From assembly GCA_902566705.1 (NCBI GenBank), contig CACFJT010000003.1:59286-123285 (forward strand): a DNA stretch of 64,000 bases, written 5' to 3'. The notes under the pieces are model-generated. The model ran no database searches and was not told the DNA's origin. It was given only the letters and a program-made list of their open reading frames with translations. This document shows positions 1-64,000 of this stretch, in pieces. This stretch comes from an uncultured Pelagibacteraceae bacterium (GTDB lineage: Bacteria; Pseudomonadota; Alphaproteobacteria; Pelagibacterales; Pelagibacteraceae). A program made the translations under genes and the position numbers. Within the stretch, counting starts at the first letter, position 1; each line of letters opens with the position of its first letter.

Positions 1-723
1 GATGCAAAATTGATTTTAGAACAAGCAAGGGTAATAAAGTCACCTGATGAATTAATTTGTATGAAAGCAGCAATAGAAGTTGCAGAAAAAGGTGTATCAA
101 AAATGAGATTAGATCTTAAACCAGGAATGACTGAAGATGAATTGTGGTCAATTTTACATAAAACGAATATTGAAAATGGAGGCGAGTGGATTGAGTGTAG
201 GATTCTATCTTCTGGTGAAAGAACAAATCCATGGATGCAAGAGAGCAGTAATAAAGTTATGCAACAGGGAGAAATTGTTGCATTTGATACAGATATGGTT
301 GGTCCCTATGGATACTGTGCTGATATATCAAGGGCCTTTGTAGTTGGACATAAATTTAATGATGAGCAAAAAAAACTATATTCAATGGCTAGAAATCAAA
401 TTGATCATAATTTTAGATTAATAAAACCAGGAATGAGTTTTAAAGAATTTATAAAAAAATCTTGGGTTTTGCCTGATGAATATTATGGAAATAGGTATTC
501 ATGTATGGTTCATGGAATTGGTTTGTGTGATGAGTGGCCCCAAATAAGATATCCAACTGATGGTGGAGAAGAAGGTGGAACTTTTGAAAAGAACATGACA
601 ATCACACTAGAAAGTTATATTGGAAAAGTTGGTGGTAAAGAAGGTGTAAAACTTGAACAACAGTATCTTGTTGGTGAAAATGGACTTGAATTAATGTCCC
701 ATCATCCTTTAGAAGATATTTAA
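1..723 (+). CDS. dddP: DddP-like DMSP lyase of the M24 metallopeptidase fold, 5' end cut off by the window
   Basis: The reading frame is open from base 1, so the gene enters from the left and only about the C-terminal 240 residues are seen. Counting from the TTG at base 10, the metal ligands are D93, D95, D105, H168, E201 and E216. As I recall the published DddP residues (D295, D297, D307, H371, E406, E421, catalytic D377), the spacings 2, 10, 63, 33 and 15 match closely, and D174 sits six residues after the histidine as D377 does. Ordinary M24 peptidases have a wider Glu-Glu gap. DddP cleaves DMSP to DMS and acrylate. An M24 peptidase of other substrate remains possible. Confidence 0.7.
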   Translation, partial: DAKLILEQARVIKSPDELICMKAAIEVAEKGVSKMRLDLKPGMTEDELWSILHKTNIENGGEWIECRILSSGERTNPWMQESSNKVMQQGEIVAFDTDMVGPYGYCADISRAFVVGHKFNDEQKKLYSMARNQIDHNFRLIKPGMSFKEFIKKSWVLPDEYYGNRYSCMVHGIGLCDEWPQIRYPTDGGEEGGTFEKNMTITLESYIGKVGGKEGVKLEQQYLVGENGLELMSHHPLEDI

Positions 724-1133
724 TGAAAATTATTTTAGTAATGGGTTTACCTGGAGCTGGTAAAACAACTCTAGCAAATGAAATGGCACCACTATTAAAT
801 GCAAAAAGACTAAATGCAGACGAAGTGAGAAAAGCTGCAAATGATTGGGATTTTTCAGAGGAAGGAAGGGTAAGACAAGCAAAAAGAATGGCTGAAGCAG
901 CTTTAAAAATAAAAGAACAAGGTCATTATGTAATTGCTGATTTCATTGCACCAACACCTAAAGCAAGAAGCATGTTTCCATCAGATTTTAGAGTGTGGGT
1001 CGATACAATTAAAAAAGGAAGATTTGAAGACACTAACCAAATGTTTGTTAATCCTAAGAATTTTGATTTTCATGTAACAACTCAGGATGCAAAAAATTGG
1101 GCACCAAAAATAATAGAGGAGATAAAAAAATGA
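723..1133 (+). CDS. Small P-loop kinase resembling adenylylsulfate kinase (CysC-like)
   Basis: The start overlaps the previous stop by one base (TAATG). A Walker A motif, GLPGAGKTT, lies at residues 8-16. A later stretch (FSEEGRVRQAKRMAE, then VIADFIAP) resembles the region of APS kinases that follows the substrate-binding Asp. At 136 residues it is clearly shorter than usual CysC (about 200), so the substrate may not be APS. No cysD/cysN partner is visible. Its four-base overlap with the nucleotidyltransferase gene behind it suggests that the two proteins act on the same substrate. The kinase fold is well supported; the substrate is unknown. Confidence 0.7.
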   Translation: MKIILVMGLPGAGKTTLANEMAPLLNAKRLNADEVRKAANDWDFSEEGRVRQAKRMAEAALKIKEQGHYVIADFIAPTPKARSMFPSDFRVWVDTIKKGRFEDTNQMFVNPKNFDFHVTTQDAKNWAPKIIEEIKK

Positions 1134-1504
1134 CACACCAATGGGATAACAAAAAACCAACAGCACAAATGCTAGGAAGATGGCAACCTTTTCACGATGG
1201 GCATTATACTTTATTTAAAGAAATTATAAAAAAAACTGGACAAGTTTGTATTCAAATCAGAGATGTGCAAGGTGTGGATGATAATCCTTTTGATTTTGAA
1301 ACAGTAAAAAAAAACATTGAAGACAGATTAAATCCTGAATTTAAAGGACAATTTAAAATTATGTTAGTACCTAATATTACAAATATTTGTTATGGTAGGG
1401 GAGTTGGATATAAGATTGAGGAAATAGTTTTAGATGAAGAAACTCAAAAAATATCAGCTACTAAAATAAGAGCAAAAATGAGAGAAGAAGGAAAGTTAAA
1501 ATAA
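1130..1504 (+). CDS. HxGH-motif nucleotidyltransferase (cytidylyltransferase-like)
   Basis: I place the start at the ATG at 1130, inside the ATGA overlap with the kinase stop, because an AGAGGA ribosome site ends at 1120. The longer frame from 1097 has no such site. The 124-residue product carries HDGH at residues 22-25, the nucleotide-binding HxGH signature, and ISATKIR near residue 108, which matches the C-terminal ISSTxIR signature of NMN, pantetheine-phosphate and CTP transferases. It would transfer a nucleotide to a phosphorylated acceptor, plausibly the product of the upstream kinase. The family is clear; the acceptor cannot be told. Confidence 0.75.
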   Translation: MTHQWDNKKPTAQMLGRWQPFHDGHYTLFKEIIKKTGQVCIQIRDVQGVDDNPFDFETVKKNIEDRLNPEFKGQFKIMLVPNITNICYGRGVGYKIEEIVLDEETQKISATKIRAKMREEGKLK

Positions 1505-1510
1505 AATTAA

Positions 1511-2362
1511 ATGAACGATAGACTTAAGACTATTGTAGATTTAGAAAAATATCCAATACACGATTTGAATTCACCAATAATTAAAAATCTAGTTAAAAAA
1601 TGTAAAGAAGAACTGGATCAACATAGTTGTTCAAGAATTCCAAATTTTATTTTACCTAAATCACTTAAGGTCATGAATTCTGAGTTAGAAAAACAACTAG
1701 ACGAAGTTTATATGTCTAAAGAAAGTATAAATGCATACTTATATGCAAAGGATGATCCTTTATTACCAAAAGATCATCCAAAAAGAACTTTTATGAATAG
1801 ATATAATGGATATTTAAATTCAGATTGTTTTCCAAAAGATTCAGAGATGAAATATCTATACGAAACTGAAGAACTGTTAAAATTTGTATCTGCTTGTTTA
1901 GACGTTTCACCTATTTACAGATGGGCAGATCCTTTAGCATGTCATGCGTATAATGTTATGAAACCAGATGGAGTACTCCCATGGCATTTTGATAGTTGTG
2001 AATTTACGCTTAGTTTAATGATCCAAAAACCTGAGAAGGGAGGTGTATTTGAGTACTGTCCAAATATTAGAGAACCAGGAAACGAAAATTTTGAAGAAGT
2101 GCAAAAAGTTATAGCAGGAGACAGAACAAGAGTAAGACAATTAAAATTAGAGCCAGGAGATTTACAAATATTTAAAGGTAGATTTACATTGCATAGGGTA
2201 ACCAAAGTTGAAGGCCAAAAATCAAGATATATGTGTATTCCAGCTTATGTTTTAGACCCATGGAGAGTAAACACCCCAGAACATTCCAAAGCTATTTATG
2301 GCAAAGTTTTACCAATTCATATAGAAAGAAATCATGTTAGATCCGATGGATTAACTGATTAA
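1511..2362 (+). CDS. HalD/BesD-like Fe(II)/2-oxoglutarate oxygenase, hydroxylase form
   Basis: The cupin-type iron site is visible: H159 and D161 in WHFDS, distal H228 in FTLHRV, and R239 as the probable 2-oxoglutarate anchor. The context (GGVFEYCPNIREPG, then LEPGDLQIFKGRFTLHRVT) resembles the family annotated as HalD/BesD amino-acid halogenases. True halogenases replace the Asp of HxD by Gly or Ala to make room for chloride. Here Asp is kept, so hydroxylation is expected rather than chlorination. At 283 residues the length suits the family. The substrate, perhaps a free amino acid or small amine, is inferred only from relatives. The next gene starts directly after its stop. Confidence 0.72.
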   Translation: MNDRLKTIVDLEKYPIHDLNSPIIKNLVKKCKEELDQHSCSRIPNFILPKSLKVMNSELEKQLDEVYMSKESINAYLYAKDDPLLPKDHPKRTFMNRYNGYLNSDCFPKDSEMKYLYETEELLKFVSACLDVSPIYRWADPLACHAYNVMKPDGVLPWHFDSCEFTLSLMIQKPEKGGVFEYCPNIREPGNENFEEVQKVIAGDRTRVRQLKLEPGDLQIFKGRFTLHRVTKVEGQKSRYMCIPAYVLDPWRVNTPEHSKAIYGKVLPIHIERNHVRSDGLTD

Positions 2363-3142
2363 ATGACTAGTAACATTAAAATTAAAAAAATTAACAACGA
2401 AGTTTCATCAATTATCATTGATGAACCAAAAACTTATAATTCTTTATCATTCAAAAATCTTTCAGATTTATTAAAAGCATTAAAAAAATTAGATACTGAT
2501 AAAAAAGTTAAAGTAATAATATTAGAGGGTGCTGGTAAAGGATTTAGCGCAGGACACAATTTAAAAGAAGTTAAAGGTTTAAAAAAGAGAGATAAATATT
2601 TAAAATTATTTAATCTTTGTTCAAAAGTAATGCTTCAAATTGTTGAAGGAAGAAAACCAGTAGTTGCTAAAGTTCATGGGGCGGCATTTGCAGCTGGTTG
2701 TCAATTAGTTGCAAGTTGTGATTTAGCATATAGCACAAAAGATTCATTGTTCGCTACTCCAGGTGTAAATATAGGTTTATTTTGTAGTACACCAATGGTT
2801 GCTGTAAGTAGAAAAATAAATCGAAAACCAATGATGAAAATGTTGTTAACAGGAGAACCTATCAATGCAAATTATGCTAAAGAAATAGGTTTAATTAATG
2901 ATTATTTTTCAAAAACAAAATTAAATAATGAAGTGCTAAAGGTGGCAAACAAAATTGCTTCTAAATCTAATTTAACAATAAAAATTGGAAAACAAGCTTT
3001 TTATAAACAATTAGAAATGCCTCTGAATAAAGCTTATGCTTATACAAGCAAAATGATGACCCTTAACATGATGGCAATGGATGCTAAAGAAGGAATTTCT
3101 GCTTTTTTAGAAAAAAGAAAACCAAATTGGAAAAATAAATAG
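2363..3142 (+). CDS. Crotonase-fold protein, ECHDC3-like enoyl-CoA hydratase/isomerase family
   Basis: The crotonase pattern is clear: GAGKGFSAGHNL near residues 56-67 and HGAAFAAGCQL at 105-115 form the oxyanion hole and CoA site, followed by FATPGVNIGLFCSTP. The two glutamates that add water in classical enoyl-CoA hydratase appear to be replaced by Q114 and G134, as in the eukaryotic ECHDC3 group. It therefore probably does not act as a standard hydratase; it may be an isomerase, a thioesterase-like enzyme or a proofreading enzyme. The DddP-like gene nearby makes an acryloyl-CoA role tempting, but the missing acids argue against a simple AcuH. It begins immediately after the preceding stop. 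Confidence 0.8.
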   Translation: MTSNIKIKKINNEVSSIIIDEPKTYNSLSFKNLSDLLKALKKLDTDKKVKVIILEGAGKGFSAGHNLKEVKGLKKRDKYLKLFNLCSKVMLQIVEGRKPVVAKVHGAAFAAGCQLVASCDLAYSTKDSLFATPGVNIGLFCSTPMVAVSRKINRKPMMKMLLTGEPINANYAKEIGLINDYFSKTKLNNEVLKVANKIASKSNLTIKIGKQAFYKQLEMPLNKAYAYTSKMMTLNMMAMDAKEGISAFLEKRKPNWKNK

Positions 3143-3324
3143 TGATAAAAAATATTTTAATAGTAGTTTTTATTATTATTGGTGTATTAGTAATTTATAA
3201 TTTTAAGGATCATAATCAAAAAAGAGCGATCGAAGCATGCGTAGCTGGAACTAAAACGTTGGAAAAACCAATGACTGCTTCTGAGGCAAGAATATTTTGT
3301 GAGAAACAAATTAAAAATAATTAA
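3142..3324 (+). CDS. Small single-pass membrane protein of unknown function
   Basis: The 60-residue product starts with GTG in a one-base overlap with the crotonase stop and ends in a one-base overlap with the next gene. This tight packing is the main evidence that it is real. Residues 4-20 form one hydrophobic helix, followed by a charged cytoplasmic or periplasmic segment with two cysteines, C33 and C53, in helical surroundings. The C-terminal part could form a small helical hairpin closed by a disulfide if it faces the periplasm. I recognise no family. Confidence 0.6.
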   Translation: MIKNILIVVFIIIGVLVIYNFKDHNQKRAIEACVAGTKTLEKPMTASEARIFCEKQIKNN

Positions 3325-3758
3325 TGAGTAATATTAAGGAAATTCTTTCAAAATATAATACTATTGCTATGGTGGGAGTAAGCAATGATCCAACTAAAGC
3401 ATCAACTATTGTAATGAAATACATGCAAGAATATGGATATAAAGTTTATCCAGTTAACCCCAGAGCCGAGGGTCAAAAAATTTTAGGGCAAGAAGTTTTT
3501 GCTAAAATATCAGATATTAAAGATCAGATTGATATCGTAGATGTGTTTAGACCATCTAAAGAAGTCTATGCTATAGCAGAGGATACTATTAAAATCGGAG
3601 CTAAAGTTTTATGGTTACAGCTTGGTATACGAGACGAAAAGGCAAAGGATTTGATGGAAAAAAATGATATTAAGTATGTTGAAAACAAATGTACAAAAAT
3701 GGAATATCAAAAATATTTTCTAAAAGTTAGACAGGCGTTTCCAGTTTTGAGTGACTAA
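3324..3758 (+). CDS. CoA-binding domain protein (YccU-like)
   Basis: The 144-residue protein is a single Rossmann domain of the CoA_binding_2 type. It has an N-terminal IAMVGVSNDPTKAS nucleotide loop, YKVYPVNPRA in the second strand region, a VDVFRPS segment, and a C-terminal ENKCTKMEY motif with the conserved Cys and Lys. Homologues bind CoA in the cytoplasm; no reaction is established for them. It overlaps both neighbours by one base (TAATG at each end), so it is translated with the crotonase and the transporter, consistent with a shared acyl-CoA theme. Confidence 0.85.
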   Translation: MSNIKEILSKYNTIAMVGVSNDPTKASTIVMKYMQEYGYKVYPVNPRAEGQKILGQEVFAKISDIKDQIDIVDVFRPSKEVYAIAEDTIKIGAKVLWLQLGIRDEKAKDLMEKNDIKYVENKCTKMEYQKYFLKVRQAFPVLSD

Positions 3759-5368
3759 TGAACAAAGTAATTAAGTTTTTAGATAGTACTTTTTTAGACT
3801 TGGGTCGACAATTTAAGTGGACTTACTTACCACCATTAATGGTATATATGGCTGCAGGTATATCTGGTTTAACAGGTATAGTTGGTACGTTCTTTGTAAA
3901 AGATTATTTAAATTTATCTGCTGCATTTCTTGCAGGCCTAGGTTTTTGGGCAGGTATTCCTTGGGCATTAAAAATGCCACTAGGTCATCTAGTAGACCTT
4001 ATTTGGGAAAGAAAAAATTATATGGTTTACTTTGGTGCGTCTCTAATAGCTTTAAGTTTACTTATTATGTATGGGCTAATTGTTCATACAGAAGAAATGT
4101 CTCAAGTTTTTTCTGTAGAGACTTGGTTTGTGATTAGTGTGATTTTGGCTCCCGTTGGTTATGTAGTTCAGGATGTAGTCGCTGATGCTATGACTGTCGA
4201 AGCTGTTCCTTTAGTTGATGAAACTGGAAATAATTATTCCAAAGATCAAATAAAAATAATGCATACAACAATGCAAACTCTTGGACGGTTCGCAATTATT
4301 GGTGGTACTGTCCTTGTAGCGTTAGTTAATGTAATTTTGTTTAGAGACGTAGAGAGTTTAGAGCAAACTGAAAAGATAAATTTATATGGAACTATTTATA
4401 TCTACGCACTTGTAATACCTTTAGTTTCTATCTTAGGTGTAATTTTAGCTAATTATTTAAGATATAAAAAAATACAAACTTTAAAATCTAAAGGTCTAGA
4501 ATATAAAGATGAAAGAGGTAATGAGAAAACAAAAATAAACTGGTGGATATTAGGAGGAAGTTTAGTTTTTGTTATTTTCACATTGTCCATTGGGTCCTTT
4601 AAAGTACCTTTTGCTCAAGAAATCGTATTTTTAGGTTCAGTAGTAATTATTTTGTTTTTAATGTTTAAGCTTATAAAGGAATTACCTCAGGAATTAAGGT
4701 TAACTATAGTAGGTACAGCAGTTATTATTTTTATATTTAGAGCTATGCCTGGACCTGGACCAGGATTGACATGGTTTGAAATTGATGAGCTCGGATTTAA
4801 TGAGCAATTTTTTTCTATATTATCATTACTTGCATCAATTTTAACATTAGCTGGTATTGTTTTGTTAAGACCATTTATGGCAAATAATTCAATTGCTAAA
4901 ATTATTGTTGTTTTAAGTATTGCAGGAGCAATTTTATTTTTACCAAGTGTTGGAATGTATTATGGTTTTCATAATTGGACAGCTTCATTAACAGGTGGAG
5001 TAGTTGATGCAAAGTTCATCGCATTAATAAACACAGCTCTTGAATCTCCTCTGGGACAAGTCTCAATGATTCCTCTTTTAGCATGGATAGCAAAAAATGC
5101 TCCAGCACATTTAAAAGCAACTTTTTTTGCAGTTTTTGCATCCTTTACAAATCTTGCATTATCAGCAAGTGCATTAGGAACTAAGTATTTAAATGAAATT
5201 TTTACGGTTACAAGAGAAGTGAAAGATAAAGTTTCAGGTGAAATTCAAACTACAGCAGATTATTCTGAACTTGGGATTTTATTAATTGTTGTGACACTTT
5301 TGACATTAATTCTTCCAATATTATTTGTAATTATTATCAATAATAGTAAATACAAAACATCAGAGTAA
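3758..5368 (+). CDS. Multi-pass BT1/MFS-type transporter
   Basis: The 536-residue protein has about twelve or more hydrophobic helices. The N-terminal part (PPLMVYMAAGISGLTGIVGTF, then PWALKMPLGHLVDL) resembles the folate-biopterin BT1 branch of the major facilitator superfamily, with AmpG-like MFS carriers as the alternative. A soluble loop near residues 240-265 separates the two halves, and a long external loop precedes the last helices. The substrate cannot be read from sequence; a pterin, a nucleoside-like compound or an osmolyte is possible. It ends the plus-strand run that starts with dddP, joined to the CoA-binding gene by TAATG. Confidence 0.65.
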   Translation: MNKVIKFLDSTFLDLGRQFKWTYLPPLMVYMAAGISGLTGIVGTFFVKDYLNLSAAFLAGLGFWAGIPWALKMPLGHLVDLIWERKNYMVYFGASLIALSLLIMYGLIVHTEEMSQVFSVETWFVISVILAPVGYVVQDVVADAMTVEAVPLVDETGNNYSKDQIKIMHTTMQTLGRFAIIGGTVLVALVNVILFRDVESLEQTEKINLYGTIYIYALVIPLVSILGVILANYLRYKKIQTLKSKGLEYKDERGNEKTKINWWILGGSLVFVIFTLSIGSFKVPFAQEIVFLGSVVIILFLMFKLIKELPQELRLTIVGTAVIIFIFRAMPGPGPGLTWFEIDELGFNEQFFSILSLLASILTLAGIVLLRPFMANNSIAKIIVVLSIAGAILFLPSVGMYYGFHNWTASLTGGVVDAKFIALINTALESPLGQVSMIPLLAWIAKNAPAHLKATFFAVFASFTNLALSASALGTKYLNEIFTVTREVKDKVSGEIQTTADYSELGILLIVVTLLTLILPILFVIIINNSKYKTSE

Positions 5369-5379
5369 TTATTTTTAAA

Positions 5380-5841
5380 ATGAAAATTATTTTTAAAGTA
5401 TTAATTTTATTATTGATATCTTCGACTTTTTCAAATGCTGACTTATTAAATCCCAATAGCACTATAAAACCAAAAGAAGTTATTAAGATTCAACTAACTG
5501 GGCTTCAAAAAAATGATTCAAAATTTAAAGATAGTGGAATTGAACAAACATGGAATTTTGCTCATCCAAACAACAAGAGAGTAACAGGACCATTAAGTAA
5601 TTTTAAGATGATGTTAAAAAGCGACTCTTATGGGATGATGATTGACCACCTAAGTCACACAATCACTGAACTTGGAAGTAGTGACAAATGGGCTCAATTT
5701 GAAGTTATCATTCTTGATAAGGATAAAATTTATCACAAATTCAATTGGCAAGTCGAAAAGTACACCTCTGAGGGAACTTTGAAAGATTGTTGGTTAACCA
5801 CAATGGTATCTAACCCAATCCCTCTTGGAAGCTCAATTTGA
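5380..5841 (+). CDS. Exported DUF4864-like protein
   Basis: Residues 1-20 form a signal peptide with a likely cut after SNA. The mature part of about 130 residues has an NTF2-like layout: an initial helix with IKIQLTGLQKND, then TWNFAHP, a TGPLSNFKMML helix, and FEVIILD and FNWQVEK strands ending in WLTTMVSNP. This resembles DUF4864 proteins, whose function is unknown. It starts 11 bases after the transporter stop and probably shares its transcript. The family assignment rests on pattern memory only. Confidence 0.6.
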   Translation: MKIIFKVLILLLISSTFSNADLLNPNSTIKPKEVIKIQLTGLQKNDSKFKDSGIEQTWNFAHPNNKRVTGPLSNFKMMLKSDSYGMMIDHLSHTITELGSSDKWAQFEVIILDKDKIYHKFNWQVEKYTSEGTLKDCWLTTMVSNPIPLGSSI

Positions 5842-5898
5842 TTGTCTACAGATACATTTTTGTTTCGTTACAATTAAAAATTTAGTAGGAATTGCTAA

Positions 5899-8331
5899 AT
5901 GAAAACAAAAACTAAAGTTGTAGTAGTTGGTGGAGGAGTTGTAGGAGTTAGCGCTCTTTATCATTTAGCAAAAAAAGGTTGGTCCGATGTAGTTCTTGTT
6001 GAAAGAAAAGAGTTAACCTCAGGATCTACTTGGCACGCTGCAGGATTATTACCTTTATTTAATATGAGTTATTCTGTGGGACAACTTCATAAGTATGCGG
6101 TTAATCTTTACAAAACACTTGAAGAAGAAACTGGAAAAAATGTTGGTTTTAGTGTTGTTTCAAATATTCGTTTAGCAAGTACAAAAGATAGAATGGATGA
6201 ATACCATCAATATGCAGGTGTTGCTCGAACTATTGGAGTAGATGTTAAATTTTTGAAACCAGAGCAAGTAAAAGAAATCTGGCCATTATGTAATACAGAT
6301 GATTTAGTTGGCGCAATACAACACCCTGAAGATGGATATATCCAACCAGCAGATTTAACACAAGCATTAGCAACAGGTGCAAGAAATAGAGGAGCTGAAA
6401 TTTATAGAAATACAACTGTCCTATCAATGAGACAAACTAAAGAAGGATGGGTTGTAGAAACAGACAAAGGATCAATAGAGTGTGAACATGTTATTTCATG
6501 TTCAGGAAATTTTGCACGACAAACAGGTGAAATGGTAGGATTAGATATTCCAGTAATACCTGTTGAACATCAATACATTGTTACAGAACCGCATCCTGCA
6601 ATTCAAAAAAGAAAAAAAGACGGATTACCAGAAATGGGTGTCTTAAGAGATAGTGATAGCAGATGGTATATGAGGGAAGAAGCCGGAGGATTAATTTTAG
6701 GTCCTTATGAAGATGGTGCACCAGCTTGTTATGTAGAAGGGCCATCAAAAAATTCGGAATATGAATTATTTCAAGAAGACTTAGACAGATTAGCACCACA
6801 TATTGAAGGAGCAATTCATAGAGTTCCTGCGTTTGGAGAAGTTGGAGTAAAAAAAGTTTATAACGGAGCAATTTGCTATACTCCTGATGGAAATCCAATT
6901 GTTGGACCAGCCTGGGGACTTAAAAATTTTTGGATTAATGAAGGACATAGTTTTGGAATAACGGCAGCAGGTGGTGCAGGTTGGCAATTAGCAGAGTGGA
7001 TTGTTGATGGTGAACCTACAATTGATATGTTAGGTGTTGAACCAAGGCGTTACGGTAACTATGCAACTAAATCTTATTTGAAAGCAAAAAATGAAGAAGC
7101 ATATAGCCATGTATTTATTGTTCACTATCCAGATGAAGAAAGGCCAGCAGCAAGACCACTAAGAACAGCCCCTTGTTATGAAAGAATGAAAAATTTAGGA
7201 GCAGTTTTTGGTCAGAAATTTGGATGGGAAAGACCTAATTTTTTTGCAACTGATGGAATGGAGCAAAAAGATGATTGGTCATTTAGAAGATCAAAATGGT
7301 TTGATGCTATTAAAAAAGAATGTCAAAATGTGAAAGAAAATGTTGGTCTTTTAGATATGACTGCGTTTGCAAAATGTAGAATTAAGGGACCTAAAGCAGA
7401 AGAATTTTTAGATTATTTAGTTGCAAACAAACTTCCAAAGAAAATTGGAAGGATAAATTTATGTCATGCTTTAAACACTAAAGGTGGAGTGCATTCAGAA
7501 TTTACAATAATGAAAGAAGCAGAGAATAGTTACTATTTAGTTTCTGCTGGAGCAAATTTAAGATTAGATCATGATTGGATACAAAAATGGATGCCGGATG
7601 ATGGATCTGTAATTTTTGAAGATTTAACTAATAGTACAGGAGTTCTAGTAGTAGCGGGTCCTAAAGCTAGACAATTAATGCAAAAAGTTTCAACGGATGA
7701 TTTTTCAAATGAAAATTTCAAATGGCTAACTGCTAAAAATGTAAATGTTGGATACGCTCCAGTAAATGCGATGAGAGTAAACTTTGTTGGTGAGCTTGGT
7801 TGGGAATTACATCATCCAATTGAATATCAAAATCATATTTTTGACAAATTAATGGAAGCGGGTAAAGATTTAGGAATAAAACCTTTTGGAATTAGAGCCA
7901 TGAATAGCTTAAGAGTTGAAAAATCTTACAAATTAGTTGGCACAGAATTATCAATTGAATACTCGCCATACGAGTCTGGCCTTGATAGATTTGTTCATCC
8001 AAATAAAGGAAACTTTATTGGTTTAGAGGCACTTAATAAATGGAGAGAAAAAGGCTTTGATAATAAATTAGTTACTTTAGAGGTTCATAATACTAAAGAT
8101 GCTGATGTATTGGGAAATAACCCAATTTTTAAAGATGGGAAAGTTGTTGGAAGAGCAACGGGTGGTGAATTTGGATTTAGATTAGATAAATCAATAGCTC
8201 TTGCAATGGTTAAACCAGATTGTTCAAATGTGGGCGACAAATTACAAGTTGATATATTAGGTGAAATGTACGAGGCTACTGTACTTGATGAAAGTCCATA
8301 CGATTCAGAAAATAATTTATTGAGAGCTTAA
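5899..8331 (+). CDS. Dimethylglycine/sarcosine dehydrogenase family flavoprotein with folate (GcvT-like) domain
   Basis: The 810-residue protein has an N-terminal FAD-binding DAO domain ([18 protein letters not shown] at about residues 7-24), a linker domain and a C-terminal aminomethyltransferase-like folate domain from about residue 440. H46 in GSTWHAAGL corresponds to the histidine that carries covalent FAD in mammalian dimethylglycine dehydrogenase. It should demethylate dimethylglycine or sarcosine, passing the one-carbon unit to tetrahydrofolate and electrons to ETF. The EtfB, EtfA and ETF-QO genes follow at once, with a one-base overlap to etfB, which strongly supports an ETF-linked dehydrogenase. 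Which methylglycine is used cannot be settled from the sequence. Confidence 0.88.
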
Positions 8332-9080
8332 TGAAAATTTTAGTAGCTGTAAAAAGAGTTATTGATTACAACGTGCAAATCAGAGTAAAAGAAGATGGAA
8401 CTGGTGTAGTTACTGACAATGTTAAAATGTCAACTAATCCCCCTGATGATAATGCAATAGAGGAAGCTGTAAAAATTAAAGAGGCAGGCAAAGCTACAGA
8501 AGTAGTTGCAATAACTGTCGGTGAAGAAAAAGCTCAAGAGACTGTCAGAAAAGCTTTAGCAGTTGGTGCAGATAGAGGTATTCACGTAAAAGCAGATGGA
8601 ATACTAGAGCCACTCGCTGTTTCAAAAATTTTACAAAAAATAGTTGATAAAGAAAAGCCAGATTTAGTGTTTATGGGTAAACAAGCAATTGATGATGATT
8701 GTAATCAAACAGGTCAAATGTTGAGTGCTTTACTAAATTGGCCACAAGCTACATTTGCTTCAAAGATTGATGTTAAAGATAATAAATTAGAAGTAACTAG
8801 AGAAATAGATGAAGGTCTTGAAACAATTGAAATAAATGTTCCAGCCATTGTGACATGTGATCTTAGGTTGAATGAACCAAGATATGCTTCATTACCAAAT
8901 ATAATGAAAGCAAAGAAAAAACCAATTGAAGAAATTGCTGCCTCTGATTTAGGTGTGGATGTGTCTCCAAGATTAGAACAAATAAAGGTAGAAGAACCTC
9001 CAAAAAGAAAAGCAGGCATTAAAGTAGCAAATGTTGCTGAATTAGTTCAAAAATTAAAGAATGAGGCAAAGGTTATATAA
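8331..9080 (+). CDS. etfB: Electron transfer flavoprotein beta subunit
   Basis: The 249-residue length and the landmarks are typical: [15 protein letters not shown] at the start, the [12 protein letters not shown] segment, [23 protein letters not shown] in the AMP/FAD-facing region, and a terminal AKKKPIEE stretch. EtfB pairs with EtfA to carry electrons from flavin dehydrogenases to ETF-ubiquinone oxidoreductase. It overlaps the dehydrogenase stop by one base and etfA by one base, so the three are translated together. The linkage points to methylglycine oxidation as its main electron source here. Confidence 0.97.
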
Positions 9081-10033
9081 TGGCAGTTTTACTTATAGCT
9101 GAGCATAATAATAAAGAATTAAGACCATTTACTCTTAATGCAGCTACAGCAGCATCTCAAATTGACTCAGAGGTTCATGCTGTAATTATTGGTCAAGATA
9201 CTGCAGAAGCCACAAAACAATTATCTGAACTACCAGTAGTTAAAAAAATATTAAGTGTTGAAGCAGCTCACTATGAAAACTTCACAGCAGAAAATTTTGC
9301 ACCAGTGATTGTTAAACTTGCTGAAAATTATTCTCATATTGTTTGTTCAGCAAATACATTTGGGAAAAATTTGATGCCAAGGATTGCAGCTCATCTTGAT
9401 ACATCGCAAGTAAGTGACATTATTAAAGTAATATCATCAGATACTTTTTTAAGACCCATTTATGCTGGAAATGCTTTTGCAACGATTAAAAGCAATGATG
9501 TTAAAAAGTGCGTAACAATAAGACCTACCTCTTTTGATCCTTGTGAGAGTACAGGTGGATCAGCCCAAATTGAAAAAGTAGATGCTAGTGAAGAGTTTTC
9601 AAAAACAAAATTTATCAAAAGAGAAGAAATTAAATCTGATCGACCTGAGCTTGGTACAGCCAGAATTGTTGTCTCAGGTGGCAGAGGAATGCAAAGTGGA
9701 GATAATTTTAAATTAATTACAGAAATTGCTGACAAGCTTGGAGCAGCTATCGGAGCTTCAAGAGCTGCAGTAGATGCTGGTTATATAAGTAATGATCATC
9801 AAGTAGGGCAAACAGGAAAAGTTGTTGTCCCAGATTTGTATATTGCTATCGGAATTTCTGGGGCAATTCAGCACTTAGCTGGAATGAAGGAAAGTAAAGT
9901 TATTGTTGCAATAAATAAAGATGGTGAAGCACCAATTTTTAGTGTAGCAGATTATGGTCTTGAGGCAGATTTATTTGAAGCAATACCTCAGTTCATGGAA
10001 GAGCTGAACAAATTAAACACTATACAAAAATAA
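9080..10033 (+). CDS. etfA: Electron transfer flavoprotein alpha subunit
   Basis: The 317-residue protein has the N-terminal ETF domain and a C-terminal FAD domain with the diagnostic [33 protein letters not shown] and [12 protein letters not shown] motifs, followed by [16 protein letters not shown]. These hold FAD in the EtfAB dimer. It overlaps etfB by one base and ends 23 bases before the ETF-ubiquinone oxidoreductase gene. Nothing is missing from the family pattern. Confidence 0.97.
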
Positions 10034-10056
10034 TCCTTACAGTTAAAAACTAGGTT

Positions 10057-11676
10057 ATGTCTAGAGAATCAATGGAATATGATGTTGTAATTGTTGGTGG
10101 TGGTCCATCAGGATTATCAACTGCAATTAAATTAAAACAATTAGATCCAAATTTGAATGTTTGTTTATTAGAAAAGGCATCAGAAATTGGAGCACATATT
10201 TTAAGTGGCAATGTATTTGAAACACGTGCGCTAGATGAATTGTTACCTAATTGGAAAGAACTAAATTCACCAATTAAAACAAAAGTAACTAAAGAAAAAT
10301 TTTTATTTTTAGGAAAAAGTAAATCATTAAGTTGGCCAACTTGGTTACTTCCAGCAGTTCAACAAAATCATAAAAATTATATTATTAGTCTCGCAAATTT
10401 ATGTAGATGGCTCGCCGAACAAGCTGAGACTCTTGGTGTTGAAATTTTTCCAGGATTTCCAGCTAGTGAAATTTTATATAATGAAGATGGATCAGTTAAG
10501 GGTGTAGCCACTCAAGACATGGGTATAGATAAAGAAGGAAATAAAAAAGATAGTTTTGAACCTGGAATTGAACTTACAGGTAAAGTAACTGTTTTTGCAG
10601 AGGGCTGCAGAGGTCATTTAGGAAAACAACTAATTGAAAAATTTGAACTAAGCAAAGGTAAAGATCCTCAGCAATATGGAATTGGATTTAAAGAAATTTG
10701 GGAAATAGAGGATAAAAATCATGAGGAAGGTTTAGTTATGCATACAGCTGGATGGCCGCTAGATAACAATACTTATGGAGGAAGTTTCATGTACCATGCA
10801 GAAAATAAACAAGTTTTTTTAGGCTATGTAATTGGTTTAGATTACAAAAATCCACATTTATCTCCTTATGATGAATTTCAGAGGTTTAAAACACATCCTG
10901 CAATTAAAAAAATTATAGAAGGTGGAAAAAGAATTTCATACGGTGCAAGAGCTTTAATTGAAGGTGGATTTCAGAGTTTACCAAAAATGTTTATGCCTGG
11001 AGCTTTGTTAGTTGGTTGTGACGCTGGAACTTTAAATATGCCAAAAATTAAAGGCTCTCATACTGCGATGAAGAGTGGAATAATTGCTGCTGAAACTATT
11101 AATGAATATATAAAAGAAAACAAAGATTTATCTATTTATGAAGATAAATTCAAAAATAGCTGGTTATATAAAGAACTTTTTGAGGCTCGAAATGTAAAAC
11201 CTAGTTTTAGCTGGGGATTAATTTTAGGAATAATTTTCACAGGTATTGATCAAATTTTATTTAGAGGAAAACTTCCTTTTACACTTAAACATAAACATGC
11301 TGATCATGAAACATTGAAGCCCGCAAATCAAATGCCAAAAATAGATTATCCAAAATATGATAATGTAATAACTTTTGACAAAACAAGTTCAGTTTATCTA
11401 ACGGGAACTAATCATGCGGATAATCAACCAGTTCATTTAAAACTTAAAGATCCTGATTTACCAATAAATTATACTTTAGAAAAATTTGATGAACCTGCTC
11501 AAAGATATTGTCCTGCAGGTGTGTATGAAGTCCAAAAAGAAAATGACGTAAATAAATTTGTTATTAACTCTCAAAATTGTATTCATTGTAAAACTTGCGA
11601 TATTAAAGAACCATCTCAAAATATTACTTGGGTTACTCCAGAGGGTAGTGGTGGTCCGAGATATGGAAATATGTAA
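10057..11676 (+). CDS. Electron transfer flavoprotein-ubiquinone oxidoreductase
   Basis: The 539-residue protein has an N-terminal dinucleotide fold (VVIVGGGPSGLSTA at about residues 10-23). Its C-terminal 4Fe-4S site uses C485, C508, C511 and C514 (RYCPAG, then NCIHCKTCDIKEP), ending with the family's GGPRYGNM. It is a peripheral inner-membrane enzyme that passes electrons from reduced ETF to ubiquinone. Its place after etfBA completes the route from the dehydrogenase at 5899 to the respiratory chain. The gene ends one base before the convergent DUF2237 gene, with no terminator between them. Confidence 0.95.
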   Translation: MSRESMEYDVVIVGGGPSGLSTAIKLKQLDPNLNVCLLEKASEIGAHILSGNVFETRALDELLPNWKELNSPIKTKVTKEKFLFLGKSKSLSWPTWLLPAVQQNHKNYIISLANLCRWLAEQAETLGVEIFPGFPASEILYNEDGSVKGVATQDMGIDKEGNKKDSFEPGIELTGKVTVFAEGCRGHLGKQLIEKFELSKGKDPQQYGIGFKEIWEIEDKNHEEGLVMHTAGWPLDNNTYGGSFMYHAENKQVFLGYVIGLDYKNPHLSPYDEFQRFKTHPAIKKIIEGGKRISYGARALIEGGFQSLPKMFMPGALLVGCDAGTLNMPKIKGSHTAMKSGIIAAETINEYIKENKDLSIYEDKFKNSWLYKELFEARNVKPSFSWGLILGIIFTGIDQILFRGKLPFTLKHKHADHETLKPANQMPKIDYPKYDNVITFDKTSSVYLTGTNHADNQPVHLKLKDPDLPINYTLEKFDEPAQRYCPAGVYEVQKENDVNKFVINSQNCIHCKTCDIKEPSQNITWVTPEGSGGPRYGNM

Positions 11677-11677
11677 A

Positions 11678-12052
11678 TTAGGACAAATCTATTGCAAACT
11701 TTTTTAAAGTTTCAATAGGTACATATTTAAGAGTATTTTCGTGAGTTCTTTTCAAAAATATTGGACATCCTTTACCGGCTTCAACCGCTCTTGCATACCA
11801 ACTAGCACACAAACACCATCCATCTCCATCTTTTAAACCTGAAAACCCAAATTCAGGATGTGGAGTAATTAAATCGTTACCTGCTTCTTTCATCCACTCT
11901 AAGCATTCGGTAGTAACTTTAGCACAAACTGTATGAAGTCCATGATCATTCTCGTCAGTATTACAACAACCATCGCGAAACCATCCCGTTAAAGGATCAT
12001 TTGAACATTCCTCCAAGTCTTCCCCCAAGACATTTTTTTGTTTTTCACTCAT
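11678..12052 (-). CDS. DUF2237 family protein
   Basis: The 124-residue cytoplasmic protein matches the DUF2237 pattern: NVLGEDLEECSNDPLTGWFRDGCCNT, then HTVCAKVTTECLEW, then GDGWCLCASWYARA, with conserved cysteines and tryptophans throughout. The function of the family is not known to me. Its start directly follows the hisI stop on the same strand, so the two are one transcript. The cysteine-rich pattern could suit a metal or redox role, but this is speculation. Confidence 0.85.
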   Translation of the reverse strand: MSEKQKNVLGEDLEECSNDPLTGWFRDGCCNTDENDHGLHTVCAKVTTECLEWMKEAGNDLITPHPEFGFSGLKDGDGWCLCASWYARAVEAGKGCPIFLKRTHENTLKYVPIETLKKFAIDLS

Positions 12053-12520
12053 TTAAATTTTTGTTGGGTTTGGTTGTCCTTTATAAACTTCTTCTGGATC
12101 AAATTTTTTTTCTTTTTCAAGAAATTTCATTTCAACTTTTCTTCCATTATCGATTGGTCCCATTGGAATTGATCTATAAAAACATGATCTATATCCTACA
12201 TGACAGCTAGCACCATCACCTATATCAACTGTTAACCATATAGAGTCTTGATCATCATCAATTCTAATTTCTGTTACTTTTTGGGTAAATCCACTTGTTT
12301 TACCTTTATGCCAAATAGCTTTTCTAGATCTGCTATAATAATGTGCTTCTTTAGTTTCAATTGTTTTTTTGAGAGCTTCTACATTCATGTATCCGTGCAT
12401 TAAAATATCTTTTGTTTTTGAGCACATGGTAATCACAGGAATCAATCCATCATTATCAAACTTGGGTGAGAGAAGATTTCCTTCCTCAATTTCATAGATA
12501 TTTTCTCTTTTTTTGAACAT
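12053..12520 (-). CDS. hisI: Phosphoribosyl-AMP cyclohydrolase
   Basis: HisI opens the purine ring of phosphoribosyl-AMP in histidine synthesis. The 155-residue protein shows MHGYMNVEAL, HYYSRSRKAIWHKG, the Mg site in the D88-D92 region (IDDDQD), and zinc-type cysteines in GDGASCHVGYRSCFYR (C106, C113). HisE is not fused, so phosphoribosyl-ATP pyrophosphatase must be elsewhere. No other histidine gene is adjacent. It is divergent from folE, with a 77-base AT-rich gap that must hold both promoters. Confidence 0.96.
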   Translation of the reverse strand: MFKKRENIYEIEEGNLLSPKFDNDGLIPVITMCSKTKDILMHGYMNVEALKKTIETKEAHYYSRSRKAIWHKGKTSGFTQKVTEIRIDDDQDSIWLTVDIGDGASCHVGYRSCFYRSIPMGPIDNGRKVEMKFLEKEKKFDPEEVYKGQPNPTKI

Positions 12521-12597
12521 ACGGGGTGATTATTTAGCACATATCTAAATATATTAAATATTTTTAAATTGAAGTATTTACTGTATAAAAAGGCGCT

Positions 12598-13218
12598 ATG
12601 AAATTAGTAAAAGACACAGACAACAATAATTTAGTAACAAAAAAAGTTTCCGATAAAGAAGCTGAGGAAGCTATTAGAACAATTTTATCCTGGATGGGAG
12701 AAGATCCCAAAAGAGAGGGACTGCTGGAAACCCCTAAAAGAGTTGTAAAAGCATTTAAAGAATATTTTCAAGGTTATAATGAGGATGCAAAAAAAGTATT
12801 AGATAAAACTTTTGGTGATGTAGAAGGTTATAGTGATATGGTGGTTCAAAAAAATATTTCAGTACAAAGTCACTGCGAACATCACATGGCTCCAATTATA
12901 GGTAAAGCACATGTTGCATATATACCAAATGAAAGAGTTGTTGGATTAAGTAAAATTGCAAGAGTAGTTGAAATATTTTCAAAAAGATTACAAACACAAG
13001 AGAGATTAACCGTACAGATAGCAAACAGCTTAATGGAGGCGTTAGATGCAAAAGGTGTTGCTGTTACAATAGATTCAACTCATCAGTGTATGACTATGAG
13101 GGGTATAAAAAAAGAACAAGCAACAACTGTAACTAATTTTTACTTAGGTCAATTTAAAGAGGATTTGAGTTATCAAAATAGATATTTACGATTTATCAGC
13201 ACTGAGTTAAAAGACTAG
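12598..13218 (+). CDS. folE: GTP cyclohydrolase I
   Basis: FolE converts GTP to dihydroneopterin triphosphate, the first step of folate synthesis. The zinc ligands C93, H96 and C164 are all present with the E. coli spacing (3 and 68), in QSHCEHHMAPI and THQCMTMRG. GLSKIARVVEIFSKRLQTQERLT is the expected core. The 206-residue length is normal. Folate supply fits the folate-dependent demethylase at 5899. The gene is followed at one base distance by the acuI-like gene. Confidence 0.97.
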   Translation: MKLVKDTDNNNLVTKKVSDKEAEEAIRTILSWMGEDPKREGLLETPKRVVKAFKEYFQGYNEDAKKVLDKTFGDVEGYSDMVVQKNISVQSHCEHHMAPIIGKAHVAYIPNERVVGLSKIARVVEIFSKRLQTQERLTVQIANSLMEALDAKGVAVTIDSTHQCMTMRGIKKEQATTVTNFYLGQFKEDLSYQNRYLRFISTELKD

Positions 13219-13219
13219 T

Positions 13220-14221
13220 GTGTCAGACCAATTTAAAGCACTGATTCTTAATCAAGAAGGCGAAAACTTCTCACGTGAAGTTAAATCTATTGATAAAAGT
13301 TTTCTTAAACATGGAAACGTCACTGTAAAAGTAGATTATTCTGACCTTAATTTTAAAGATGGAATGATTTTAAAGAATGGTGGACGATTAGTTAAAGAAT
13401 TTCCACATATTCCAGGGATAGATTTTTCAGGAAAAGTAATTGAAAGTGAAAATTCAAAATTTAAAGAAGGAGATGAGGTAATTTTAACTGGGTTTAGAGT
13501 TGGAGAAATATTTTTTGGAGGATATTCACAAATTGCAAAAGTAAATGCAGATTTTTTAGTTAAAAAACCTGATAGCTTAACAAGTAAACAAGCTATGATT
13601 TTAGGTACAGCAGGTTTTACTTCGTTAATGAGTGCTTTCGCAATTCAAGCGAGGGAAAGTATTTTATTGGGAGAAAAAATAAATGATGTTTTGGTAACAG
13701 GTGCAACAGGAGGAGTTGGAAGTGTAGCAATTATGGCTTTAACTAAAATGGGATACAACGTTTCTGCTGTAACTGGTAAAGACTCAAAATCAGATTATTT
13801 AAAATCATTGGGTGCGAAAAACGTTATAAATAGGGCTGAATTTGACAAAGATCCACGACCAATAGACAAAGGTCTATGGGATGGAGTAGTAGACACAGTT
13901 GGTGGAAAAATTTTGGCAAATGCAATTGCTCAAACAAAATCAAATGGGATAATATCAGTGTGCGGAAATGCAAACAGTAATGAACTTAATACAAATTTAT
14001 TACCGTTTATGTTGAGAGGTATTAAAGTTTGGGGCATGGACTCTGCTAATTGTAGTATAAAAAGAAGAGGTTTCATTTGGGGAGAAGCAAAAAATTTAAT
14101 TGATTTTGATTTATTGGAAAAATCGGTTTTAACAGTAAGTTTGGAGGAATTGATTGAGACTTATCCTAAAATTTTAAAAGGTGAAATTTCTGGAAGAGTA
14201 TTAGTTGATTTAAATAAATAA
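13220..14221 (+). CDS. acuI: AcuI/YhdH-type acryloyl-CoA reductase (MDR oxidoreductase)
   Basis: The GTG start lies two bases after the folE stop. The 333-residue protein is a zinc-free medium-chain reductase with DLNFKDGMILKNGG near the start, the NADP loop GATGGVGSVAIMALTKMGY around residue 160, and LLPFMLRGIKVWGMDSANC plus KRRGFIWGE, which mark the YhdH/AcuI branch. AcuI reduces acryloyl-CoA to propionyl-CoA and detoxifies the acrylate made by DMSP cleavage. That fits the DddP-like gene at the left edge. The LysR gene follows in a one-base overlap. Confidence 0.85.
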   Translation: MSDQFKALILNQEGENFSREVKSIDKSFLKHGNVTVKVDYSDLNFKDGMILKNGGRLVKEFPHIPGIDFSGKVIESENSKFKEGDEVILTGFRVGEIFFGGYSQIAKVNADFLVKKPDSLTSKQAMILGTAGFTSLMSAFAIQARESILLGEKINDVLVTGATGGVGSVAIMALTKMGYNVSAVTGKDSKSDYLKSLGAKNVINRAEFDKDPRPIDKGLWDGVVDTVGGKILANAIAQTKSNGIISVCGNANSNELNTNLLPFMLRGIKVWGMDSANCSIKRRGFIWGEAKNLIDFDLLEKSVLTVSLEELIETYPKILKGEISGRVLVDLNK

Positions 14222-15108
14222 TGGATTGGGATAAATTAAAAATTTTTCATGCTGTAGCTGAAGCAGGTAGCTTCACAAACGCTACTGTTAATTTGAATCT
14301 AAGTCAATCTGCTATAAGTAGACAAATTCAATCTTTAGAACAAGATTTAAAAGTTCAATTATTTGAAAGACATGCAAGAGGATTAACTCTTACAGAAAAT
14401 GGAGAATATGTCTTTAAAACAGCTCACGAAGTTATTACAAAACTTAAAGAAGTTGAAACCTCACTAGGTGATCAAAAAAGTAAACCTTCAGGAAAATTAA
14501 CTATTACAACTGTGAGAAGTTTTGGTACTCACTGGTTAACACCAAGAATTCAAGAATTTATGAGGCTAAATCCAGAAATTGAGATTGAGCTAGTTTTCGA
14601 TGATAAAGAGTTAGATTTAAGTACTCGGCAGGCAGATATTGGAATTTTTATGAGAAGACCAAAACAACTTAATTATATTCAAAAAAAATTAGTTGATATT
14701 AAATATTATATTTATGGGTCAAGTAAATACTTGGAAAAAAACGGTATGCCCAAAACAGTTAATGATTTAAATAAACACAAATTTATTTCATTTGGAAAAG
14801 GAGCACCTTCACCAGTCTACAATCCTGATTGGGCTTTAAAAATTGGAATGCATGATGGAAAGAAAAGAAAATCAATTATGAAAGTAAATAGTGTAAGCGG
14901 GTTATTGTATGGTGTTGAGTCTGGTGTAGGATTAGCTGCACTACCAGAATATTTGGTATCTAATTCTGCAAACATAATCAAAGTCCTACCTAAAGTAGAG
15001 GGACCAATAACTGAGGCACACTTCGTATACCCTCAATCACTCAAAAATACAGCTAGGGTCCAAGCTTTCAGAAACTTCCTATTCAGTAAAATAGGCGACT
15101 GGAAGTAA
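14221..15108 (+). CDS. LysR family transcriptional regulator
   Basis: The 295-residue protein has an N-terminal winged helix-turn-helix (SFTNATVNLNLSQSAISRQIQSLE, residues 17-40), followed by LFERHARGLTLTENG and a periplasmic-binding-protein-like effector domain. It starts in a TAATG overlap with acuI and runs in the same direction, not divergently as many LysR regulators do. It may respond to acrylate or a related acid and act on its own operon; the effector is unknown. It is one of very few regulators in the window. Confidence 0.93.
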   Translation: MDWDKLKIFHAVAEAGSFTNATVNLNLSQSAISRQIQSLEQDLKVQLFERHARGLTLTENGEYVFKTAHEVITKLKEVETSLGDQKSKPSGKLTITTVRSFGTHWLTPRIQEFMRLNPEIEIELVFDDKELDLSTRQADIGIFMRRPKQLNYIQKKLVDIKYYIYGSSKYLEKNGMPKTVNDLNKHKFISFGKGAPSPVYNPDWALKIGMHDGKKRKSIMKVNSVSGLLYGVESGVGLAALPEYLVSNSANIIKVLPKVEGPITEAHFVYPQSLKNTARVQAFRNFLFSKIGDWK

Positions 15109-15164
15109 GAATTTAGCAAAAACATATCCAAATAATACTTGTAAATTGCGACATTATATGCGAT

Positions 15165-15201
15165 TGATAATCATTCGCATTGAGAATAATTCTCATTCGC
15201 A
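15165..15201 (+). promoter_or_regulatory. Tandem Fur-box operators upstream of the ferric iron transporter
   Basis: At 15181-15195 TGAGAAT-A-ATTCTCA is a perfect 7-1-7 inverted repeat, differing from the classic Fur 7-1-7 core TGATAAT-N-ATTATCA at one symmetric position. At 15165-15179 TGATAAT-C-ATTCGCA has a perfect left half and a 5/7 right half. The half ATTCGCA is repeated at 15195-15201. The sites end about 30 bases before the binding-protein start at 15230, where a Fur-type repressor would block transcription when iron is plentiful. Whether the organism uses Fur itself or another iron regulator is not visible here. Confidence 0.8.
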
Positions 15202-15229
15202 AACAATTTAGGGTAAAGATAAGGACAAA

Positions 15230-16258
15230 ATGAAAAAAGTAACACTTTTGGCATTATTTGCATCTTTAATAGTTTCATCTTTTGTAACTGCTAATGAGGT
15301 AAATATTTTCAATGCCAGACACTATAAAGCTGATAACGAACTTTATAGCAAATTTACTGAAAAAACTGGAATTAAAGTAAATTTAATAAACGGAAAAGCT
15401 GGTGCATTAGAAAAAAGAATTATAGAGGAGGGTGCTGACTCTTTAGCAGATCTTTATATTACTGCTGACGCAGGTAGATGTGGAGCATTTAAGGCTAAAG
15501 GAATGACACAAAGTGGTCTAGTGTCTCCAACAATTAAATCATCAGTTCCAAAAAGTTTTAGAACTACACACTGGGTTGGAGTAGCTAAAAGAGCTAGAAT
15601 AATTTATTACTCACCAGAGAGAGTAACTGGAGCTGAATTATCAGGACTTACCTACGAAGGCTTAGCTGATCCAAAATGGAAAGGCAGATTAGTAATTAGA
15701 AAATCAAGTAACATTTACAATAAGTCACTGGTAGCTTCATTAATTGAAAATAATGGCAAGAAGTCCGCTGCAGAATGGTCTAAAGGAGTGGTTGCAAATA
15801 TGGCAAGAACACCAAAAGGAAATGATAGAGCCCAAATTATGGCAGTTGCAGCCGGAGAAGCTGATATTGCTGTAGCTAATACATACTACTTAGCACTTAT
15901 GTTATCTGGTAACAAAGGAGCAGAACAACAAGCTGCTGCAAAAAAAGTCAAAGCATTTTTTCCTAATCAAAATGACAGAGGAACACATATGAATATTAGT
16001 TGTGCAGCTTTAGTTAAAGGAGCACCTAATAAAGCAAATGCAATTGCACTTGTAGATTTCTTATTATCACCAGAAGCTCAAGAACATTTTACAAACAATA
16101 CTTTTGAGTTTCCAATGATAGCTGGTGTATCTCCAAATCCATTGGTAGTAAATAATTTAGGATTAGATTTTAAACAAGATCTAACAACTAAAGTTTCAAG
16201 CTACGGAAAAAATCAAGCAGCAGCATTAGAGGTAATGACAGCGGCTGGGTGGAAGTAA
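15230..16258 (+). CDS. fbpA: Ferric iron ABC transporter, periplasmic binding protein (FbpA/FutA type)
   Basis: Residues 1-21 are a signal peptide cut after VTA. The mature protein starts NEVNIFNARHY, whose His and Tyr are the first iron ligands in the FutA group. The later ANTYYLAL carries the tyrosine pair that holds ferric iron. The 342-residue length is normal. It feeds the permease at 16535 and the ATPase at 18153. A purine-rich AAGGA precedes its ATG, and the Fur-type boxes lie just upstream. Confidence 0.93.
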   Translation: MKKVTLLALFASLIVSSFVTANEVNIFNARHYKADNELYSKFTEKTGIKVNLINGKAGALEKRIIEEGADSLADLYITADAGRCGAFKAKGMTQSGLVSPTIKSSVPKSFRTTHWVGVAKRARIIYYSPERVTGAELSGLTYEGLADPKWKGRLVIRKSSNIYNKSLVASLIENNGKKSAAEWSKGVVANMARTPKGNDRAQIMAVAAGEADIAVANTYYLALMLSGNKGAEQQAAAKKVKAFFPNQNDRGTHMNISCAALVKGAPNKANAIALVDFLLSPEAQEHFTNNTFEFPMIAGVSPNPLVVNNLGLDFKQDLTTKVSSYGKNQAAALEVMTAAGWK

Positions 16259-16265
16259 GGAACAA

Positions 16266-16460
16266 GTGAAAAAAAATTTATTTGATTTTAATTTAAGTAT
16301 TTCTCAAAATAACAGTAGTTCACTCGAAGGTCAGATAACTTGTGAACCGTGTTTGTCTGAGTGTGAAAAAATTAAAAAAAAAATAAATAATAGAAAATTA
16401 TCAGAGATCAAAAATAATGATATTGATCGTGTCATTAATGTTTTTGGTTTAAAAGATTAA
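16266..16460 (+). CDS. Small CxxC protein inside the iron-uptake operon
   Basis: The 64-residue soluble product starts with GTG at 16266, seven bases after the binding-protein stop, with TAAGGA placed as a ribosome site. It has no signal peptide or membrane helix. Its only cysteines are C26, C29 and C33 in ITCEPCLSEC, a compact metal-binding or redox arrangement, followed by a lysine-rich helix and an acidic-basic tail. It lies before the hairpin at 16470 and so in the same transcript segment as the abundant binding protein. I recognise no family. A role in iron or Fe-S handling is inference from the operon. Confidence 0.65.
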   Translation: MKKNLFDFNLSISQNNSSSLEGQITCEPCLSECEKIKKKINNRKLSEIKNNDIDRVINVFGLKD

Positions 16461-16469
16461 TTTTCAAAA

Positions 16470-16518
16470 AGTGAACATAATTCAATAGTTATTTACCCTA
16501 CTATTGATTATGTTCACT
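16470..16518 (+). terminator. Long inverted repeat between iron binding-protein segment and permease
   Basis: The left arm 16470-16489 and right arm 16500-16518 pair over 19 base pairs with a single bulged T, around a ten-base loop. No T-run follows, so it is more likely a transcript-stabilising or attenuating hairpin than a simple terminator. It ends 16 bases before the permease ATG. Confidence 0.65.
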
Positions 16519-16534
16519 GAAACAAAAGGGTAAA

Positions 16535-18163
16535 ATGTATTTTAATAAAATAAATATTTGGTTTTTGTTTTCTTTGTTGGTATCAATTTTTGTTGCTATA
16601 CCAATCGTAACCGTATTTACAAGTTTTTTTGAGGATACATCGAATTATTATCAAATTCTAAAAGATACTTTTTTATTTGAATATATTTTTAATTCATTAA
16701 TTTTGCTGGTTGGTGTTTTAGTTTTAACCTTTTTTATTGGAACTAGTACAGCTTATCTAGTCTCTTTTTATAAATTCCCTTTAAGTAATTTTTTTAAATG
16801 GGCTTTGATATTATCTTTTGCAGTACCTCCATACATTTATGCTTATTCTTTAACAGCTTTCTTTGAAAATTATGGAACTTTATATTCGATATTGAAAAAT
16901 GTATTCGGAGAAGCAAATTATAACCAAAGCATCCCAAAGTTTGATGGTTTAATAGGCGCTGTACTTTCGCTATCTTTTTCACTATTTGCTTATGTTTATA
17001 TTCTCTCAAGAGCATCATTTCAGTATCAATCTCAAAATCTAATTGATTTAGGTAGAAATTTAGGATTTTCTAAAATGAAGTCCTTTTATTCTTTAATATT
17101 GCCAGCAGCCAGACCTGCAATCGTTGCAGGTCTTTCTTTGGTAGCGATGGAAACTTTAGCTGAATTTGGAGCAGTTGATTTCTTTTCTATAAATACCTTA
17201 ACTACGGGTATTTACAATTCTTGGATCACTTTTGATGATTTAGCTTTCTCAAACAGGATATCTTTTTTTCTTCTTTTATTCATTTTTGCAGTATTCATTT
17301 TAGAAAATTTATCTAGAAAAAAGGCAAGGTACCATTCAAGTACAAAAGGTGGATTTAAACAAAAAGAAAAAATTCAACTTTCAGGAGCAAAAGCATTTTA
17401 TGCATTTTCATTTTGTTTTGTTGTTTTCTTTTTAAGTTTTTTATTTCCACTAAGTCAAATGTTATATTGGACTTTAAAGTTTCCAGAAAATCTTTTCGAT
17501 ATACCGGTCATTACTTTGACATTAAATACACTTTACTTGGTGTTATTATCGAGTTTAGTTTTAATAACTTTTTCTTTAATTTCTAATTATGGAAATAGAG
17601 TTTCAAAAAATAATACCTTAAATGCTTTGTCTACTTTATCTATCTCAGGTTATGCTATTCCAGGAGTAATCTTAGCTGTAGCTTTTATAACTTTTATAGC
17701 CTGGTTTGATGACAACGTAGTTAAAGCGCTAGGCTTTTTATCTGTTAAAAAAATATTTATTGGTTCTATACTTGGTTTAGTTCTTGTTTATTTTATTAGG
17801 TTCTATTCTTTAGCTTTTAATGGAATAAAATCTGGATACGAAAAAATAAATATTTCAGTTGATGAAAGTTCATACCTACTTGGTTATTCTAAAAAAAAGA
17901 CATTCATGAATATTCATATACCCTTCTTAAGAAAATCTCTGTTATTTGTAGGAATTCTTATTTCCTTAGAAATAATAAGAGAACTACCGATCACCTTGAT
18001 TTTAAGACCTTTTAATTTTGAAACATTCGCTACTACTGCATATATATCTGCCTCCGAAGACTTGCTAGAAGCTGCAGCCGTACCTTCATTATTTTTAATT
18101 CTTATTGCAAGTTTTTTTATAATGCTTACATCTAAATATATTTTGAGGGATAATGAGCAATAG
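16535..18163 (+). CDS. fbpB: Ferric iron ABC transporter, double permease (FbpB type)
   Basis: The 542-residue inner-membrane protein is a fused pair of binding-protein-dependent permease domains with about twelve helices. Each half has an EAA-type ATPase-contact loop: IDLGRNLGFSKMKSFYSLILP near residue 170, and VDESSYLLGYSKKKTFMNIHIP near residue 445. The fused double permease is typical of iron (III) systems of the Fbp/Sfu/Afu group. It follows the hairpin and a GGGTAAA ribosome site, and its last 11 bases overlap the ATPase gene. Confidence 0.92.
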   Translation: MYFNKINIWFLFSLLVSIFVAIPIVTVFTSFFEDTSNYYQILKDTFLFEYIFNSLILLVGVLVLTFFIGTSTAYLVSFYKFPLSNFFKWALILSFAVPPYIYAYSLTAFFENYGTLYSILKNVFGEANYNQSIPKFDGLIGAVLSLSFSLFAYVYILSRASFQYQSQNLIDLGRNLGFSKMKSFYSLILPAARPAIVAGLSLVAMETLAEFGAVDFFSINTLTTGIYNSWITFDDLAFSNRISFFLLLFIFAVFILENLSRKKARYHSSTKGGFKQKEKIQLSGAKAFYAFSFCFVVFFLSFLFPLSQMLYWTLKFPENLFDIPVITLTLNTLYLVLLSSLVLITFSLISNYGNRVSKNNTLNALSTLSISGYAIPGVILAVAFITFIAWFDDNVVKALGFLSVKKIFIGSILGLVLVYFIRFYSLAFNGIKSGYEKINISVDESSYLLGYSKKKTFMNIHIPFLRKSLLFVGILISLEIIRELPITLILRPFNFETFATTAYISASEDLLEAAAVPSLFLILIASFFIMLTSKYILRDNEQ

Positions 18164-19214
18164 CTATTTAGAGATAAAAAATGTTGATTTTACAATAAGT
18201 GGGAAGACTAAAGTCAAGAACGCATCTTTCGTAATTGAAAACGAGGGAGATACTTTATGTATTTTAGGCCCATCAGGAATTGGAAAGACAACAATACTAA
18301 GAACTATTGCTGGTTTAGAAAAAATTGAAAAAGGTACAATTAAACTAAACGGTAAAATATTATCTTCCAAAGATCAAAATGTAGAGCCTGAGGATCGAAA
18401 TATATCCTTAGCTTTTCAAGATAATAGTTTGTTTCCACATTACACAGTTGAAAAAAATATTTTATTAGGTGCTGAAAGAAATCAGGGTAAAAGAAAAAAA
18501 AAACTTAGCTTTAAGGAGATAGTAGATTTTCTTCATATAGAACAAATTTTAACAAAATACCCGCATGAAATTAGTGCTGGAGAAGCTCAAAGAGCTTCAC
18601 TTGCTAGATCACTTTTAACACAACCTGATCTCTTGCTTTTAGATGAGCCATTATCAAATGTTGATCAAAGTTTTAAAGAGGAGATACAAGTAAAATTAAA
18701 AAAAATATTAAGTAAATTGAAGATTACAACAATTATAGTGACTCACGACTCATACGAAGCTTTTTACCTTGGACACAAATGTGCAATTGTATTAGATGGT
18801 CAAATTAAACAGTTTGACGATCCTTATAATGTTTATCATTTTCCAAACTCTGAAGAAGTAGTTAATTTTTTAAATAGAGGTATTTTAATTCCTGCAAAAG
18901 TTACAGGAGAAAATTCATTAGAAAACGAAGACCTAGGAACAATTAAAGGCAATTTCATTAAGCATTATCCAAAAGGATCAAATGTAAAATTATTATTACA
19001 GCCAGAAGATCTTGAGCATGATGATAAGAGCAATCTAAAATTAGAGGTGGTTGATAGAAAATTTAGAGGTACAAACTTTATTTATACTTTAAAAACGAAC
19101 AGCGATTTACTTATACCAGTTTTTGTTCATTCCCATCATGAACACCAACACGAAGCAGATGAGAAGTTTGGAATAAAAAGACCGATTCATATTGATCACA
19201 TAGTTTGTTTTTAA
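18153..19214 (+). CDS. fbpC: Ferric iron ABC transporter, ATP-binding protein (FbpC type)
   Basis: The 353-residue protein has Walker A GPSGIGKTT near residue 36, a Q-loop in LAFQDN, and a signature region reading ISAGEAQRASLARSLL rather than the usual LSGGQ. Walker B LLLLDEPLSNVD and the switch His in IVTHD follow. A C-terminal TOBE-like regulatory domain ends with a histidine-rich SHHEHQHEADE stretch, which could sense metal. It overlaps the permease by 11 bases. The ISAGE variant of the signature is unusual but known in iron transporters. Confidence 0.93.
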   Translation: MSNSYLEIKNVDFTISGKTKVKNASFVIENEGDTLCILGPSGIGKTTILRTIAGLEKIEKGTIKLNGKILSSKDQNVEPEDRNISLAFQDNSLFPHYTVEKNILLGAERNQGKRKKKLSFKEIVDFLHIEQILTKYPHEISAGEAQRASLARSLLTQPDLLLLDEPLSNVDQSFKEEIQVKLKKILSKLKITTIIVTHDSYEAFYLGHKCAIVLDGQIKQFDDPYNVYHFPNSEEVVNFLNRGILIPAKVTGENSLENEDLGTIKGNFIKHYPKGSNVKLLLQPEDLEHDDKSNLKLEVVDRKFRGTNFIYTLKTNSDLLIPVFVHSHHEHQHEADEKFGIKRPIHIDHIVCF

Positions 19215-19226
19215 TAAAACAAGCTA

Positions 19227-19913
19227 ATGCTTTCAAAAAAACAATTATTCACCAGAGGTATGCTGGATATTTCTCCGCATATGCTTTCAGTAATTCCATT
19301 TGGAATAATTTGTGGAGCAATTGGAGTTGAACTTGGTTTTAATCCTTATTTAGTTTATGCAATGTCTTTCATTATTTTTGGAGGTGCTTCTCAGATAGTT
19401 TTTTTGCAGCTTTTATCAGGAGGTGCGTCTAGTTTGGTTGCTGTTACCTCTGTAGGAATTATTAATTCTCGTCATTTATTATATGGAGCAGTTTTATCTG
19501 AATATCTAGAAAAATTATCTTTTATTAAAAAATTATTAATTTCATATGTAATTGTTGATCAAGGATTTGCAGAGTCTAATAAATTTTTTAAAAAAAATAA
19601 ATCTGAGGAATATTTGCATTATCATTTAATAGGCACTGGGTGCACGATGTGGGTTTGTTGGCAAATTGCTACACTTTCAGGAATCATTTTAGGATCATTT
19701 GTTCCTGAAGAACTTGGACTAAAATTTGCAATTCCTCTGACATTTATTGCAATAGTTGTACAAGATTTAAAAAAAATTGATCATGTGATTGTAATGATTA
19801 CTTGTGGTTTAAGCTCATTGTTATTTTTTGATGCACCATTTAAATCCTATATAATTATTTCACCAGTTATTGCTTTATTTGTAGCTTCGTTATTATTGAG
19901 GTTAAAAAAGTGA
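19227..19913 (+). CDS. azlC: AzlC-type exporter large subunit
   Basis: The 228-residue membrane protein has the AzlC pattern: FTRGMLDISPHMLSVIPFGIICGAI, then FIIFGGASQIVFLQLLSGGAS and NSRHLLYGAVLS. AzlC works with the small subunit AzlD to export branched-chain amino acids or their analogues. It begins 12 bases after the iron ATPase stop, so it may be read through from the iron operon. Its last four bases overlap azlD. Confidence 0.92.
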   Translation: MLSKKQLFTRGMLDISPHMLSVIPFGIICGAIGVELGFNPYLVYAMSFIIFGGASQIVFLQLLSGGASSLVAVTSVGIINSRHLLYGAVLSEYLEKLSFIKKLLISYVIVDQGFAESNKFFKKNKSEEYLHYHLIGTGCTMWVCWQIATLSGIILGSFVPEELGLKFAIPLTFIAIVVQDLKKIDHVIVMITCGLSSLLFFDAPFKSYIIISPVIALFVASLLLRLKK

Positions 19914-20227
19914 CTTTAGTATCAATTATCTTTGCTGGTATATTAACTTACTTTACTAGAATGACTATGGTTGCATTAATTAGTAGAGATATGTTGGGAG
20001 ATAAAGTTAAAGCTGTATTAGAATATGTTCCATCTGCAGTATTCCCAGCCATAATATTTCCTGGAATATTTATTAACGATTATGGAACTTTTATAGAAAT
20101 CAATGATCCAAAAATTTTTGGAGCATTAGTTGCAGTTATTGTAGGTTATTTTTCAAAAAATATTATTGCAACTATTTTAGCAGGATTAGTTTCTTATTGG
20201 TTTTTAATTTTTGTGATTTTTAGTTAG
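19910..20227 (+). CDS. azlD: AzlD-type exporter small subunit
   Basis: The 105-residue protein starts with GTG in a GTGA overlap with azlC. It has three to four hydrophobic helices and the AzlD landmarks TYFTRMTMVALISRDM and LEYVPSAVFPAIIFPGIF. It completes the two-part branched-chain amino acid exporter. Its tail overlaps the convergent metallo-hydrolase gene by eight bases, leaving no room for a terminator. Confidence 0.9.
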   Translation: MTLVSIIFAGILTYFTRMTMVALISRDMLGDKVKAVLEYVPSAVFPAIIFPGIFINDYGTFIEINDPKIFGALVAVIVGYFSKNIIATILAGLVSYWFLIFVIFS

Positions 20228-20903
20228 CACCTAATTTAATATTACTTCTAATATTGCTATCCATTAACTCAGGTTTAGATAAATTAAGATTTGACATTAT
20301 TTCAGCATATTCATCAGCGTTATTAACTTGAAGTCTTGGATTTAATTTTTTTTCATTTCCTATAGTACTAACGAGTTTACCGTTATAATCATGCCCTGGA
20401 TAAAGAAAAGTATCCTCAGGTAGTTTAAGCAATTTATTAAATAAAGAATTATAAGCATCTTTTGAGCTACCATTTTGAAAATCTGTTCTACCTGTTCCAT
20501 TAATTAGAAGGGTATCTCCAGAAAATAAATATTTATCCATCAAAAAACTATAACTATCTGAAGTATGACCTGGTGTATACATCGCTTTAATTTCAATTTG
20601 ATCAATTTTAATTATTTCTTCATCTTTTACTTTGATTTCTACTGCATCAGCAGGGGTGTGCTCTCCCATGATTGTAGAACAATTTGTAACTTTTTTTAAT
20701 TTTGAGGCACCTGTTATATGATCTGCATGAATATGTGTATCAATTACTTTTACAAGTTTAAGATCCAATTCATTAAGTAAAGTTATATAGCTATTAACAT
20801 TTTCAATAACTGGATCAATAATTACTGCTTCGCGACCTTTTGCCGATGCAATTAAATAAGTGTAAGTAGACGATTTTTTATCAAATACTTGTTTAAAAAT
20901 CAT
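20220..20903 (-). CDS. Persulfide dioxygenase-like metallo-beta-lactamase fold enzyme
   Basis: The 227-residue protein has the metal ligands H57, H59, D61 and H62 (THIHADH), H113 (TPGHTSDS), D130 (FSGDTLL) and H171 (YPGHDY). GTGRTDFQ between D130 and H171 is the mark of the ETHE1/Blh persulfide dioxygenase group rather than of glyoxalase II. It would use one iron to oxidise glutathione persulfide to sulfite. The divergent DUF4396 gene begins only 22 bases away. A rhodanese domain is not fused. Confidence 0.85.
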   Translation of the reverse strand: MIFKQVFDKKSSTYTYLIASAKGREAVIIDPVIENVNSYITLLNELDLKLVKVIDTHIHADHITGASKLKKVTNCSTIMGEHTPADAVEIKVKDEEIIKIDQIEIKAMYTPGHTSDSYSFLMDKYLFSGDTLLINGTGRTDFQNGSSKDAYNSLFNKLLKLPEDTFLYPGHDYNGKLVSTIGNEKKLNPRLQVNNADEYAEIMSNLNLSKPELMDSNIRSNIKLGAN

Positions 20904-20925
20904 TTTTCATTAATATCAAATTATT

Positions 20926-21369
20926 GTGAATACCTCTACTGCTACATTTCATTGGTCGTGTAAGCATACTTGGAAAAGAAGCGCAAAAAATACAGCTTGG
21001 TGTGTATTAGGTTGTGCTATAGGTGATTTTGGTACAATTTTATTTTTTCAATTAACTGAAATTCCTTTTCCAGTTTTAGGAATTATGATTTTAGCAATCA
21101 TTAATGGTTTGATTACAAGTATTATTTTAGAAACTATTATTTTAATGACACAAAATTTTAATTTTATTAATGCTTTTAAAACTGCTTGTGGAATGAGTTT
21201 AATCTCAATGATCAGTATGGAAATTATGATGAATTTGACAGATTATGTTTTAACTGGTGGTGCCATATTAACTTGGTGGGTTATTCCAATAATGTTAATT
21301 GTAGGTTTTTTAACTCCATGGCCATACAATTATTGGAGATTAAAAAAATACGGAGTAGCTTGTCATTAG
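20926..21369 (+). CDS. DUF4396 membrane protein
   Basis: The GTG-started 147-residue protein has four hydrophobic helices after a short N-terminus with FHWSCKHTWKRSAKNTAWCVLGCAIGD. The paired His and Cys residues there resemble a metal site at the membrane face, as in other DUF4396 proteins. It ends with TPWPYNYWRLKKYGVACH. The function is unknown. It shares a very short divergent promoter region with the persulfide dioxygenase-like gene and ends one base before the convergent cytochrome b561 gene. Confidence 0.8.
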   Translation: MNTSTATFHWSCKHTWKRSAKNTAWCVLGCAIGDFGTILFFQLTEIPFPVLGIMILAIINGLITSIILETIILMTQNFNFINAFKTACGMSLISMISMEIMMNLTDYVLTGGAILTWWVIPIMLIVGFLTPWPYNYWRLKKYGVACH

Positions 21370-21370
21370 T

Positions 21371-21898
21371 TTAAAGCATTCTTTTCAATAAATTATCTTT
21401 AAATAATATTTTGTGAGCTATCACCGCTAAAATATGAAGTGATATTAAAGCTATAATTGTATAATTTGAATATATATGAATATTATAAAATTGATCTGCT
21501 AATTCAAAATTATCTTTAATTTTTATCTCTTTAAAAAAAATTATTAAAGTCTCTCCATTAAATAATTTTTTTAAAATTCCTGAAATTGTGATTGACAAAA
21601 TTGCCACATATAAAAGAACATGGTTTAATTTTGCTATAAATTTTTGTCCAACGAAAATACTTGGATTAAGTTTGGGTTTAGGATTAAATATATTATTTAA
21701 TAACCTTAAAATTACTAAGTAAAATATAGTTAAACCTATTGTAACATGAATATTTTCTATAGTTATTCTCTCTTCACCAAAATCTAAATCAACTAAATAA
21801 AAACCTAATGGGATTTGAATTAGAAGCAATAACGCACTTAGCCAATGTAACAGCTTTGAAATAATACCATACTCTGTTAGGGTATTTGTAACATGCAT
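21371..21898 (-). CDS. Cytochrome b561 family protein
   Basis: The 175-residue protein has four membrane helices with histidines placed for two b hemes: H18 in KLLHWLSALLL, one in ENIHVTIGLTIFY, one in LNHVLLYVAIL, and one or two in LISLHILAVIAHK. It resembles the YodB/CybB-type quinol or electron-carrier b561 group. Its ATG lies inside ATGCAT, shared with the start codon of the divergent cytochrome c gene, which suggests partner proteins but leaves no promoter space. No other good start is seen near the N-terminus. Confidence 0.85.
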   Translation of the reverse strand: MHVTNTLTEYGIISKLLHWLSALLLLIQIPLGFYLVDLDFGEERITIENIHVTIGLTIFYLVILRLLNNIFNPKPKLNPSIFVGQKFIAKLNHVLLYVAILSITISGILKKLFNGETLIIFFKEIKIKDNFELADQFYNIHIYSNYTIIALISLHILAVIAHKILFKDNLLKRML

Positions 21899-22360
21899 AA
21901 ATTATTTAATCACATAACCTCATTTATTAAAATATTATTGTTATCTATTTTTACTGTGCTTTTGGTCTCAGTTAGTAATGCCGAACAAAGCGTTGAAGAT
22001 ATTATAAAGGGGAGAAAAGCATTATTTAGTAAGAATTATAGCACTGCTAAAAGAGTGCAAGCCTTTGCATCAAATGGAGATTTTGACGAGTCAATAGAAT
22101 TAATGTTAGAAATGAGCGAGAATTATAAAGTTCTGATTGATTTATTTCCTGAAAACACCAAGGAAGGATTTAAAACAGAAGCCTTACCAATCATTTGGGA
22201 AGAAAAAGATGCTTTTAATGCTCTAATGAAAAAAGCATCTGATGATATGGTTACACTTGCATCTGTTATTGAAGATAGCGATGATATTAGAGGTACATTG
22301 AAACAATTAATGTGGAGTAATTGCAAAGCTTGTCATAGCAAGTACCGGATGCCCCATTAA
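21893..22360 (+). CDS. Class II cytochrome c (c'/c556 type), exported
   Basis: Residues 1-30 form a signal peptide cut after SNA. The mature part is a helical bundle with a single C-terminal heme site C144-K-A-C147-H148, typical of cytochrome c' and c556. The IIKGRKALFSKN helix near residue 40 is where the sixth ligand or distal residue sits in the family; no methionine is obvious there, so the heme may be five-coordinate. Its start codon overlaps that of the divergent cytochrome b561. A perfect terminator follows at 22371. Confidence 0.87.
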   Translation: MHKLFNHITSFIKILLLSIFTVLLVSVSNAEQSVEDIIKGRKALFSKNYSTAKRVQAFASNGDFDESIELMLEMSENYKVLIDLFPENTKEGFKTEALPIIWEEKDAFNALMKKASDDMVTLASVIEDSDDIRGTLKQLMWSNCKACHSKYRMPH

Positions 22361-22370
22361 AATTACTTTT

Positions 22371-22414
22371 AAGGGTTCGCTCTTTAAGCGAATACCTAAA
22401 GAGCTCCCTTTTTT
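22371..22414 (+). terminator. Rho-independent terminator after the cytochrome c gene
   Basis: The stem has outer arms AAGGG (22371-22375) and CCCTT (22406-22410) and perfect inner arms GCTCTTTA (22379-22386) and TAAAGAGC (22397-22404) around a ten-base loop. The outer arms run straight into a T-tract up to 22414. Confidence 0.85.
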
Positions 22415-22650
22415 AAGCCTCTTTGGCATTTTAATCCAAACGGATTTTAATGTTATTAACTTTTTTGGTATTTAAAAGACTTCAGCTAAGTATCAGGTGG
22501 TGAAAGTATTAACATAAACCTCCTTCTAAAAAAAAGGTAATTATATTTAATACAAATTCAATAAATTTATTTTAGTTTTGGTTAAATAAAATTCTTGAAT
22601 ACAACCTGGTGCTTTAGTAGATTCCCGGTATCTTATATATCTACTTTAAA
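22415..22650. other. Unexplained intergenic segment between convergent genes
   Basis: No gene is recognised in this segment, which is long for such a compact genome. It holds a hairpin at 22429-22452 (AATCC-AAAC-GGATT core). On the minus strand it has an AAGGAGGT (22518-22525) just before a ten-codon ATG frame ending at 22486. It also holds an inverted repeat AGTAGAT/ATCTACT (22616-22622 and 22639-22645). These could belong to a small RNA, but nothing matches an RNA family I know. Confidence 0.4.
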
Positions 22651-23508
22651 TTATTTTTTATTAATCAATTCACTAATAAAATTTTCACCAAAACCGTCGT
22701 CAACAGCTTTTTGAAAATAATTTTTGTTAACTTCAGCAACTTTTTCTGCTTCAGGAAAATCTTTTAATAAGTCTTGAATATAAGTTAAATCTTTTACAGA
22801 ATTACTGGCGGTAAATTTAAATCCAGTAAAATCTCCTTTTAATAAATTATCAAAAACTCTATTTAGAGCTGCAGAATTACCAGAACCAAGCTTAGCAACA
22901 TCAAAAACTTTTTTTAAATCTAAACCCATTTCTTTTGCACTTTTAGCTAAATGATTAACTAGTGCAGCATTTCCAAGGGATAAAAAATTATTTAAAAGTT
23001 TCGATTTTGCACCCATCCCGACAGTTCCAAAATGAAAATATTCTTTACAAAAAAACTTAAAATAGGGTTCAGCTATTTTAAAATTTTCATCTGATGCCCC
23101 TACTATCCCTCCTAAAACTCCTTCTTCAGCTTGAACAGGACCACCCATTACAGGACATTCAACATACTTAATATTATTTTTCTTAAATATAGCATCAGTT
23201 TCTATAGAACCAGTTTTGTTATGAGTTGTAATATCAATAATTATAGTTTTATTGTTTAAAATTGCTGAAATTTTTTCAGATACTGATTTTGCAATCGGGG
23301 TATTTGTTACACACATAAATAAGGCATCAAGATTTTTATTTGCAAAATCCTCAAAAGATTTTACTTCTTGTGCACCATCATTGACAATTTTTTCAATTGG
23401 TTTTCTATTTTTATTTGCAATAACAAAAAGTTTGTTTTTATGTTTTAAAATATTTTTGGCTATTCCATAGCCCATATAACCAACACCAATAAATCCAATA
23501 TTTTTCAT
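22651..23508 (-). CDS. 3-hydroxyisobutyrate dehydrogenase-family reductase
   Basis: The 285-residue protein has an N-terminal NAD(P) fold (IGFIGVGYMGYGIAKNIL), the CPVMGGPVQAEEGVLGGIVGA substrate loop, and GAKSKLLNNFLSLGNAAL with the catalytic lysine. Relatives reduce tartronate semialdehyde or oxidise beta-hydroxy acids. It is the last gene of the minus-strand arm that begins with the altronate-type dehydratase at 25907, so a role in finishing sugar-acid breakdown is likely. A second, distinct member of the family lies at 31816. Confidence 0.85.
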   Translation of the reverse strand: MKNIGFIGVGYMGYGIAKNILKHKNKLFVIANKNRKPIEKIVNDGAQEVKSFEDFANKNLDALFMCVTNTPIAKSVSEKISAILNNKTIIIDITTHNKTGSIETDAIFKKNNIKYVECPVMGGPVQAEEGVLGGIVGASDENFKIAEPYFKFFCKEYFHFGTVGMGAKSKLLNNFLSLGNAALVNHLAKSAKEMGLDLKKVFDVAKLGSGNSAALNRVFDNLLKGDFTGFKFTASNSVKDLTYIQDLLKDFPEAEKVAEVNKNYFQKAVDDGFGENFISELINKK

Positions 23509-23522
23509 ATTAGTTTCAATAA

Positions 23523-24389
23523 TTAACTTTTCTTTGTGCCTTCTGTTCTTATAAACATTATACCAAAAACAATAATTCCTACCACACCTACAATTTTGTT
23601 ATAATCAAAGGGTACACCAAAAATTAAGAAGTTAATAATTGTTGACCAAACAAGTTGTGAATATTGAAAGTTTGTCACAAATGATAAATTAGACAGCTGA
23701 ATTGCATAAATTATTAGAGAATGACTAACAAAGCCCGCTACTCCAAGTAATAATAAATAAAACCAAAAAATATTCTTTTCTAATGGAACCCAATTAAAAA
23801 AAATAAAAATACTAAATATAATTGCACCTAAAATTGAGGTATAAAATATTGCAGCAAATGGGTCATTGTCACCTGATACAAGTTTAGTAAAAAATTGATA
23901 AAGAGCCCAACAAATTGGCGGAACTATTGGAAAAATTAAATCAATGCTAAATATTTTCATACTTGGTCCTAATGAGTAAATAATTGAACCAAAGCTAAGT
24001 AACATTAAGAGTATACCCTTAGGTGTTAAAATATCTTTTAAAAAGTATGCTGAGAGCAAAGAAACTATCAAAGGAGCTGTAAAGAAAACTACGTATATGT
24101 CTACTAAGTCAAATTTTTGTAAAGAATAAAACATAAATGAAGTTGCTGTAACCATCAATATTGATCTTATTATTTGAACTTTAAAATTTTTTTTTAAATT
24201 TACTTTTGGTTTAAATATTAAAAAAAATATAATCAAAGAAACTAGGTGAAAAAAAAATCTACCCCAAATTGCTTGCGTAACTGGCATAACTGTACCAAGG
24301 TACTTTGCTGTGGAATCCATACATACAAACATGAAAAAGCCACCTGCAGCTAATAAAATTACGTTAATTAATGATGTTTGCTGTGGCAC
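23523..24389 (-). CDS. EamA/DMT-family transporter
   Basis: The 288-residue protein has ten hydrophobic helices in two EamA repeats. An early FMFVCMDSTAKYLGTVMPVTQAIWGRF motif belongs to the RhaT-like drug/metabolite transporter group. It lies between the altronate-type dehydratase (12-base gap) and the 3-hydroxyisobutyrate-dehydrogenase-like gene (14-base gap), so it probably moves a sugar acid or product of the pathway. The substrate and direction cannot be read from sequence. Confidence 0.85.
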   Translation of the reverse strand: MPQQTSLINVILLAAGGFFMFVCMDSTAKYLGTVMPVTQAIWGRFFFHLVSLIIFFLIFKPKVNLKKNFKVQIIRSILMVTATSFMFYSLQKFDLVDIYVVFFTAPLIVSLLSAYFLKDILTPKGILLMLLSFGSIIYSLGPSMKIFSIDLIFPIVPPICWALYQFFTKLVSGDNDPFAAIFYTSILGAIIFSIFIFFNWVPLEKNIFWFYLLLLGVAGFVSHSLIIYAIQLSNLSFVTNFQYSQLVWSTIINFLIFGVPFDYNKIVGVVGIIVFGIMFIRTEGTKKS

Positions 24390-24401
24390 TGGAAATTAAA
24401 A

Positions 24402-25907
24402 TTACATCACTACGCCTACTTGCCAAGGATTAAACTCCTCGTCACCGTAACCGTTGATTTCACTCTTTGATTTATTTCCTGAAGCAGTGTTAACAATTAG
24501 TTCAAATATTTTTTGACCAACTTCTTCAACTTTTTCTTTACCTTCAGCAATTGTTCCACAATTAATATCCATATCTTCAGACATTTTTTCATACATTGCT
24601 GAGTTTGTTGAAAGTTTTAAACTTGGAACTGGTTTGCAACCAAAACAAGATCCACGTCCTGTTGTAAAACAAATTACATTAGCACCTGATGCTACTTGAC
24701 CTGTAACAGAAACAGGATCGTAACCAGGAGAGTCCATAAAATTAAATCCTTTGCTTTTTAAAGGTTCTGCATAGTGCAGTACATCTTGAAGAATAGAATT
24801 ACCTCCTTTTGCAACAGCACCTAAGGATTTTTCTAAAATTGTTGTAAGGCCACCCTTTTTATTTCCAGGGGCTGGGTTGTTATCCATAGAACTATTATTG
24901 ATTGAAGTATAATGTTTCCACCATTCAATTCTTTTAATTAGTTTATCGGCAGTCTTTTGTGAGCTAGCTCTATTAATTAATAAATGTTCAGCTCCATAAA
25001 TCTCTGGAGTTTCAGATAAAATTGAACTTCCACCTTTCTTAACCAATAAATCTGCTGCAACACCTAATGCAGGATTTGCAGTTATTCCAGAATATCCATC
25101 TGAGCCACCACACTGAAGAGCTAAAGTTAGATGACTTACAGGTTGTGAAGTTCTCTCCACATTGTTTGCTTCTGAAAGCAAATTTTTAATTTGAGATAAT
25201 ACTTTTTCGACTATTTTTTTAGTCCCACCTTCATCTTGAATTGTCAAAAAATGTATTCGGTTATGTTTCTTTAATGATTCATCAAACAAACTGACTTGCG
25301 CACATTCACATCCTAAACCGATTACAAAAACATGAGAAAAATTAGGATGATTTTTAAATCCATCAATAGTTCTTTGGAAAATTTGCATCCCTTCACTTTC
25401 TGTGTTCATTCCACATCCTGTTGAGTGAGTAATTGGCACTATGCCATCAATATTTGGGTGATCTTTTAAAATGTCAGAATATTTAATCCTTTCAACAATC
25501 ATTTTAGTGACAGTCGCTGAGCAGTTTACTGTGCTCACTATTCCAATATAATTTCTAGTAGCGACCTGTCCATTATCTCTTAAAATTCCATTGAAGAAAG
25601 TATCTGCTTTTTCATCTACAAAGTGTTTTTTGTCTGTTACTTTAAATTCTCTTTTAAACTCTCTAAATTCTAGATTATGTGAGTGGACATGTTGTCCAGG
25701 TTTAATTTCATCTAATGCAAAACCAATAATTTGATCATATTTAATGATTGGTTCACCCTTTTTGATTGTTTTTAAACAAACTTTATGTCCAAAAGGGATT
25801 GGATCAATAGTACTAATCTCATGACCTTCAATTTTTGTTTTTTCAGGGATTATGAATTGACTAACACCCACATTGTCATTCTTATTTAAAACTATTAGAT
25901 TATTCAT
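24402..25907 (-). CDS. UxaA-family (altronate/galactarate-type) dehydratase, full length
   Basis: The 501-residue protein carries an N-terminal SAF domain (about residues 1-100, with PIPFGHKVCLKTIKKGEPIIKY) fused to the catalytic C-terminal domain. The latter is recognised by GCGMNTESEG, GLGCECAQ, LALQCGGSDGYSGITANPALG and RGSCFGCKPVPSLKL. These cysteines are the likely iron ligands. The enzyme dehydrates an aldonic or aldaric acid to a 2-keto-3-deoxy acid. It heads the minus-strand arm, divergent from the IlvD-like gene 45 bases away. Confidence 0.9.
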   Translation of the reverse strand: MNNLIVLNKNDNVGVSQFIIPEKTKIEGHEISTIDPIPFGHKVCLKTIKKGEPIIKYDQIIGFALDEIKPGQHVHSHNLEFREFKREFKVTDKKHFVDEKADTFFNGILRDNGQVATRNYIGIVSTVNCSATVTKMIVERIKYSDILKDHPNIDGIVPITHSTGCGMNTESEGMQIFQRTIDGFKNHPNFSHVFVIGLGCECAQVSLFDESLKKHNRIHFLTIQDEGGTKKIVEKVLSQIKNLLSEANNVERTSQPVSHLTLALQCGGSDGYSGITANPALGVAADLLVKKGGSSILSETPEIYGAEHLLINRASSQKTADKLIKRIEWWKHYTSINNSSMDNNPAPGNKKGGLTTILEKSLGAVAKGGNSILQDVLHYAEPLKSKGFNFMDSPGYDPVSVTGQVASGANVICFTTGRGSCFGCKPVPSLKLSTNSAMYEKMSEDMDINCGTIAEGKEKVEEVGQKIFELIVNTASGNKSKSEINGYGDEEFNPWQVGVVM

Positions 25908-25952
25908 AAAATTATTATATAACTATAAATCTAAAGAGACCATTAAACAATT

Positions 25953-27737
25953 ATGCCTAAAAAAAGAAAAAAAAGTTTCAGAAGTCAGCAGTGGTTTAAT
26001 AACCCAAAAAACCCAGATATGACGGCTTTGTATCTAGAAAGATATTTAAATTATGGTCTAACTAGAAAAGAATTACAATCTGGAAACCCAATAATAGGAA
26101 TAGCTCAATCTGGTAGTGACCTTTCACCATGTAATAGGCATTTTATGTCACTAAGTAAGAGAATAAAAGATGGAGTCAGAAGAGCAGGGGGTATACCCAT
26201 GGAGTTTCCAACTCATCCAATTCAAGAAACAGGAAAAAGACCAACAGCAATGTTGGATAGAAATCTTTCATATTTATCTTTAGTAGAAGTTTTATATGGT
26301 TACCCTCTTGATGGAGTAATCTTAACAACAGGATGTGATAAAACTACTCCTGCAGCTTTAATGGCAGCTGCGACTGTAAACATTCCTGCAATAGTTTTAT
26401 CTGGTGGCCCTATGTTAGATGGAGTTTATAAGGGAAAATTAGCTGGATCAGGAATGGTAGTTTGGGAAGCCAGAAAAATGTTAGCTAAAGGAGAGATTAA
26501 ATATGAGGAATTTATGGATATGGTTTCATCATCCTCACCAAGTGCTGGCCATTGTAATACAATGGGAACAGCTTCTTCAATGAACTCAGTAGCAGAAGCA
26601 TTAGGAATGTCTTTACCAGGAGGTGCGGTTATTCCCGCTCCTTACAGAGAAAGAGAGCAAATTTCTTACGAAACAGGAAAAAGAATTGTTGGAATGGTTT
26701 ATGAAGATTTAACCCCATCAAAAATTATGACACGTAAAGCTTTTGAAAACGCAGTAGTAGTAGCAAGTGCTATAGGAGGATCTAGTAACTGCACAGCCCA
26801 TTTAAGTGCTATTGCAAAACATATGGGTATTAAATTTGATCTTTCTGATTGGCAAAAACTTGGGCATAACATTCCTTTATTGGTAAATTGCCAACCTGCT
26901 GGAGAATATTTAATGGAAAGTTTTCACAGAGCTGGAGCAATACCTGCAGTAATGAAGGAATTAATTAAAAATAAAAAAATTCATACAAATATAAAGACAG
27001 TTACGGGTAAAACTGTTGGTGAAAATTTAAGAAAGAAAGTAGATATAGACAATAAAGTAATTAAAACTTTTAAAAATGCATTAACTGAAAAAGCTGGTTT
27101 TTTAGTTATGAAAAGTAATTTTTTCTCGTCTGCTATAATGAAAACATCTGTAATCAGTAAGGAATTTAAAGATCAATACTTATCAAATCCTAAACACCCT
27201 AATGTTTTTGAATGTAAAGCTATAGTTTTTGAAGGTCCTGAGGATTATCACAAAAGACTTAATGATAAAAAATTAAAAGTAAATGAAAACTCAATATTAA
27301 TTATTAGAGGTTGTGGACCGGTTGGATATCCTGGATCAGCAGAAGTAGTTAATATGCAACCACCCAACAGATTATTAAAAAAAGGAATAAGACATTTACC
27401 AACTTTGGGAGACGGAAGACAGAGTGGAACATCTGAGAGCCCGTCAATACTTCATGTTTCGCCAGAGTCAGCAGTAGGTGGAGATCTAGGCATTGTTAAA
27501 ACTTACGATAAAATAAAAATAGACTTAAATAAAAGAAGAGTTGATTTATTGATTTCCCAAGCTGAATTTAAAAAACGAAGAAAAAACAAAAAAGTATTTA
27601 AGCCAAAAAATCAAACTCCTTGGCAGGAAATATTTAGAAATACTGTTGGTCAATTGGATGATGGTGCATGCATTAATTCTCGAGGTAAATATTTAGATGT
27701 ATCACATACCAAAGGTTTACCAAGAGACTCTCACTAA
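25953..27737 (+). CDS. IlvD/Edd-family sugar-acid dehydratase
   Basis: The 594-residue protein has Fe-S ligand cysteines in TTGCDKTTPAALMAA and SAGHCNTMGTASSMNS, and a third in NCTAHLSAIAKH context. GCGPVGYPGSAEVVNMQPP and LGDGRQSGTSESPSILHVSPE follow. The IDLNKRRVDLLIS segment and a long C-terminus suit the L-arabinonate/D-xylonate dehydratase branch more than amino-acid IlvD. It converts an aldonic acid to the 2-keto-3-deoxy acid. The next gene overlaps its stop by one base. Confidence 0.9.
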   Translation: MPKKRKKSFRSQQWFNNPKNPDMTALYLERYLNYGLTRKELQSGNPIIGIAQSGSDLSPCNRHFMSLSKRIKDGVRRAGGIPMEFPTHPIQETGKRPTAMLDRNLSYLSLVEVLYGYPLDGVILTTGCDKTTPAALMAAATVNIPAIVLSGGPMLDGVYKGKLAGSGMVVWEARKMLAKGEIKYEEFMDMVSSSSPSAGHCNTMGTASSMNSVAEALGMSLPGGAVIPAPYREREQISYETGKRIVGMVYEDLTPSKIMTRKAFENAVVVASAIGGSSNCTAHLSAIAKHMGIKFDLSDWQKLGHNIPLLVNCQPAGEYLMESFHRAGAIPAVMKELIKNKKIHTNIKTVTGKTVGENLRKKVDIDNKVIKTFKNALTEKAGFLVMKSNFFSSAIMKTSVISKEFKDQYLSNPKHPNVFECKAIVFEGPEDYHKRLNDKKLKVNENSILIIRGCGPVGYPGSAEVVNMQPPNRLLKKGIRHLPTLGDGRQSGTSESPSILHVSPESAVGGDLGIVKTYDKIKIDLNKRRVDLLISQAEFKKRRKNKKVFKPKNQTPWQEIFRNTVGQLDDGACINSRGKYLDVSHTKGLPRDSH

Positions 27738-28705
27738 TGAGGCCAAAAATATTAGTTTCTAGAAAAATATCAGATTTAGCTGAAGAAAAACTTCAAAAAG
27801 AATTTGAAGTAACTTTAAATCCAAAGGACGAACCCATTCCAGAAAGTGACTTAATAAAAATTGCAAATGATTATGATGGAATGATTTCAACAAGTTTTGA
27901 TAAAATTAGTGAAAATTTTTTTAATAATTTAAATGGTAAATTAAAAATTATTGCTCAAGTTGGTGTTGGTTATGATAATATTTCAATAAAATCTGCAAAA
28001 GAAAAAAAAATTAAAGTTACAAATACACCTAATGTTTTAAATGAAGCAGTAGCAGAAACGACTATTCTATTAATTCTGGCAGCTTCAAGAAGAATTGGTG
28101 AAGCATACAGTCTAGTGAAAACCAATAATTGGAAAAATCAAAAATCTGATGTTACTAAATTTATGATTGGAAACTCTGTTACAGGTAAAACTTTAGGTAT
28201 CATTGGCATGGGTCGTATTGGAAGAATGGCTGCAAAAAGAGCTAAAGCATTTGGAATGAGGATAATTTATCATAACAGAAATAAACTCTCTTATGATCAA
28301 GAGGATGGGGCACAATATTTTTCTGATATTAAGTCTATGCTACCTGAGTGTGACTTTGTTAGTATTCATACACCAGCAACATCTGAGACCAAATATATAT
28401 TAAATGCTTCAACTATAAATTTATTACCTAAGCATGCTGTTGTTATAAATACCTCAAGAGGATCAACTATTAATGATGATGATTTAATTGATGCCCTCGA
28501 GAATAAAAAAATCTATGCGGCTGGTTTAGATGTATTTAATAATGAACCTAATTTAGATAAAAGATATTTAAAATTAGATAACTGTTTTGTTTTACCACAT
28601 ATTGGTAGTGCGACTCATGAGACTCGATTGGCAATGAGCATGATGGCAGTAGATAACATTTATTGTTTTTTTAATAAAAAACCCCTAATTTCTGAAGTAG
28701 TTTAA
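27737..28705 (+). CDS. D-2-hydroxyacid dehydrogenase (glyoxylate/hydroxypyruvate reductase type)
   Basis: The 322-residue protein has the NAD loop GIIGMGRIGRMAAKRA, a catalytic Arg in NTSRGSTIND, a Glu in FNNEPNL and the His in LPHIGSATHETR. It reduces a 2-keto acid such as glyoxylate or hydroxypyruvate, or a 2-keto sugar acid. TAATG links it to the IlvD-like dehydratase, suggesting that its substrate comes from that enzyme's pathway. A small hairpin follows the stop, and then the TRAP operon. Confidence 0.9.
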   Translation: MRPKILVSRKISDLAEEKLQKEFEVTLNPKDEPIPESDLIKIANDYDGMISTSFDKISENFFNNLNGKLKIIAQVGVGYDNISIKSAKEKKIKVTNTPNVLNEAVAETTILLILAASRRIGEAYSLVKTNNWKNQKSDVTKFMIGNSVTGKTLGIIGMGRIGRMAAKRAKAFGMRIIYHNRNKLSYDQEDGAQYFSDIKSMLPECDFVSIHTPATSETKYILNASTINLLPKHAVVINTSRGSTINDDDLIDALENKKIYAAGLDVFNNEPNLDKRYLKLDNCFVLPHIGSATHETRLAMSMMAVDNIYCFFNKKPLISEVV

Positions 28706-28722
28706 AACAACTGAGAGTTGTT
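28706..28722 (+). terminator. Short perfect hairpin after the hydroxyacid dehydrogenase
   Basis: AACAACT-gag-AGTTGTT is a perfect seven-base-pair stem with a three-base loop, directly after the stop codon. The following bases are only moderately T-rich, so termination may be weak. Confidence 0.45.
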
Positions 28723-28761
28723 AGTTTAGAAAATATATATAATTTCTATATATAAATATTA

Positions 28762-28773
28762 AACGAATTCGTT
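28762..28773. promoter_or_regulatory. Perfect 12-base palindrome upstream of the TRAP operon
   Basis: AACGAATTCGTT is a perfect palindrome 57 bases before the TRAP binding-protein ATG. It lies downstream of a TATATA-rich stretch at 28733-28755 that could hold a -10 element. The size and place suit a repressor operator, perhaps for a sugar-acid regulator encoded elsewhere. The regulator is not identified. Confidence 0.4.
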
Positions 28774-28830
28774 GATCTCAAAAAACATTTGTGATTAAAT
28801 TTCAAAAATAACACAAACGAGAGGAATATA

Positions 28831-29847
28831 ATGTTTAAACTTATATCTAAAACTATAGCTGCAGTAGCTATTGTTTCAGTTGCTTTATTTGGTTCTGTTC
28901 ATGCAAAGACTTTAAAGATTGAAACACACTTTACTGCTAGTTCACCAAATGGTGAAGTTGCCGCTCAATTCGCTAAAAACGTTGAAAAGTTTTCTGGCGG
29001 AAGCTTAAAAGTGCAAATGTTCTATTCATCGTCAGTAACTGGTAAATCAGCTGAGGTATTTAACTCTGCACAAACTGGAATTATTGACTGTGATATGACT
29101 GGTGCGGGATACCAAACTGGTAAAAATGCAGCATTTCAATTTGCAGGAGATGTAATGGGTGGGTACGATAACCCTTATCAACAATATGAATTCCTAAATT
29201 TCCCAGGAGCTCAAGAAGCTGTTGATGCACTTTATAACAAATATGGAATGACTTTGATTGGTTGGTGGATACCAGGACATGAGTCTTTAATTTCTAGCAG
29301 ACCAATTCCAGATGTTGCTTCATTGAAAGACTTTAAATTTAGATCGCCTCCAGGAATGGAAAGTATGATCTTTACAGCATTAGGTGCTAAGCCAATTGTT
29401 ATGGACTTTGGTGAAGTTCCTACAGCTTTACAAACTGGTCTAATCGATGGTGCAGATTACTCATCTTTAGCGACTAATTATGCAGGTGGACACTATGAGC
29501 AAAATAAATATGCTACTTATCCAGGTTTCCACTCTATGCCAGCTGACCACTTAGCTTGTAACACGAAAGTATGGAACAAGTTAAAACCTCATGAAAAAGG
29601 TGCAATGTTAGCTGCAATCGAAATCTGTGGAAGAACTATCACTAGTTTGGTTGAAAGAAAAAATGCAGAGGCAGTTAAAGCTTTAAAAGAAATGGGAGTT
29701 ACTCTCCATGACTGGTCTAAAGAAGATAGAGCTAAATTTAGACAAGCTGCACTTGGTGCTTGGGAAGAATGGAAGACTAAATCACCTGAGGCTGCTGCAC
29801 TTATAGAGATACATAAAGCTTACATGAAAGCTAACGGTATCCTATAA
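28831..29847 (+). CDS. dctP: TRAP transporter periplasmic binding protein
   Basis: Residues 1-25 are a signal peptide cut after VHA. The mature protein of about 313 residues has the DctP fold. The FRSPPGMES segment carries the arginine that grips the carboxylate of the ligand, and ALQTGLIDGADYS is the second conserved block. GAGGAAT precedes the ATG. The surrounding dehydratases and lactonase point to an aldonic, uronic or deoxy sugar acid. A strong terminator after it (29870) should make it more abundant than its membrane partners. Confidence 0.95.
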   Translation: MFKLISKTIAAVAIVSVALFGSVHAKTLKIETHFTASSPNGEVAAQFAKNVEKFSGGSLKVQMFYSSSVTGKSAEVFNSAQTGIIDCDMTGAGYQTGKNAAFQFAGDVMGGYDNPYQQYEFLNFPGAQEAVDALYNKYGMTLIGWWIPGHESLISSRPIPDVASLKDFKFRSPPGMESMIFTALGAKPIVMDFGEVPTALQTGLIDGADYSSLATNYAGGHYEQNKYATYPGFHSMPADHLACNTKVWNKLKPHEKGAMLAAIEICGRTITSLVERKNAEAVKALKEMGVTLHDWSKEDRAKFRQAALGAWEEWKTKSPEAAALIEIHKAYMKANGIL

Positions 29848-29869
29848 TAAATAGTATATTAAAAAGCTT

Positions 29870-29891
29870 GAAGGGCCTGAAAAGGCCCTTC
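29870..29891 (+). terminator. Perfect hairpin between TRAP binding protein and membrane subunits
   Basis: GAAGGGCCT (29870-29878), GAAA tetraloop, AGGCCCTTC (29883-29891): nine perfect base pairs closed by a GNRA loop and followed by an AT-rich run with five T residues. It should act as a partial terminator or as a 3' stabiliser for the binding-protein message. Confidence 0.85.
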
Positions 29892-29910
29892 CTAAATAAA
29901 TTTTTAACCT

Positions 29911-30495
29911 ATGCGTGACAAAGAATTGCAAGATAAACAGTTACAAGAGCAAAGTGAAAAAGTTGCAAGTAAAGATGATTTTCCAATAAATTGGATTGAT
30001 AGAATTTCATTATTTTTAAGTCACACCATCAAATATTTAATTCCTATAATAGTAGTTGTAATGATGTACGAAATTTTTATGAGATATGTTTTATTTAAAC
30101 CAACATTGTGGGCTAACGAATTATGTTTATGGTTGGCTGGTGTTTGTTATTTAGTAGGCGGAATATATGCTACAAGACTAAGAAGTCACATTAGAATAGT
30201 ATTATTATATGATTATGTCAGCAGACCAGTTCAGAGAATTTTTGATTTAATTAGCACTACTATAATTGTGGTTTTTGCTGCTGCTGTAATTTATGGCGGA
30301 TTTGAGGATGCGCATAGATCGTTCATAAATTGGGAGAGATTTGCAACATATTGGGACCCACCAATTCCAGCTACTATGAAACCTCTTACATTGATATGCT
30401 TATTTCTTATTGCACTTCAGTCTGTAAATAATTTAATTATTGATTGGAAAAATCCTAAAGAAAAACAATACCAACCAGCTAAAGATTTAAAATAA
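29911..30495 (+). CDS. dctQ: TRAP transporter small membrane subunit
   Basis: The 194-residue protein has a charged cytoplasmic N-terminus of about 30 residues, then four membrane helices. The RYVLFKPTLWANELCLWLAG motif is typical of DctQ. It bridges the binding protein and the large DctM channel. The gene starts 20 bases after the hairpin and its stop is separated from the DctM start by a single base. The first ATG is used as start; a later start is possible within the charged region. Confidence 0.92.
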   Translation: MRDKELQDKQLQEQSEKVASKDDFPINWIDRISLFLSHTIKYLIPIIVVVMMYEIFMRYVLFKPTLWANELCLWLAGVCYLVGGIYATRLRSHIRIVLLYDYVSRPVQRIFDLISTTIIVVFAAAVIYGGFEDAHRSFINWERFATYWDPPIPATMKPLTLICLFLIALQSVNNLIIDWKNPKEKQYQPAKDLK

Positions 30496-30496
30496 G

Positions 30497-31819
30497 ATGG
30501 AATTAGAGATAGGTACACTCTCGATCATACTTATTGTTGGATTATTAGCTCTTATTTCAATTGGTGTTCCAATGGGTTTTGCATCTGGATTTATGGGTGC
30601 CGTACTTGTATTTTTATATATTGGTGAGCACGCTTTAGGAATTTTACTCTCAAGATACTATTCTCTTGTTGTTACTTACTCCTTTTTATCTGTTCCTTTA
30701 TTTATATTCATGGCCTCCTTGCTAGAACGCTCGAACATTGCGAGAGATTTATATGACGCTTTAAATGCTTGGTTAAGAAAAACTAGAGGTGGAGTAGGGG
30801 TAGTAACTGCGATCATGGCAACAATCATGGCAGCAATGAGTGGAATTATTGGGGGAGAAATAGTTTTATTAGGATTGATTGCACTCCCTCAGATGTTGAG
30901 ATTGAAATACGATCAGGATATGTCAATAGGTATTATTTGTGCATCTGGTTCGTTAGGTACAATGATACCTCCATCTATCGTTTTAATTATTTATGGATTA
31001 ACTACAGAAACTTCAATTACAATGTTATTTCAAGAGGCAATTGTTCCAGGTTTAATGATTTCAGGATTAATTATTACTTACATTCTTATCAGAACAAGAT
31101 TACAACCTCATCTTGCACCACTAAGTGATGAACCAGCTTTAACTTTAAAAGAAAAAATGTCTTACCTTCCAGGTCTTTTGCCACCAATTGGTATTGTAAT
31201 AATTGTTTTAGGTTCAATTTACTCTGGTATGACTGGTATTACAGAAGCAGCTGGTATGGGTGTTGTTGCAACTTTAATTATAATTTTTGCAAGAAGAGAG
31301 CTAACATGGTTTTTATTTAAAGATGCATTGGTTAGAACATTTAAAGCTTCAGGAACGATTTTAACAATTACTTTTGGTGCCACAGTGCTTGCAGGTGCTT
31401 ATTCACTTGCTGGCGGACCAACTTATGTTGCGGAAACTATTTTAGCTTATGATTTAAAACCAATGTATTTAATTTTCATGATGCAAATAATGTTTCTAAT
31501 TATGGGAGCATTTATGGATTGGGTTGGGATTGTTTTATTAGCAATGCCGGTATTTTTACCAATTGTTATAGCATTAGGTATGGACCCGATTTGGTTTGGA
31601 ATATTGTTCTGCGTAAATATGCAAGTTTCATTTTTAAGCCCACCATTTGGTCCTGCAGCTTTTTATTTGAAATCAGTTGCACCTCCACATATTTCTTTAA
31701 CAGATATTTTTAGAGGCTTTGCTCCCTTTATAGTAATTCAATTAATAGTATTAGCATGTGTTATGTTCTTCCCAGAAGCAATGACGCAAAACTTCCACGA
31801 GTTTAAACCGAAACCATGA
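30497..31819 (+). CDS. dctM: TRAP transporter large membrane subunit
   Basis: The 440-residue protein has about twelve helices and DctM landmarks: FMASLLERSNIARDLYDAL, GIICASGSLGTMIPPSIVLIIYG, and MDWVGIVLLAMPVFLPI near the end. It is the sodium-driven channel of the TRAP system and imports the sugar acid captured by the DctP protein. Its last four bases overlap the next gene (ATGA), so the catabolic genes are translated with it. Confidence 0.95.
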   Translation: MELEIGTLSIILIVGLLALISIGVPMGFASGFMGAVLVFLYIGEHALGILLSRYYSLVVTYSFLSVPLFIFMASLLERSNIARDLYDALNAWLRKTRGGVGVVTAIMATIMAAMSGIIGGEIVLLGLIALPQMLRLKYDQDMSIGIICASGSLGTMIPPSIVLIIYGLTTETSITMLFQEAIVPGLMISGLIITYILIRTRLQPHLAPLSDEPALTLKEKMSYLPGLLPPIGIVIIVLGSIYSGMTGITEAAGMGVVATLIIIFARRELTWFLFKDALVRTFKASGTILTITFGATVLAGAYSLAGGPTYVAETILAYDLKPMYLIFMMQIMFLIMGAFMDWVGIVLLAMPVFLPIVIALGMDPIWFGILFCVNMQVSFLSPPFGPAAFYLKSVAPPHISLTDIFRGFAPFIVIQLIVLACVMFFPEAMTQNFHEFKPKP

Positions 31820-32685
31820 TGAGAATAGGCTTTATTGGAACAGGTCTTATGGGCCTGCCAATGGCTAAAAATTTATTAAAATCAGGTTTTAAATTAAAAG
31901 TTTTCAACCGTTCAATAAATAAAGCTGAGCCTTTAAAAGAGTTTGGCGCTGAAATATCAAAAACATTAGGTGAAGTAGTTAAAGATAGTGAATTTATTAT
32001 AACAATGTTAACAGACGATAACGCTGTTGATGCAATAATGAATAATTCAGATTTTTTAAATAATTTAAAATCTGGATCAACAGTTATTGATATGAGTTCT
32101 ATTAAACCAACGACAGCAACAAAATATGGAAATATTTTGAAATTAAAAAATGTTAATTACTTAGATGCACCAGTTTCAGGAGGGACCATCGGAGCAGAGG
32201 AAGCATCTTTAGCAATTATGGTTGGAGGTGAACAAGGTGTTTTTGATAATTCGCTCAATATTTTTAAAGCCATGGGAAACCCAACTTTGGTAGGTCCTAT
32301 TGGAAGTGGACAAGTCTCTAAGTTGGCAAATCAAATTGTAGTAGGGGTTACAATAGGAGCAGTTGCTGAGGCGATAACCTTGTGTGAAAAAGCAGGTGCT
32401 GATCCAGTAAAACTAATTAAAGCCCTTTCTGGAGGTTGGGCAGATAGTAAAATTCTACAAACTCACGGAAAAAGAATGATAGATAAAGATTTTAGTCCAA
32501 AAGGCAAAACATCAACTCATTTAAAAGATATGAATAACATTTTAGAGTGTGCAAACTTCTATAATACGCATTTACCTATTTCAAATTTGGTCAAAGGAAT
32601 GTATAAAACACTTGTCGATAATGGTCATGGAAACACTGATCATAGTTCACTTTATAATGAAATCGAAAGGATAAATAAAAAATGA
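31816..32685 (+). CDS. NAD(P)-dependent beta-hydroxyacid dehydrogenase (tartronate semialdehyde reductase-like)
   Basis: The 289-residue protein has RIGFIGTGLMGLPMAKNLL for NAD(P), the DAPVSGGTIGAEEASLAIMVGG substrate loop and the catalytic lysine in GQVSKLANQIVVGVTIGA. The pattern is close to tartronate semialdehyde and glyoxylate reductases. It overlaps DctM and the SDR gene by four bases each, so it belongs to the same sugar-acid operon. Its relative at 22651 has diverged enough to suggest a different substrate. Confidence 0.88.
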   Translation: MMRIGFIGTGLMGLPMAKNLLKSGFKLKVFNRSINKAEPLKEFGAEISKTLGEVVKDSEFIITMLTDDNAVDAIMNNSDFLNNLKSGSTVIDMSSIKPTTATKYGNILKLKNVNYLDAPVSGGTIGAEEASLAIMVGGEQGVFDNSLNIFKAMGNPTLVGPIGSGQVSKLANQIVVGVTIGAVAEAITLCEKAGADPVKLIKALSGGWADSKILQTHGKRMIDKDFSPKGKTSTHLKDMNNILECANFYNTHLPISNLVKGMYKTLVDNGHGNTDHSSLYNEIERINKK

Positions 32686-33425
32686 GTGGAAGATTAGAAG
32701 GTAAAAAAATTCTAGTAACAGCAGCAGGTCAAGGAATTGGAAAAGCAACAGCAGTAGCATTTCATAAAGAAGGTGCTCATGTAACTGCTACTGATTTAAA
32801 TGATAAAACTCTAGCTGATTTAAACAAAGAATATCCTGAGATTAAAGTACGAAAGTTAGACTCAACAGATAATAATGCGATCTTAGAATTTACTAAAACT
32901 TTAGAAAGAGTCGATGTTTTATTAAATGCTGTTGGATTTGTTCATCATGGAACAATATTAGAATGTGATGAAAAAGATTGGGATTTTTCTTCTAATGTAA
33001 ACGTCAAGTCTATGTACTTTATGTGTAAAGCTATATTACCTTTAATGATCAAACAAAATGGTGGAAGTATTATTAATATATCTTCATGTGCATCTAGCTT
33101 TAAAGGTTTTCCAAATAGATTTGTTTACGGAACAACAAAAGGTGCAGTGATTGGTTTAACAAAAGCGATTGCGGCAGATTTTGTTAAAAAAAATATTAGA
33201 TGTAATTCTATTGCACCAGGAACAGTTTTTTCACCATCATGGCAAGATAGGGTTAATCAAAGTCCAGATCCTGTCCAAGCAAAAAAAGATTTTATAGCAA
33301 GACAACCTATGGGAAGATTAGGTACTGCAGAAGAAATAGCAGCTGTGGCTGTTTATTTAGCTAGTGATGATGCAACATTTACAACAGGAAGTACAATTCA
33401 TGTTGATGGTGGAATTTCAATATAA
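32682..33425 (+). CDS. SDR oxidoreductase, 2-keto-3-deoxy-sugar-acid dehydrogenase-like
   Basis: The 247-residue classical short-chain dehydrogenase has LVTAAGQGIGKATA for NAD, a serine in NISSCASS and the catalytic FVYGTTKGA (YxxxK). It ends with the family's TTGSTIHVDGG. The N-terminal block resembles BDH2-like SDRs, the group that includes 2-keto-3-deoxy-L-fuconate/L-rhamnonate 4-dehydrogenases. An FAH-family hydrolase and an enolase-superfamily dehydratase follow, which fits that reaction. A simple sugar dehydrogenase is the alternative. Confidence 0.85.
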   Translation: MSGRLEGKKILVTAAGQGIGKATAVAFHKEGAHVTATDLNDKTLADLNKEYPEIKVRKLDSTDNNAILEFTKTLERVDVLLNAVGFVHHGTILECDEKDWDFSSNVNVKSMYFMCKAILPLMIKQNGGSIINISSCASSFKGFPNRFVYGTTKGAVIGLTKAIAADFVKKNIRCNSIAPGTVFSPSWQDRVNQSPDPVQAKKDFIARQPMGRLGTAEEIAAVAVYLASDDATFTTGSTIHVDGGISI

Positions 33426-33446
33426 TTAAACAACAAAAGGATAAAT

Positions 33447-34289
33447 ATGAAATTATTAAGAGTAGGACAAAAAGGAAGCGAAAAACCAGCTGCATTAGAT
33501 AAAAATGGTAAAATTAGAGATATAAGCTCTCATGTTAAAGATTTAAATCCTGATTTTTTAAACTTTGAAACTTTTGCAAAGTTACAAAATACTGATTTCT
33601 CTAATTTACCTGAATTATCCTCAAATGAAAGAATAGGCTCTTGCATAACTAGCCCACGTAAGTTTATAGCTATAGGTCTTAATTATTCAGATCATGCTGC
33701 TGAAGTTGGTGCTGATATTCCAAAAGAACCAATAGTTTTTATGAAAGCAACAAGCTGTATAGTTGGACCTAATGATGATGTTGAAATAGTTTCAGGATCA
33801 AAAAAATTAGACTGGGAGGTAGAGCTTGGTATTGTAATTGGTAAAGAAGCCAAACATATTGCAGAAAATCAATCACAAGATCATATTTTAGGTTATTGTT
33901 TAGTAAATGATGTAAGTGAACGTGAGTGGCAACTTGAAAAAATGGGACAATGGGTTAAAGGAAAATCTCATGATACTTATGGCCCTGTTGGTCCACATTT
34001 AGTTACAAAAGACGAAATTACAGACGTAAATAATTTAAAAATGAGCTTAGATGTAAATGGAAAAAGAATGCAAACAGGTAATACAAGCACAATGATATTT
34101 AATGTTGATGTTATAGTATCTTATTTAAGTAAGTATATGACTCTTTTACCAGGAGATATTATTACTACTGGGACACCTCCAGGAGTAGGCATGGGAATGA
34201 AGCCACAGCAGTTCTTAAAAGCTGGTGATATGATGAAATTATCAGTTGAAAACTTAGGGGAGCAAAACTCAAAGGTAGTTGCTCTATAA
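33447..34289 (+). CDS. Fumarylacetoacetate hydrolase-family enzyme, probable 2,4-diketo-3-deoxy acid hydrolase
   Basis: The 280-residue protein has the FAH fold with metal ligands in DWEVELGIVIG and the earlier GLNYSDHAAE, then NDVSEREWQ, KSHDTYGPVGPH and GDIITTGTPPGVGMGM. Members of this branch cleave 2,4-diketo-3-deoxy-L-fuconate or -rhamnonate to pyruvate and lactate; ureidoglycolate lyases and fumarylpyruvate hydrolases look similar. The neighbouring SDR and mandelate-racemase-type dehydratase favour the diketo-acid reaction. The site before its ATG reads AAAGGATA. Confidence 0.87.
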   Translation: MKLLRVGQKGSEKPAALDKNGKIRDISSHVKDLNPDFLNFETFAKLQNTDFSNLPELSSNERIGSCITSPRKFIAIGLNYSDHAAEVGADIPKEPIVFMKATSCIVGPNDDVEIVSGSKKLDWEVELGIVIGKEAKHIAENQSQDHILGYCLVNDVSEREWQLEKMGQWVKGKSHDTYGPVGPHLVTKDEITDVNNLKMSLDVNGKRMQTGNTSTMIFNVDVIVSYLSKYMTLLPGDIITTGTPPGVGMGMKPQQFLKAGDMMKLSVENLGEQNSKVVAL

Positions 34290-34296
34290 TTTTGTT

Positions 34297-35469
34297 GTGA
34301 AAATAACTTCTATTAAAAGTCATGTACTTAAATACGAGTTAGAAAAAGAACTTGGATACTCACAACAATATTATAAACATCGTACAGCTCATCTAGTTGA
34401 AGTTCAAACAGATGAAGGAATAACGGGTTGGGGTGAGTGTTTTGGTCCTGGAAACATAGCCTTAGCAAACAAGTATATTGTTGAAAAGGTTATACAGCCT
34501 TTGGTGATTGGTGAAGACCCTTTAAACAAAGAACATATCTGGCAAAAAGTTTACAATCTTTTAAGAGATAGTGGTCAAAAAGGGATGCCGATACAAGCTT
34601 TATCAGGAGTAGATATAGCTCTATGGGATATCTTAGGAAAAAAAACAAACGCTCCCCTTTACCAACTTATTGGTGGAAAATGTAATGATGATGTTCCTGT
34701 ATATGGATATGGGATGATGTTGCAAAAAAAATCAGTTGACGAGTTAGTTCCATTATTTCAAGAAGAAGCCAAACAGATTAAATCAAAAAACTTTAAAGCT
34801 ATGAAAATGAAAGTTGGATTGGGTCCAAAAGAAGATTTAAAGTTAGTACAAGCAGTTAGAAACTCTATAGGTAAAGACTTTAAATTAATGGTTGATGCAA
34901 ATCATGCTTATAATTTGAAAGATGCACTTTACGTTGGAAAAGGTTTAGATGAATTAGATATTTATTGGTTTGAGGAACCTGTTACTCCTGAGGATTATGA
35001 TGGATATAAGGAATTAAAACAAAAAATCTCCACTAGTATTGCAGGAGGTGAGGCTGAATTTACAAAATATGGCTGGAATAAACTAATATCAAACAAATGT
35101 ATTGATATTGCTCAACCAGAGGTTTGTGGACTTGGTGGAATAACCGAGTATTTAAAAGTTGCAGCATTAGCTCAAGCAAATTTTGTTCCAGTAGTAAATC
35201 ATGTTTGGGGCTCAGCAGTTAGTATTGCAGTTAATCTTCATTTATTGACAGCACAACCAGATATGCCTGGTAGTTTATTTCCATCAAAATCTATGCTTGA
35301 GTTTGATACTACAGAAAAAAATATCTTTATAACAGATCTGCCAAAAGAGAATTTTTCAATTTTAGATCAAGTTAAAGATAATAATGGATTTGCATCAGTT
35401 ACAGACAATGCGGGTATTGGTATAAACCCAAACGAGGACTTTATTAAAGAGTTTGAAGTAAATGAATAA
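34297..35469 (+). CDS. Mandelate racemase/enolase-superfamily sugar-acid dehydratase
   Basis: I choose the GTG at 34297 (product starts MKITSIKSHVLKY), because the upstream TTG at 34279 overlaps the preceding gene and adds six non-family residues. From this start the catalytic KxK is K170-M-K172, the magnesium ligands are D200, E226 and E252, and the base on the other side is H302 in NHVWGSA, paired with D270. This is the mandelate racemase subgroup, which dehydrates aldonic acids such as fuconate, rhamnonate or galactonate. The next gene overlaps its end by eight bases. Confidence 0.9.
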   Translation: MKITSIKSHVLKYELEKELGYSQQYYKHRTAHLVEVQTDEGITGWGECFGPGNIALANKYIVEKVIQPLVIGEDPLNKEHIWQKVYNLLRDSGQKGMPIQALSGVDIALWDILGKKTNAPLYQLIGGKCNDDVPVYGYGMMLQKKSVDELVPLFQEEAKQIKSKNFKAMKMKVGLGPKEDLKLVQAVRNSIGKDFKLMVDANHAYNLKDALYVGKGLDELDIYWFEEPVTPEDYDGYKELKQKISTSIAGGEAEFTKYGWNKLISNKCIDIAQPEVCGLGGITEYLKVAALAQANFVPVVNHVWGSAVSIAVNLHLLTAQPDMPGSLFPSKSMLEFDTTEKNIFITDLPKENFSILDQVKDNNGFASVTDNAGIGINPNEDFIKEFEVNE

Positions 35470-36373
35470 AATTAAAACTACAGAACCGAAACCAATTTGG
35501 AAATTAAGATGCACTTTAGGTGAGGGAACATTGTGGGTAAAAGAACATAACTCTATTTATTTTGTAGATATTAAGAAAAAGAAAATTTGTTCTTTAAATA
35601 TTAAAAGTAAAAAAAAGAAAATATTCCGAGTTAATAAAGAAATAGGCTTCATTGCTCATATTCAAGATCATATTTTTATTTTAGGTCTTCAGGGAGAATT
35701 AAGAATTCAAAATTTAAAATCAAAAAAAGTTTTAAAATCAATACCTATAGAGCCAAAAATAGAGTTAAATAGAATAAATGATGGTAAAACAGATCCTGCT
35801 GGAAATCTTTGGTTTGGTACCATGGATAATTTAGAAAGAAATGTTGAAAAAGGATCTTTGTATAAGTTAGATAAAAATCTTAGATTAACTAAAGTTGACA
35901 AAAATTATAGAATTACAAATGGTCCAGCATTTATTGATGAATATAACCTTTACCACACTGATAGTCGGAAAAAAACTATTTATAAAATTAAGATTAATAA
36001 AAAAAATAAAATAATTAGCAAAAATATATTTAAAAAGTTTTCTCCTGAGGAAGGAGTTCCAGATGGAATGACTTTAGATAAAAATAAAAATTTATGGGTC
36101 GCACATTTTCGTGGGGCATGTGTCTCAGTATTTAACAGCAAAGCAAAATTAATTCATAGAATTACTTTTCCAGCTAAAAACATTACTAACTGTGCATTTG
36201 GAGGTAAAAATAATCAAGAACTCTATGTTTCAACAGCAACAAAAGGAATGAACAAGGCAGATTTGCGAAAATTTAGATATTCTGGCTTCTTTTTTAGTGT
36301 AAAAACTAACTCGAAAGGAATTTTACAGAAAAAATTTATTCTAAGTAATGAAGAAAAGAGATCTTTACTATGA
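35462..36373 (+). CDS. SMP-30/gluconolactonase-family lactonase
   Basis: The 303-residue six-bladed propeller has the calcium-site residues expected in the family: Glu in CTLGEGTLWV, Asn and Asp in NRINDGKTDPAGNLWFGTM, the second Asn in ITNGPAF and Asp in GVPDGMTLD. It opens sugar lactones to aldonic acids and so supplies the dehydratases in the same locus. Many poly-lysine stretches are present. It overlaps the dehydratase by eight bases and the ppc gene by 26 bases in another frame. Confidence 0.87.
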   Translation: MNKIKTTEPKPIWKLRCTLGEGTLWVKEHNSIYFVDIKKKKICSLNIKSKKKKIFRVNKEIGFIAHIQDHIFILGLQGELRIQNLKSKKVLKSIPIEPKIELNRINDGKTDPAGNLWFGTMDNLERNVEKGSLYKLDKNLRLTKVDKNYRITNGPAFIDEYNLYHTDSRKKTIYKIKINKKNKIISKNIFKKFSPEEGVPDGMTLDKNKNLWVAHFRGACVSVFNSKAKLIHRITFPAKNITNCAFGGKNNQELYVSTATKGMNKADLRKFRYSGFFFSVKTNSKGILQKKFILSNEEKRSLL

Positions 36374-39038
36374 GCGAATACCTACAAAGCTTTTAAGAGA
36401 AGATTTTAGATTATTAGGAACTTTTCTTGGAAAAGTAATAAAAGATCAAGAAGGCAATATTTTTTTTAATATTGTTGAAAAATTTAGGTTATTATCAAAG
36501 AATACTCTAACAGATAAAAATAAAAGTAAAGTTTTTTCAAAAATATCAACAGAAGTAAAAAAACTTTCACCTGAAAATACATTTAAATTAACAAGAGCAT
36601 TTTCACATATTCTAAATTTATTAAACCTAGCAGAATCAATTGATGCTTCAAGAAAGCTTAATGAATATGAAAATCCATATTTTAAAAATAAAAATCAAAA
36701 TTTATTTATTGAGGATTTAATTGAAGGCCTTTTTAAAAATAAGAAAATTTCTGATAAAAAAATTTATGAACAGGCTACAAATCTAGATATTGGAATTGTT
36801 TTAACGGCACATCCTACAGAAGTAAAAAGAAGGACCTTAATTCAAAAATATGCAAATTTAATTTATATACTGGAACAAAGGCATCTTTATAAAAAATATC
36901 CATCCAAGATTATCGAATTAGACAGACAGCTATACTCGGAAATTTCCATAATATGGAAAACTGATGAACTCAAAAGAACTAAACCTTCACCACTAGATGA
37001 AGCAAAATGGGGTTTAGCGGTAATTGAAGATAGTTTATGGGATACAATACCTAAGGTTTATAAGAGACTTAACGATATATTTAGAAAAAATTTAAAGAAA
37101 GATTTGCCTAGAGATTTTAATCCTATTCAATTTGGATCTTGGATGGGAGGGGATAGAGACGGAAACCCAAACGTGACTGCTGAAGTAACCAAGAAAGTAT
37201 TACTATTTTCTAGATGGCAAGCTGCAAAATTATACGACAAAGAACTTACAAAATTAATACAAGATTTATCAATGGAAGAATGTTCGACAAAAATTAAAAA
37301 AGTAACCGGAAATAGTTTTGAGCCGTATAGAGTATTTCTAAGACCAATCAGAGATAAAGTAAGATTAACACATCAGCTAATCGAAAATCATTTAAATAAT
37401 AATTCGATACTAGATGAAAAGAAATTGATACAAAATAAATATGAAATTACACTTCCATTGAGAGAAGTAAGAAATTCTTTAAAATTAAATAAGGGAGACC
37501 ATATTGCAAATGCAGATTTACTAGACTTAATGAGACGAGTAAGATGTTTTGGTATCAATCTTGCTAGATTAGATATAAGACAAGAAGCAGATCGACATAG
37601 TAAACTTCTAAATGAACTTTTTAGAAAAAAATATAATATTAAATACAATTCTTTAAGTGAAAAAGAAAAAATAAAATTATTAAATAAATCAATTAAAGAA
37701 AAAAAATATTTTGTTGATAAAATAAAAATAACTGACAAAGAAAATAAGGAAGTTTGGAATACATTTAAACAGATATCAAAATCCCCCAACGAATGTTTGG
37801 GTGCTTATGTTATTTCAATGACATCTAAAGCATCTGATATTTTGTCAGTTTATTTTTTACAAATACAAGCGCAAATAAAGAATTTTTTAAGAGTTGTACC
37901 ACTTTTTGAAACCTTAGATGACCTAAAAAATGCAAACAGTGTTATGAAAAATTTATTCAAACTTTCTTGGTACAGAAAAATGACAAGTGCTAAACAAGAA
38001 GTAATGATTGGATATTCAGATTCAAGTAAGGACGCAGGCAAATTATCAGCTAGCTGGCATCAATACAAACTTCAAGAAGAATTAAGAGGTCTAGCTAAAA
38101 AAAATAAGTTTGATTTGGTTTTCTTCCATGGTAGAGGAGGATCTCCAGGAAGAGGAGGTGGTCCAATTCAGGCAACATTAAAATCTCAACCAGCTGGAAC
38201 TGTAAATGGTAAAATCAGAATTACTGATCAGGGAGAAGTAATTCAACAAAAATATGGATACAAACCTATAGCTGAATACAATCTTTGTAGCTACATCGGA
38301 GCGGTTATGGATGCCTCTTTAAATCCACCCCCTAGATCAAAGCCTAATTGGCGAGAGTTAATTCAGAGTATGTCTGAAATTTCAACATCTGCTTATAGAA
38401 AATATTTAAATCAAAGCGAAGACTTTATCAGATACTTTAAAACAGTAACACCTCACAAGTCTCTTGGAAAGTTAGCTATAGGCTCCAGACCAACAAAAAG
38501 GAAGAATGTTGATAATATTCAGGGTTTAAGAGCAATACCATGGGTATTTGCATGGACACAAATTAGATTAATGTTACCAGCTTGGTTAGGAACAACAGAG
38601 GCTTTGAGATATGGATCAATAAAAAAGTTTAAAAAAACTATGATGGATATGGAAAAGAACTGGCCATATTTTGTTTCGACTATGGATATTTTAGACATGG
38701 TAATTTCAAAAGTTGATCCAGAAATATCAGTTATTTATGAAAATAATTTGGCTGATGCTCCATTAAGGAGAATTGGTAAAAAATTAAGATATCAATTTGA
38801 TGCACTGGTCAAATTGCACAATAAAATAACTCCAAAGGAGGTGGTAAAAGAAAGAAAAAAATTTAGAAAAGCACTGTTCATTAGGAGCAATTATACGGAG
38901 ATGTTAAACATTTTACAGGCAAATATAATGAATAAATTAACAAATAAAAAATACAAAAAGTTAGATAAAAAATTTCTTGAAGATGCTTTAATGACATCTA
39001 TAGCAGGTATATCTGCTGCAATGAAAAATACTGGATAA
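36348..39038 (+). CDS. ppc: Phosphoenolpyruvate carboxylase
   Basis: PEP carboxylase makes oxaloacetate from PEP and bicarbonate. The 896-residue protein has the catalytic His155 in VLTAHPTEVKRRT and the glycine-rich loop GRGGSPGRGGGP near residue 600. QFGSWMGGDRDGNPNVT and the C-terminal family core are also present. The ATG lies 26 bases inside the lactonase gene. No later methionine gives a full N-terminus (the next candidates are well inside the conserved RIPTKLLREDFRLLGTFLG block), so the overlap is probably genuine. The ccdA gene begins at the next base after its stop. Confidence 0.97.
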   Translation: MKKRDLYYERIPTKLLREDFRLLGTFLGKVIKDQEGNIFFNIVEKFRLLSKNTLTDKNKSKVFSKISTEVKKLSPENTFKLTRAFSHILNLLNLAESIDASRKLNEYENPYFKNKNQNLFIEDLIEGLFKNKKISDKKIYEQATNLDIGIVLTAHPTEVKRRTLIQKYANLIYILEQRHLYKKYPSKIIELDRQLYSEISIIWKTDELKRTKPSPLDEAKWGLAVIEDSLWDTIPKVYKRLNDIFRKNLKKDLPRDFNPIQFGSWMGGDRDGNPNVTAEVTKKVLLFSRWQAAKLYDKELTKLIQDLSMEECSTKIKKVTGNSFEPYRVFLRPIRDKVRLTHQLIENHLNNNSILDEKKLIQNKYEITLPLREVRNSLKLNKGDHIANADLLDLMRRVRCFGINLARLDIRQEADRHSKLLNELFRKKYNIKYNSLSEKEKIKLLNKSIKEKKYFVDKIKITDKENKEVWNTFKQISKSPNECLGAYVISMTSKASDILSVYFLQIQAQIKNFLRVVPLFETLDDLKNANSVMKNLFKLSWYRKMTSAKQEVMIGYSDSSKDAGKLSASWHQYKLQEELRGLAKKNKFDLVFFHGRGGSPGRGGGPIQATLKSQPAGTVNGKIRITDQGEVIQQKYGYKPIAEYNLCSYIGAVMDASLNPPPRSKPNWRELIQSMSEISTSAYRKYLNQSEDFIRYFKTVTPHKSLGKLAIGSRPTKRKNVDNIQGLRAIPWVFAWTQIRLMLPAWLGTTEALRYGSIKKFKKTMMDMEKNWPYFVSTMDILDMVISKVDPEISVIYENNLADAPLRRIGKKLRYQFDALVKLHNKITPKEVVKERKKFRKALFIRSNYTEMLNILQANIMNKLTNKKYKKLDKKFLEDALMTSIAGISAAMKNTG

Positions 39039-39746
39039 ATGTTTGAATATCTAATTGCTTTTGGAGCAGGACTAATAAGTTTTTTGTCTCCATGTGTTTT
39101 ACCTTTAATACCTGGATATATTTCTTATATCTCTGGTCAATCCTTACAAGAAATATTAAATAAAAAAGAAATAAACTTTTTTCCGTTAATTTTATTTTGT
39201 TTAGGGTTCTCAACAGTTTTTATTCTTTTGGGAGCTTCTGCATCATTTTTAGGTCAAACACTTTTACAAAATTCAGAAATATTAAGAATTGTAGCTGGGA
39301 TAGTTATAATAATTTTTTCTCTTCAATTGATTGGAATAATCAATATTCCCTATTTAAATTTTGAAAAAAGATTTGATGCTAAAGAATCAAGAAATATTCT
39401 TTTTCCATATGTAATTGGTGTTGCTTTTGGTTTTGGTTGGACACCATGTATTGGTCCAATTTTAGGTTCAATTTTAGCCTTAGCATCTATTGAAGAAACT
39501 TTAACAAGAGCAGTCATATTATTAATTTTATACTCATTAGGACTTGCAATTCCTTTTGTTTTGTCAGGATATTTAATTCAAAGATTTTTATTATTTTCTA
39601 AGAACTTTAGGAAAAATATTAATTTAATATCAAAAATTGGTGGAATTATTCTTTTAGTAACAGGTATTTTGATCCTAACTAACCAATTACAAGCGATTGG
39701 ATTTTATATAATTGAAATCTTTCCTTTTATGCAAAAATTCGGATAA
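39039..39746 (+). CDS. ccdA: CcdA-type thiol-disulfide/cytochrome c biogenesis membrane protein
   Basis: The 235-residue protein has six membrane helices. The two cysteine motifs that pass reducing power across the membrane are visible: LSPCVLPLIPGY near residue 20 and WTPCIGPILGS near residue 135. It corresponds to the central DsbD domain alone, with no thioredoxin-like ends. It would supply electrons for heme attachment to periplasmic cytochromes, such as the one at 21893. It starts directly after ppc. Confidence 0.92.
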   Translation: MFEYLIAFGAGLISFLSPCVLPLIPGYISYISGQSLQEILNKKEINFFPLILFCLGFSTVFILLGASASFLGQTLLQNSEILRIVAGIVIIIFSLQLIGIINIPYLNFEKRFDAKESRNILFPYVIGVAFGFGWTPCIGPILGSILALASIEETLTRAVILLILYSLGLAIPFVLSGYLIQRFLLFSKNFRKNINLISKIGGIILLVTGILILTNQLQAIGFYIIEIFPFMQKFG

Positions 39747-39755
39747 AAGGTATTA

Positions 39756-40343
39756 ATGAAGATTTATCAAATAGACTCAAGTGCAAGAAAAAAAGGATCA
39801 ACCTCACGTGCACTTGCTAAAAAACTTTTAGAGAAAATTAAAAAACCTGGAGATGAGGTGATTTATCGTGATTTAGATGATGAAATGTTTTTTGTAAGCG
39901 GACTTACAGAGTCGGGTATGAAAATTGATGAAAAAGATCAGACAGAGCACCACAAAAAAATGTTCGAACTTTCTGATAAATTAGTAAAAGAGTTAAAAGA
40001 AAGTGATGTGATTATAATTTCAGCTCCTATTTATAATTATGGTCCTCCTGCAACACTTAAAGCTTGGTCAGATTTAGCAGCTAGAATTGGAGAAACATTT
40101 AGATTTAAACCTAATGGGAGACGGGAAGGGTTATTAAAAAATAAACATGCCTATTTAGTAATAACCTCTGGAGGAACCAAATTGAACAGCTCTGAGGATT
40201 TCTTAACTCCATGGTTAAAATTTATTCTTAATTTTTTTGGAATTGAAAAAGTAGATATTGTCAGTGCAGATCAAATGGCATTAGATTATGAAAAATCAAT
40301 AAGCGATGCAGAGGCACAAATAGAAAAATTATTTAAAGATTAA
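39756..40343 (+). CDS. FMN-dependent NADH-azoreductase-like flavodoxin-fold oxidoreductase
   Basis: The 195-residue protein has the AzoR pattern: MKIYQIDSSARKKGSTSRALAKKLLEKI at the FMN phosphate loop, ISAPIYNYGPPATLKAWSDLAARIGETF at the flavin ring, and VITSGGTKL. Such enzymes reduce quinones and azo compounds with NADH in the cytoplasm. It follows ccdA by nine bases. Its end overlaps the convergent oxygenase gene by 11 bases. Confidence 0.85.
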   Translation: MKIYQIDSSARKKGSTSRALAKKLLEKIKKPGDEVIYRDLDDEMFFVSGLTESGMKIDEKDQTEHHKKMFELSDKLVKELKESDVIIISAPIYNYGPPATLKAWSDLAARIGETFRFKPNGRREGLLKNKHAYLVITSGGTKLNSSEDFLTPWLKFILNFFGIEKVDIVSADQMALDYEKSISDAEAQIEKLFKD

Positions 40344-41436
40344 ACTTTCTTTTTAAATGTCTAAGTTTCCCCTCGGTACTATCAAAATCAATATAACAAC
40401 CTTGTAAAAATCTTTCACCTTCTTTAGTTTCATAAGATGTTCTACCATGTAGTAATCGATGATTATCCATCATTATTAAGTCTTTAGGCTCAAGTTTAAA
40501 TTCAATTCTATATTTCCCAGAATTATACATTTCAGATAGTTTCTTTCTTGCTTGATAATAAAGATCTAATTTTTCTTTATCTAAAATTGGAACATAGTCT
40601 AGTCTAGGACTGAATCTAACTTGTTTAAAACTTTTATCATCGTTAAGTTCAATTAAGGGAGAGATGTTTTCAAGAATTACCTCTTTATCTACAAATTTAA
40701 ATCTAACTTTTACTTCTGTTAAAATTTCATAAAATTTCGGAAATTCACTTTTTAATTTTTCCGTAACAGTATAACCGTCAACTAAAGATGACAGTCCACC
40801 TGATACTTTACTTTCAATACAATGTAATAACTGAATACACGGTACAGGATTTCTATAGGGATTATCAGTATGAGGAGCCAAGGCTAAAGATGTATAAGCA
40901 AGATCATTAGGGTCTGGTTTAGATTTAACATTAAAATATTCTCCAAAATTTGTTCTTCGTACACTTCCTATGGAATTTGCAAATTCTACAATATAGTTTT
41001 TTGTTGTTGGAATATTTTTTATAATAACAAATCCATATTTATAAAAAGAAACGAGTAAATCATGCATTTCTTTACTTTCATAAAAATCTTTTTGATACTG
41101 AAAATTTTTAATATTTTTAAGTCCCGAGTCCCATTTAGTTTTTTCTATTGATTTAATAACAATATCCTCTTTAGAAAATTCTAAAGCAATTTTATCAATT
41201 TCTAGCTTTGAAGTTACACCATCATTAAAATCAATTTCCAAATATTTTTCATTAATATTTGCTTTATTTATTGAAATATTACTATTTAAGGAAGTAGGAT
41301 CGAAAAGTCTTTGTTGAGTTCCTTTATCTAAGTATTCTTCACCATTTACTCTTTCACGTAACCAGAATGGGTGAATTTCTTTTTTTTCGGATCCATTATT
41401 GTAAAAAACTTTATTTTGATTTAGCTCAATTTTCAT
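40333..41436 (-). CDS. Gamma-butyrobetaine hydroxylase-like Fe(II)/2-oxoglutarate oxygenase
   Basis: The 367-residue protein has an N-terminal DUF971/GBBH-like domain (HPFWLRERV at about residue 22) and a TauD-type catalytic domain. The iron ligands are H189 and D191 in APHTDNPYRNP and probably H330 in NHRLLHGRTSY. R342 in ERFLQGCYID should bind 2-oxoglutarate. The family hydroxylates trimethyl-ammonium compounds such as gamma-butyrobetaine or trimethyllysine. The usual N-terminal zinc cysteines are not obvious here. The use of methylated amines fits the dehydrogenase at 5899. It is divergent from 41504. Confidence 0.87.
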   Translation of the reverse strand: MKIELNQNKVFYNNGSEKKEIHPFWLRERVNGEEYLDKGTQQRLFDPTSLNSNISINKANINEKYLEIDFNDGVTSKLEIDKIALEFSKEDIVIKSIEKTKWDSGLKNIKNFQYQKDFYESKEMHDLLVSFYKYGFVIIKNIPTTKNYIVEFANSIGSVRRTNFGEYFNVKSKPDPNDLAYTSLALAPHTDNPYRNPVPCIQLLHCIESKVSGGLSSLVDGYTVTEKLKSEFPKFYEILTEVKVRFKFVDKEVILENISPLIELNDDKSFKQVRFSPRLDYVPILDKEKLDLYYQARKKLSEMYNSGKYRIEFKLEPKDLIMMDNHRLLHGRTSYETKEGERFLQGCYIDFDSTEGKLRHLKRKFNL

Positions 41437-41503
41437 AATTATTACCTGAGGATTATTAAAAATTTAACTTTAATCAACATAAATTAAATAGTAAGAGTTC
41501 TTT

Positions 41504-42310
41504 GTGATTAATTTTGATAGAAAAAAATACCCTATATACGCTAGTTTTTTAAACCAATTAGCAAAGGATTTAACTAAGTTCTATAATTCAAAGTTGAACA
41601 GAACCTTTAAAGTATCTAACAAGCTAAAAGGTAAAGGTTATGATCCAGTAACTACTTCAGACAGAGCCTTTGAAAAATTTATACGCACAAAGATTAAAAA
41701 AAAATTTCCTTCACATCAAGTTATTGGTGAAGAATATGGTTCAACAAATTCTAAAAGTGATTATACTTGGGTAATTGATCCTATAGATGGAACAAGATCC
41801 TACGTTATAGGAAACCCAACTTGGAGTAACTTAATTTCATTAAATTTTAAAGGAATACCAATTCTAGGATTAGCAAACTTTCCAGTTCTTAAAAAATATT
41901 ATTTAAATTATTCGGATAAACTTGCTTATGTTGTTTCTCAAGGAAAAAAGAAAAAATTATCAGTAAATAAAAAAGCTACTTTTAAAAGTGTAAAGGTTTC
42001 TGCAGCCTTTCATGGATGGCTGTCATTAAATCAACAAAAAAAAATTCCAAAAATTTTGAAATTAATGCAATTTCCATGCAGTGATGCTTTAAGTTATTCT
42101 CACTTAGCAGAGGGAAGAGTAGACATAGTAATACAGTGCTCAAATAAAATTTGGGATATCCACCCACTTATACCAATTATTAAGGCAGCAGGTGGTATCA
42201 TTAGTACCTGGGACAATAGAGATGCCGCTAATGCTGGAAATATCTTAGTTTCTTCAAATAAAAAAATTCATAATAATTTTCTAAAATTATTGAAACCAGT
42301 CTCTAAATGA
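41504..42310 (+). CDS. Inositol monophosphatase-family phosphatase, possibly histidinol-phosphatase
   Basis: The 268-residue protein starts with GTG. It has the metal motifs GEEYG (E76, E77), WVIDPIDGTRSYVIGNPTW (D92, D95) and WDIHPLIPIIKAAGG. The middle block resembles the HisN-type histidinol-phosphatases of alphaproteobacteria as well as 3'-phosphoadenosine phosphatases (CysQ). HisN is my first choice because IDGTRSYVIGNPTW is frequent there. Its last four bases overlap the DUF924 gene. Confidence 0.82.
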   Translation: MINFDRKKYPIYASFLNQLAKDLTKFYNSKLNRTFKVSNKLKGKGYDPVTTSDRAFEKFIRTKIKKKFPSHQVIGEEYGSTNSKSDYTWVIDPIDGTRSYVIGNPTWSNLISLNFKGIPILGLANFPVLKKYYLNYSDKLAYVVSQGKKKKLSVNKKATFKSVKVSAAFHGWLSLNQQKKIPKILKLMQFPCSDALSYSHLAEGRVDIVIQCSNKIWDIHPLIPIIKAAGGIISTWDNRDAANAGNILVSSNKKIHNNFLKLLKPVSK

Positions 42311-42870
42311 TACCAGAAAGAGCACAAGTTATTTTAGATTTTTGGTTTAAAGAAACTCCTTTTGAAATGCGTTTCAAAAAAGATGACATCTTTGATAAGA
42401 AAATTAGGGAAAATTTTCTAAAAGATTATGAGCTTGCATGTAATAATGAGTATGACGATTGGCAAGATAACCCAATGAGCTGTCTGGCTCTTGTAATTTT
42501 GTTTGATCAGTTTTCTCGTAATTTATTTAGAGAGAATAAAAGAGCTTTTGCTCAAGACCAAAAAACAAGATTGATAGTAAATGATGCAGTTTATTCTGGT
42601 TATTTAGAAACAATGAATGTTGATCAAAGATTTTTTATGCTATTACCTTTAATTCATAGTGAGGAAATTAGTGATCACGAAATGGCATATTATTTATTAA
42701 ACAAATATTTAAGAGAGCATGAAGAATATAATAAAATTAAAAAGTTTTGGCAGGATCATACAAAAGCTATTAGATTATTTCATAGATATCCACATAGAAA
42801 TGAAATTTTAGGACGAGAGTCTACTGACGAAGAAAAAGAATTCTTAAAAGGTCCAAACTCTTCCTGGTAA
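42307..42870 (+). CDS. DUF924 family protein
   Basis: The 187-residue soluble protein matches DUF924, a tetratricopeptide-like all-helical family: VILDFWFKETPFEMRFKKDDIFD, then CLALVILFDQFSRNLFRENKRAFAQD, and ending in FLKGPNSSW. No activity is known. It overlaps the phosphatase gene by four bases and is followed one base later by the DUF952 gene. Confidence 0.92.
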   Translation: MIPERAQVILDFWFKETPFEMRFKKDDIFDKKIRENFLKDYELACNNEYDDWQDNPMSCLALVILFDQFSRNLFRENKRAFAQDQKTRLIVNDAVYSGYLETMNVDQRFFMLLPLIHSEEISDHEMAYYLLNKYLREHEEYNKIKKFWQDHTKAIRLFHRYPHRNEILGRESTDEEKEFLKGPNSSW

Positions 42871-42871
42871 A

Positions 42872-43243
42872 ATGAATTTAGAGTTTATTTTCAAAATTAT
42901 TGATAAAGATGAATGGCAAAAAGCCAAACAAACGGGAACTTATGGAGGATCAAAAAGAGATATTGAAGACGGTTACATACATTTCTCAGAAGAAGATCAA
43001 GTAGAGGAAACTCTAAGAAGACATTATCCAAAAAAAGATAATTTACTTTTATTAAAAGTGAATGCATTTAAACTTGAGCACTTACTATGGGAACAAGCTT
43101 CAAATGGAGATATGTATCCTCATTTATATTCGCCTTTAGACATTACAAATGTTGAGGAAGAGTTTGAGTTGCCATTAAATGATGATGGAAATCATATACT
43201 TCCAGAGATTTTAAAAAAATATCAGTTTAGCCGTCCAAGATAA
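42872..43243 (+). CDS. DUF952 family protein
   Basis: The 123-residue protein has the DUF952 pattern: FKIIDKDEWQKAKQTGTYGGSKRDIEDGYIHFSEEDQVEETLRRHY at the start and YPHLYSPLDITNVEEEFELPLNDDG near the end. Members resemble small ADP-ribosyltransferase-like folds, but no role is established. Its final 22 bases overlap the convergent SMR gene. Confidence 0.9.
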   Translation: MNLEFIFKIIDKDEWQKAKQTGTYGGSKRDIEDGYIHFSEEDQVEETLRRHYPKKDNLLLLKVNAFKLEHLLWEQASNGDMYPHLYSPLDITNVEEEFELPLNDDGNHILPEILKKYQFSRPR

Positions 43244-43557
43244 TTAACCATAATTACACCAACAATAATTAATATTATTCCTACAATTCCATAAATATTT
43301 GGGACCTGATTAAGTTTTAACACTGCAAACAAAACAACTCCCGTTACTGTTAGCCCGCTATATGTTGCATAAGCAAAACCAACCGGAAGAGCATGCATTG
43401 CTTTTGCAATTGAAAACATTGTAATACACATAAACAGAATGCATAAAACAGAAGGAGTTAATTTTGTAAATCCTTCAGAAATTTTGGCCAAGCTATTAGA
43501 TGCAATTCCAAAAGAAATACCTAAAGCTAAAAATAAATAGCCTAACAATGGTTTCAT
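43222..43557 (-). CDS. SMR-family small multidrug transporter lacking the membrane glutamate (copy 2)
   Basis: The 111-residue four-helix protein aligns with EmrE through K25 and SEGFT (E28) to the terminal VIMVNYLGRLN. The residue eight positions before that lysine is G17, where EmrE has the essential Glu14. Proton-coupled export of the EmrE kind should thus be impossible. It lies one base after its paralogue at 43559 in the same direction, as in heteromeric SMR pairs. The substrate is unknown. Confidence 0.85.
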   Translation of the reverse strand: MKPLLGYLFLALGISFGIASNSLAKISEGFTKLTPSVLCILFMCITMFSIAKAMHALPVGFAYATYSGLTVTGVVLFAVLKLNQVPNIYGIVGIILIIVGVIMVNYLGRLN

Positions 43558-43558
43558 A

Positions 43559-43891
43559 TTATTGATTTCCTAATAAATTTACCATTAATACTCCAACTAT
43601 AATAAATGCTAGGCCTATCATAGAATATAAATTGGGAACTTGATTATATTTAATTACACCAACAATGACTGTTGCAATAATTGTAAGTCCAGCGAAAGAA
43701 GCGTAGGTAATTCCCATAGGAATATTTTTCATTACTAATGAAAGTGCATACATACACAATACAATTGTAATTGCTGTAATTATACTTGGAACAAATAGTG
43801 TAAAACCCTCAGCACTTTTTGCAAAACTGTTTGAAGTAACACCTAAAAATACTGCAATACCTAAAAATAAATATGAACTAGCAAGACTCAT
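43559..43891 (-). CDS. SMR-family small multidrug transporter lacking the membrane glutamate (copy 1)
   Basis: The 110-residue four-helix protein has YLFLGIAVFLGVTSNSFAKSAEGFT at the start, closely parallel to its neighbour. G17 takes the place of EmrE Glu14 and E28 of the EGFT motif is kept. The NIPMGITYASFAGL and NLYSMIGLAFIIVGVLMVNLLG helices are typical. The shared change in both copies suggests that the pair was derived together and has a function that does not use Glu14. Confidence 0.85.
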   Translation of the reverse strand: MSLASSYLFLGIAVFLGVTSNSFAKSAEGFTLFVPSIITAITIVLCMYALSLVMKNIPMGITYASFAGLTIIATVIVGVIKYNQVPNLYSMIGLAFIIVGVLMVNLLGNQ

Positions 43892-43929
43892 ACAATGACT
43901 TTAAATGAATTTTAAGAAAATATATAGAA

Positions 43930-44520
43930 TTATTTAAGAGACCATTTAATAGCATCTTCCATTCTATCATCTCCCCAGAAGATTTCATTTTTCACTATAA
44001 AAGATGGACTACCAAAGATTTTATTTTCACGAGCTGAATTTGTATTTTCGTTATATTTGGTCTCTATAATTTTCGATTTTGCCTCTAATATTATTTCATC
44101 CTTATTTAAATTTAATTCATTACAAACCTCAGAAATACTAGGTTCAATTGCAGGTTCTTTGCCTTCTTGGAACCATTTTTTATAAGTCAGCATTACAAAT
44201 TTTTCTCCCCAGCCTTTTTCAAAACCAAAGATTGCTATTTGATTTGCTAAATCGAATTCAGACAAAGGGTAGGGAACTGGTGTCTTAGCAAAAAAACCAT
44301 ATCCTTCTGCTCGTCTTTCAATATCTCTCCACATGTAATTGACTTTATTAATCTTATCTTTTGGAAATGGGATATTATTCATTTCCTTCATAATTGCTCT
44401 AACTGAAAAGGGTTTCCAATTAAATTTTACTTGATGTTGTTTTTCAACATCAAGTATTCTAGTTACTGAAAGATAGGTGTAAGTACTCCCTATCGAAAAA
44501 TAAAAATCTATACCACTCAC
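43930..44520 (-). CDS. 2-hydroxychromene-2-carboxylate isomerase-family (DsbA-like fold) protein
   Basis: The 196-residue protein begins IDFYFSIGSTYTYLSVTRI, with a serine in place of the DsbA cysteines as in glutathione-dependent HCCA isomerases. It ends GSPSFIVKNEIFWGDDRMEDAIKWSL, which is the family's C-terminal signature. Such enzymes isomerise aromatic or other glutathione adducts. It begins one base after the NTF2-like gene in the same direction. The substrate is not evident. Confidence 0.87.
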   Translation of the reverse strand: MSGIDFYFSIGSTYTYLSVTRILDVEKQHQVKFNWKPFSVRAIMKEMNNIPFPKDKINKVNYMWRDIERRAEGYGFFAKTPVPYPLSEFDLANQIAIFGFEKGWGEKFVMLTYKKWFQEGKEPAIEPSISEVCNELNLNKDEIILEAKSKIIETKYNENTNSARENKIFGSPSFIVKNEIFWGDDRMEDAIKWSLK

Positions 44521-44841
44521 TTACTTTGGCATAGGTGTAGCACCAGTTTCTAAACTAATAATTTTTCCATTATCATATTTATAAACTGCCATTACAGCCT
44601 CTACATTTCCATCATCAAATGTAACAAATGAATGATGAACACCAACTTCATCATTTTCATAAACAACTCTTACTTTATCTTGATTTATGTCACCGCTCAT
44701 TGCCCATTTGACAACATCAGCTTTGCCTAAAACATTTCCTGACTTATGCATTGTGAATTTAAAATCATCGTGCAAAAGATCATTCATTGTTGCTTCATCT
44801 TTATTTTTTATTGCAGCACTATATTTTTCTAATATAGACAT
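44521..44841 (-). CDS. SnoaL/NTF2-like small protein
   Basis: The 106-residue protein has a SnoaL/DUF4440 cone fold: MSILEKYSAAIKNKDEATMNDLLHDDFKFTMHKSG, then FVTFDDGNVEAVMAVYKYDNGKIISLETG. Functions in the family range from isomerase to ligand carrier. It is in a run of five small minus-strand genes (43930-46193). No catalytic residue can be named. Confidence 0.75.
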   Translation of the reverse strand: MSILEKYSAAIKNKDEATMNDLLHDDFKFTMHKSGNVLGKADVVKWAMSGDINQDKVRVVYENDEVGVHHSFVTFDDGNVEAVMAVYKYDNGKIISLETGATPMPK

Positions 44842-44857
44842 AATTATTCCTCTCTAT

Positions 44858-45181
44858 TTATTCACCTGGTTTTTTATAACTTTTTGAAACATCAGCTGCC
44901 TTTTTAAATGCACTGTTGTAATCAAATACTTCATGAACCATTAGATCCGACATCATTCCGCTATTTAAAACAGTTACTTTCATAGCAAGAACACTTTCGT
45001 AATCTCCTTCAACGCAGAAAAGAACATCAAAACGTCCTCTTAACCACTCGTAACTTATAGCTTTTACGCCCAAGCTATCACACATGGATTTCATTACTGC
45101 ACCTCTGTCTGCAGCAGGGTCAGCATGCATTTTTTTTAATAACTCAGGACTTGCTTTTCCAATCACATAAAATTTAGACAT
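44858..45181 (-). CDS. GYD-domain protein
   Basis: The 107-residue protein fits the GYD domain: SKFYVIGKASPELLKKMHADPAADRGAVMKSMCDSLG, then the GRFDVLFCVEGDYESVLAMKVTVLNSGMMSDL core. GYD proteins are small ferredoxin-like dimers of unknown role. The gene is four bases after the 45186 gene and 16 bases before the NTF2-like gene, so all are likely one transcript. Confidence 0.75.
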   Translation of the reverse strand: MSKFYVIGKASPELLKKMHADPAADRGAVMKSMCDSLGVKAISYEWLRGRFDVLFCVEGDYESVLAMKVTVLNSGMMSDLMVHEVFDYNSAFKKAADVSKSYKKPGE

Positions 45182-45185
45182 TGTT

Positions 45186-45479
45186 TCATCCTTTGTGATT
45201 TACAACTGACTCATCAGTCATCATAGTCATTTTAGATTGATCCATAATAACTCCAGCATCAATTCTTGCTTGAGTCAGTTCTTGATCTCCACCAAAGCCT
45301 TTTAAACCCTCTGGTGACTCAAAATTAATAATAACAGTCATGGCATTGTCATCTTCTTTATCTGCACCTGCAAAGACTACTGTCATACCATATTTTTTTA
45401 GCTTTTCACCATTTGCAAGCATCATTGTCTTCCAAGAATTAAAACCCTTTGAAAGCTTCTGTTGTATTTTTACGTACAT
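45186..45479 (-). CDS. Small DUF3764-like protein
   Basis: The 97-residue protein (KIQQKLSKGFNSWKTMMLANGEKLKKYGMTVVFAGADKEDDNAMTVIINFESPEGLKGFGGDQELTQARIDAGV) resembles the DUF3764 proteins common in marine cyanobacteria, with a ferredoxin-like dimer fold expected. The function is unknown. It precedes the GYD gene by four bases; the shared size and fold class suggest related roles. The family name is from memory and tentative. Confidence 0.6.
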   Translation of the reverse strand: MYVKIQQKLSKGFNSWKTMMLANGEKLKKYGMTVVFAGADKEDDNAMTVIINFESPEGLKGFGGDQELTQARIDAGVIMDQSKMTMMTDESVVNHKG

Positions 45480-45541
45480 ATTTTCCTCATTAGTTTATTT
45501 ATTTTGTTTTTAGTATACCCCTGATTTGACTATCTTATCAA

Positions 45542-45717
45542 TCACACTTTTTGAATTAGGGAAACTAACTCAAGTTCATCCTGAGGAATCATGCTATTTG
45601 CATAATAAATTCCCGCACATTCAATTGCTTTTTTTTTTGATCTTTAGTTTAATGGCCATCTGCAAAACAAACAATTGGACTAAAGATTATTACTAAATAA
45701 CAAAGTATTTTTTTCAT
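45542..45717 (-). pseudogene. Possible decayed small secreted-protein gene
   Basis: An ATG at 45717 sits in a TAATG overlap with the preceding stop and starts a clear signal peptide (MKKILCYLVIIFSPIVCFADGH), then TAA. After a run of ten A residues another frame continues with AIECAGIYYANSMIPQDELELVSLIQKV and stops at 45542. No single change joins the two parts, since both frames have a nearby TAA. It may be a broken gene, or chance. An assembly error in the homopolymer would explain only part of it. Confidence 0.35.
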
Positions 45718-46193
45718 TAATAAGTATATTCACCACTCATTTGATTCATTGAGTGTGCCATACCAGCTTTACCTCTTATATTTTGTCGACTTGAATTACC
45801 ACTCCCAGAAATATTTTCATATTTTCCAGTTCCACCAACAATAACAAAAGTACCAGTTCCGCCTTGGCCGCCAGTTCCTTTACCTTTGTAGTTAATGAAA
45901 ACCTTTTCACCATCCATTAGATAAAAAGTACACATACCTGTTTCATCATCAAACTTTCCAGATACTAATGTTAGTCCACCAATACAATGCATAGTAGATT
46001 TATCAAAAATACTTCCAGGCTCTTTATCCATTAGTCCAGCATTACCGTCGTAAGTAATACTCATGTTTCCATTTCCAGCATCCATCGCATTTAAAGACCA
46101 TGATCCTGCTCCAGCGGCATTAAATTTTCCTGTTTCTGCTAATGAGTAATTTGAGATTGTTAAAAAAATTATTAAAAATAAAATTTTCTTCAT
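45717..46193 (-). CDS. Secreted glycine-rich beta protein, allene oxide cyclase-barrel-like
   Basis: Residues 1-19 are a signal peptide cut after SLA. The mature 139 residues are glycine- and serine-rich with short beta strands. Near the C-terminus the stretch GTGGQGGTGTFVIVGGTGKYENISGSG resembles the repeated strand-turn motif of allene-oxide-cyclase-type barrels. Only two cysteines are present. The function is unknown. It is followed in a one-base overlap by a possible broken gene. Confidence 0.6.
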   Translation of the reverse strand: MKKILFLIIFLTISNYSLAETGKFNAAGAGSWSLNAMDAGNGNMSITYDGNAGLMDKEPGSIFDKSTMHCIGGLTLVSGKFDDETGMCTFYLMDGEKVFINYKGKGTGGQGGTGTFVIVGGTGKYENISGSGNSSRQNIRGKAGMAHSMNQMSGEYTY

Positions 46194-46350
46194 TTTTACC
46201 TCCCTTAATTGTTTGCTTTAATGTTACACTGTTACATAATTGTTAAGGAGTCACTCGTGTTTATAGCGCGCGACAGTTATGCAATTTTAGGGGGTAAAAA
46301 ATGTTGATTATGCTGTTTTATTTAATTTAATTATTTGATAATAATTATCT

Positions 46351-46767
46351 ATGATCGAAAAATTTAATGGGATTGTTTATCTAATAATTTTTATTGTTCA
46401 TTTCCTTGTTTATGCTGTTTATGCTTTCAGAGCTATAGTTGGAACTAAGGGTTTTATGGATCAATATAATATCGATCATTCAGCAGCAGTGATCACAAGA
46501 TTTTTTGGAGCTCCTTTTGTTGGGTCTTTTTTAATGGCTCTTTATATCATGTTCGTAAGAGATGGTGGAGTAAATGGAACATGGGCATTCTTTAATTTAG
46601 TATTTGTTCAAAATTTAATGTACTTAATATTTGGTATTTATACCATTTACATAAATAAACTTGGACACACTGAAAAGACTAACAGTGAAGGTGTAATAGC
46701 TGCTGGAGTACTTACAATTTTAAGCGCTATTCTTACTTACGGATTAGCTGAGAAAATTTATATTTAA
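46351..46767 (+). CDS. Four-helix inner-membrane protein of unknown function
   Basis: The 138-residue protein has four hydrophobic helices at roughly residues 8-28, 50-67, 80-100 and 113-130. A conserved-looking loop, DQYNIDHSAAVITRFFGAPFVGSF, follows the first helix. I recognise no characterised family. It is divergent from the secreted beta protein across a 157-base gap with no clear promoter, and its stop overlaps the end of cysK by four bases. Alternative starts are not better. Confidence 0.6.
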   Translation: MIEKFNGIVYLIIFIVHFLVYAVYAFRAIVGTKGFMDQYNIDHSAAVITRFFGAPFVGSFLMALYIMFVRDGGVNGTWAFFNLVFVQNLMYLIFGIYTIYINKLGHTEKTNSEGVIAAGVLTILSAILTYGLAEKIYI

Positions 46768-47765
46768 AACCAATTAGGTATTGGCAGACCTTTTTCTTCT
46801 AAAAATTTTTTATTAAACATTTTAGTTGCGTATTTGTCACTTCTATCACAAAGAATGGTAACAATAGTTTTTCCTGGCCCTAACTCTTTTCCCATTCTAA
46901 TTGCTCCTGCAATATTTATTCCACAGCTTGTACCTAAACTTAATCCCTCGTTTTGAATTAAATCATAAAGTATTGGTAGTGCCTCATGATCATCTATTGA
47001 ATAAGCATCATCAATCTTAGCTTCACCAAAGTTAGCTGTTACTCTACTTGAACCAATTCCTTCAGTAATTGATCCACCCTCCGATTTAAGTTCACCATTT
47101 TTAATGTAATTATAAAGAGCAGAACCTTTTGGATCAGATAGGTAAATTTTTATATCTTTATTCTTTTCTTTAAGAGCATTGCTGACGCCTGAAATTGTAC
47201 CTCCAGTCCCTGAAGAACAAACAAAACCATCTACTTTACCATCAGTTTGTTCCCAAATTTCTTGACCTGTGCCTTCATAATGTCCTTTGGCATTTGCAGT
47301 ATTATCGAATTGATTAGCCCAAATCACTCCATTGTTATTAGAAGGTCTTAGTTCATCCGCAAGTCTTGCTGCTACTTTTACAAAGTTGTTTTCATCTTTA
47401 TAAGGCTTTGGTGGAACTAATCTTAATTCAGCTCCAAGGTTTCTAAGTAAATCTTTTTTCTCTTGTGTTTGATTGTCATTCATTACAATAATTGTTTTGT
47501 AACCTAGAGAGTTTCCTAAAAGACCCAAACCTATTCCTGTATTACCAGCTGTTCCCTCAACAACAGTTCCACCTTTAGAAATTAATTTTTTTTCTTGAGC
47601 GTCTTTTATTAATGCAAGTGCAGCTCTATCTTTTACAGATCCTCCAGGATTTAAAAATTCTGCTTTTCCATAAATGTTACAACCAGTAATTTCAGAAGCT
47701 GCTCTGAGTTTAATTAATGGAGTGTTTCCTATTCCAGAAATAAAATCGTTTTGGGTATTATTCAT
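46764..47765 (-). CDS. cysK: Cysteine synthase (O-acetylserine sulfhydrylase)
   Basis: I choose the ATG at 47765 ([16 protein letters not shown]) rather than the longer frame from 47816. Homologues start just before the GNTPLIKL motif, and the short start gives an eight-base overlap with cysE. The PLP lysine is K45 in [12 protein letters not shown], the substrate loop is GTAGNTGIG, and the cofactor phosphate loop is [11 protein letters not shown]. At 333 residues it fits CysK/CBS-type synthases. It makes cysteine from O-acetylserine and sulfide, with CysE next to it supplying the O-acetylserine. Confidence 0.93.
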
Positions 47766-48342
47766 TATCTGATTTTTTATCACTATCAGATGTAATTCCA
47801 TAAGGTTTAAATTCACTATCTGCTATGCCAACACTTCTTGCAGGAATTCCAACCATTACAGCATTTTCTGAAACATCTTTCGTAATAACTGCATTTGCTC
47901 CAATTCTAGCACCTTTGCCAACGACAACAGGACCTAATACTTGTGCACCTGACCCAATAACCACATCTTCTTTTATAGTAGGATGTCTTTTCATATTTCG
48001 TTGGTCATTTGAATTAATACTCGGAGCAATTCCACCTAATGTAACCATATGATAGATTGTAACATTATCCCCAATATCCGAAGTTTCACCAATCACAACA
48101 CCCATTCCATGATCTATAAATAAATTTTTTCCAATTTTTGCGTTGGGGTGAATTTCTATTCCAGTTAAGAATCTTGAAAACTGAGAAATGATTCTAGCAA
48201 TCAAATGAAATTTTGCAGTACTAAAAAAATTTGCTATTCGATGAAAAAAAACTGCTTTAACACCAGGATAAGTTAATATTAAACTTAACTTAGACCTTGC
48301 AGCAGGATCTCTATCAATTATGGATTGTAAAAAATCACTCAT
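47758..48342 (-). CDS. cysE: Serine O-acetyltransferase
   Basis: The 194-residue protein is the short type of serine acetyltransferase. It has an N-terminal helix region ([27 protein letters not shown]) and a left-handed beta helix with [43 protein letters not shown] and [20 protein letters not shown]. The catalytic His lies in DHGMG. The C-terminal tail, which contacts CysK in enteric bacteria, ends in SDKKSDNE and lacks the usual terminal Ile. It overlaps cysK by eight bases. Confidence 0.95.
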
Positions 48343-48422
48343 ATTTTGTTAGTTTAGTTGCTGTTGATTAAAAAATAATATGCCTTATATAGTATTTAAT
48401 TGCCTAATTTAAAGAGGTTTAT

Positions 48423-48833
48423 ATGTATAAAAATACTAATTGTTTTCATTTAGCTATCCCTTGCGGAGACCTAGAGGTTGCAAAGAAATTTTACAGTGAA
48501 ACTTTAGGATGTAGATTAGATAACTCAGCACAAGAGTGGGCAGATGTAGATTTTTGGGGCAATGAATTAACCTTACATAAAAGTGAACATAAATTAGATA
48601 ATGAGAGACACGATGTAGATATGGGAAATGTTTCAGTTCCTCATTTTGGTGTTCATTTATCAAGAAAAGACTTCGATGCTCTTAAACAAAGATTAAAGGA
48701 TAGTGGAACTAAGTATTACGACGAACCTTATTTGAGATTTAAAGGAACAAAATACGAGCAAGAAACTTTCTTTGTTAAAGACCCAAACGAAAATATACTA
48801 GAAATTAAAACTTTAACAGCAAATCCAGAGTAA
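48423..48833 (+). CDS. VOC/glyoxalase-family protein
   Basis: The 136-residue protein is one vicinal-oxygen-chelate domain pair: NCFHLAIPCGDLEVAKKFYSETLGCR, then VPHFGVHLSRKDFDALKQRLKD, and FFVKDPNENILEIK. Likely metal ligands are the His near residue 9, the His in FGVHL and the terminal Glu of NILEIK. The substrate is unknown. AGAGGTTT lies before its ATG. Confidence 0.85.
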   Translation: MYKNTNCFHLAIPCGDLEVAKKFYSETLGCRLDNSAQEWADVDFWGNELTLHKSEHKLDNERHDVDMGNVSVPHFGVHLSRKDFDALKQRLKDSGTKYYDEPYLRFKGTKYEQETFFVKDPNENILEIKTLTANPE

Positions 48834-48845
48834 TCCAAAACCTTA

Positions 48846-49451
48846 ATGGAATACCTAGTATTAGGCTTCTTCACAGGGATAAGCTTAATTTTAGCTATAG
48901 GTGCCCAGAATATCTTTGTAATAGAGCAAGGTTTAAAAAAACAACACGTATTTATTGTTTGTTTAATATGCTCTTTATCAGATCTGATATTAATTTTTTT
49001 AGGTATTTTCCTTTTTCATTATTTTAATCAATATTTTAATTCTTTAATTGAACTGATTTTAAATTTATTTTTAATTTTATTTTTAATTCACTTTATTTAT
49101 AAAAAAATAAAATCTCATTATTCAGATTTTAATTTTAGTATTGAACCAAATAATATTTCAAAATTAAATATCATATTTAAAACTTTAGGATTTACTTATT
49201 TAAATCCACATGTTTATTCTGATACAGTTTTTTTTCTTGGAAATTTTTCAAAAAATTATTTATTAAATCAAAAAATTTTATTTGGGGTAGGTGCGTCTAT
49301 AGCATCGTTTTTATTTTTTTTTATATTGGGGTATTTATCTAATTATTTATCAAAGTATGCTAAAAGTAAAGAAATTTGGAAAGTAATTAATATATTTATT
49401 ATAGTTTTTATGACTGTCTTAATTTTTTTTATTATTGAGGAAATGTTTTGA
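48846..49451 (+). CDS. LysE-family amino acid exporter
   Basis: The 201-residue protein has six helices and the LysE pattern: GFFTGISLILAIGAQNIFVIEQGLKKQH, then LICSLSDLILIFLGIF and TLGFTYLNPHVYSDTVFFLGNF. Members export basic amino acids such as lysine or arginine. It follows the VOC gene by 12 bases and its final four bases overlap the TTG start of the hydrolase gene. Confidence 0.9.
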   Translation: MEYLVLGFFTGISLILAIGAQNIFVIEQGLKKQHVFIVCLICSLSDLILIFLGIFLFHYFNQYFNSLIELILNLFLILFLIHFIYKKIKSHYSDFNFSIEPNNISKLNIIFKTLGFTYLNPHVYSDTVFFLGNFSKNYLLNQKILFGVGASIASFLFFFILGYLSNYLSKYAKSKEIWKVINIFIIVFMTVLIFFIIEEMF

Positions 49452-50203
49452 GTAATATTTATGTAGAGGACGTAGGTAAAGGGTTTCCATTTGTTTTTGT
49501 TCATGGTTATTTGGGCTCATCTGAAATGTGGAACTTTCAAAAAGAATTTTTTTCAAAACATTATCGTTTAATAATCCCAGCTCTTCCAGGGTTTGGTGAA
49601 AGTCATAATGTTAGATCTTTAGACTCTATAAATAAAATGGCCAGACAAATAATAGATTTATTAGATCAAAAAAATATTGATAAATTTAATTTAATTGGAC
49701 ATTCAATGGGAGGAATGATCGTTCAAGAAATTACAAAACTAATTGGTGATAGAGTTAATAAATTAATTTGTTTTGCTACTGGACCAATTGGAGAAATACC
49801 TGGTAGATTTGAAACAATAGATGAAACAAGAGAAAAATTAAAAAAAGATGGAATTGAGGTTTCATTTTCTAGAGTTCCAAAAAAATGGTTTGTTAAAGGA
49901 GATAAAGATAAAAATTATTATTTATGCAAAAATGCAGTTAAAGATGTTTCTTTAGAGACCGCTGATAATGCTTTGTTGGCAATGAAAAATTGGAGAGGTA
50001 AAGAAGATTTAAAAAATATAAAGAATGAAACTTTGATTATCTGGGGTGATAAAGATACTTCGTACAATTTTGATCAGGTTGATACACTAAATAAAAATAT
50101 TAAGAATAGTCGTTTAGAAATTTTTAAGGATTGTGCTCATAATGTTCATTTAGAACAGCCTGATCAATTTAATAATTTAGTGCAAAAATTTATCTCAGAA
50201 TAA
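49448..50203 (+). CDS. Alpha/beta-hydrolase fold enzyme
   Basis: The start is a TTG at 49448, overlapping the exporter stop; no ATG gives the conserved VHGYLGSSEMW oxyanion block with a proper N-terminus. The catalytic serine is S86 in GHSMGG, the acid Asp lies in WGDKDTSYNF, and the His in DCAHNVHLEQPDQF. The 251-residue enzyme is an esterase or C-C-bond hydrolase of unknown substrate. It is convergent with the HAD-like gene, overlapping by 14 bases. Confidence 0.88.
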   Translation: MSNIYVEDVGKGFPFVFVHGYLGSSEMWNFQKEFFSKHYRLIIPALPGFGESHNVRSLDSINKMARQIIDLLDQKNIDKFNLIGHSMGGMIVQEITKLIGDRVNKLICFATGPIGEIPGRFETIDETREKLKKDGIEVSFSRVPKKWFVKGDKDKNYYLCKNAVKDVSLETADNALLAMKNWRGKEDLKNIKNETLIIWGDKDTSYNFDQVDTLNKNIKNSRLEIFKDCAHNVHLEQPDQFNNLVQKFISE

Positions 50204-50852
50204 TATTTTTATTCAGTCTATAAACTTTTTTTAAAGCTCCACTAAATTTTCTTGAGGAATGAAATTTTCCAGGAAAAATTATACATTTTATTTTAGCTCG
50301 CTTAGCTGAATTTAGGCTTTCTTGTGTATCTTCAATAGCCAAACAATCATTAGCTTTAAGCTTAATTTTTTTAAGCGCTAGCAAGTATATTGCTGGATTT
50401 GGTTTAAATTTTTTAACTAATTTTGAATTACCTACAAAACTAAAATCTTCTTTATTTATTGAATTTCTCAATGAATATAATATTGCATTTATATTATTCG
50501 CAGATGTTGATGAGACAAAAGCTAATTTTATTTTTTTTTTCTTACAGAATAAAATTAAATTTTTGACACCTGGCCTTAATTTAAGCTGGTTTTTTTTAAG
50601 GTAATTATTGAATATTTTAGTTTTTAAATTTCTTAAATATGTAGAGTTTACAATTTTTTTATTCTTCTTTGCGTATCTAGATATTCTGTCTTTTCCCCCA
50701 GATTTATTTAGTAAACTTAAATACTCTCGCTTAGTCCAATTCCAATCAAGCCCATATTGTTTAAATGCTTTGTTAAATGACTTTCTTTGAATCTCTGAAG
50801 TTTCGACAATTGATCCAATAGAACCAAAGAGTAAAGCTTTGTAATATTTCAA
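50190..50852 (-). CDS. HAD-fold phosphatase-like protein lacking the catalytic aspartates
   Basis: The 220-residue protein fits the beta-phosphoglucomutase/CbbY-like HAD group: a helical cap (RKSFNKAFKQYGLDWNWTKREY), motif II in FVSSTSANN, the motif III lysine in KKFKPNPAIY, and motif IV in LAIEDTQESL. But motif I reads LLFGSIGSIVETS, where active members have DxDGTLxDS. Both aspartates, including the nucleophile, are gone. It is thus probably not a phosphatase, or it uses another mechanism. It is the last gene of the first ABC operon, overlapping the permease by four bases. Confidence 0.8.
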   Translation of the reverse strand: MKYYKALLFGSIGSIVETSEIQRKSFNKAFKQYGLDWNWTKREYLSLLNKSGGKDRISRYAKKNKKIVNSTYLRNLKTKIFNNYLKKNQLKLRPGVKNLILFCKKKKIKLAFVSSTSANNINAILYSLRNSINKEDFSFVGNSKLVKKFKPNPAIYLLALKKIKLKANDCLAIEDTQESLNSAKRAKIKCIIFPGKFHSSRKFSGALKKVYRLNKNIILR

Positions 50853-51730
50853 CCTTTTACAGCTCCAGCAGTTAAACCACTAATAACCTGTCTTTGAAAA
50901 AACATCACCAACATAAATAGAGGAGCTGTTGCTGAAACTACCGCAGAAACTGCCCACATTAAATTACCTTCATGTTGATTTGTTCCTAAATAACTTTGAA
51001 TTTTTGGCACCATTGTATGATTTTCTTGGTTTAAAAGTAATGCGGTTACCGTAAAATCGTTATAAGCAAGCATTAAACTAAATAATCCTGCAGTAATTAC
51101 TCCTGGCCACATCACTGGCATGATAATATGTCTAAAAGCTTGAAAGTATGAACATCCATCTATTAAAGCACTTTCATCAAGTTCTTTAGGAACTGTTTTA
51201 AAAAATGAATATAATAACCATAATGTAAATGGTTGATTAATTGCTACTAACACAACTATAGTTGTTGGGAGAATTCCCCATATTTGCAGCTGAAAAAATG
51301 GAAATAAATATCCTGACACTAAAGTGATGTGGGGCATTGCTCTAAAAATTAATGCTGCAATTAATATCCAAAATGCATATCTTTCAGTTGACCTTGAAAG
51401 TGCGTAAGCTCCAAGTGTTCCTAAAAATAAGGAAATGCTTACAACAAATACAGTTACAATTATTGTATTTTTAGATGCTTTCCAAAACTCTCCTTCAGTC
51501 CAAGCTTGGGTATATGCATCTGTTGTAAATTTTCCACCAGTTTCAATTAAAGTATTGAAGGCAGAAATAGCATACCACCAATCAGATCTTGAGAAAAAAT
51601 CAGCTCTAACTTTAAATGATCCCCAAAAAGTCCAAATGAAAGGAAAGCAAGCAATTAAAAGCCAAACAATAATAAAAATTGTATTGAAAGTTTTTAAACT
51701 TGTTGATTTTCTATCTAAACCATAATCCAT
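50849..51730 (-). CDS. Sugar-type ABC transporter permease (MalG-like), system 1
   Basis: The 293-residue protein has six helices and the EAA loop in PKELDESALIDGCSYFQAFRHIIMPVMWPG, characteristic of CUT1 carbohydrate permeases of MalG type. It ends QVISGLTAGAVKG, as is usual. With the MalF-type partner at 51733 and the binding protein at 52811 it forms one importer that lacks its own ATPase gene; the one at 58290 is the only candidate in the window. It starts two bases after the partner's stop. Confidence 0.93.
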   Translation of the reverse strand: MDYGLDRKSTSLKTFNTIFIIVWLLIACFPFIWTFWGSFKVRADFFSRSDWWYAISAFNTLIETGGKFTTDAYTQAWTEGEFWKASKNTIIVTVFVVSISLFLGTLGAYALSRSTERYAFWILIAALIFRAMPHITLVSGYLFPFFQLQIWGILPTTIVVLVAINQPFTLWLLYSFFKTVPKELDESALIDGCSYFQAFRHIIMPVMWPGVITAGLFSLMLAYNDFTVTALLLNQENHTMVPKIQSYLGTNQHEGNLMWAVSAVVSATAPLFMLVMFFQRQVISGLTAGAVKG

Positions 51731-51732
51731 AA

Positions 51733-52761
51733 TTATCTCGCTGTCTTAAATTCTTTCCATGTTCTTATTAAAACTGGAGCTAATAAAATTGCTATACCAA
51801 CAATCGTCATCATAGAGGTTGCTGCAGCAGATCCAAATAATATTACTTCCTCATTTACTAAATTATCATAGATTAACCATGATAATGATTGTGCACTTCC
51901 CTCAGCACTAAAGCCAATTATTGGCTCAAAAACCCTGAAGTTATCCATTAATGAAATTAAAGCTACAAAAGTAACTACAGGATAAATATGCGGTAACACT
52001 ATATGTTTAATTCTTTGAAACCTTGATGCGCCATCAATAATTGCAGCTTCTACTGGTTCTTGTGGAACTGTCTGAAGAGCTGCATAAAATACCACAAATG
52101 CAAAAGGTGAATGATGCCAAATTCCATATATAATAATAGTGATCCAAGTTAATGTTTTAGAAGATTTAAGAGATAAATATGGATCATTCATTAAATTTTG
52201 AATATTAGCTCCAATAATCCCTTGAGAATCTATCATCCAAAATAATACAAGAGACCCTACTAGAGGCGTAACAATCATAGGCAATATCGTACCAAAAATT
52301 AGTGGCCCCCTGATTTTTCTGGCAACAGCATTTAAACTTAAAGCAATAATAAATCCTAATAAAAGAACATTCGGCGTAACAAATAGACAATAGGTAAGGG
52401 TAAATATTAATGCCTTGTAAAATGGAAGATTGGTTACTTGATCTACAAAAGCACCAAAGTTCTCAGTTTCATTCCAAAATTTTTTAATTTCATCAATAGC
52501 AAGATGATTTCTATCTACATATGTTCCAAATCCATTAAATTTACCAAGCGGCTTTTCTTCTCTTAATTTTGTAGTTTCTTCGTTATCTACAACTATTGAA
52601 ACAGTACAACCAAAAGGGTCACACTTTTTAACTTCTTTTACTACTTGATCGTGTTGAGCATAAAAAGATTGAATCCCTGTAGAGATAATTGGCAGCCCAA
52701 TAAACAGGATCATTGCTAAACCTGTTGGTAAAAAAAACCAAAAAAAAGTTTTATTAGGCAT
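51733..52761 (-). CDS. Sugar-type ABC transporter permease (MalF-like) with a periplasmic insert, system 1
   Basis: I choose the ATG at 52761 (MPNKTFFWFFLP). The longer frame begins with a GTG at 52794 that lies within the hairpin at 52774-52796. The 342-residue product has an insert of about 95 residues between helices 1 and 2, containing the cysteine pair CDPFGC, likely exposed in the periplasm and able to form a disulfide. The EAA loop is PVEAAIIDGASRFQRIKHIVLP. Such an insert recalls MalF and may contact the binding protein. Confidence 0.9.
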   Translation of the reverse strand: MPNKTFFWFFLPTGLAMILFIGLPIISTGIQSFYAQHDQVVKEVKKCDPFGCTVSIVVDNEETTKLREEKPLGKFNGFGTYVDRNHLAIDEIKKFWNETENFGAFVDQVTNLPFYKALIFTLTYCLFVTPNVLLLGFIIALSLNAVARKIRGPLIFGTILPMIVTPLVGSLVLFWMIDSQGIIGANIQNLMNDPYLSLKSSKTLTWITIIIYGIWHHSPFAFVVFYAALQTVPQEPVEAAIIDGASRFQRIKHIVLPHIYPVVTFVALISLMDNFRVFEPIIGFSAEGSAQSLSWLIYDNLVNEEVILFGSAAATSMMTIVGIAILLAPVLIRTWKEFKTAR

Positions 52762-52773
52762 TAAATTTTGAGT

Positions 52774-52796
52774 AAGTGGGGAATTAATCCCCACTT
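52774..52796 (-). terminator. Perfect hairpin between binding protein and permease genes, system 1
   Basis: AAGTGGGGA (52774-52782) and TCCCCACTT (52788-52796) form nine perfect base pairs around a five-base loop, 14 bases after the binding-protein stop in the minus direction. No T-tract follows. It likely stabilises the binding-protein message or attenuates downstream genes. Confidence 0.7.
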
Positions 52797-52810
52797 AAAA
52801 GTTTTAGGTT

Positions 52811-54031
52811 TTATAGAAAGCCTTGTTCTTTAGCTTTACTAATGTAAGCAGCCTCAACATCTTTCAATGCTTGTTCTGCAGACTCTTTTCCTTGTAAAAA
52901 TTCAACAATTTCACTTCCTAATGCACCATGCATTAAACCCATTTGCGGTAACATTGGATATGGTTTTGCTCCCATTTTTACAGCTTCAATTACACCAATA
53001 GATTTTGGTGTTGGAACAAATCCTTCAACTAACCAAACAGCTTGGTCAGCAGCGTCAGCTACCATTTTCTTATTTGATGCTGCATGCGCTAAAGCTCTAA
53101 ATGTTGCTTCTGCGTCTGCATCCGATCTGTTTTTTGCAAGCGTGAAACCATCCCACCATAATGTAGCTGCTGGAATATTTCCACCACCCACTGTAGCTGG
53201 TCCAGATAGTTTTGTTGCTTTAGTAATGTTTGGATCTCCTTCATCATCTAAAAGAGTACCTGATCTTGAAGCCCATAATGTCATTAATGCAACATTACCT
53301 GACTCCCATTCAACTTTAATAGCTTCACTATCGTGAGTTAAGTAATCAGGATTACTTAGTTCAGATAATTTTTTAAGCATATTCAAAGTAGCAACACCTT
53401 TTGCGTTATTAATATTAGGTTGTGCACTGCCTGATTTAAAGAATTCACCACCATGACCAATAAACATGTTCACAAACTCTTCTGCTAAATTCCAACCCGC
53501 TTTATATGCAGCAGCATAAGGATATTGCATTTTACCTGAAGCTCTAATTTTTTCAGATGCAGCAACTACTTCCTCGTATGTTTTTGGAACTGCTATGCCC
53601 AGATCTTTTAAAACATCTTCTCTGTAGTATAAGTGTTGGGTATTAGCCATAAAAGCTACAGCCATTACTTTTCCATCAATTGTAATTAATTGTGAGTCCT
53701 GAATTCCTTTTCCATATTTTTTAACAAGATCGTCTAATGGTCTAATTAGATCTTGGTTCATTAAAGGAACAATTGAACTGTTAGCAGCAATCCTAGCTGA
53801 AAACTCAGAAGGATTTGCGGTTAATGCTGGCACTGCAATTTTATTATGCTCAGATGAGTGAGTCACTTTAAAATCAGCACTTCCTTTACATTGTTTAGAA
53901 GTTTCAACGAAAGTTCTTAATGCAGGAAAATCATTAGCCAAAATATTTATTGAACCACTTTTAATGTTACAATCTGCAAAAGCAGAAGTCCCAAATAGTA
54001 GAAACAATAAAGTAACTAGTATTTTTCTCAT
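52811..54031 (-). CDS. Sugar-type ABC transporter periplasmic binding protein, system 1
   Basis: I choose the ATG at 54031, because it opens a signal peptide (MRKILVTLLFLLFGTSAFA) and has AGAGAGA before it. The upstream 15 residues of the longer frame are not signal-like. The 406-residue product is a CUT1-type solute-binding protein (NDFPALRTF, ILANDFP, YYREDVLKDLGIAVPKTYEE, LWWDGFTLAKN). The mature end starts DCNIKSGSINI, with a cysteine that could pair with the C at QCKGSAD. The ligand is unknown; sugars, sugar alcohols or related polar compounds are typical. Confidence 0.93.
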   Translation of the reverse strand: MRKILVTLLFLLFGTSAFADCNIKSGSINILANDFPALRTFVETSKQCKGSADFKVTHSSEHNKIAVPALTANPSEFSARIAANSSIVPLMNQDLIRPLDDLVKKYGKGIQDSQLITIDGKVMAVAFMANTQHLYYREDVLKDLGIAVPKTYEEVVAASEKIRASGKMQYPYAAAYKAGWNLAEEFVNMFIGHGGEFFKSGSAQPNINNAKGVATLNMLKKLSELSNPDYLTHDSEAIKVEWESGNVALMTLWASRSGTLLDDEGDPNITKATKLSGPATVGGGNIPAATLWWDGFTLAKNRSDADAEATFRALAHAASNKKMVADAADQAVWLVEGFVPTPKSIGVIEAVKMGAKPYPMLPQMGLMHGALGSEIVEFLQGKESAEQALKDVEAAYISKAKEQGFL

Positions 54032-54077
54032 ATTTTTCTCTCTATATTTGTTAGTTAAATTATAATTTAAGTTCAAA

Positions 54078-54116
54078 AATTATATCTATTCCTCAAAAAG
54101 AATAAAAGAGATAATT
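54078..54116 (-). terminator. Weak terminator after the MetE-like gene
   Basis: On the minus strand AATTAT and TCT arms pair with AGA and ATAATT across a bulge, plus ATTC/GAAT near the loop. The stem is followed by a short T-run. It overlaps the stop codon of the MetE-like gene. Confidence 0.4.
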
Positions 54117-55242
54117 AAATCACTTTTGACGCAAGCTCTGAGCCTCTTACGAGCGCTTCGAGTTTTTTATAAACTATATTTTCGTCTACATTTCCAAAAC
54201 CAGCAAAGGTACTAAATCCACAGTCAGTTCCAGCTAATAGTTGATCTATATCAATCACTTTTGAATATGTTAAAATTCTATGTTTCACAACTTCCGGATG
54301 CTCAACAAAGTTAGTTGTAGAATCTATTACTCCAGGTGCAATAATTTTATCCTTTGGGATTTTTAAATTTTCAAAAATTTGCCATTCATGAGAGTGTCTT
54401 GGATTAGATGATTCAATTAGATAGGTTTCCACATTTGCCTTTAATGCTATCGGCATTATTTTTTCTAGGGCAATGTCGTGTAAATGTGGTCCCTCATAAT
54501 TACCCCAACAAATGTGAAGTCTTATATTTGAACTATCAATATTACTAATTGCACTATTTAGGCATTCAATTTGTTTTTCAGCTCTTAATAAAAATTCATT
54601 TTCAGAAAGATCTTTAAAAGTCATATGTCTAGCTAATGCTAAGTCAGGACAATCCAACTGTAATTTTATTCCATTAGAAGTAATTTCCTCATATTCTTCT
54701 TTCATTACATTTGATAAATTTTCTAAATACTCATCATCATCTTTATAAAATTTATTTGGTAAAAATGCAGATATAACACCTGGTGAAGCAGCATTCATAA
54801 ATCCATTTTTGTGATTATTTTTATTTAATGCTTCTTTAAAATTTTTTATATCTTTTGAAAGAGAAGTCTTATCTTTTATTTTTAGTTCATTTGTACAACA
54901 AGGCCTTGTATATGTAGGTGTTCCACCTGTTCTAGCTATTCTTTCTTTAAAAGATGGAAAATCGTCTAAATCTTTTGGTGCTTTTCTCTCACTTTCACCA
55001 GAAAAACCATCAATTCTATCCTTAACATAAGTAGCATAACTTATTTTTGACATTTCACCATCGCTGATAAAATCTATACCTACATCGATTTGTTTTTTTA
55101 CAACTTCCTTTACATCTCTATTAACTATTTGATCAAATACATCTAAATTAATTTTTTGTTTTTGATCTTTTTTAAATAAAAGATCTGATAACTCATTTGA
55201 TCTTGGTAGACTTCCTACATGTGTTGTTTTAATTTTGACCAT
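54115..55242 (-). CDS. MetE-like cobalamin-independent methyltransferase-family protein
   Basis: The 375-residue protein corresponds to the catalytic half of MetE: TTHVGSLPRSNELSDLL at the start, ISDGEMSK, and a zinc site made by His and Cys of LHICWGNYEGPH, Glu in YLIESSNPRH and Cys in LLAGTDCGFSTF. The N-terminal MetE half that binds folate is absent. Such core proteins move methyl groups or sulfur from small thiols to acceptors. Its neighbours (ABC importer, NTF2-like proteins, cupin) suggest a role in breaking down an imported compound, not in making methionine. Confidence 0.85.
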   Translation of the reverse strand: MVKIKTTHVGSLPRSNELSDLLFKKDQKQKINLDVFDQIVNRDVKEVVKKQIDVGIDFISDGEMSKISYATYVKDRIDGFSGESERKAPKDLDDFPSFKERIARTGGTPTYTRPCCTNELKIKDKTSLSKDIKNFKEALNKNNHKNGFMNAASPGVISAFLPNKFYKDDDEYLENLSNVMKEEYEEITSNGIKLQLDCPDLALARHMTFKDLSENEFLLRAEKQIECLNSAISNIDSSNIRLHICWGNYEGPHLHDIALEKIMPIALKANVETYLIESSNPRHSHEWQIFENLKIPKDKIIAPGVIDSTTNFVEHPEVVKHRILTYSKVIDIDQLLAGTDCGFSTFAGFGNVDENIVYKKLEALVRGSELASKVI

Positions 55243-55245
55243 AGA

Positions 55246-56208
55246 TTATTTCATCAAAATTTGTTTCCAGATTGCAACTTCATCAAATAAAACCCACTCC
55301 CTTATAACATTTCCGTCAATTATTTCTGCATGATTAATACCCATGATAAAAATATTTTTATTTGTTGCTTCACCAAATTCGGAGGTATGATTTGAATGAA
55401 CTCCTTCTAAAAACCATCTAATTGATGCTTTATAATTTTTATTGGGTTCCTCCAAGTATCCAATATGTTCAACAGAAAATTTTATATTATTTAAAGCTTC
55501 CTTTAACAATTTCCAAAATTTCACAATATCTTCTCTACCATGTCCAATTCTATTACCTGGCCAATAAATACTTGATGCTCTTGCGTAATCGGAAAAATCA
55601 TAATCATCTTTAAAAACTTTATTAAGTATATTTGAATATTTAATTCCAACAGAGTTTTTTGGGGCAGGGGTTGGTTTATACTCTGAATTCATATCAGATT
55701 CAGAATTAAATAATTTTTGTGTTTTTTCTAACCCACCTTCATTTTCAATAATTTTTTGAGCAAATTCTTTAGGAGTGAAACCTATCTGTCTAACCATAGC
55801 ACCTTGATCTCTTACAATCCATTCATCGTAAACCTGATTATCTTTACATGCACAATCTGCAATAACTCTATAATAAATATTTTTTCCTGTTGGTTTACCG
55901 TAATAACCTTCTCCAAGATGAGTACCTTTGCTTAAAATTCTATGAGAGGAATGATAACCGGTATCATCGTTTCCATTCCAAATAACTTCCTCTCCCAATA
56001 ATTGTCTATTTGGGAATTCCTTTAATGTTTTAAACGTTGCATCAATAACTGGTTTATTTCCATAGGTAACTCCAAAAGGAGATCTTACAGGTAGATCATT
56101 GGTATAAAAATCTGCTATAGAGTTAACATCTCTATCTTCCCAAATTTGTTTTGTTATCTTTAGTATAAAATCAGGAAAACTTTTATATTTTTTATCAAAT
56201 CCTTTCAT
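55246..56208 (-). CDS. Double NTF2/SnoaL-like protein (minus arm)
   Basis: The 320-residue protein has two NTF2-like domains, with roughly FYTNDLPVRSPFGVTYGNKPVIDATFKTLKEFPNRQLLGEEVIW in the first and YARASSIYWPGNRIGHGREDIVKFWKLLKEAL in the second. The domain ends show IREWVLFDEVAIW, typical of SnoaL-like polyketide cyclase or ester-cyclase families. A separate double-NTF2 protein is encoded divergently at 57173. It starts in a one-base overlap with the cupin gene and lies four bases before the MetE-like gene. No reaction can be assigned. Confidence 0.72.
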   Translation of the reverse strand: MKGFDKKYKSFPDFILKITKQIWEDRDVNSIADFYTNDLPVRSPFGVTYGNKPVIDATFKTLKEFPNRQLLGEEVIWNGNDDTGYHSSHRILSKGTHLGEGYYGKPTGKNIYYRVIADCACKDNQVYDEWIVRDQGAMVRQIGFTPKEFAQKIIENEGGLEKTQKLFNSESDMNSEYKPTPAPKNSVGIKYSNILNKVFKDDYDFSDYARASSIYWPGNRIGHGREDIVKFWKLLKEALNNIKFSVEHIGYLEEPNKNYKASIRWFLEGVHSNHTSEFGEATNKNIFIMGINHAEIIDGNVIREWVLFDEVAIWKQILMK

Positions 56209-57152
56209 TAGATTTGAGTTACACAGTTCAATAAACTTTCTTTATCTTCATTAATTTCAATACTTACTTTTGAATTAATTGGAATGGAAATTGTATCTTT
56301 TGGATTTAGTTTTATACCAAAATCATCAATTTTTATCTGCCAACTTCCTTTCTGTGAGAACATAATTGTGGGCTTTGAAAATTTTAAATTTTCTAATTTA
56401 CCCTTTTTTGAGTTTAAAATTGATAAGTTAAAACCTGTATTCTGATTTATAACAGGATTAAACTTTTTATCTTGAAAAGTATCACCTAATACTTGAATTA
56501 AATTAAAATTCTCATTTATTTTATTTTCATGACTAATTCTGTCATAAAATTTGCAAATATATTTCTCAAGTTCATTTAATTTATAATTATCAAATTTTTT
56601 AATTTCTTCAGAAGAAATTGGTTCTAGGAGAGATTTGTTTTTAGGAATATAATCTATAGATAAATCTATTAAAGAATTGTCATTTAAAAGAGCCATTCCT
56701 GTCTGTTTAGCTTTTTCTAAGATGCTTGGAACCCAAGTTATTATTCCAGGATCATCTCCACCTAATACAACAAAAATTAATCCTTCTTTATTTCCTGCAT
56801 TCTCAAATCCTCTAAACATATTAGTTGGCATAGAAATTATATCTCCTGCACTTAGAATTGTTTCATCTTTACCTTCAGCGCCCCAATAAAACCTCCATTT
56901 ACCAGAATAGATAATAAAAACTTCAGCAGTTGTATGACTGTGGAGACCTGAGCCATTTTTTGGCAATGCTGAGACAGCTCCTAGATTAAAGCTATGAGGC
57001 ATTGCTATTTTAACAAATTGTTTACTATCTTCCGCAACTCCAGGACCTACAATAGAATAATTTTTTCTTTCTTTGTGTCCCTCAAGTTTCCCCTCAACAA
57101 ATGGCAAAGTGCTTGGTACAAGATCTTCAAATTTAGCTAATCGATTATTCAT
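56208..57152 (-). CDS. Bicupin-like protein
   Basis: The 314-residue protein has a clear cupin in its first half: SGLHSHTTAEVFIIYSGKWRFYWG, with two His and one Glu as metal ligands, and PTNMFRGFENAG. The second half (KPTIMFSQKGSWQIKIDDFGIKLNPKDTISIPINSKV) looks like a second cupin without the metal residues. Such proteins may be dioxygenases, isomerases or ligand sensors. It is the first gene of the minus arm, 20 bases from the divergent NTF2-type gene. The exact function is open. Confidence 0.78.
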   Translation of the reverse strand: MNNRLAKFEDLVPSTLPFVEGKLEGHKERKNYSIVGPGVAEDSKQFVKIAMPHSFNLGAVSALPKNGSGLHSHTTAEVFIIYSGKWRFYWGAEGKDETILSAGDIISMPTNMFRGFENAGNKEGLIFVVLGGDDPGIITWVPSILEKAKQTGMALLNDNSLIDLSIDYIPKNKSLLEPISSEEIKKFDNYKLNELEKYICKFYDRISHENKINENFNLIQVLGDTFQDKKFNPVINQNTGFNLSILNSKKGKLENLKFSKPTIMFSQKGSWQIKIDDFGIKLNPKDTISIPINSKVSIEINEDKESLLNCVTQI

Positions 57153-57172
57153 ATTTTTTTAAACTATATTTT

Positions 57173-58288
57173 GTGATACTAAATTTATCTAACAAAAAAT
57201 TTATGCAAATAGAACAATTTGATACAGGTCTTAAGGGTCAGGAGAATGTAGAAAAAATAGATATAACTCCTGAAGAAAACTATAATTATAAACAGGTTGT
57301 TAGAAAATATTTAGGAACTATTGTAAAAGAGGGTATCTCTAGTCTTGATCAAAACCTTCAAAATATGTTCTCAAAGGATGTTAGTGTTAATTGTTTCTAT
57401 CCATTAAATGAATTTATTGGAATTGATGATTTTAAAGAAAAATTCTGGAAACCATTGTTTAACTCATTTCCTGATCTTGAAAGAAGAGAACAGTTAGTAA
57501 TTAGTGGGGCTTTTAGGGATAAAATTCAAGTCGGAACAATTTCTACTTTATCAGGAGTGTTTAAAAAAAAATGGTTGAACATCAAACCAAACAACAAAAT
57601 GATAAATCTAAAATGTTGTGAAATTCACGAACTAAAGGATAACAAGATTATTGAGAGTTATATTTTAATTGATTTAATTGATCTGTTAATTCAAACAGGT
57701 AAAAATCCATTAAAAAATTCAAGAGGCTCTGAAGGTAGTTGGCTGAACCCAATCAATACTGATGGTATAAATTTTTTTGAAAAAGACATGCAAATTTCGA
57801 AAAGTAATTTGGAACAATCACTTACTATGCAGAGAAGCTTAAATATAAAACCTGAATTGGAAGTTTCTTCTGACAAAGATCTTAAAGAAAGATTAATCAA
57901 TCATCCACAAAGTGATTATTGGCATGAAAAAATGATTTGGTATGGACCAAGTGGCATTGGTACTGCAAGAACTTTAGAGGGATTTGTAGATAATCATCAA
58001 TTACCCTTTAGAAAAACTTTTAAAGAAAGAAATTATTGGGAACTTGGTCATTATTGTGAATTAGGAGATGGAAAATTTTCTTTAACTGCTGGATGGAATA
58101 GTATTCATGCTACTTATGGAGCTGATGATTGGCTAGGTTTTAAATCTGAAAATCAAAAAGTAACCATGAGGGTTATGGATTTTTATCATCATGATGAAGG
58201 AAAAATTCGTGAAAACTGGGTTCCAATTGATATAATTCATATACTTAAACAGATTGGAGTAGATATTTTTGAAAATATAAAAAATTAA
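57173..58288 (+). CDS. Double NTF2/SnoaL-like protein (plus arm)
   Basis: The frame starts with GTG at 57173; an ATG at 57203 (MQIEQFDTG) is equally possible and drops ten residues. The 371-residue protein has two NTF2-like domains: a first with VRKYLGTIVKEG, FIGIDDFKEKFWKPLFNSFPDLERREQ, and a second with SGIGTARTLEGFVDNHQLPFRKTFKERNYWELGHYCELG and NWVPIDIIHILKQIGVDIF. This is the SnoaL polyketide-cyclase-like form. It lies directly before the ABC ATPase, with one base between. It may be a distant paralogue of the protein at 55246. Confidence 0.75.
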   Translation: MILNLSNKKFMQIEQFDTGLKGQENVEKIDITPEENYNYKQVVRKYLGTIVKEGISSLDQNLQNMFSKDVSVNCFYPLNEFIGIDDFKEKFWKPLFNSFPDLERREQLVISGAFRDKIQVGTISTLSGVFKKKWLNIKPNNKMINLKCCEIHELKDNKIIESYILIDLIDLLIQTGKNPLKNSRGSEGSWLNPINTDGINFFEKDMQISKSNLEQSLTMQRSLNIKPELEVSSDKDLKERLINHPQSDYWHEKMIWYGPSGIGTARTLEGFVDNHQLPFRKTFKERNYWELGHYCELGDGKFSLTAGWNSIHATYGADDWLGFKSENQKVTMRVMDFYHHDEGKIRENWVPIDIIHILKQIGVDIFENIKN

Positions 58289-58289
58289 A

Positions 58290-59345
58290 ATGGCAAATAT
58301 AAAATTTACAGGTGTACATAAATCTTTTGGTTCAAATAAAATTATTACTGATTTTAATCTTTTAGGAAAAGAAGATGAGTTTCTTGTTCTTGTTGGACCA
58401 TCAGGATGTGGAAAATCAACATTACTAAGAATGATTGCTGGATTAGAAAAAATTGATGAAGGTGAAATTTTTATTAATGACCAAAAAATAAACGAACTTC
58501 ATCCATCAAAGCGTCAAACTGCAATGGTTTTTCAATCTTATGCACTTTACCCTCATATGAATGTTTATGAAAATATGTCGTTCGGTTTAAAAATAGAAAA
58601 AAGACCAAAAGAAGAAATCAATACTAAAGTTACGCAAGCGGCAAAAATTCTAAAAATTGAAGAACTTCTTGAGAGGAAACCAAAACAATTGTCTGGAGGT
58701 CAAAGGCAAAGGGTTGCAATAGGAAGAGCTATTACGAGAAATCCAAAGATATTCTTATTCGATGAACCATTATCAAATTTGGATGCAGCTTTAAGGGCTG
58801 AAATGAGAGTAGAAATATCAAAATTACACAATCAAATAAAAACCAACATGATATATGTTACTCATGATCAGGTTGAAGCTATGACTTTAGCAGATAGAAT
58901 AGTTATTCTAAATCAAGGTAATATTGAGCAGGTAGGAACTCCTGAAGAAATTTATAACGACCCTGCAAACATTTTTGTGGCTCAATTTATTGGTACACCC
59001 AAAATGAATATTTTAGAAATTGATGAAAAAAACGTAATTTCTGATAATAAAATTAAGTTATTAGGTAATGATATTATTTTTGATAATTTAAAACTCAATA
59101 AATCAAAACACTTTGTAGGTATTAGACCTGAACACTTAAAAGCAAATCAAGAAAATCAATTTACTTTTAATCCTGAGATTGAATTAATTGAAAACTTAGG
59201 TAACGAAAAAATTGCTTATATGAAAAAAGATGAACATCAATTAAGTGCCAAAATCCCAAGCAACATAGAAATTGGAAATAAAGTTGGATTTGATCTAAAT
59301 GACATTTTTATTTTTGACGAAAATGGAAAAAGGTTAAAATCTTAG
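58290..59345 (+). CDS. Sugar-type ABC transporter ATPase (UgpC/MalK-like), likely shared by both systems
   Basis: The 351-residue protein has Walker A GPSGCGKST near residue 37, the Q-loop MVFQSYALYPHMNVYENMSFGL, the signature LSGGQRQRVAIGRAI, Walker B FLFDEPLSNLDAALRAEMR and the switch His in YVTHDQVEAMTLADR. A C-terminal TOBE/MalK-like regulatory domain has GIRPEHLK. It is the only importer ATPase of this class in the window, though two full sets of binding protein and permeases lie on either side. It begins one base after the NTF2-type gene. Confidence 0.95.
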   Translation: MANIKFTGVHKSFGSNKIITDFNLLGKEDEFLVLVGPSGCGKSTLLRMIAGLEKIDEGEIFINDQKINELHPSKRQTAMVFQSYALYPHMNVYENMSFGLKIEKRPKEEINTKVTQAAKILKIEELLERKPKQLSGGQRQRVAIGRAITRNPKIFLFDEPLSNLDAALRAEMRVEISKLHNQIKTNMIYVTHDQVEAMTLADRIVILNQGNIEQVGTPEEIYNDPANIFVAQFIGTPKMNILEIDEKNVISDNKIKLLGNDIIFDNLKLNKSKHFVGIRPEHLKANQENQFTFNPEIELIENLGNEKIAYMKKDEHQLSAKIPSNIEIGNKVGFDLNDIFIFDENGKRLKS

Positions 59346-59395
59346 CACAACTTCCAATTGACAAATTTCAATTTTTCCCCAATTTTTTGATATTT

Positions 59396-59403
59396 GCTAT
59401 GAT
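59396..59403 (+). promoter_or_regulatory. Possible extended -10 element before the second binding protein
   Basis: TGC-TATGAT reads as an extended -10 promoter (TGnTATAAT type). A TTGACA at 59358 is too far upstream (34 bases) to be its -35 box. The predicted start of transcription would fall inside the palindrome at 59409. Confidence 0.35.
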
Positions 59404-59408
59404 ACTAG

Positions 59409-59425
59409 CACATATCTGATATGTG
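59409..59425. promoter_or_regulatory. 8-1-8 palindromic operator candidate
   Basis: CACATATC-T-GATATGTG is a perfect eight-base inverted repeat with a one-base centre, just downstream of the possible -10 and 63 bases before the binding-protein ATG. The position suits a repressor such as a LacI- or GntR-type protein, which is not encoded here. Confidence 0.5.
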
Positions 59426-59488
59426 ACAGTGAGTAGTTTGCGAAACATTCTCAAATTAATATAGTTTTATCTATAAATAGGAGGGGAA

Positions 59489-60820
59489 ATGAAAAATATA
59501 ATAAGACTGTTTTGCGTAATATCTTTTTTTATTTCAAGTATTGTTTACGCAGACATAAAGTTTTGGACAACAGAAGTTCAGCCTGCCCGAATGGCTAAGC
59601 AAGAGGAAATGGCAAAAGCTTTTGAAGCTAAAACAGGAATTAAAGTAGAGGTGATCCCAGTAGAAGAAAAAGATTTGGGAACTAGAGCTACAGCAGCTGC
59701 TGCCGCAGGTGATTTACCAGATGTGATCTACCACACTCTACAATATGTATTACCATGGGCTGAAGCAGGAATTTTAGATGTAGATGCTAACAATGCTGTT
59801 GTTAAAGACCTAGGTAAAGACACATTTGCACCAGGTGCACTTAACATGGCTAAAAAGGGTTCAAAGATTGCAGCTGTTCCAGTTGATGGATGGACTCAAA
59901 TGGTTGTTTATAGAAAAGACCTTTTTGATAATGCAGATTTAGCTCCACCAACAAGTTATGCAAACATTGTTGCTGCGGTTGAAAAATTATCAAAACAAAA
60001 TGGCATGTTTGGTTTTGTTGCTGCTACAAAAACCGATGAAAATTTCATGAGTCAGGTTTTAGAGCATGTTCTTTTAGCAAATGGTGTTAATATTGTTAAA
60101 AAAGGTGGTATCAAGAAACAAGGTAAGAAACTAAAGGAAGCATTAGAGTTTTATAAAGTAATTGCTAAAGCAAGTCCTCCAGGAGAATTATACTGGAAAC
60201 AGTCTAGAGCACTTTACTTTGCAGGTAAAACTCCAATGATAATTTGGTCTCCATTTATAATGGATGAACTTGCTGGTTTAAGAGACTCAGCTCCACCAAC
60301 AATTAACAGTGATCCAACGTCACCTGAACTTGCATCTAAAACTGGTTTCATTACTAATTTTAGTGGGCCTAGTAATAAAAAAGGTGCTGCATGGGCAGAT
60401 ATTAGATACTTTGGCATAACAGCTGATGCTGATACAGATGAAGCTAAACAATTTGTCATGTATTCTATGGACGAAGGTTACGCAAGCACGCTATCCATTG
60501 CTCCAGAGGGTAAATTTCCAGTAAGAAGAGGAAATTCAAGTGACCCTGAGGCTTTCACGAAAGCTTGGAGTAAACTACCTGTAGGAGTTGATAGAAAAGC
60601 TCCTTTATCAGATCTTTATGACCCAGATGTTATAAATAATATAGTAGCTGGTCTAGATACTGCAAATAGATGGGGTGTTAAAGAAGGCGAACTATCAAGA
60701 GCATCAAAAGTCATAAATTCTCAATTTATAAACAGAATCACTAGACTTTATATAGATGATCAAATTGATGTTGATGAGGCTGTTAAAATGATTAACGACT
60801 CATTAGCTAAATTCAAATAA
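59489..60820 (+). CDS. Sugar-type ABC transporter periplasmic binding protein, system 2
   Basis: Residues 1-21 are a signal peptide cut after VYA. The 443-residue protein is a CUT1 binding protein: IKFWTTEVQPARMAKQEEMAKAFEAKTGIKVEVIPVEE, DLPDVIYHTLQYVLPWAEAG, and a ligand-site tryptophan in VPVDGWTQMVVYRKDLF. AGGAGGGGAAATG gives a very strong ribosome site. A palindromic operator candidate lies upstream and a perfect hairpin downstream. A glycosidase-like gene at the end of the operon suggests a glycosylated osmolyte or oligosaccharide as ligand. Confidence 0.94.
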   Translation: MKNIIRLFCVISFFISSIVYADIKFWTTEVQPARMAKQEEMAKAFEAKTGIKVEVIPVEEKDLGTRATAAAAAGDLPDVIYHTLQYVLPWAEAGILDVDANNAVVKDLGKDTFAPGALNMAKKGSKIAAVPVDGWTQMVVYRKDLFDNADLAPPTSYANIVAAVEKLSKQNGMFGFVAATKTDENFMSQVLEHVLLANGVNIVKKGGIKKQGKKLKEALEFYKVIAKASPPGELYWKQSRALYFAGKTPMIIWSPFIMDELAGLRDSAPPTINSDPTSPELASKTGFITNFSGPSNKKGAAWADIRYFGITADADTDEAKQFVMYSMDEGYASTLSIAPEGKFPVRRGNSSDPEAFTKAWSKLPVGVDRKAPLSDLYDPDVINNIVAGLDTANRWGVKEGELSRASKVINSQFINRITRLYIDDQIDVDEAVKMINDSLAKFK

Positions 60821-60833
60821 TTTAATTATAATA

Positions 60834-60865
60834 AAAAAGCGGATAATATTAATTATCCGCTTTTT
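60834..60865 (+). terminator. Perfect 14-base-pair hairpin with T-run, ending at the permease start codon
   Basis: AAAAAGCGGATAAT (60834-60847) pairs with ATTATCCGCTTTTT (60852-60865) around ATTA. The right arm ends in TTTTT, directly against the ATG at 60866. It has the form of an intrinsic terminator and probably also hides the translation start region. Confidence 0.85.
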
Positions 60866-62125
60866 ATGAATGATACTTTAGCAAATACAGAAAAAAAAAC
60901 TGCATACATATTAACTCTACCTGCAGTCCTTTTAGTTTTTGCAATAATTCTTTTTCCAATTTTTGCAAATGTTTGGATCAGCTTTAAAGAAGTTGAATTA
61001 AAAGATATAAGAATTCCTGAACCAAGAGCAAAAAAAATTGTAAAATCTATCTCTGACGAGCATTCTAAAATAAAAATATTATATAAATTAAGAAATAGCT
61101 CATTACTTCAAGAAATCAGAGATGTTTCATTTAAAGATAATTTTCCAAAAAATTTTGAAATTGAAAATTTGGATTCAAGATGTGAATATAAAAAATCCTC
61201 ATTAAAATGTGACTTTGGCAATTGGCCAGCTAAATATAAGGAAAATTTTCAAGTAATTTTTTCGACAAATGATGGATCAAAGATTGATAAAAAAAGCCTT
61301 AAATCAATTAAACCAAAACTAGATGGGAAATCGGATAATATTTTACTTAATACTAATTTTACTCTCAAAAACTTTAAAAAAGTTTTATTTGAGAATGAAT
61401 TTGTAGATTTACTACTTACAACTTTTTATTACACATTTTTTGGAACTGTTGGCTCTATTGTTTTTGGTATTTTAACTGCTCAAATGGTTAACCAAAAATT
61501 TTATGGAAGAACCTTTATGAGAAGTGTTTTACTTTTCCCATACGTTGCTCCGGTTGTTGCTTTAGCTTACACTTGGGAACTTCTATTAGACCCAAATAGC
61601 GGGACACTAAATAGTTTGTTATTAAATTATCAAATTATTGAAACTCCAATAAATTTACTTGGACAAAAATACATTGAAATTGGTGTTTTTGGTTTTGATT
61701 TTAAATTAAGATTAGCACTTACAACAGTTATAATGTTCGAAATTTGGAGGTATTTCCCTTTAGCTTTTTTATTTATTCTTGCAAGACTTCAAGCAATACC
61801 AAAAGAATTATATGAGGCTGCTGATGTTGATGGTGCCAGTCCTTTTCAAAAGTTTTTCAAAATTACACTTCCTCAAATTACTGCAGTAATTTCAATTCTT
61901 TTTATGATTAGATTTATATGGAATTTTAATAAATTTGAGGATGTTTTTTTATTAACAGGAGGCGCATCTGGAACAAGAACTTTACCAATAAATGTATATC
62001 AGCAAGGTTTCGCAATATCAGATATTGGAATGGGCTCAGCTGTTTCGATAGTAATTGTTGTATTGCTTTTAATGTTTATGTTTTTTTATTTCAGACTTTT
62101 AGGAAAGAGGGTAGATGAGAATTAA
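60866..62125 (+). CDS. Sugar-type ABC transporter permease (MalF-like) with long periplasmic insert, system 2
   Basis: The 419-residue protein has one helix near residues 12-34, then a periplasmic insert of about 130 residues with a cysteine pair (SRCEYKKSSLKCDFG), then five or more helices. The EAA loop is PKELYEAADVDGASPFQKFFKITLP. The insert is comparable in place to MalF's P2 domain but unrelated by eye. The ATG stands immediately after the hairpin with no ribosome site. The first few residues (MNDTLANTEKK) could belong to a leaderless start after RNA processing. Its last 11 bases overlap the partner permease gene. Confidence 0.9.
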   Translation: MNDTLANTEKKTAYILTLPAVLLVFAIILFPIFANVWISFKEVELKDIRIPEPRAKKIVKSISDEHSKIKILYKLRNSSLLQEIRDVSFKDNFPKNFEIENLDSRCEYKKSSLKCDFGNWPAKYKENFQVIFSTNDGSKIDKKSLKSIKPKLDGKSDNILLNTNFTLKNFKKVLFENEFVDLLLTTFYYTFFGTVGSIVFGILTAQMVNQKFYGRTFMRSVLLFPYVAPVVALAYTWELLLDPNSGTLNSLLLNYQIIETPINLLGQKYIEIGVFGFDFKLRLALTTVIMFEIWRYFPLAFLFILARLQAIPKELYEAADVDGASPFQKFFKITLPQITAVISILFMIRFIWNFNKFEDVFLLTGGASGTRTLPINVYQQGFAISDIGMGSAVSIVIVVLLLMFMFFYFRLLGKRVDEN

Positions 62126-63308
62126 GAACACAACTATATTTTCACTAATTTCTACCTTTTTCTTAATTTTTTTAATATCAATTTGGAAAATTTTAGCTAC
62201 GTTACAGGGTTTAAGTATCAATAGCTTTAACATAGAAATACTTTTCATTTTAGGATTTTTAATATCATTAGCTCACCTTGGAATAGGTAATAGAATTAAA
62301 TTAATTTATAAATCAATAATATTTTCATCTGTATTTGTTTTTTGTGATGGATATTTTATTCAAAAATTACCTATTTGGTATAATGTAGGTGTATTTTTAA
62401 TATTATATTTTTTTAGTTATAAAATTAGTAAATATAGTTTTAATGATTTACAGGAAGAGCACTCAACACAGGTAATTTTATTTGACTTTTTAACTTTATT
62501 TGGAATTTTATTTTTTTCTTTCGTAATATTATTTCCATTTTACATGATGTTAGTTACAAGTTTTAAGACACAGATTGCATTGTTAGTAAATCCTTTAGAT
62601 TTCAGCATTAACTTTGGTCAAGATATTAAAGATTTATTTAAATCCTACTTTGTTATTTTTAAATCCTATAAATTTGGAAAGTATATTTTGACTAGTACAA
62701 TCGTTTCTGTGGGCACAGTTATTATAACCCTTCTTTTTGCAATTCCTGCAGCTTACGCGGTTGCAAGATTGAATTTTTTTGGAAAAACATTTTTGTCTAC
62801 ATCCATACTTATAATATATATGTTTCCAGCAATTGTGCTTGTAATTCCACTTTACACAATTTTTAGTCAATTAGGATTACGAAATTCAATAGAGGGTTTA
62901 TTAATCGTGTATACAGCAACAACACTTCCAGTAGCCATTTATATGTTGCAAGGATACTTTAAGAGTATCCCAAAAGAATTAGAGGAAGCTGCAATACTAG
63001 ATAAATTAAGTTGGTTTGGAATTATAACAAAAATTATAATACCTCTAAGTATTCCTGCTATTTCATCTGTAGCATTATATGTATTTATGATTGCCTGGAA
63101 TGAGTTTTTGTTTTCTTTGATGTTTTTAGATAATCCAAATTCATTTACATTATCAAGAGCAATTCAATATTTAAGTGGAGACGCTGAAACCCCAAGGCAA
63201 TATTTAATGGCAGGATCAGTTGTGGTAACCTTACCTGTATTGTTTATTTTCGTTTACTTTGAAAAATATCTAGTTAGTGGTTTAACAGCAGGGAGTGTAA
63301 AGGGTTAA
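62115..63308 (+). CDS. Sugar-type ABC transporter permease (MalG-like) with N-terminal membrane extension, system 2
   Basis: The 397-residue protein is about 100 residues longer than usual MalG-type subunits. Residues 1-115 form about four extra hydrophobic helices (to around KISKYSFNDL). The normal six-helix domain follows from about residue 130. The EAA loop reads PKELEEAAILDKLSWFGIITKIIIP, where the conserved Gly after Asp is replaced by Lys (compare DGAS and DGCS in the other three permeases of this class here). It ends YLVSGLTAGSVKG. TAATG joins it to the next gene. Confidence 0.9.
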   Translation: MRIKNTTIFSLISTFFLIFLISIWKILATLQGLSINSFNIEILFILGFLISLAHLGIGNRIKLIYKSIIFSSVFVFCDGYFIQKLPIWYNVGVFLILYFFSYKISKYSFNDLQEEHSTQVILFDFLTLFGILFFSFVILFPFYMMLVTSFKTQIALLVNPLDFSINFGQDIKDLFKSYFVIFKSYKFGKYILTSTIVSVGTVIITLLFAIPAAYAVARLNFFGKTFLSTSILIIYMFPAIVLVIPLYTIFSQLGLRNSIEGLLIVYTATTLPVAIYMLQGYFKSIPKELEEAAILDKLSWFGIITKIIIPLSIPAISSVALYVFMIAWNEFLFSLMFLDNPNSFTLSRAIQYLSGDAETPRQYLMAGSVVVTLPVLFIFVYFEKYLVSGLTAGSVKG

Positions 63309-64000
63309 TGAAAGTTTCAATTAATCAAGCAAAAAGAACATTACTTGGTAATAGAAGAAAAGGATACACTTTGCCAACTAATAATAAACTTTACCCTGCT
63401 CAGTGGAATTGGGATTCAGGATTTATAGCTCTAGGATACTCTTACTTTAATTTAAACTTTGCATTAAAAGAAATTAACACATTATTAGACGGACAATGGA
63501 AAGATGGAATGGTACCACACATTTTATTTCATAACACAAAAACAAATTATTATCCAAATTACACTGCATGGAATTGTGGTAACAAAATTCATTCATCTGG
63601 AATAACTCAACCACCAATATTGGCAACGATTTTAAAAGAAATTTTAAATAAAAATAAAATTAATAAAACACAACTTTTAAATATAAAAAAAATAATTAAA
63701 AAAATTAAAAAATTCCATGAATGGTTAATTCAATTTAGAGATCCAAAAAAAACTGGTCTAGTTTCAATTTTACATCCTTGGGAGAGTGGATACGATAATT
63801 CTCCTTTATGGGATGAACCCATGAGCAAAGTAAAAATTGAAAAAAATATAAAATATAAAAGAGCTGATAACAAAGTTGTAAATCCAGATTATAGACCTCT
63901 TAATATAGATTACGATAGATATGTTACAATAAAAAATCATTTAAGAAAATTGAAATACAATCCAAAAAAAGTTTACAAATCCTCATTTTTTAACGTTGTA
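63308..64000 (+). CDS. GH63/MGH-like glycoside hydrolase, 3' end cut off by the window
   Basis: The frame is open from the ATG at 63308 (one-base overlap with the permease stop) to the window end, 231 codons. The product (MKVSINQAKRTLLGNRRKGYTLPT, then YPAQWNWDSGFIALGYSYFNLNFALKEINTLLDGQWKDGMVPHILF, and ILHPWESGYDNSPLWDEP) matches (alpha/alpha)6-barrel enzymes of the mannosylglycerate/glucosylglycerate hydrolase and GH63 type. The Asp of WNWDSGF and Glu of HPWESG are the usual active-site places. No signal peptide, so it acts in the cytoplasm on an imported glycoside. Confidence 0.82.
   Translation, partial: MKVSINQAKRTLLGNRRKGYTLPTNNKLYPAQWNWDSGFIALGYSYFNLNFALKEINTLLDGQWKDGMVPHILFHNTKTNYYPNYTAWNCGNKIHSSGITQPPILATILKEILNKNKINKTQLLNIKKIIKKIKKFHEWLIQFRDPKKTGLVSILHPWESGYDNSPLWDEPMSKVKIEKNIKYKRADNKVVNPDYRPLNIDYDRYVTIKNHLRKLKYNPKKVYKSSFFNVV

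Follow-up and report, generated by a model that had tools for sequence, protein, structure and literature searches.

Results

A small gene and an RNA hairpin within an iron-importer operon

The window, the whole stretch of 64,000 nucleotides that was analysed, carries the three genes of an iron importer, with a small open reading frame (ORF) and an RNA hairpin between the first and the second. The features of the locus are these:

15164 to 15202, strand not assigned: Fur-box-like array TTGATAATCATTCGCATTGAGAATAATTCTCATTCGCAA, read directly, upstream of sfuC
15230 to 16258, plus strand: sfuC, periplasmic iron-binding protein (solute-binding protein, SBP), Pfam SBP_bac_6 4.5e-18, orthologue of SAR11_1238
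16256 to 16261, plus strand: Shine-Dalgarno sequence (SD) of the small ORF, TAAGGA, which overlaps the stop codon of sfuC
16266 to 16460, plus strand: gene of the small CxPC protein (64 aa), which starts with GTG
16341 to 16343, 16350 to 16352 and 16362 to 16364: codons of C26, C29 and C33 of the small ORF
16470 to 16518, plus strand: hairpin of 19 bp with a 10-nt loop, MFE -21.7 kcal/mol, z -3.94 against shuffles, position-homologue of the potC RNA
16492 to 16499, plus strand: hairpin-loop segment UUUACCCU, complementary to the permease SD
16527 to 16534, plus strand: permease SD segment AGGGUAAA, directly before the ATG at 16535, proposed partner of the loop in a tight geometry
16535 to 18163, plus strand: sfuB, two-fold permease, Pfam BPD_transp_1 1.1e-10
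18153 to 19214, plus strand: sfuA, ATPase, Pfam ABC_tran 5.7e-30

GATAAT hexamers are Fur-box units (PMC2864753). Repeats of this hexamer precede nearly every SBP gene that we compared, and GATAATCATTCGCATTGAGAATAATTCTCATTCGCAA is kept across the loci compared. The repeats that mark a Fur-regulated iron-uptake operon were found at the window operon, and the Fur-box-like repeats behind the Fur-boxed operon of a preliminary description of this DNA are real. The same three genes, in the same order and with Fur-type boxes, make up the SfuABC/FbpABC ferric importer of Ca. Pelagibacter ubique HTCC1062 (PMC2864753). In that strain sfuC and sfuB are separated by 71 nt that contain a hairpin, and the small ORF is missing. 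This gap was read in genome G026 (locus L154), whose SBP gene lies at 1180955-1181971 on the minus strand. The published HTCC1062 intergenic region between sfuC (SAR11_1238, minus strand) and SAR11_1239 spans 1181972-1182071 (Meyer et al., PMC2704228). The two sets of coordinates fit exactly, and G026 is therefore very probably HTCC1062.

The small ORF encodes a protein under purifying selection

The small ORF starts 7 bases behind the sfuC stop codon and ends 74 bases before the permease gene. Its product is (V/M)KKNLFDFNLSISQNNSSSLEGQITCEPCLSECEKIKKKINNRKLSEIKNNDIDRVINVFGLKD (64 codons), and NLFDFNLSISQNNSSSLEGQITCEPCLSECEK is a peptide of this CxPC protein. Of 55 close relatives, 51 begin the ORF with GTG and 4 with ATG; the SD is almost invariant, and GTAAGGAA is kept in most. 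An SD that overlaps the sfuC stop codon is the arrangement expected for translational coupling of the small ORF. Across 48 distinct copies dN/dS was about 0.35 (bootstrap 95% 0.21-0.59), with the strongest selection in codons 24-64 (0.29), and the other two forward frames carry stops in all 48. As dN/dS is 0.05 for the SBP and permease genes, selection on the small ORF is clear but weaker than on the transporter. Positions 16266-16460 are a real gene, and its protein is under purifying selection.

The family was searched with a 23-row profile, which matched 176 of 297 genomes sampled from the order (E<=0.001, with E-values down to 1e-31); the SBP was found in 244 of the same genomes (E<=1e-90). 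A search for distant homologues in 240 genomes of the Alphaproteobacteria matched only the window genome and one congener, and no member of the family was found outside Pelagibacteraceae among the genomes sampled. Of 168 ORF matches in the fetched loci, 167 stand directly behind the SBP gene and the last is a fragment at a contig end. There was no credible Pfam or NCBIfam match for the 23 members searched and no match to PDB sequences below E 0.09, in agreement with the preliminary description of an unrecognised 64-codon ORF between the iron-binding protein and the permease. The family is unannotated, and SAR11-specific in the genomes sampled, and the protein is presumably cytoplasmic.

Several side searches were made for further relatives. 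Second matches elsewhere in the genomes, considered as paralogues, were weak (E > 0.03) and mostly inside long ORFs, and were dropped; an exception among them were fragments of the same broken ORF. Viral contigs gave 50 pattern matches to the small protein, and none was confirmed. At locus L187 (genus g4) a divergent ORF, MKNKLNTCKKGCKTCNDDAKDMQNQLQNRDPKELNFEEAKQIFFPL, with three cysteines (CKKGCKTC) lies between the SBP and permease genes and may be a distant relative of the family.

The frame had been expected to be conserved in SAR11. It is kept in Pelagibacteraceae, but on the SBP tree of 82 loci it is missing or disrupted at about ten points, the absent state requiring about 10 changes. 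Remnants in relatives (a one-base frameshift in L073 and L140, a premature stop in L141, a truncated start in L144 and a tail in L145) indicate that these are real losses, and in L142 and L143 only a 14-nt gap is left where the ORF would stand. Because sfuABC is retained through some ten losses or breaks, the small ORF is dispensable for transport. The ORF at positions 1489-1683 of locus L132 (minus strand) resembles a mosaic, its first part like L096 and its last part like L090. This mosaic suggests recombination inside the small ORF, and recombination at the locus makes loss counts on the SBP tree approximate.

Two of the three cysteines are invariant

Every intact copy examined has both C26 and C29 (106 distinct CxxC-bearing peptides); the three peptides that lack CxxC are fragments or a truncated copy. 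The pair nearly always encloses a proline (CEPC, CVPC, CIPC, CSPC, CDPC, CPAC, CPTC and CPQC; also NP, GP and AP). At the third position the 106 peptides have C in 93, A in 7, V in 5 and R in 1. Conservation of C26, C29 and C33, as expected beforehand, therefore held for the first two but not for C33, which 13 of the 106 peptides replace by Val, Ala or Arg: V in L095, L096, L098, L132 and L153, A in genus g4 and L164, and R in L006. Since C33 is replaced in several lineages, a site that needs all three cysteines is not the shared function of the family, and the iron or Fe-S site first proposed for the three cysteines was not borne out in that form. The alignment has two invariant cysteines and no invariant histidine. 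Judged from sequence, the shared CxPC pair would suit dithiol redox chemistry, metal binding by a dimer, or binding of a single metal together with other ligands.

An AlphaFold2 model built from 19 rows had a mean pLDDT of 61.9. Residues 1-25 are predicted to be disordered and to be followed by two helices, one at 27-41 that starts at the CxPC motif immediately behind C26, the other at 50-59; the helical part reaches block-mean pLDDT values of 73-80. A Foldseek search of the model against the PDB returned nothing usable (best E 6.6).

Small cysteine accessory proteins beside metal transporters are an already known kind. FeoC and Bfd are small cytosolic proteins with cysteines, and their genes accompany those for iron transport or storage. 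The window protein resembles them in size, presumed location, cysteine content and iron-gene neighbours. It differs in its cysteine spacing and orphan fold and in having no Pfam or NCBIfam match to such models. A proline within CxxC at the start of a predicted helix also recalls thioredoxin and glutaredoxin, but the window protein is a predicted two-helix piece with neither a thioredoxin fold nor a Pfam match. Profiles of FeoC, Bfd, thioredoxin, glutaredoxin and zinc ribbons (Pfam/NCBIfam) gave no significant match to any of the 23 members.

A peroxiredoxin gene often follows the small ORF

In many lineages, for example at L059, L091, L092, L095, L096, L118 and L120, a peroxiredoxin gene (Redoxin 2.1e-23) separates the small ORF from the permease gene (1775-2320 in L092, 5252-5818 in L059). 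It is present also in L202-L204, and L144 has a remnant only. In the sister family f2 the order is SBP, peroxiredoxin, permease, and the small ORF is missing. The window operon has no peroxiredoxin gene; a distant one (36% identity) lies elsewhere in the genome. Next to an iron importer, a thiol peroxidase would make sense as a guard against reactions between peroxide and iron. This neighbour suggests a thiol or redox theme for the CxPC protein, and is the only contextual hint to its chemistry.

The intercistronic hairpin is a sub-threshold relative of the potC RNA

The hairpin noticed earlier downstream of the small ORF is real. The stop codon of the ORF lies 9 nt ahead of its stem, and 6 stem pairs have changed on both sides among related sequences. 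Positions 16465-16523 align with the potC RNA model (RF01751) over its full length at 30.4 bits (E 0.0034), which is below the gathering threshold of 44. At the same place in sister lineages the model scores above threshold: L092 93.8, L098 89.9, L056 87.2, L074 84.5, L124 73.8, L096 62.3, L049 61.6, L137 58.6, L111 54.2, L103 53.9 and L100 47.6 bits. The potC RNAs of L092, L056, L098 and L074 lie at 1702-1771, 5239-5307, 1700-1771 and 1755-1823, respectively, and that of L092 ends 3 nt upstream of the peroxiredoxin start. The window hairpin is therefore a sub-threshold relative of the potC RNA at the same operon site. It shares with the potC RNA a two-part hairpin with a UUUACCC loop. It differs in that the complementary permease SD GGGUAAA is found in the window clade and was not seen in the potC loci above the cut-off.

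The potC RNA was described as a 'marine only' candidate cis-regulatory RNA with no demonstrated function (Weinberg et al. 2010, PMC2864571). Its context directly behind sfuC and the small ORF in a Fur-boxed operon was not found in the papers searched. A DicF match at 16562-16606 (28.3 bits, cut-off 48) lies inside the permease gene and was taken as chance. A whole-genome RF01751 search of the window's own genome gave only a weak site elsewhere (E 0.2); control genomes also matched, and this search was not used.

The hairpin loop is complementary to the permease SD

In the window clade pairing of the loop UUUACCCU with the SD AGGGUAAA is possible in 98.8% of cells over 11 sequences, with no two-sided change in the set. 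Loop shuffling gave p values of 0.002-0.05 per locus for this complementarity, the loci being related to one another. Automatic scoring based on MFE folds failed on some hairpins (L102 and L156), either missing or misassigning them, and those were read by eye. L102 has a different 10-nt match between loop and SD (ACUUACCCUU/AAGGGUAAGU). In the HTCC1062-like loci (L154, L155 and L195) AUUACCC can pair with GGGUAAU at permease codons 2-3, and in genus g2 loci CCUCCU-type loops face AGGAGG SDs. Loops complementary to the permease SD or start region were observed in L154, L155 and L195 and in L156, L191-L194 and L196. An SD-complementary loop is missing in many lineages, and at bona fide potC loci the SD partner is missing.

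The loop and the SD are complementary, and pairing between them would be sterically tight for a pseudoknot, with linkers of 2-8 nt over stems of 14-21 bp. Such linkers leave too little room for an unstrained pseudoknot, so part of the stem may have to open before the loop can pair with the SD, or the two may not pair in cis at all. Recurrence of the complementarity with different sequences in other lineages suggests that permease translation may be tuned down. The same loop could also pair in the window clade with AGGGUAAAG at window positions 15210-15218 in the sfuC 5' UTR. Since AGGGUAAAG is absent in L102 and L132, which have the loop, we rank this partner below the permease SD.

Discussion

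Our preferred reading, to which we assign a probability of about 0.35, is that the small protein is an accessory cytosolic dithiol protein of the Sfu importer, made in step with SfuC, which would take up or reduce the incoming iron; its chemistry and partners are what we infer. Ribosomes finishing sfuC would go on to translate the small ORF. If so, any release of the operon from Fur repression would also yield the small protein, and more of it than of the permease. The small protein would stay in the cytosol, where the dithiol would bind iron delivered by SfuBA, or reduce it and pass it on, acting alone, as a four-cysteine dimer, or aided by C33 where that residue is present. The hairpin would separate the highly made 5' part of the operon from the permease gene, and in the window clade it probably lowers permease translation through pairing with the SD. 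Against an accessory dithiol protein stand the lack of a homologue of known function, the low mean pLDDT and the blank Foldseek search, and about ten losses or breaks of the gene in lineages that keep sfuABC. The sequence is about as compatible with a protein that binds zinc, or one that binds RNA or another protein. We also know of no established reductase mechanism for a CxPC pair outside the thioredoxin fold.

A regulatory protein, whose cysteines would sense cytosolic iron or redox state and which would tune uptake through the SfuA ATPase or the hairpin RNA, is unlikely in our estimate. The position of the ORF between binding protein and permease, the conserved RNA hairpin that adjoins it, the lysine-rich composition of the protein and its accessory distribution would all agree with such a role. 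However, SD-complementary hairpins occur where the protein is missing (HTCC1062-like and g2 loci), and elsewhere the protein accompanies hairpins whose loops are not complementary to the SD. Thus protein and RNA do not form an obligate pair.

It is likewise improbable that the protein has a structural zinc site, in which CxPC together with C33, or dimerisation, would hold zinc and fold an interaction module, with iron uninvolved. The protein is small, cysteine-paired and mostly helical, which would agree with such a site, and one member weakly matches the NCBIfam YnfU zinc-binding family (0.019), but that match is found in 1 of 23 members and was not repeated, and the invariant residues include only two cysteines and no histidine.

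We give still less credence to a leader-type ORF, whose translation rather than peptide would open or shield the hairpin and so tune the permease. The closeness of the stop codon to the stem and the complementarity of the loop to the permease SD would be expected of a leader; selection on the amino-acid sequence, strongest in codons 24-64, and retention of the cysteines where an SD-complementary loop is missing would not. A chance open frame, as might be suspected of a short ORF that is lost in several lineages of an AT-rich genome, is refuted by profile E-values down to 1e-31, an upper limit of 0.59 on dN/dS, and a conserved start codon and SD.

Its small size and its absence from the model strain HTCC1062 explain why the protein was overlooked. 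Under iron limitation, expression of sfuC, sfuB and sfuA in that strain rises 16- (mRNA), 10- and 5-fold, respectively, and the SfuC protein (SAR11_1238) rises 27-fold (PMC2864753). The published study thus speaks for iron-dependent induction of the three transporter genes. As HTCC1062 has no small ORF, its proteome cannot contain the small protein and is silent on it.

Iron limits growth over large ocean areas, and SAR11 cells make no siderophores (PMC2864753, PMC13271415). Taking the accessory dithiol protein together with the hairpin, we tentatively put forward a joint reading, itself doubtful as a whole, in which the Fur-controlled ferric importer of SAR11 would have gained a cytosolic CxPC iron or redox protein specific to the family, and the orphan potC RNA would be an intercistronic element that sets the SBP and the small protein high and the permease (or peroxiredoxin) low, in several lineages by pairing of loop and SD. 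Tying the potC RNA to the intergenic space of a SAR11 iron operon gives it a concrete genetic context and a checkable mechanism. SAR11 are the ocean's commonest bacteria, and an extra importer component would make the fate of iron past their membrane testable.
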